Virus record (IMG/VR): IMGVR_UViG_3300020470_003168
Location: 1 to 20,750 of that record
Source: a virus
DNA: 20,750 nt
Strand: one strand, 5' to 3'
The notes beneath the pieces were generated by a model. The model saw nothing but the letters and a program-made list of their open reading frames with translations. It was not told where the DNA came from and made no database searches. The first letter of the stretch is position 1, and the number at the start of each line of letters is the position of its first letter. Below are positions 1 to 20,750 of this stretch, one piece after another. A program made the position numbers and the translations under genes.

Positions 1-2228
1 TTAGTACCCCCTGCATCTCTCAACCACCCTTTAGCAGTAAATATCTTTACTACCAATCCAGTTCCAGATCCACCATCAGTAGTTTGAGGATTTGGTTCGT
101 CTGGGTTCCAATTCAGTCCTATAGTATACCTAGTTCCACCTGTTTTTACATTGAGTTCTGTAACAGTACCACCTCCTAGTTGATTAGCAAGACCAGTATT
201 ATTCCAAGCAGATATATCTGAAGTTGTATTTCTTGATACAACGTCAGTATTAACAAATCCACGAATCTGAATTTTACTACCAGTTGGATTCCCTGATGCG
301 TCTACTTCATCTGGAAATAATCCTTGCTCACCATTATTCTCTGTATTACCTTCATCTGATGGCCAATAGTAATATGGTGGGTAAGTACCTGTCATTGCAT
401 CCCTATTGATTACATTTGCACGTTGACCATGAGATGATGGAAATACATTATTTGGTGAAGAGATCCATATTTGTGCATTAGCATCACCACCACCACCTCT
501 ATCATCCATACAAAATCTTTGATTATTATTATGTCTCCAAGGGGCACTGTTATTATTTTCTCCTCTTATAAGGGTTGCAGCATATGTCCTATTAGGTTCT
601 ACTGTTACTAGTGCAGTTCTCGCACCCCAATTCTGTATATTATTACCAGCATTTCTTACTGAAAAGAAAAGACCTAATTCTGGTATGCTATAACTTTCCC
701 ATGATGTCCCACTAATATTCTTATCATCATCCCATGCAATAGAAATTCTAATAAGTCTACTACCTTGACCATCACTAGTAACTAAATTACCTTCAGCATC
801 AAAGGATGCTCCTGGTGAACCACCAAGTTTAGTGACTTCAGCAGTTGCTGGAATTCCATCATAAGGTTGATTTATTGTAACCATATCTCCCACAGCATAA
901 TTTTCACCACCATCAGTAGGTATTGCACCACTAAGACCTTCTTGAACAGACCAATGCCATTTTTGATTGGTGCTGTCTCCACAACTTGAATACCATTCAC
1001 ATTGACACCCTTGACCTTCTTTAAAACTATACCACTCACCTTGACCACTATCAAAATTACCTACACCACCTCCTGTTGATGCATCTCTTGGTTGATAATA
1101 TACACCATCTGGTCCTTTTGATCCTTTTCCACCTCTTCCACCTCCACCTCCACCACCATAAATCTGACCATTATCAGTTACACTAACAACAATACCTTTT
1201 CCATCATCAGAATTTAATGTAATGGCATGTCCACCAGGTTCTCCAGTACCAGGATTATCAGCATCAGCACCAGTCACAATTTGTTTTGTTGACCATACAA
1301 TATTATTTGATGCATCAGTCATTCTTATTGCCATTCCACCTGGATTATTATTCCAATCATTTATTGTACTAACTATATTCTCAACAGTAAATGATATAGA
1401 ATGTTCTCCTGCTGGAACATTATTATAAGTTTCATTTTTAGTAACTGTGAAACTATTATGTGTTGATGTTTGTCCTCGAAAAGTTAGAGTACCATTATTA
1501 TCAACTTGCCAGTCAATAGAATAATTACCAGTAGTAGGGATAGTTACCGTACCATTGTAAACATGCGTTCCAACAAGAGACTCATATTTTGGTTTTACAT
1601 ATACACCATATTCACCCATAAAAGCAGACCAATCAGAATTAGGGGTAGATTCACTAGCAGGTCTCCACCAATTCAAAGTACCACCTTTACCACCAGAACC
1701 TAAAACAGATCCACTAACTTCTATGTTTAAATTTGTAATCTTATCTGATACAAATTTTAATGCCTCATCTGGTTCAGTGGCAGGTGGTTGTAACTCGGTA
1801 ACAGCATGAATATTACCCTGAATATTATAATATTTCGGTATAGTCTTATCAAGATTAGAATTCCATGCTAAATTATCTCCATCCACATTCTTATCATAAT
1901 CTCCAGAATTTGTTTGATTAATTGTATAACTTTTAATACTATCCCTCATCTGGGATATTTTCCAATCCCTACCAGTTCCAGAAAAAGCAACTCCACCAGT
2001 TCCAATATATTCAAAACTCTCTGCATTAAAAGGATCTGATGCTATATCGGCATTTTCAGTAGAATCACCAACTATAGGATTAGTAACATTACGATTAAGA
2101 TTTCTAAAAAATGTAGATGCAGATACAGGTCCACTATTAACACCCAACCATTGATTTCTTAAGTCACTAAATGATAGTGATCCAGTTCCAGAGAAATAGG
2201 GACCATCTTTAACTACTGCATGTGCCAT
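1..2228 (-). CDS. Glycine-rich virion structural / tail-fibre-like protein (partial, 3' end beyond window)
   Basis: The frame is open from an ATG at 2228 to the left edge, giving 742 visible residues and no stop. It begins MAHAVVKDGPYFSGTG, followed by SLSFSDLR at about residues 17-24, a motif common near the N-terminus of marine phage appendage proteins. A beta-rich region (about 230-300) follows. Next is a glycine run: seven Gly at 358-364, then R-G-G-K-G-S-K-G. A cysteine cluster (CQCEWYSSC, about 406-416) comes after it. A second Gly-rich patch (DDRGGGGDANAQIW) lies further on. The start sits 4 bases after the upstream stop with GGGG about 8 bases before it, so translation is probably coupled to the upstream fibre gene. 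I infer a virion appendage protein, perhaps an adhesin, because polyglycine tips occur in some T-even-type fibre adhesins. The exact role is unknown. Confidence 0.8.
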   Translation of the reverse strand, partial: MAHAVVKDGPYFSGTGSLSFSDLRNQWLGVNSGPVSASTFFRNLNRNVTNPIVGDSTENADIASDPFNAESFEYIGTGGVAFSGTGRDWKISQMRDSIKSYTINQTNSGDYDKNVDGDNLAWNSNLDKTIPKYYNIQGNIHAVTELQPPATEPDEALKFVSDKITNLNIEVSGSVLGSGGKGGTLNWWRPASESTPNSDWSAFMGEYGVYVKPKYESLVGTHVYNGTVTIPTTGNYSIDWQVDNNGTLTFRGQTSTHNSFTVTKNETYNNVPAGEHSISFTVENIVSTINDWNNNPGGMAIRMTDASNNIVWSTKQIVTGADADNPGTGEPGGHAITLNSDDGKGIVVSVTDNGQIYGGGGGGGRGGKGSKGPDGVYYQPRDASTGGGVGNFDSGQGEWYSFKEGQGCQCEWYSSCGDSTNQKWHWSVQEGLSGAIPTDGGENYAVGDMVTINQPYDGIPATAEVTKLGGSPGASFDAEGNLVTSDGQGSRLIRISIAWDDDKNISGTSWESYSIPELGLFFSVRNAGNNIQNWGARTALVTVEPNRTYAATLIRGENNNSAPWRHNNNQRFCMDDRGGGGDANAQIWISSPNNVFPSSHGQRANVINRDAMTGTYPPYYYWPSDEGNTENNGEQGLFPDEVDASGNPTGSKIQIRGFVNTDVVSRNTTSDISAWNNTGLANQLGGGTVTELNVKTGGTRYTIGLNWNPDEPNPQTTDGGSGTGLVVKIFTAKGWLRDAGGT

Positions 2229-2232
2229 TTAA

Positions 2233-4365
2233 TTACCCCGCATATGCACTTGTAATGGTTTCCCATCCACCACTTGCATTTTGATTTGTATATACTTGCA
2301 ATTTATTAACTGTAGTATTGTAGATAATTGCTCCAATAGCAGTTCCTAACCCCACATTTCCTCCTGTTCCATCTCTCTCAGCAGTTGAAATTGTTGGTGG
2401 TAAGAAAAATGCCTGTCCACTAGTAGGAACGTCCTGACCCGCACTCGGATGTCCTGCTGGATATTTGGGTGGTACTACTCCTTCAGTAAATCTACCTGCT
2501 AAAGAGAAATCAGCAACACATCTTGGTTGTGTTGTTCCAATACCAATAGAATTACCAAATTTATTGTTTGATAATACACCACCACCCTCAATATAAACAC
2601 TTCCACCATGTATTTGAACTTGACCCACATCACCATAAATTTCAGTTGATAATGCAGTAGTTCCTATACCTAATGTACCTGTAAATGCACCACCACCATC
2701 TACTGATAATTTATTACCTTCTAATTTATCAGTAGAAATACCAAGAGAGTATAATCTTGCTGATGCACCAGTACTACCTTGAAGTGCTGTCCAACCATCA
2801 AGTTCTACTTGTGGATCAGAAGAATTAATTCCTACCTTAGTTTTTACATTAAGATTAAAGAATGTTGATAATCCAGTTGTATTATTAATAGTAGGATTAT
2901 TAATATCGACGTTAGATAAAGTACCTGTAAGTGTACCAGCACTAAGTGTTCCAACAACATCAACATCAGTTTCAAAATGTGCCTTTTGATCAAATGTAGA
3001 TATACCAGCAACATGTAATTTATGTTCAGGAGATGCATTACCAACACCTAAATTACCATCATATGTAAGAACCATTCTTACATTACTATTTTTATGTATC
3101 CATCTGAAGTCACCTGTACTTACTCCAACATTATGATCTAAGGCAGACTTATGAATATAACTATCAAAATTACCTTTATCATTATTGAAAACATCAAAGG
3201 TTCCAGTAGAATTACCAAACCTTAAACCACCAGTACTATGTCCAATACCAAGAGATTGTCCAATACTTACTGTTGATACTCCAGTTTGACCAACAAATTG
3301 AACAAAAGATTCAGGTTTCTTAACTTCAAGATCACTTGTAGGATTAGTAGTTCCAACACCTACATTATTTGAATATAAAATATTTGTTGTGGTTAATCCT
3401 GTTATCTCCAATCCTTTAACTGTACCTATTCCAGTATTAGTAAAGGATTCTGGTGGAACACCAGTTAATCCACTACCACCTCCACTGAAAGTTGTTGCTT
3501 GAACGGTAGTAAGAACAGCACCAGTTCCAGTGAAAGAAGATCCATTAAATGTAGTTGCATTTATTGATACACCATCTGTATAAACTGTTGCTCCAGATTC
3601 TACTAATGTATTACCAACACCAACATAAGGAATACGATACTGAGTTGTAAGACTTTCTGCACTCAATACATTTGCAGTAATAACACCAGTAACTCTTGTA
3701 TCACCACCTACAACCAATTCTGTTGTAGCACCACCAACAACAACATTATTAAGAGTAGAAATACCTGATGCAGTAACATCTTTTGCAAAGAAAGTATCTC
3801 CAGTTACAGATGTAATTCCTGTAAATGTTGACATTCCACTAACAAATATATCACCCTTAAATGTGGCAAATCCAACAACAGTAGATATTCCAGTTGCAAA
3901 TAGATTTTTAGTTGTTGTTAATCCACTTATTGTAATATTTCCTTCTGTAATACCAACTCCAACATCAGTTACAGGATCATTACCAATTTGAAGTTGATAA
4001 TTATATGACTGAGTTGTTCCAATACCAATATTAAATGAAGTCGTTAAACCTGAACCTTCATATAATTGATTCCAACCTGTATTTCCAATACCAGTTAATT
4101 CACTACCATCACCCTTAAAATAATTTGCTGTTATAATACCAGTGGCAGCATCCATTGTAATGCCAGTACCAACCGTCACTACTCCAACTACTCCAACATG
4201 AGTAAGAGAAGTAATTCCAGAGATTCTACCATCTCCCAGAACATCAAGTTCTTTATTCGGTTGTGAAGTTCCTATTCCTACTAATCCACTAGGGTTTATA
4301 ACGAAATTATCATCGTCAACCTGTACCCCATTTCTAAAATTGAATGACTTAGTATAATTTGCCAT
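2233..4365 (-). CDS. Tail-fibre-like structural protein with GIGT repeats (710 aa)
   Basis: The N-terminus MANYTKSFNFRNGVQVDDDNFVINPSG leads into a long low-complexity beta region. Its recurrent unit has the form G-(I/V)-G-T-x-x-P-x-x-x-L-x-V, seen near residue 31 (GIGTSQPNKELDV) and again as GVGTTNPTSDLEV, GVGNASPEHKLHV and GIGTTQPRCVADF. Between these lie many GISTF/GLTTT steps. The C-terminus (about 674-710) is GTAIGAIIYNTTVNKLQVYT, then a GGWETI motif typical of marine phage fibre ends. I see no signal peptide, membrane segment or catalytic motif. Such repeats are usual in trimeric beta-stranded fibres of T4-like marine phages, so a virion fibre role is well supported, but receptor and partners are unknown. 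It starts 9 bases after the 1904-residue gene and ends 4 bases before the next gene. The upstream Shine-Dalgarno is weak (AAAGAAA). Confidence 0.88.
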   Translation of the reverse strand: MANYTKSFNFRNGVQVDDDNFVINPSGLVGIGTSQPNKELDVLGDGRISGITSLTHVGVVGVVTVGTGITMDAATGIITANYFKGDGSELTGIGNTGWNQLYEGSGLTTSFNIGIGTTQSYNYQLQIGNDPVTDVGVGITEGNITISGLTTTKNLFATGISTVVGFATFKGDIFVSGMSTFTGITSVTGDTFFAKDVTASGISTLNNVVVGGATTELVVGGDTRVTGVITANVLSAESLTTQYRIPYVGVGNTLVESGATVYTDGVSINATTFNGSSFTGTGAVLTTVQATTFSGGGSGLTGVPPESFTNTGIGTVKGLEITGLTTTNILYSNNVGVGTTNPTSDLEVKKPESFVQFVGQTGVSTVSIGQSLGIGHSTGGLRFGNSTGTFDVFNNDKGNFDSYIHKSALDHNVGVSTGDFRWIHKNSNVRMVLTYDGNLGVGNASPEHKLHVAGISTFDQKAHFETDVDVVGTLSAGTLTGTLSNVDINNPTINNTTGLSTFFNLNVKTKVGINSSDPQVELDGWTALQGSTGASARLYSLGISTDKLEGNKLSVDGGGAFTGTLGIGTTALSTEIYGDVGQVQIHGGSVYIEGGGVLSNNKFGNSIGIGTTQPRCVADFSLAGRFTEGVVPPKYPAGHPSAGQDVPTSGQAFFLPPTISTAERDGTGGNVGLGTAIGAIIYNTTVNKLQVYTNQNASGGWETITSAYAG

Positions 4366-4374
4366 TATTTCTTT

Positions 4375-7300
4375 TTAGTTATTTATCTGTTTTTCAAGAG
4401 CATCTAATCTATCCTCATTCCTTTTCTGAGTTTTCCCAGTTGGTTTCGGATGTGCCATTGATTCTAGAGTATCTACCTTTGCAGATAATTCTTTGACTGC
4501 CTCAATTAATAGTGGTACTAATTTCTCGTACCTTACTGCCTTAAATCCATCATCTCTTGTAGTAGTCACTCCAGGAAGATCAAGTGCTTCAATCTCTTGT
4601 GCGATTACACCAGTATCACCCTTACCTTCATATGGAGATGATCCATTCCAATTAAATGTATTACCACTGATAGAATTAACTTTATCTAGTGCTTTTATAA
4701 TTGGTGAAATGTTATCCTTTAATCTCTTATCAGAAGAAGAATATGCAGTAATATCATTAGTAACCTCTAATTTACCATGAATTTTAGCACCACCTACAAT
4801 ATTAGTATCTGTATTTGGAGCAATCAATTCAAGTCTTATTCCAAGTCCATCTGAACTTTGAGTATTTGGGTAATCTTTTGCATCTGCAATAGTAAAGAAA
4901 TGCAAATCACCAGCATTACCTACTTTGCCATTCCATGATCCACTAATATCCATTTGGATACGAGCATCCATATCACTCATAGTCTCACTAAAATCAATAT
5001 AAGGACCACCCTTTTTAACACTTCCATCTGATCTTACTAATTCAAGTCCACCATCACTACCTAAAATCTCATAATTTTGCTGTTGTTGTGATGTACCAAT
5101 TTTAGTACTGACGTTGTATGATGTAATATTAGTAGCAGTAAGAGTATCACCACTAAATGTTAAGTCTGCATCATCAAATAATTCTCCACCAGATCCAGCA
5201 AAAACAACACGACCTGCAGTTAAACCAGTATCTGTTATAGATCCACTTACATCACCATTTAGTCCACCATTTGCTGCTATAGCACTTGTGAATGTAGAAG
5301 CACCAGTAATATTAAGAGTACCACCAACATATAAGTTTTCACTAATACCAGTACCACCAGTAACTTGAAGAGCACCAGTAGATGTACTATTAGAACCAGA
5401 TCCAGATTTTACTTTTAAATCTTCTTTAAATTGAACTTCATTATTAAATGTAACTGGACCATCAAATTCAGATAATGATGTTTGAGATTTACCACCTTCA
5501 ACAACTAATCTTTCTTTAATAGTAACTTCATCAAATACTACACTCAATCTTGCAGGATCTTCACCAGCAATAGTTGGAATAGGTGTATCAAATGTAATTT
5601 CCTCACCTGTTAGAGCAGATTTCTTCTGGTTTCCAATATAGAAGTCACCTTTATTATTCATACCAGTATAAACAACTGCACCACAACTTCTCTCTTGAGA
5701 TTGTGATAAGAATTCTTCTTCCTCAGTAAGAGTTTTTACCTGAACCTGTGGAAGTGCAGTTGAGTAGTTACCTGGTCCATAACCAAGATATTCAAATGTA
5801 TGACCAGAAGCACGTAAGATAGAAGGTCTATGGAACTCGACTGGAATTGGTCTAATACTCTTAAGTAATACAGCAGCAGATCCGTGATCTTGCTTTTGTG
5901 TTCCTAAAACACCACGAAGAACTTGTATTTTATTACTACCAGACTCTAATAATTGAGAACTCTTAACTCGTACAATTTCATCACCAATTTGTATATAAGA
6001 ACCATATGGGAATCTTTCTATAATACCAGATTTACCATTCAATAAAGTAATAGAACCAATTACATCATCTCTTGTATTATCACCTACAATTCCAGTAGCA
6101 ACTTCATAATTAAATATTTCTGCACCTCTTGAAGAAAGATTTTCATTATCTTTTTGAGAAACAGAATCATTTGCAGACAATCCATGTTTTAGAATCCATC
6201 CATTACTTATATCTTGATTACTTAAAGTAGTTTTAGTCGTAAATACTGTAGGACTTGTAACTGAAGTAACAACAAATTCTCCCTGATTAATATTAGTACT
6301 GTTATTAAATCTAAATTTATTTCCTTTAACTAATCCATGAGGAGTAGTAGATGTAAATGTAGCAGTTCCATCTAATATATCAGCATCTGATTGAATACTA
6401 GGACCAACAATAAAAGCATATTGATCTGGAGTAGGTCTCGTATCTCCTGTTGCTGTTACAATACCAATCTGATTTGTTCCAGGAACTGTAGTCATTCTAT
6501 AATACAAATCACTGGTAGTATCAGATCCAGTAAATTGAATTGTAAGATTTGTATTATTACCTAACTGAGCATCTGTGAGATTGCCTCCACTTGTATTGGC
6601 AGATAAATGACCACCACTACCAGCACCAATACCAATAGTAGCATTAGTATCATAATATCCTTTACCACCAGCAGACCAACCTGAACCAGGATTTGTAATA
6701 GTTACTTTATTAATAACTTGACTTGATACTACAATATCTGCTAATGTTCCTTTCCAAGTATTTAAACCAGAATCAGTAAATATCTTTACATTATAATGTG
6801 TTCCATTTGTATAACCAGAACTACCTGATTGAGGAACACCTGATACCAAACCACCTAAGTTATGATTTCTTTCAAAGGTAATTGTTGAAGAATTAGCACC
6901 ATATGCAATACTATTAATTGTTAAACCAATACCAAGATTTGTATTGAGTTTATCAACTGTTTCTCTTGTTATACTCCTTTCAGGATAGTTAGTTCCAACT
7001 GATCCTAATGGTGCTCTTAATGCAAATGATTTACTTGCTTTTGGATTTTCATTAATATTATCCCTATCAAGTTGTGGGTATAAATTAACAACATTTTGAC
7101 TATACTCTAAATTTGCAAATCCACCCTCATCAGCAGGTAATTTATTATTTGCATTTAATGGGTATGCATGATATATACCATCAGTTTTATCATCTGTATT
7201 ATAATTTGCGAAAATTTCATTTCTATAGAGATATACATTTGATTGCATATCTATTCTTTCAAATCTAGGTAGTGATACATTAAGATCACTAGAAGCAACA

Positions 7301-10089
7301 TTACCTACAAAGAGATTTGTTGCTGCCGCAGCTAATGATCTTCCTGGAACATATGTAAATGACATACTATCAGTAATACCATCTACAGTAAATGTTCCAT
7401 TATATCCAACATTATCAAGACCATCAGTATTTGCTGATGATTTTAAACCTTTAATAACAATCGTATCACCAACATTCAAATTATGTGCTCTATTACCACC
7501 TATAGTTACTTTTTGAGTACTACTATTGTAAGTAGCACTGCGAATATATCTTAAATTTCTAGCATAATCATAATCATTTCTAGTTAAGTCAGTAGTGTCT
7601 GTATCTATAGTAAAATCTTCATCTTTTCTATAACCAGTTCTACTTGATTCCTGCATAATAAATCCATTTTCAGGATTTTTTGCAAGAAGAGTTTCACCTG
7701 GAACTGTTAGTCTTAATTTGTATATTTTATCATCTAATATTCTACTATCACCTATTCTCTTAACGTAAGATGGTTCTGTTTTTACACCTGCACCTTTTAT
7801 ACTATCCAAATAAGCAAAAAGTGTAGCACCTTGAGAGTTCTGATCTGCTTGACTATTAGTTGCAATATACCAATTATTCTTAGTATTATCCCATTGAATA
7901 GGATGTCCAATATCACCAGATTCTTTATCAGTAACTCTACTTAGAATCTTAAGATTTGTTCCTCCAGTAACATCTATTGCTACTCCCAAATCAGCATTAG
8001 ATTTAGAAGACGATAATTCAAATTGTGTTGCACTATATCTATGTACATAATAGATAGTATCTTCTTCAATATTCTCAGGAAGATCTCCATCTTCACTTCT
8101 AAGAAGAACTTTTTCACCAGTTTTAAGTTGATGTGTTCCTGATAATAGTGTAAATTTATTATCAGATGGTGAAGTAACTGAATACTCTTTAACACTTCTA
8201 ACAGTACTGCTTATATAATCAGTAGTTCCATTCCACTCCATCATACTAATATATGCCCATTTTTCAACACCACTGGCATCTTTAACAAATATCTTATCTT
8301 CTTTTTTAGCACCTATACGATAACCTTGAGTCAAAGATGGTGGTTTAATATCTTCACTTGTAAATCCATCAAGATATACTTTTCCATCATTAGACACACC
8401 AGGTCCATCAGTAGCAGCAGAGAATCTCATCCAATCAATTTCTTCTTCAGTCGAAGAAATTGATTTTGGTGTAATAATATGTGTTAGATAACTTGTATCA
8501 TCTTTTTCAAACGCCTCTTTCTTAAATCCTCCAGAAACTAATGCAAATTGTCCAAAGTTAGAGTTGGAGTTTGTAATAGAAGCATCACCACCACTTTCTG
8601 CAGCAAAATGTTTATTATATCCAATAGCAAAAACAGAAACTATCTGAAGAATAGCATCATTAGTAATATTAACGTGTGTTGTTTCCCATCCAGATCTATA
8701 AATTGCCTCAGAATCTAAATGATATATCCTAGAAGGATTAGTTGGTGATGATTCTTGTGCTAATCTAGGTGGTTGAGTTGCTACAATATTAATTCCTTCA
8801 TATGATCTATTTGTTTTATTATATTTTACAAACGCTCTATCATCTTTCTGTAATGAAACACCAGTAAACTGAGCAACAACCATAGATTTAAATCCAGTTG
8901 CTTTATTACCATCAGCGTGCATACCATTCATACCATAAACTGAACGTAATGAACAGTTAAAGATATATGGAGATGCACCATCGACAGTATCAGTTTCAAT
9001 AGTTACTGTAGCACCAGTAACATCGTTTGCTGGAGTTTCTAATCCTGGATTATAATCAGCAAGAGTGTACTTAAATTTCTTAGAATCATCTACAAATGTT
9101 TGTGTAACTATAGCAGATACGTTATAATCCGCTGGATTAACACCATTAATCTTAATAGGAGTTCCTATATCAAGATTATGATCTGTTAAAGTTTCTACAG
9201 TAACTTCATTTGTTGCATATACTCCATCACCTGCTTTAATATTTGTTATGGAAATAGGATCGGAAGCAAATGCACCAACAATTTCATATTCTTGTCTTCT
9301 TGATGCAAATCCTCTTGTACTTGAAGGATACTTATCTTGAATATTTCTTGTAGATGCAGAATCATAAGCTACAGAAAGCTTATGATAATACATATTCAAA
9401 TCATCTATACCTGTAACAGGATGTTTATTTATCCCATCAGCATATTCAAATACAGTTAATTTATGATGAGAGAATGTTGGTCTTTCAACATCAGAATTAT
9501 TAACATAAACCTCACTATTCTCATTGCCATCAAAAATAGAAAACTGCCAGAAATAACATCCACCAGTTATTCTAAAGATAGCAGATTTTGCAGTATCATC
9601 TGTAGGGTTGGGAACATACTTAGGTCTTATCTTCGTCTTTCTTAAGTCTAATCCAACAATAGACGTACCTCTAGGTACAATAACTCCACCATCAACACTA
9701 TTATATTTGTAAAGTATATTATCTGACTGATTTATATCAAAATTAGAATCTAATGTTAAATCAAATATTGATGCATCTACTTGTGCACCTGCAGGTGTCA
9801 ATGCTTTAACACCACTATTATCTAATATTCCATATCCAGGTCTATTATCAATTAAATATTCACCTGGCATTAATAATATAGTAGTTTTCTCTACTAAATC
9901 ATTATTATTTCCTATATTATAAGAAAATCTTGCTGCTTCAATGAGTGCTCTCTGTAGACTTTTAAATGGTCTTGTCTGAGAATTACCTTCATTTGTAATG
10001 TCATCCGTTGAGTCTAAATCACTTGGACTCACATAAAGAATACGACCTTCTACATTCTTTAGGAAATTATCTAGCTTATTCAGTGGCAT
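4375..10089 (-). CDS. Giant tail-spike/fibre-like protein with pectin-lyase-like N-terminus and C-terminal Peptidase_S74 chaperone (1904 aa)
   Basis: The N-terminus (ILYVSPSDLDS, residues 17-27; RPFKSLQRALIEAARF, 40-55; TTILLMPGEY, 69-78; VIVPRGTSIVGLDLRKTKI, 136-154; IFRITGGCYFWQFSIFDG, 171-188) resembles the opening of pectin-lyase-like beta-helices in cyanophage proteins. Four units with an H-x-L-x-x-G core occur near residues 303, 651, 866 and 1250. The C-terminal third carries fibre repeats (FDGPVTFNNEVQFKEDL; LYVGGTLNITGASTF). The end is a Peptidase_S74 intramolecular chaperone: SDKRLKDNI from Ser1786, then GDTGVIAQEIEAL and AVRYEKLVPLLIEAVKEL, followed by a heptad-like tail. In that family the domain drives trimer folding of a beta-helix or fibre and then cuts itself off near the conserved Ser. 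Here that would release about 118 residues. The ATG at 10089 has a weak AGAAG upstream. No polysaccharide-cleaving residues can be assigned by eye, so any enzymatic activity is unproven. Confidence 0.92.
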   Translation of the reverse strand: MPLNKLDNFLKNVEGRILYVSPSDLDSTDDITNEGNSQTRPFKSLQRALIEAARFSYNIGNNNDLVEKTTILLMPGEYLIDNRPGYGILDNSGVKALTPAGAQVDASIFDLTLDSNFDINQSDNILYKYNSVDGGVIVPRGTSIVGLDLRKTKIRPKYVPNPTDDTAKSAIFRITGGCYFWQFSIFDGNENSEVYVNNSDVERPTFSHHKLTVFEYADGINKHPVTGIDDLNMYYHKLSVAYDSASTRNIQDKYPSSTRGFASRRQEYEIVGAFASDPISITNIKAGDGVYATNEVTVETLTDHNLDIGTPIKINGVNPADYNVSAIVTQTFVDDSKKFKYTLADYNPGLETPANDVTGATVTIETDTVDGASPYIFNCSLRSVYGMNGMHADGNKATGFKSMVVAQFTGVSLQKDDRAFVKYNKTNRSYEGINIVATQPPRLAQESSPTNPSRIYHLDSEAIYRSGWETTHVNITNDAILQIVSVFAIGYNKHFAAESGGDASITNSNSNFGQFALVSGGFKKEAFEKDDTSYLTHIITPKSISSTEEEIDWMRFSAATDGPGVSNDGKVYLDGFTSEDIKPPSLTQGYRIGAKKEDKIFVKDASGVEKWAYISMMEWNGTTDYISSTVRSVKEYSVTSPSDNKFTLLSGTHQLKTGEKVLLRSEDGDLPENIEEDTIYYVHRYSATQFELSSSKSNADLGVAIDVTGGTNLKILSRVTDKESGDIGHPIQWDNTKNNWYIATNSQADQNSQGATLFAYLDSIKGAGVKTEPSYVKRIGDSRILDDKIYKLRLTVPGETLLAKNPENGFIMQESSRTGYRKDEDFTIDTDTTDLTRNDYDYARNLRYIRSATYNSSTQKVTIGGNRAHNLNVGDTIVIKGLKSSANTDGLDNVGYNGTFTVDGITDSMSFTYVPGRSLAAAATNLFVGNVASSDLNVSLPRFERIDMQSNVYLYRNEIFANYNTDDKTDGIYHAYPLNANNKLPADEGGFANLEYSQNVVNLYPQLDRDNINENPKASKSFALRAPLGSVGTNYPERSITRETVDKLNTNLGIGLTINSIAYGANSSTITFERNHNLGGLVSGVPQSGSSGYTNGTHYNVKIFTDSGLNTWKGTLADIVVSSQVINKVTITNPGSGWSAGGKGYYDTNATIGIGAGSGGHLSANTSGGNLTDAQLGNNTNLTIQFTGSDTTSDLYYRMTTVPGTNQIGIVTATGDTRPTPDQYAFIVGPSIQSDADILDGTATFTSTTPHGLVKGNKFRFNNSTNINQGEFVVTSVTSPTVFTTKTTLSNQDISNGWILKHGLSANDSVSQKDNENLSSRGAEIFNYEVATGIVGDNTRDDVIGSITLLNGKSGIIERFPYGSYIQIGDEIVRVKSSQLLESGSNKIQVLRGVLGTQKQDHGSAAVLLKSIRPIPVEFHRPSILRASGHTFEYLGYGPGNYSTALPQVQVKTLTEEEEFLSQSQERSCGAVVYTGMNNKGDFYIGNQKKSALTGEEITFDTPIPTIAGEDPARLSVVFDEVTIKERLVVEGGKSQTSLSEFDGPVTFNNEVQFKEDLKVKSGSGSNSTSTGALQVTGGTGISENLYVGGTLNITGASTFTSAIAANGGLNGDVSGSITDTGLTAGRVVFAGSGGELFDDADLTFSGDTLTATNITSYNVSTKIGTSQQQQNYEILGSDGGLELVRSDGSVKKGGPYIDFSETMSDMDARIQMDISGSWNGKVGNAGDLHFFTIADAKDYPNTQSSDGLGIRLELIAPNTDTNIVGGAKIHGKLEVTNDITAYSSSDKRLKDNISPIIKALDKVNSISGNTFNWNGSSPYEGKGDTGVIAQEIEALDLPGVTTTRDDGFKAVRYEKLVPLLIEAVKELSAKVDTLESMAHPKPTGKTQKRNEDRLDALEKQINN
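4380..4387 (-). promoter_or_regulatory. Possible late promoter box GATAAATA before the 710-residue gene
   Basis: GATAAATA lies in the last codons of the 1904-residue gene, 15 bases before the ATG at 4365. It fits the late-box form NATAAATA and is identical to the box at 11183-11190. Support is by motif and position only. Confidence 0.38.
4440..4740 (-). other. Peptidase_S74 self-cleaving chaperone domain within the 1904-residue protein
   Basis: The codons for the last three serines of AYSSSDKRLKDN lie at 4732-4740. The Ser-Asp pair (Ser1786-Asp1787) is the expected self-cleavage site by family analogy. Downstream are GVIAQEIEAL and YEKLVPLLIEAVKEL, both hallmarks of this domain. Presence of the domain is clear by pattern. 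Actual cleavage is inferred. Confidence 0.9.
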
Positions 10090-10145
10090 CGCTGACTTCT
10101 AATCTATTTCTATGATATATTTAGTAAGGCAGAAATTAATAAGTT

Positions 10146-10331
10146 CTATCGAGGTGGTATTGAGTCATATTTTATCTCATCCTCATTCAAAAGATCGGTG
10201 CATACCTTCAATACTCTCATAAATTGGTCTGTATCCTCACATTTTAGGTATTTCTCACACCCTTGATCACTTTTAATCAAGAATGCACGAGAACACAAAT
10301 CAATTACAACACCAAGAACACTCTCGTCCAT
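10146..10331 (-). CDS. Small conserved-looking phage protein of unknown function (61 aa from ATG)
   Basis: The product begins MDESVLGVVIDLCSRAFLIK and ends DEIKYDSIPPR. It is acidic, with three cysteines (CSR, GCEKYLKCE), and its spacing suggests a compact alpha/beta fold. It resembles small orphan proteins in T4-like cyanophage structural regions, but I cannot assign a function. The start is uncertain: an in-frame GTG lies 9 bases upstream at 10340 (product 64 aa). Neither start has a good Shine-Dalgarno. I prefer the ATG because the upstream promoter would place the RNA start near 10348, leaving only about 8 bases before the GTG. The gene has its own consensus sigma-70 promoter, unlike its neighbours, and lies between an assembly-chaperone-like gene and the giant fibre gene. 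It could be a small regulator or accessory protein expressed early, but that is inference. Confidence 0.72.
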   Translation of the reverse strand: MDESVLGVVIDLCSRAFLIKSDQGCEKYLKCEDTDQFMRVLKVCTDLLNEDEIKYDSIPPR

Positions 10332-10354
10332 AGAAGTCACTATAAGTTTTTTTA

Positions 10355-10383
10355 ATTATAGACTATCTATTTTATTTTGTCAA
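10355..10383 (-). promoter_or_regulatory. Consensus sigma-70 type promoter for the small gene
   Basis: Reading the minus strand, TTGACA at 10383-10378 is followed by a 17-base spacer and TATAAT at 10360-10355. This matches the bacterial housekeeping consensus at all 12 hexamer positions with the optimal spacing. Transcription would start near 10348, just before the small gene. Cyanophage early genes commonly use host-type promoters, so early expression is the natural reading. Activity is not shown. Confidence 0.75.
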
Positions 10384-10390
10384 ATTGACG

Positions 10391-10398
10391 CATTTATA
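10391..10398 (-). promoter_or_regulatory. Possible T4-type late promoter box (TATAAATG)
   Basis: The minus strand reads TATAAATG, 7 of 8 matches to the T4 late box TATAAATA. It overlaps the TAA stop of the assembly-chaperone-like gene and lies just upstream of the sigma-70 promoter. If both work, the small gene would have early and late start sites. Such boxes arise easily in AT-rich DNA. Confidence 0.35.
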
Positions 10399-10783
10399 AA
10401 GTAAACATATCTGGCCAAGTAACACTAGTAGGAAATCCTACTTGAGTTGGTACATCAAGTAATGCTTGTCTGTATGCTTTAATCTCATCTTGTTTGGATG
10501 TGCTAATACCTGCCCACCTTAAAGGGTTGGATACAACTCTATCCACTCCATCTTGCAATCTATAGTCTCGTTCCGATCTTATATCTTCTGCCTTTAATGC
10601 ATCCAGTTCAGCAGTAGAAGGTTCATTCCATGCATTAGTAGTAGTATTCCATGTATGAATTCTGGTGGGTCTTACAGGAACTTCAATTGTTCCAGACTCA
10701 TATGCTGCTACTATATCATCACTTGGATCACTTATAGTTTCCCAATATCCAAGAGTGGGATGCCAAAAACCATGATTTGCCAT
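10394..10783 (-). CDS. Tail-fibre assembly-chaperone-like protein (Phage_tail_APC type, 129 aa)
   Basis: The N-terminal part (MANHGFWHPTLGYWETISDP) and the IEVPVRP segment match the opening of small marine phage fibre-associated proteins. Residues about 69-126 fit the phage tail assembly chaperone pattern: an R-x-x-R-D-x-x-L segment (IRSERDYRL), a helical stretch with AYRQALLDVP (103-112), then the ending GFPTSVTWPDMF. Members of this family assist folding or assembly of tail fibres and are usually encoded beside them. Here it directly follows the 2272-residue fibre and the 111-residue protein, which are the likely clients. The ATG at 10783 is preceded by GAGG with about 8 bases of spacing. 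It could alternatively be a minor structural component. Confidence 0.78.
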   Translation of the reverse strand: MANHGFWHPTLGYWETISDPSDDIVAAYESGTIEVPVRPTRIHTWNTTTNAWNEPSTAELDALKAEDIRSERDYRLQDGVDRVVSNPLRWAGISTSKQDEIKAYRQALLDVPTQVGFPTSVTWPDMFTL

Positions 10784-10800
10784 TTTTTTACCTCAATTAC

Positions 10801-11136
10801 TTATGTTTCTGGTGGGGTGCTCAGTTCTGAATAGGTTCTTATCCTATCCATCCAATAATACCATCCATTAGGAACAATTGCACCATTCATTGCCTCAGAG
10901 TGGTCACCACCAGTAGCAACAACCATAACATATGAAGAGGTTGATGGTCCAACATACAATGAAGAACTTGTAAGCATACCAGGTGCTATCTGAATAGGTC
11001 TACCTGTAGTATTTTGATACCATGTACCACTATTCCTACCTGGATTATGCCAAGTTTGACCACCTGTACCTGTATAAGTTCCAACTGCTGTATTAGTCTG
11101 CCAATTATGGTCATTACCAGGAAAATTTATAGGCAT
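10801..11136 (-). CDS. Small fibre-tip-like structural protein (111 aa)
   Basis: The central and C-terminal parts (TWYQNTTGRPIQIAPGM, SSSLYVGPST, GAIVPNGWYYW, IRTYSEL) follow the pattern of a small beta domain found at the C-terminus of many phage tail fibres. That pattern is an N-x-T-G-x-P-I opening, a V-G-x-S centre, an IVP-G-x-x-Y strand and a final W/Y-x-E-L. Here it stands alone as a protein. Its start overlaps the stop of the 2272-residue gene as TAATG, and GGAGGT lies 6 bases upstream, the best ribosome site in the window. Coupling to the giant fibre suggests it may cap or bind that fibre. The domain match is by eye and the partner is inferred. Confidence 0.72.
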   Translation of the reverse strand: MPINFPGNDHNWQTNTAVGTYTGTGGQTWHNPGRNSGTWYQNTTGRPIQIAPGMLTSSSLYVGPSTSSYVMVVATGGDHSEAMNGAIVPNGWYYWMDRIRTYSELSTPPET

Positions 11137-14100
11137 TAATCTACCTCCGTAAGATTCATCTTATACTTTTTACCTGTTCGATTATTTATCATATAAATGT
11201 TATCTTCACCTTCCTGTAGAGTCCAGTCTCCCCATGTTCCATCAACATCATTACCACCTTCATCTTTTTTAGATTCATTTGAGAGATGAAGGTCATTAAC
11301 AAAAATGTTATTCCATCTTGCTCCTGATGATCCTAAATTAATTGTTCCAGTCGGTACAATACTATGATCGAAAATAAAATCTGTTCCATTATAATCAATT
11401 CTTCCATCATCAGTGGTTGCATAATCGATAGTACCATGAAAATCAAGATATCTTCCAATTTCCATCACACCATCTGTGCCAATTTTAGGTATTGAATTTT
11501 TAGTTGTACTCCACCAGGCACCATTTGTTGGTACATGTGCCCAATCAACTTGTCCAGTAATACCATTTGATATTAAACCCGCACCAACTGCACCAAAATT
11601 ATCATTCTTTCCTACCCCGAAGGCACCATAATGATTAATTTTAAATCTTTCTTTAGCTGCCTTTAGATCAACAACTCTAAATGCCCATGTCTCAGTAGTA
11701 TTAGGTTGACGATAACAATCAAGTTCAAAATAATTTGTATTATCTTTAGGTCCTCTCAATATAATTGCACCACCTTCACTTGCATCATTCTGTCTGTTTA
11801 TTGTGACTGGTGAATTAAATATTGGACCTGGAGGTGTTACACTTCCACTAGAAACAGACCATACAGGTGGAGCAGTTTCTCCATTACTTAATAATACTGC
11901 TCCTGCTGCTCCCCAATCTTCATTACCAACATCACCAATACCAAGTGCACCAGACCTATTAATTGCATACCTCTGAGTTCCTCTTGTAGCACCTGGCTGG
12001 GGAGGAGTTTTCTCATCAATAATTCTAAGTAGAGATGTACCAGCAGTAGCACCATAGCAATCAATACTATATCCTATTTTATCATCACTATTACAAAATG
12101 TTATCTGACCACCTTCAAGAGCACCTGTTCCTGGACCAGGATTTGCAGCATTTGCACGGAGTAATATTGTACCATCAACATCCAAAGCAACAGAACCATC
12201 TATATTATAACCACCAGCAGCATCTGAATCTCTAGAATATCCTGGAGCAAATCCAGATGTTCTTTGAGATTTCTTAACTATTGCAGATGCACCAGTTGCA
12301 TTAGTATGATCACCTCTTGTTATACCTAAAGTTCCTTCATCAGTTAACAACATATGACGAAGACCTGTTCCACCAGTTTCAAATAATAATCCACCTCTAT
12401 CATCTAAATCCCACTCACCACCAGCCAGATGTGTTGCTACTTGTATACGAGCAATATAATCATGAGCAGGATAATCAGGATCATCTCTAAAATCAACATA
12501 TGCTCCACCCTTATAGTTGTCTGTTGCATGAGTTCTTGTTATTTCTAAACCACCATCTGTTGTAATTGCAGCCCAGTTATCCTCACTTGCAGGATTCCTT
12601 GATACTTTAAGAACACCAGAACTATTATCCCACGTAAACGTATCAGAACCAGCAACTACTGAAGGATCAGTACCTGATGTATATAAAACTTGCTTATCAC
12701 TTGTATCAACAGTTAATGTTCCTGTAATATTTTTGGCATGAATAGTATCCCATTTACAGTCTGCACTACCTAAATTGGTACCACTTGCAACATTATTACC
12801 ATCAAGAGTTCCTGATGGTAATATCGTACCACTCTTTGCATTCCATGTTACTGTATCATCAACACTACTATTTCCAAGAGTAGTATTTCCAGTAACACTA
12901 AGGTCTTGAGTTGTTAATGTATTAGAACTTGGATTGTATGTTAAACCATTAGTATCTTGATATATTGTTTTACCTCCTGAAGAAGTTCCAGAAACAAATG
13001 TAGGATAGTATGTGACATTATCACCTGCTATTGATATATCAACCGTACCTGCAGAAATCGTTGCAGTATCAAATACCAATCCATTACCATCATCATTAAC
13101 CCTGACATATTTGTTTTTATCACCTTGATTATCAGCCCAACCAGTTGGTGTATCAGATAATCCAATAAAACTAAAATCACTATTAAAATTAGTAGCATCA
13201 ATAAATTCTAGTCCACTACCATTATTTTCATTTGGTCCACTAGAATTAGGTTTATTAACTCTAACAAATTTGTGTGCTTGTCCATCATAGGTGCTAGGAG
13301 TAACATCTGTAAGGTCTAAGAACTTATTAACACCACCAAGATCCGATAAAGTAAGATTTGCTGTTAATGTAGGTTCACTATTATTTCTTGTTAATTGTAA
13401 TTGCTTACCTCCTGTTATGGTTACAAAACTCGCACCAGTAACATAAGTATCAGTACCTACAGAAGATGCATCAGTAAATATTAATGCATTTCCAGCACTA
13501 TTAACTGCAACAAGTTTGTCTTTATCACCAGCACCAGAAGCATATGCAGTAGGTGTATCTTTTAAATCAGTAAACTTGAGGGATACTCCATCTCCAGCAC
13601 CAACTTGAGACCAAGTTAAAGTTCCATTTTCATCAACTAATTTAAGAAAATATCCAGCATTATCAGTAGATGGAGCATTAGTAATATTAAGCATACTTTC
13701 ATCAACTGCTCCTGGTTGAATAGTTCCAACTGCCTCTACATTAGCACTAGCATCAAAATTAACATCCCATAGAACATCACCAGTCATTTTAATGTTTCTT
13801 GATGTTAAAGTACCAGTAAACTTACCAGCATATTCTTTGGCATAAACCTTTCTCCAATAATTATTAGAATCACCAAGATCTTTACCACTAGCATCACTAG
13901 CATCAGCTGCATTATGTGATGGGAATATATGACTAGCAACTTTACTATTAAATGTTACTATATCATCAGTAGTACCACTATTTCCGAATGTAACATTCTC
14001 AGCAAATGTTGCATCACCAGTAACATCAAGTTGACAATCAACAGTTAATTTCTCACCAGGATTTGTAGATTCCGATCTAAAATATAAGTGTGGATTTGTA

Positions 14101-17100
14101 AGAAGATATGAATCACGATTTTCAGCATCTGGTGTAGTCGTAGTAAATGTTAGATAAGTAGTTTCTTGATTTTCACTTTTATTTGTCTTAATTTTTTCTA
14201 TTGATCCAGTAAAAGATCCACTAAAATTCTCAGCATAAACCGTATTCCATTTACGATTAGATTCTCCAAGATTATAACTTGTATAATCTCCAGGACTAGT
14301 TAATGTTCCTCCTGGTATGATATGACTGGTTACATGAGAATTGAATATTGTTGTATCAGGATCTTCTCCTGCTAGTGAGCTACCTAGAGTTGTATCTCCA
14401 GTTACACTTAAATTTACAGGAGTTAAAGTATCATTATTAGGATTATACTTAAGTTCACTATCCATATATACATTTTTACCCTTACCATTACCATCAACAA
14501 AGGTTAAATAACGATCACTATCATCATCATCTGTTCCAATATCTAATGTTTGTGCAGACTCAGCATCTCCTACTACAGAACCTTTAAATTCTCTGGCATA
14601 AATTGTTCTCCAATATGCACCACTTCCACCAAGATCTAAACCAGTAACATCCTCCTTATCAGTTGCATCAGTTTTTGGTAATACGGAACTATTAACTTTA
14701 CCAGTAAATGTTATAGTATCAACATTAGCATCATTTCCAAGTGTTGTATTACCCTCAACATTCAACAGAGTAGTAACTTTTATATTAGATGAGGTTAATA
14801 TATCACTATTTGGATTATATGTTAAAGCAGTATCAGTATAAACAGTTTGATTATTAGGAGATCCAGTATCACCAGCACCTTTAACCATACCAAAGTAATG
14901 ACTAGCATCTTCACTTTCATTCTTTTGTATTTTAATTTTGTCTGTACTATCTGCAGTTCCACCTAAATGTCCAACAAAATTTTGAGCGTAAACATTTGCA
15001 AACTTATAATTTTCAGAACCTATGTTTTGCCCACCGTTAACAACACCTTCTGAATCAAATGATGGAACACTATCTGGTATAAAATTACTTCCATTTAAAA
15101 CTAAATTACCTCTAACTTCTGGCCAAGTTTTGCCTGTTGCATCAACAACTTCACCACGAATTTTATTTACATGGAGAGTGTTATTCTGAGTATCCATGTA
15201 CAGATTAGTCTGAATTGGAGTTCCTGCAGTTTTTTGATATAATGTTTTATCAACTGTAGTACCTTCACTATTATCTGTAACTTTAACACCAGTCAAATAT
15301 AATTTAGTTTCAGAACTAGTTTTTGTAACTTTAACCTGATTTGTTGTACTTGCAGGAATACCACTAATAGTTTGCCATACAGCTGCAGCATTAGGACCTT
15401 TACTGGTTAATACTTGATTATCCGTTCCAAAATCAATAGTCCATGTTCCACTTACATCCTTACCTAAACCAATTTTTCCTATAGAATTGATGTGAAGTTT
15501 GTCTTTACCATCAACTCTAAAATTAATATAACTATCATTACCCAAATTATCATCATCAGCAGCAAGTACTAAAGCATCAGCTGCTTCTATTCCAATGTAA
15601 TTATTTCTAATATTATCTCCCCTATCAAATCTTATTTTTGGATGTGATGCAGAATTCCTTAAATGTAGTTTATTTAAAGGAGCATTAACTCCCAATCCCA
15701 TCTTACCATCAGCTATAAGGCGAAGTTTTTCGTTTCCTTCTGTTAATACCTTAAAGTGTCCATCAGTACCACCATCAACTACTTGTGCATATGTACCATC
15801 ACTAGCCTTTATTTTATCAGTTACTACGTCTGCACTAGCATCAATAGTACCTCTAAATGTTCCATAATAATCACGAGCAGTAACAACACCAACAGCTAAA
15901 ACTTTATTATTATCCTCAAGATAATCTTTAATTGTTTTACCATTATTAGGATCATCAGTAATTGGATTAGTGGTTCCTATACCAACATGACCTACTGGTG
16001 TAATAGTAACTCTATCATATGATCCATTGTCAGTTGCAACATTTCCTGTTTTTAGAATTAAATCACCACCAACTGTACCAACAATTGCTGACATGGTTTT
16101 ACCATTAGGATAAGTACTAACATCACCATCACTATCAGCAAATTGCAAACCACCTATCTGGGTCATGGTATCCATAGGTGCAGATGCTATTCTTGCACTC
16201 TTAACTCTTATACCACTAAAGTTCTCTGAAAATACATTTAATTCTTGCCCTACAATATTAGTATTGATACCAACTCTACCTTCTTTATATACTAATCTAT
16301 CTTTATCAATCTGCATTCCATCAAAATTACCCTTCGTAGAATCATTACCAAACCATATGTAATGTGTATCAGTATTAGTATTTGCTATCTCATTTTCAGT
16401 TATTTTTAATGCATTTGCATTAGTTGCCGTAGCTGAATTTGATTGCCATTTTACATAATAAGTATCTGGATTACCACCAGTACCTTCTACTTTATGTGAA
16501 GTTAATACCTGACTAGATGTTCCACAAGAACCAGTACAATCAATTATACCTCTACCAGGTCTAATATTAAAATTATTATCACCCGATAACCAAGTCCTAT
16601 CAGCTACACCAATTGCTAATTGACCACTAGATGTTGTATTTGCTAAACAAACATTATATCCTATTGCAATATTAAAATCTCCAGCTGTTTGATTCTCTGC
16701 AGCATTTGCTCCTAAAAATACATTTCCTTGACCGAGAACTTCACCAGATGGTCCAAGAGTTCTTCCAGCAGCAAGTCCAAGAGCAACATTTAATGCACCA
16801 GTAATATTAGTACCATCTTCACCTCTTAGTGCATTCATTCCTATTGCAACATTACCAGCACCACTAGTAACATTACGACCTGCATAAGTCCCTAAGAAAA
16901 CACCATTATTTCCACTATTATTACAATATCCTGCAAATACACCAAGTGTAGTTACTTGAGATGCTGAAGATGTGTAAAAACCAGCACAAGTACCTAAAAT
17001 AATATTATTATTTCCACTATCAATATTTAATCCTGCATATTTTCCTAAAAATGTATTATTACTACCACTATCAATCTCTTGTCCCGCAGATCTACCAATA

Positions 17101-17954
17101 AAAATATTAGCACTTCCAGTTGATGTTGAATTATTTTTACCACGACCAGCGGCATATCCACCATAAAAATTACGAGATCCAGTTGTATTACATCTTCCTG
17201 CAGCAATACCTAAGAAAACATTAGCATCTCCGACTTCATCAATAGCAGTTTCATTAGCACCACTAGCACCAGTAGTCTTACAACCAGCATATGCTCCTAC
17301 AAAAATATTATAACAAGTCTTCTCAACAATACCTGTACCAGCACAAGTACCTGCCTTTAAGTTTTTATAAACATCCTCCTTCCAATCACCAGTACCATCC
17401 AGTGCACCACCATTACCTATGAAGCAATTAGCATAAACATAATTCCACTTTTCATCTGCTTTTCCTAAATTATAAATCCCACTACATTCTTTAGGTGGAC
17501 CTACATTTGATCTAAAATATGAGTGATCGTCAGCTGCAGCAGACCCTCTTTTAAAGGTAGCAATTCCTGTATTGTTTAATCCACCACTATTTGCTGGATT
17601 TATAGAAATTACACCTTCAGCACTTTCATTATATAAAACAAATAATTTATCTGCTCCACCATAACTTCTTATAGATCCCTGAAAATTATTTTCTAAACCA
17701 CTTAAATATAATACACCATCCACACCAAGGGATTTACTAATAGGACTAAAAGTTAATCCAATACCAGTATAAAAATCCTCATATTGTCTAGAAGTATGAG
17801 GGTGATTCTCATCTACAAAAGAAAGATAATATAATTTATCTGATGTGGCAAGAGAAGTATCAGTCTGCCCAATAGCAAGTCTATCAGCCTTTCCTATTGC
17901 AGAAACACCTGTCGTATTAACCCATGAACCACCTTTGTATACCTTTATTGCCAT
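11136..17954 (-). CDS. Giant modular tail-fibre protein (2272 aa)
   Basis: The ATG at 17954 (MAIKVYKGGSWVNTTGVSAI) opens a typical fibre N-terminus. Residues about 205-480 hold YadA-head-like units (NVFLGxxAGxxNTTGS form). About 745-870 contains MGLGVNAPLNKLHL fibre repeats. Five ~110-residue cassettes lie at about 880-999, 1017-1134, 1146-1255, 1264-1386 and 1645-1749, each running from a LYMD/LTYNP segment through LSVTGDTTLG to W-x-x-VYA-x-NF-x-G. Three F-x-x-L-x-D-T-P / VRVN units sit between the fourth and fifth cassettes (about 1459-1630). A duplicated module follows (about 1945-2140). The C-terminus, LHLSNE and then GTWGDWTLQEGED and NRTGKKYKMNLTEV, matches the end of known cyanophage fibres. 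No enzyme motif is visible. It is almost certainly a long trimeric host-recognition appendage. Its start lacks a Shine-Dalgarno, being preceded by AAAAAAATTATAGATA. Confidence 0.92.
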   Translation of the reverse strand: MAIKVYKGGSWVNTTGVSAIGKADRLAIGQTDTSLATSDKLYYLSFVDENHPHTSRQYEDFYTGIGLTFSPISKSLGVDGVLYLSGLENNFQGSIRSYGGADKLFVLYNESAEGVISINPANSGGLNNTGIATFKRGSAAADDHSYFRSNVGPPKECSGIYNLGKADEKWNYVYANCFIGNGGALDGTGDWKEDVYKNLKAGTCAGTGIVEKTCYNIFVGAYAGCKTTGASGANETAIDEVGDANVFLGIAAGRCNTTGSRNFYGGYAAGRGKNNSTSTGSANIFIGRSAGQEIDSGSNNTFLGKYAGLNIDSGNNNIILGTCAGFYTSSASQVTTLGVFAGYCNNSGNNGVFLGTYAGRNVTSGAGNVAIGMNALRGEDGTNITGALNVALGLAAGRTLGPSGEVLGQGNVFLGANAAENQTAGDFNIAIGYNVCLANTTSSGQLAIGVADRTWLSGDNNFNIRPGRGIIDCTGSCGTSSQVLTSHKVEGTGGNPDTYYVKWQSNSATATNANALKITENEIANTNTDTHYIWFGNDSTKGNFDGMQIDKDRLVYKEGRVGINTNIVGQELNVFSENFSGIRVKSARIASAPMDTMTQIGGLQFADSDGDVSTYPNGKTMSAIVGTVGGDLILKTGNVATDNGSYDRVTITPVGHVGIGTTNPITDDPNNGKTIKDYLEDNNKVLAVGVVTARDYYGTFRGTIDASADVVTDKIKASDGTYAQVVDGGTDGHFKVLTEGNEKLRLIADGKMGLGVNAPLNKLHLRNSASHPKIRFDRGDNIRNNYIGIEAADALVLAADDDNLGNDSYINFRVDGKDKLHINSIGKIGLGKDVSGTWTIDFGTDNQVLTSKGPNAAAVWQTISGIPASTTNQVKVTKTSSETKLYLTGVKVTDNSEGTTVDKTLYQKTAGTPIQTNLYMDTQNNTLHVNKIRGEVVDATGKTWPEVRGNLVLNGSNFIPDSVPSFDSEGVVNGGQNIGSENYKFANVYAQNFVGHLGGTADSTDKIKIQKNESEDASHYFGMVKGAGDTGSPNNQTVYTDTALTYNPNSDILTSSNIKVTTLLNVEGNTTLGNDANVDTITFTGKVNSSVLPKTDATDKEDVTGLDLGGSGAYWRTIYAREFKGSVVGDAESAQTLDIGTDDDDSDRYLTFVDGNGKGKNVYMDSELKYNPNNDTLTPVNLSVTGDTTLGSSLAGEDPDTTIFNSHVTSHIIPGGTLTSPGDYTSYNLGESNRKWNTVYAENFSGSFTGSIEKIKTNKSENQETTYLTFTTTTPDAENRDSYLLTNPHLYFRSESTNPGEKLTVDCQLDVTGDATFAENVTFGNSGTTDDIVTFNSKVASHIFPSHNAADASDASGKDLGDSNNYWRKVYAKEYAGKFTGTLTSRNIKMTGDVLWDVNFDASANVEAVGTIQPGAVDESMLNITNAPSTDNAGYFLKLVDENGTLTWSQVGAGDGVSLKFTDLKDTPTAYASGAGDKDKLVAVNSAGNALIFTDASSVGTDTYVTGASFVTITGGKQLQLTRNNSEPTLTANLTLSDLGGVNKFLDLTDVTPSTYDGQAHKFVRVNKPNSSGPNENNGSGLEFIDATNFNSDFSFIGLSDTPTGWADNQGDKNKYVRVNDDGNGLVFDTATISAGTVDISIAGDNVTYYPTFVSGTSSGGKTIYQDTNGLTYNPSSNTLTTQDLSVTGNTTLGNSSVDDTVTWNAKSGTILPSGTLDGNNVASGTNLGSADCKWDTIHAKNITGTLTVDTSDKQVLYTSGTDPSVVAGSDTFTWDNSSGVLKVSRNPASEDNWAAITTDGGLEITRTHATDNYKGGAYVDFRDDPDYPAHDYIARIQVATHLAGGEWDLDDRGGLLFETGGTGLRHMLLTDEGTLGITRGDHTNATGASAIVKKSQRTSGFAPGYSRDSDAAGGYNIDGSVALDVDGTILLRANAANPGPGTGALEGGQITFCNSDDKIGYSIDCYGATAGTSLLRIIDEKTPPQPGATRGTQRYAINRSGALGIGDVGNEDWGAAGAVLLSNGETAPPVWSVSSGSVTPPGPIFNSPVTINRQNDASEGGAIILRGPKDNTNYFELDCYRQPNTTETWAFRVVDLKAAKERFKINHYGAFGVGKNDNFGAVGAGLISNGITGQVDWAHVPTNGAWWSTTKNSIPKIGTDGVMEIGRYLDFHGTIDYATTDDGRIDYNGTDFIFDHSIVPTGTINLGSSGARWNNIFVNDLHLSNESKKDEGGNDVDGTWGDWTLQEGEDNIYMINNRTGKKYKMNLTEVD
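11141..11148 (-). promoter_or_regulatory. Strong ribosome-binding site at the TAATG junction
   Basis: The minus strand reads CGGAGGTAGATTAATG: a full GGAGGT lies 6 bases before the ATG at 11136, inside the last codons of the giant fibre. The stop TAA (11138-11136) shares one base with this start, so translation is probably coupled and boosted. Most other genes here have weak sites. Confidence 0.75.
11183..11190 (-). promoter_or_regulatory. Possible late promoter box GATAAATA upstream of the 111-residue gene
   Basis: GATAAATA on the minus strand fits the NATAAATA form of cyanophage late promoters. It lies inside the last codons of the giant fibre, about 47 bases before the 111-residue gene. 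It could add expression of the small tip-like and chaperone-like genes. The same 8-mer occurs inside the 1904-residue gene at 9426-9433, so chance is possible. Confidence 0.35.
11537..12125 (-). repeat. Duplicated C-terminal module in the giant fibre
   Basis: Copy 1 (about 11858-12125) has EGGQITFCN, SIDCYG, LRIIDEK, YAINRSGALGIGD and AVLLSNGETAPPVW. Copy 2 (about 11537-11790) has EGGAIILRG, ELDCYR, FRVVDLK, FKINHYGAFGVGK and AGLISNGITGQVDW. Order and spacing agree, so this is a diverged tandem duplication. Confidence 0.7.
12705..15320 (-). repeat. Five ~110-residue fibre cassettes in the giant fibre
   Basis: Approximate copies lie at 14955-15320, 14550-14905, 14190-14518, 13795-14163 and 12705-13020. 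Each has a Y-L-T-F-like strand, an (L/I)Y-x-D segment, an LTYNP-N/S-x-(D/N)-x-L-T core, L-x-V-x-G-(D/N)-T-T-L-G, and a closing L-G-x-x-x-x-W-x-x-(V/I)-(Y/H)-A-x-(N/E)-(F/Y). Copies 1 and 3 are more diverged. The gap between copies 4 and 5 contains three smaller D-T-P / VRVN repeats. Confidence 0.72.
16520..17340 (-). repeat. YadA-head-like repeat region in the giant fibre
   Basis: About a dozen units of 20-25 residues follow the form N-(V/I)-(F/A)-(L/I)-G-x-x-A-G-x-x, for example NVFLGIAAGRCN, NIFIGRSAGQEI, NNTFLGKYAGLNI, NNIILGTCAGFY, NGVFLGTYAGRNV and NVAIGMNAL. This pattern is known from left-handed beta-rolls in trimeric adhesin heads and phage fibres. Unusually many units carry Cys. Boundaries are approximate. 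Confidence 0.75.
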
Positions 17955-17973
17955 TATCTATAATTTTTTTAAA

Positions 17974-17981
17974 TATTTATT
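17974..17981 (-). promoter_or_regulatory. Possible late promoter box AATAAATA before the giant fibre gene
   Basis: AATAAATA overlaps the TGA stop of the collar protein and lies 20 bases before the giant fibre ATG. It matches T4 late TATAAATA at 7 of 8 positions and fits NATAAATA. The leader would be only about 14 bases, with no Shine-Dalgarno. Confidence 0.4.
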
Positions 17982-20750
17982 CACGATATTCTCATTATAT
18001 ATGCAAGTGCAAAATATGGTGGTAGGTTCTTATCGGTTCCTGCTACACCTTCATTGTTAATAGTGATGCCAGTTGTTGCATATTCTGTTGGTTCATAACC
18101 ATTTACTCCTATTCCTGATTCTTCAATAACACCGTCACCAGAATCACTATTTGAATAAGCAACGTTGTGAAGGTGACCCTGACCATCGTTAGGTTCAGTA
18201 ATACCATGATTATGCTGAACAACAACTGCATCCTTAGAACCACCAGAAGGAGTTAGACTTCCAGTAACATTTGTTTTCCATCCAGAATTATACTGATTGG
18301 CACCAATAATAAATTTATCCCTTAAATCTGGTGCACCAGCACTTACAGCAGCAGCAGAATCATCACACAATATCCAATTTGTCAATGCATCAAGTGCAGT
18401 CTTAGTTCCAGAATACATTATAATACCACCAACTGGAACATCAGACCCTGCAGGTGCTTGATCTTTAACAGCAGTTGCTAAATCTTCTATTGATACTTGA
18501 GTATAAATTTCTGGGGAATTAGGAAAATTTGCAGCAGAACCTAAACCCCAATCAGCTTGAGTATCATGAGACCTATGTTGGATTTTAAAGTAAGTTTTCT
18601 CAGTAATTGTAAGTTGAGTATCTCCAAAAGATCTAGTCTGACTATTTGTACTTATATTTGATGAATCAAATTCACTACTTCCTTGGATATACGTTGCACT
18701 ATTAAAATCACTATTATTTGCATAAACTAATCGAGTTTTATGCATATTTACATTATATGCTGGAGCACTCCATTTTATATTATATGTTCCTGATGGTAAT
18801 GAAAAAGAAACATTATTAGATTCTAAAGTGACAAAATCTTGAGGATCATTTTCTTTATTTAAAGTTCTATCTCTCCAGTCACCTAAGGTAAATGTTCCAC
18901 CATGAGTACCTGAAGTTTTTTCATCCCATAATTCTGCAACCTTAGTCATTCCAGATGTAGAAGAACCTCCTCCTCCACTACCACCATTCTCCTTAACAGC
19001 AGTTTTTAAATCTTCTACAAATATTTGTGTATATATTTCATGGTCACCTATCTGAGATGCCTGACCCCAGTTACCAGCATCCTGATATTGCTGTATTACA
19101 AAATATTCTTTCTGTGTGGTGGTAATAATATAACTACCACAACTATAATAATTAGATTCACCTGGATCGGCAGTATCTGAATATCCTGATTCACCTAATA
19201 TTTCAGTTCGATTAGATGAACCTGAAGGAAATGTTATATCAGTATCATGAACTAATTGAGTCCTTACATTTGCTGCATCATGAGCAGGACATCTCCAATT
19301 TATACGATAAGTTCCTGCTGGTAATGAAAAAATCTGATTAACCATAGTCGCAGGAACATCCGAACCAGTTTCTAAAGTAACCAAACCAGTAGGATCATCT
19401 TTCGTATTTAAAGATCTAGTACGCCAAGCTTGTAATGTATCTGGAGCACCCGCACTATCACTACTAGGTTTTCTATCATATATTCTTGCATGTCTACTAG
19501 TTCCCGATACATAATCATCTCCAGCATTCTTAACAGCAGTTGCCAAATCTTCTACAGATACTTGAGTATAAATCTCAGTAGCACCGCTTATATTTGATGG
19601 TTTACCTAAAACATTAGCATCATTTGTAGTACCACTTCCTATAATCTGAATTCTGATATAAGTAGTTTCCGAAACTGTAATAAGGGCAATACCAGTTGAT
19701 GATTCTTGAGGATTAAGTACACCAGCCTGACTTGGTGCATGTTCTGAAGACCCTAATATTGAAGTTGGACTACTAAAACTACTATTATCATCATACTGTA
19801 ATCGAGATTGAAAATTACCTATCATATAAGCAGGAGTATCCCATTTTATTTCATAACTTCCTGCTGGTACTGCAAAATAAACATGCCCTGAATCTAAAGT
19901 AACAATACCTTTAGGATCTGTTGTGCTATTTAAAGTTCTATTTTTCCAAGTACCCAAGTCACCTGGATTTGAATAAGTTCCTCCACCAGTACCTGTAGTT
20001 TCTGTCTGATATATTTTAGCAACTCTAGTAGTTCCTGTACTATCATTAGCACCAGCAGAAGCAGAAGCACTGGTATCATACCAAATATCACCTTCACAAA
20101 GATTACCAGTAGGTTCAGTATCACCAACATACCTATTACCATAAGCATTACTGGTTGAACCAATACCTATGATTGCAGTATTACCAGAAGTAGCAACAGT
20201 AATAGGTGCATCTAAAGCATCACATGTTCTTACAGTTCTTGGATCACTCTGACTTAAATCATCAGAATATTGTTTAACTTGAACAGAAGCAAGACCTCCT
20301 CCACCACTACCAGATTCATCAGCCCAATAAACACTTGAACCAAATCCACCACTCTTTAATACCTGACCATTTGTTCCATAAATTTGATCAGAAGTTCTTC
20401 CAGTACCTTGAGCATCGATTCCAATTTCTCCTACTTTACCAATACGCAATCTTTCTACAACATCACCACCACTTGATCCACCACCACCTGTATAAAACAT
20501 TAGAGATGAGAAAGTATTATCAGAAGCACGTTGCATCTCAATACGAGCATCAGCATCACTACCACCTGATTTAAAATCAATATATGGTCCTGTAGATGTT
20601 AGATACGCATCATCAGTTCTTTTTAATTCAAGTGCACCATCAGCCGTTAAAGCAGCATAATTCTGAGCTGAAGAGGTAGTTGGAGTTACAGCAGTTTGTG
20701 TACTATCTTTCTCAACTTTTATCCAAGCACCAAGTGGTACAGATGAATTT
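17981..20750 (-). CDS. Short-tail-fibre / tail-collar protein with three tandem jelly-roll-like domains (partial, 5' end beyond window)
   Basis: The frame stays open to the right edge, giving 922 visible residues. An internal ATG at 20536 is unlikely to be the start because clear coding continues upstream (ALTADGALELKR, GPYIDFKSGG). In order: the DGALEL/YIDF module, a GTNGQVLKSGG motif, a VGDTEPTGN / GDIWYD motif, three ~177-residue repeats, and a phage tail-collar domain at the end. The collar shows VPVGGIIMYSGT, LCDD, LRDKFIIGA, a QHNHG motif, H-L-H-N and the ending NLPPYFALAYIMRIS. T4 gp12, the short tail fibre, has a related collar domain where histidines in an H-x-H motif bind metal. By analogy this may be a baseplate-attached receptor-binding fibre. 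Direct equivalence to gp12 is not shown, since the repeats make it much longer than gp12. Confidence 0.88.
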   Translation of the reverse strand, partial: NSSVPLGAWIKVEKDSTQTAVTPTTSSAQNYAALTADGALELKRTDDAYLTSTGPYIDFKSGGSDADARIEMQRASDNTFSSLMFYTGGGGSSGGDVVERLRIGKVGEIGIDAQGTGRTSDQIYGTNGQVLKSGGFGSSVYWADESGSGGGGLASVQVKQYSDDLSQSDPRTVRTCDALDAPITVATSGNTAIIGIGSTSNAYGNRYVGDTEPTGNLCEGDIWYDTSASASAGANDSTGTTRVAKIYQTETTGTGGGTYSNPGDLGTWKNRTLNSTTDPKGIVTLDSGHVYFAVPAGSYEIKWDTPAYMIGNFQSRLQYDDNSSFSSPTSILGSSEHAPSQAGVLNPQESSTGIALITVSETTYIRIQIIGSGTTNDANVLGKPSNISGATEIYTQVSVEDLATAVKNAGDDYVSGTSRHARIYDRKPSSDSAGAPDTLQAWRTRSLNTKDDPTGLVTLETGSDVPATMVNQIFSLPAGTYRINWRCPAHDAANVRTQLVHDTDITFPSGSSNRTEILGESGYSDTADPGESNYYSCGSYIITTTQKEYFVIQQYQDAGNWGQASQIGDHEIYTQIFVEDLKTAVKENGGSGGGGSSTSGMTKVAELWDEKTSGTHGGTFTLGDWRDRTLNKENDPQDFVTLESNNVSFSLPSGTYNIKWSAPAYNVNMHKTRLVYANNSDFNSATYIQGSSEFDSSNISTNSQTRSFGDTQLTITEKTYFKIQHRSHDTQADWGLGSAANFPNSPEIYTQVSIEDLATAVKDQAPAGSDVPVGGIIMYSGTKTALDALTNWILCDDSAAAVSAGAPDLRDKFIIGANQYNSGWKTNVTGSLTPSGGSKDAVVVQHNHGITEPNDGQGHLHNVAYSNSDSGDGVIEESGIGVNGYEPTEYATTGITINNEGVAGTDKNLPPYFALAYIMRIS
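17984..18445 (-). other. Phage tail-collar domain at the end of the collar protein
   Basis: About 150 residues begin at VPVGGIIMYSG and end IMRIS. Visible hallmarks are NWILCDD, PDLRDKFIIGA, VQHNHG with a second H-x-H (GHLHN) about 14 residues later, and LPPYFALAYI. The His motifs are candidates for metal binding by analogy with T4 gp12. Confidence 0.85.
18464..20030 (-). repeat. Three tandem ~177-residue domains in the collar protein
   Basis: Copies lie at about 19529-20030, 18992-19500 and 18464-18950. The ends are spaced 537 and 528 bases apart. Shared elements in order: W-(K/R)-x-R-(T/S)-LN, DP-x-x-(I/L/F)-VTL, (V/L)PAG/PSG-(S/T)-Y-x-I-x-W, a PA-(Y/H) and R/T-(R/Q)-L strand, (I)-(L/Q)-G-(S/E)-S, (F/I)-x-IQ, EIYTQ-(V/I)-x-(V/I)-EDL-(A/K)-TAVK. 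The third copy (FKIQHRSHDTQ, EIYTQ) most resembles a domain common in phage collar proteins. A stretch of about 45 bases at each copy end is also similar at DNA level. Confidence 0.85.

Follow-up and report, generated by a model that had tools for sequence, protein, structure and literature searches.

A conserved host-type promoter for a small DUF7294 gene among the tail-fibre genes of a T4-like cyanophage

A small gene of the DUF7294 family, which lies among the tail-fibre genes of a T4-like cyanophage, appears to have a host-type promoter of its own. The window that we analyzed (the whole stretch of 20,750 bases) is a fragment of such a phage, and its nearest annotated relatives are P-SSM2, S-T4, S-SM2, and others, mostly Kyanoviridae. 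All of the large genes in the window are on the minus strand, and the ones that we tested encode tail fibre or tail proteins. Comparisons with related phages give good support for a genuine host-type promoter at 10383-10355 (minus strand) that serves the DUF7294 gene in particular (Table 1). The first-pass annotation had claimed a host promoter for a small gene amid structural genes, and the conservation of the hexamers and of their spacing agrees with this.

In the account that we favor, and to which we give a probability of about 80%, this is a functional sigma-70/RpoD promoter, the DUF7294 protein is its first product, expression leans towards the middle of the infection, and the fibre gene is served separately. 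The host RNA polymerase, carrying its usual major sigma factor, would recognize 10383-10355. The transcript is predicted to start near 10348, given the position of the -10 hexamer, and its first product would be the 61-aa DUF7294 protein from the ATG at 10331. In many relatives, the same promoter would head a small accessory island, an insertion with the gp5/adhesin module on one side and the giant fibre gene on the other. Expression would precede that of the late structural genes and is more likely to be middle than strictly early. The fibre gene would rely on the late-like box at 10124-10118.

Table 1. Features around the DUF7294 gene in the window.
Feature	Position	Strand	Evidence
Giant tail-fibre gene, 1904 aa, counterpart of T4-GC 30	4375..10089	-	ORF list, family search
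CTAAATA, late-like box of the fibre gene, position kept among relatives	10118..10124	-	
Small gene DUF7294 / phrog_662 / T4-GC 29, 61 aa plus stop	10146..10331	-	Profile matches, purifying selection, confident fold
Predicted short untranslated leader, about 17 nt, without GGTAATCAA	10332..10348	-	Start inferred from the -10
-10 hexamer TATAAT, 17-base spacer to the -35	10355..10360	-	Exact match; kept in relatives
-35 hexamer TTGACA	10378..10383	-	Exact match; kept in relatives
TATAAATG, claimed late box, considered a coincidental match that includes a stop codon	10391..10398	-	Counts, relatives
Upstream 129-aa gene, phage tail assembly chaperone family, within a swapped-in module	10394..10783	-	Family search, homology boundary
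Upstream 111-aa gene without a clear family, same module as the 129-aa gene	10801..11136	-	ORF list, family search

The small gene belongs to a recognizable family. Its product (ATG 10331 to a stop at 10146) matches Pfam PF23966 (DUF7294) with 54.9 bits, as compared to a cutoff of 27, and PHROG 662 with E = 1.5e-10; in P-SSM2, S-SM2, and P-HM2, the gene is labelled T4-GC 29. Profile searches confirmed at least 530 relatives in IMG/VR. We chose the ATG over a GTG start at 10340 (64 aa) because this GTG is GTA in a relative (L004). Members of the same clade differ from the window's copy with dN of 0-0.03 and dS of 0.15-0.31, which indicates purifying selection. The AlphaFold model of the protein is confident (pLDDT 92.7) and has a beta-beta-beta-alpha-beta fold. 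When we searched the PDB with this model, no match had E below 0.08, and the best was the FtsH periplasmic domain, with a TM-score under 0.5. The significant matches among viral structures were all uncharacterized proteins, and the named ones are from cyanophages. Because the model has no convincing solved relative, we set aside predicting a function from the fold.

The gene occupies the position typical of its family, close to the gp5 module and to the fibre gene, but it stands alone: the accessory island that usually accompanies the family is reduced to the DUF7294 gene, flanked by the upstream module and the fibre gene. In many relatives, the island downstream contains a Phd/YefM-like small gene, oxygenases, cpeT, and tRNAs. 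A hot spot with tRNAs near gp5 has been described (PMC3037559), and the island fits it. The Phd/YefM antitoxin-like gene immediately follows the DUF7294 gene in three loci (L052 3189-3362, L053 3201-3371, and L101 3211-3384), with a Pfam E value of about 1e-4, which is under the curated cutoff. The DUF7294 gene is present but unannotated in S-BM3 (L026 2477-2659), where it runs into a tRNA-Gly, and in S-8S55 (L029 2492-2707). No DUF7294 gene is annotated in ACG-2014a in the stretch upstream of the fibre match. Also, gp17 of Syn9 (L151 15325-15537), which is annotated merely as gp17, has a CP12 domain match (Pfam, 36.8 bits, above the cutoff).

The promoter's hexamers are conserved upstream of the DUF7294 gene across relatives. 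Among 78 distinct upstream sequences (counting the window's own), 68 match at 11 or more of the 12 positions (38 with 12/12 and 30 with 11/12), and the 17-base spacing is almost universal in the conserved copies. After clustering so that spacers were less than 75% alike between clusters, 36 of the 43 clusters had a match of at least 11/12. For comparison, 56 of 3,000 random stretches of the loci then in the set reached this level, and that sample may include true sites. Spacers, leaders, and upstream genes have diverged while the hexamers stay: the information content is up to 2 bits at the hexamer positions and below 1 bit at most spacer positions. A distant member of the family, Syn9 gp21, has a 12/12 promoter, and the promoter of the DUF7294 gene in P-HM2 matches at 10/12. 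The first-pass annotation had suggested aligning both hexamers and the 17-base spacing across relatives, and had held that loss of the hexamers in close relatives that keep the gene would count against the promoter. The alignment bore the promoter out, and none of the six closest relatives had lost the hexamers. Overall, the gene is kept without them in 4 of the 43 clusters (P-SSM2, AG-345-F15, P-TIM68, and L016); in L016, no gap remains ahead of the gene.

Many relatives have a further element in the leader. GGTA is found soon after the -10 hexamer in 49 loci, and in 47 of these the distance is exactly 5 bases. In its longer form, the motif is GGTAATCAA, or GGTA(ATCAA). Similar elements are present in L025, L027, L051-L102, and others, and Syn9 (L151) has GGTAACCAA in the same place, just after 18656. 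The window's own clade lacks GGTAATCAA. The distance from GGTA to the ATG varies from 8 to 18, whereas the distance to the -10 is fixed in 47/49 loci, so we rejected a ribosome site. We also rejected GGTAATCAA as a general element of these promoters, as the perfect promoters of other genes that we sampled lacked it. It is rare genome-wide, with 5 sites in 8 genomes, of which 3 are at the DUF7294 gene, and it appears to be nearly confined to this gene.

Could the two hexamers be a chance match in A+T-rich DNA? Weaker sites do look like chance: we found 86 sites that match at 9/12 or better and would expect 100 from shuffled sequences, so there is no excess, and the case depends on the match being both perfect and conserved. 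As had been claimed, the match on the minus strand is exact, with 17 bases between the hexamers. It is the sole 12/12 site in the window, as compared to 0.09 expected from dinucleotide shuffles (9 of 100 shuffles contain one). The claim that no other gap has such a promoter also stands, as the next-best sites (11/12, at 1852-1824 and 1451-1422) both lie within a long ORF. Above all, the hexamers are kept across divergent relatives, even where the spacers are G+C-rich, which already contradicts a chance match; we consider this explanation extremely improbable. A different proposal is that the host-type promoter is real but that control is dual-phase, with additional late expression from a T4-late-like box (TATAAATG, 10398-10391). 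The 8-mer is indeed present, and an overlap of early and late promoters has been suggested at middle genes in RB49 and S-PM2 (PMC2984593). Also, TATAAATG matches the T4-type late promoter (TATAAATA; NATAAATA in S-PM2) at 7 of 8 bases, but the last base departs from NATAAATA, there are 2 copies in the window as compared to 3.2 expected by chance, and the TAA within it terminates the 129-aa gene (10783-10394). TATAAATG is absent from the six closest relatives (L001-L006), and because homology with them starts at 10383, it belongs to the upstream module, which differs. Furthermore, a late start there would give a long leader that runs through the host-type promoter. We rejected TATAAATG as a second promoter: the 8-mer stands, the late box is unsupported, and dual-phase control is very unlikely.

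The fibre gene has its own late-like box, and YTAAATA boxes recur ahead of it in relatives where the fibre gene follows directly; in P-TIM68, TATAAATA precedes the fibre gene. We count the fibre gene's own YTAAATA box in favor of a separate promoter for the DUF7294 gene. We saw no terminator between these two genes in the window, so read-through into the fibre gene is possible. NATAAATA late-type boxes are found elsewhere on the minus strand, at 17981-17974 and 4387-4380, just before genes that start at 17954 and 4365.

Given its conserved host-type promoter, the DUF7294 gene very probably comes on ahead of the surrounding structural genes. The class of promoter, by itself, fits either early or middle expression. 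A scan of 13 cyanophage records gave 72 perfect copies. Each genome has between 1 and 16 of them, all on the same strand within a genome, and the reversed control has none. In S-SM2 and S-SCSM1, where we examined stretches that could be placed, the genes behind the sister promoters are hli, 2OG-Fe(II) oxygenases, tRNAs, and small unknowns, and some of these promoters are inside or overlap other genes. Host-like promoters of Syn9 are said to have been mapped by Doron in 2016 and reportedly drive middle genes, while early genes use a novel element. In P-HM2, auxiliary metabolic genes are expressed only in the middle cluster (PMC5082946). Together, the genes behind the sister promoters, the P-HM2 clusters, and the work reported for Syn9 favor middle expression over a strictly immediate-early role, in which the protein would act in the first minutes of infection, for instance on the host's machinery. 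There is something to be said for immediate-early expression: a perfect consensus requires no phage factor, cyanomyoviruses lack the polymerase modifiers of T4, and sigma-70-like motifs, which a 2010 review treated as early, precede homologs of T4 early genes in S-PM2 and Syn9 (PMC2984593). Because metabolic genes like those behind the sister promoters are middle genes in P-HM2, we consider immediate-early expression possible but unlikely, and middle rather than strictly early expression the more likely timing. If GGTAATCAA is the early element that is reportedly used in Syn9, the argument about timing would shift towards early.

The promoter also coincides with a boundary. In alignments with the six closest relatives, the shared sequence starts precisely at 10383, which is the first base of the -35, and the sequence just upstream differs; here the promoter forms the border of a mosaic junction. 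Across loci, the upstream neighbors vary widely in length and in C-terminal sequence, and the annotated ones include piuC, genes of the gp5 module, and collagen-like proteins. In 26 of 71 loci with a recognizable promoter (L001, L007, L025, L068, and L101, for example), the upstream frame ends at a TGA inside the -35 (tTGAca). Although these sequences are related, so that the counts are not of independent events, they include several unlike gene endings. Syn9 (L151) shows the same arrangement: the gp5-like gene ends at 18631, with its stop at 18629-18631, and the -35 starts at 18628.

In having a host-type promoter where modules are exchanged, the junction is similar to the PeSL (promoter early stem-loop) cassettes of T4-type phages, as presented in PMC4503421. 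PeSL cassettes are dispersed composite repeats in which a stem-loop terminator separates the promoter from the upstream gene; in the window, the promoter is not such a repeat and no stem-loop terminator lies between it and the upstream gene. We did not find an early promoter adjoining a stem-loop terminator: the gap is 10 bases here, elsewhere the stop is inside the -35, and the one terminator-like hairpin in the vicinity (10442-10427) falls within the upstream gene. The closer comparison is with the host-like sigma-70 promoters that were predicted genome-wide in T4-like cyanophages (Sullivan 2010, PMC3037559), which have the same hexamers, spacing, and strand and the same place before small and accessory genes. 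Unlike these, the window's promoter is unusually strongly conserved at one fixed genomic place. It borders a mosaic junction, and the stop of the upstream gene often falls within the -35. We speculate that the -35 doubles as a stop for interchangeable upstream adhesin or accessory genes, and that in many phages GGTAATCAA is a start-site element bound by a regulator that times a small host-interaction protein, but this is a tentative idea that we consider doubtful.

This promoter is another case of the known host-like class of cyanophages; the stop inside its -35 and the start-site element merit a specialist's look. Our predictions allow a specific and cheap test in model phages with existing transcriptomes, at gp21 of Syn9 and PHM2_028 of P-HM2. 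For the cyanophages, the finding means that a widespread gene family has its own strongly conserved promoter, which distinguishes it from the neighboring late fibre genes, and that this promoter marks a clear boundary where tail-fibre and adhesin modules are exchanged.
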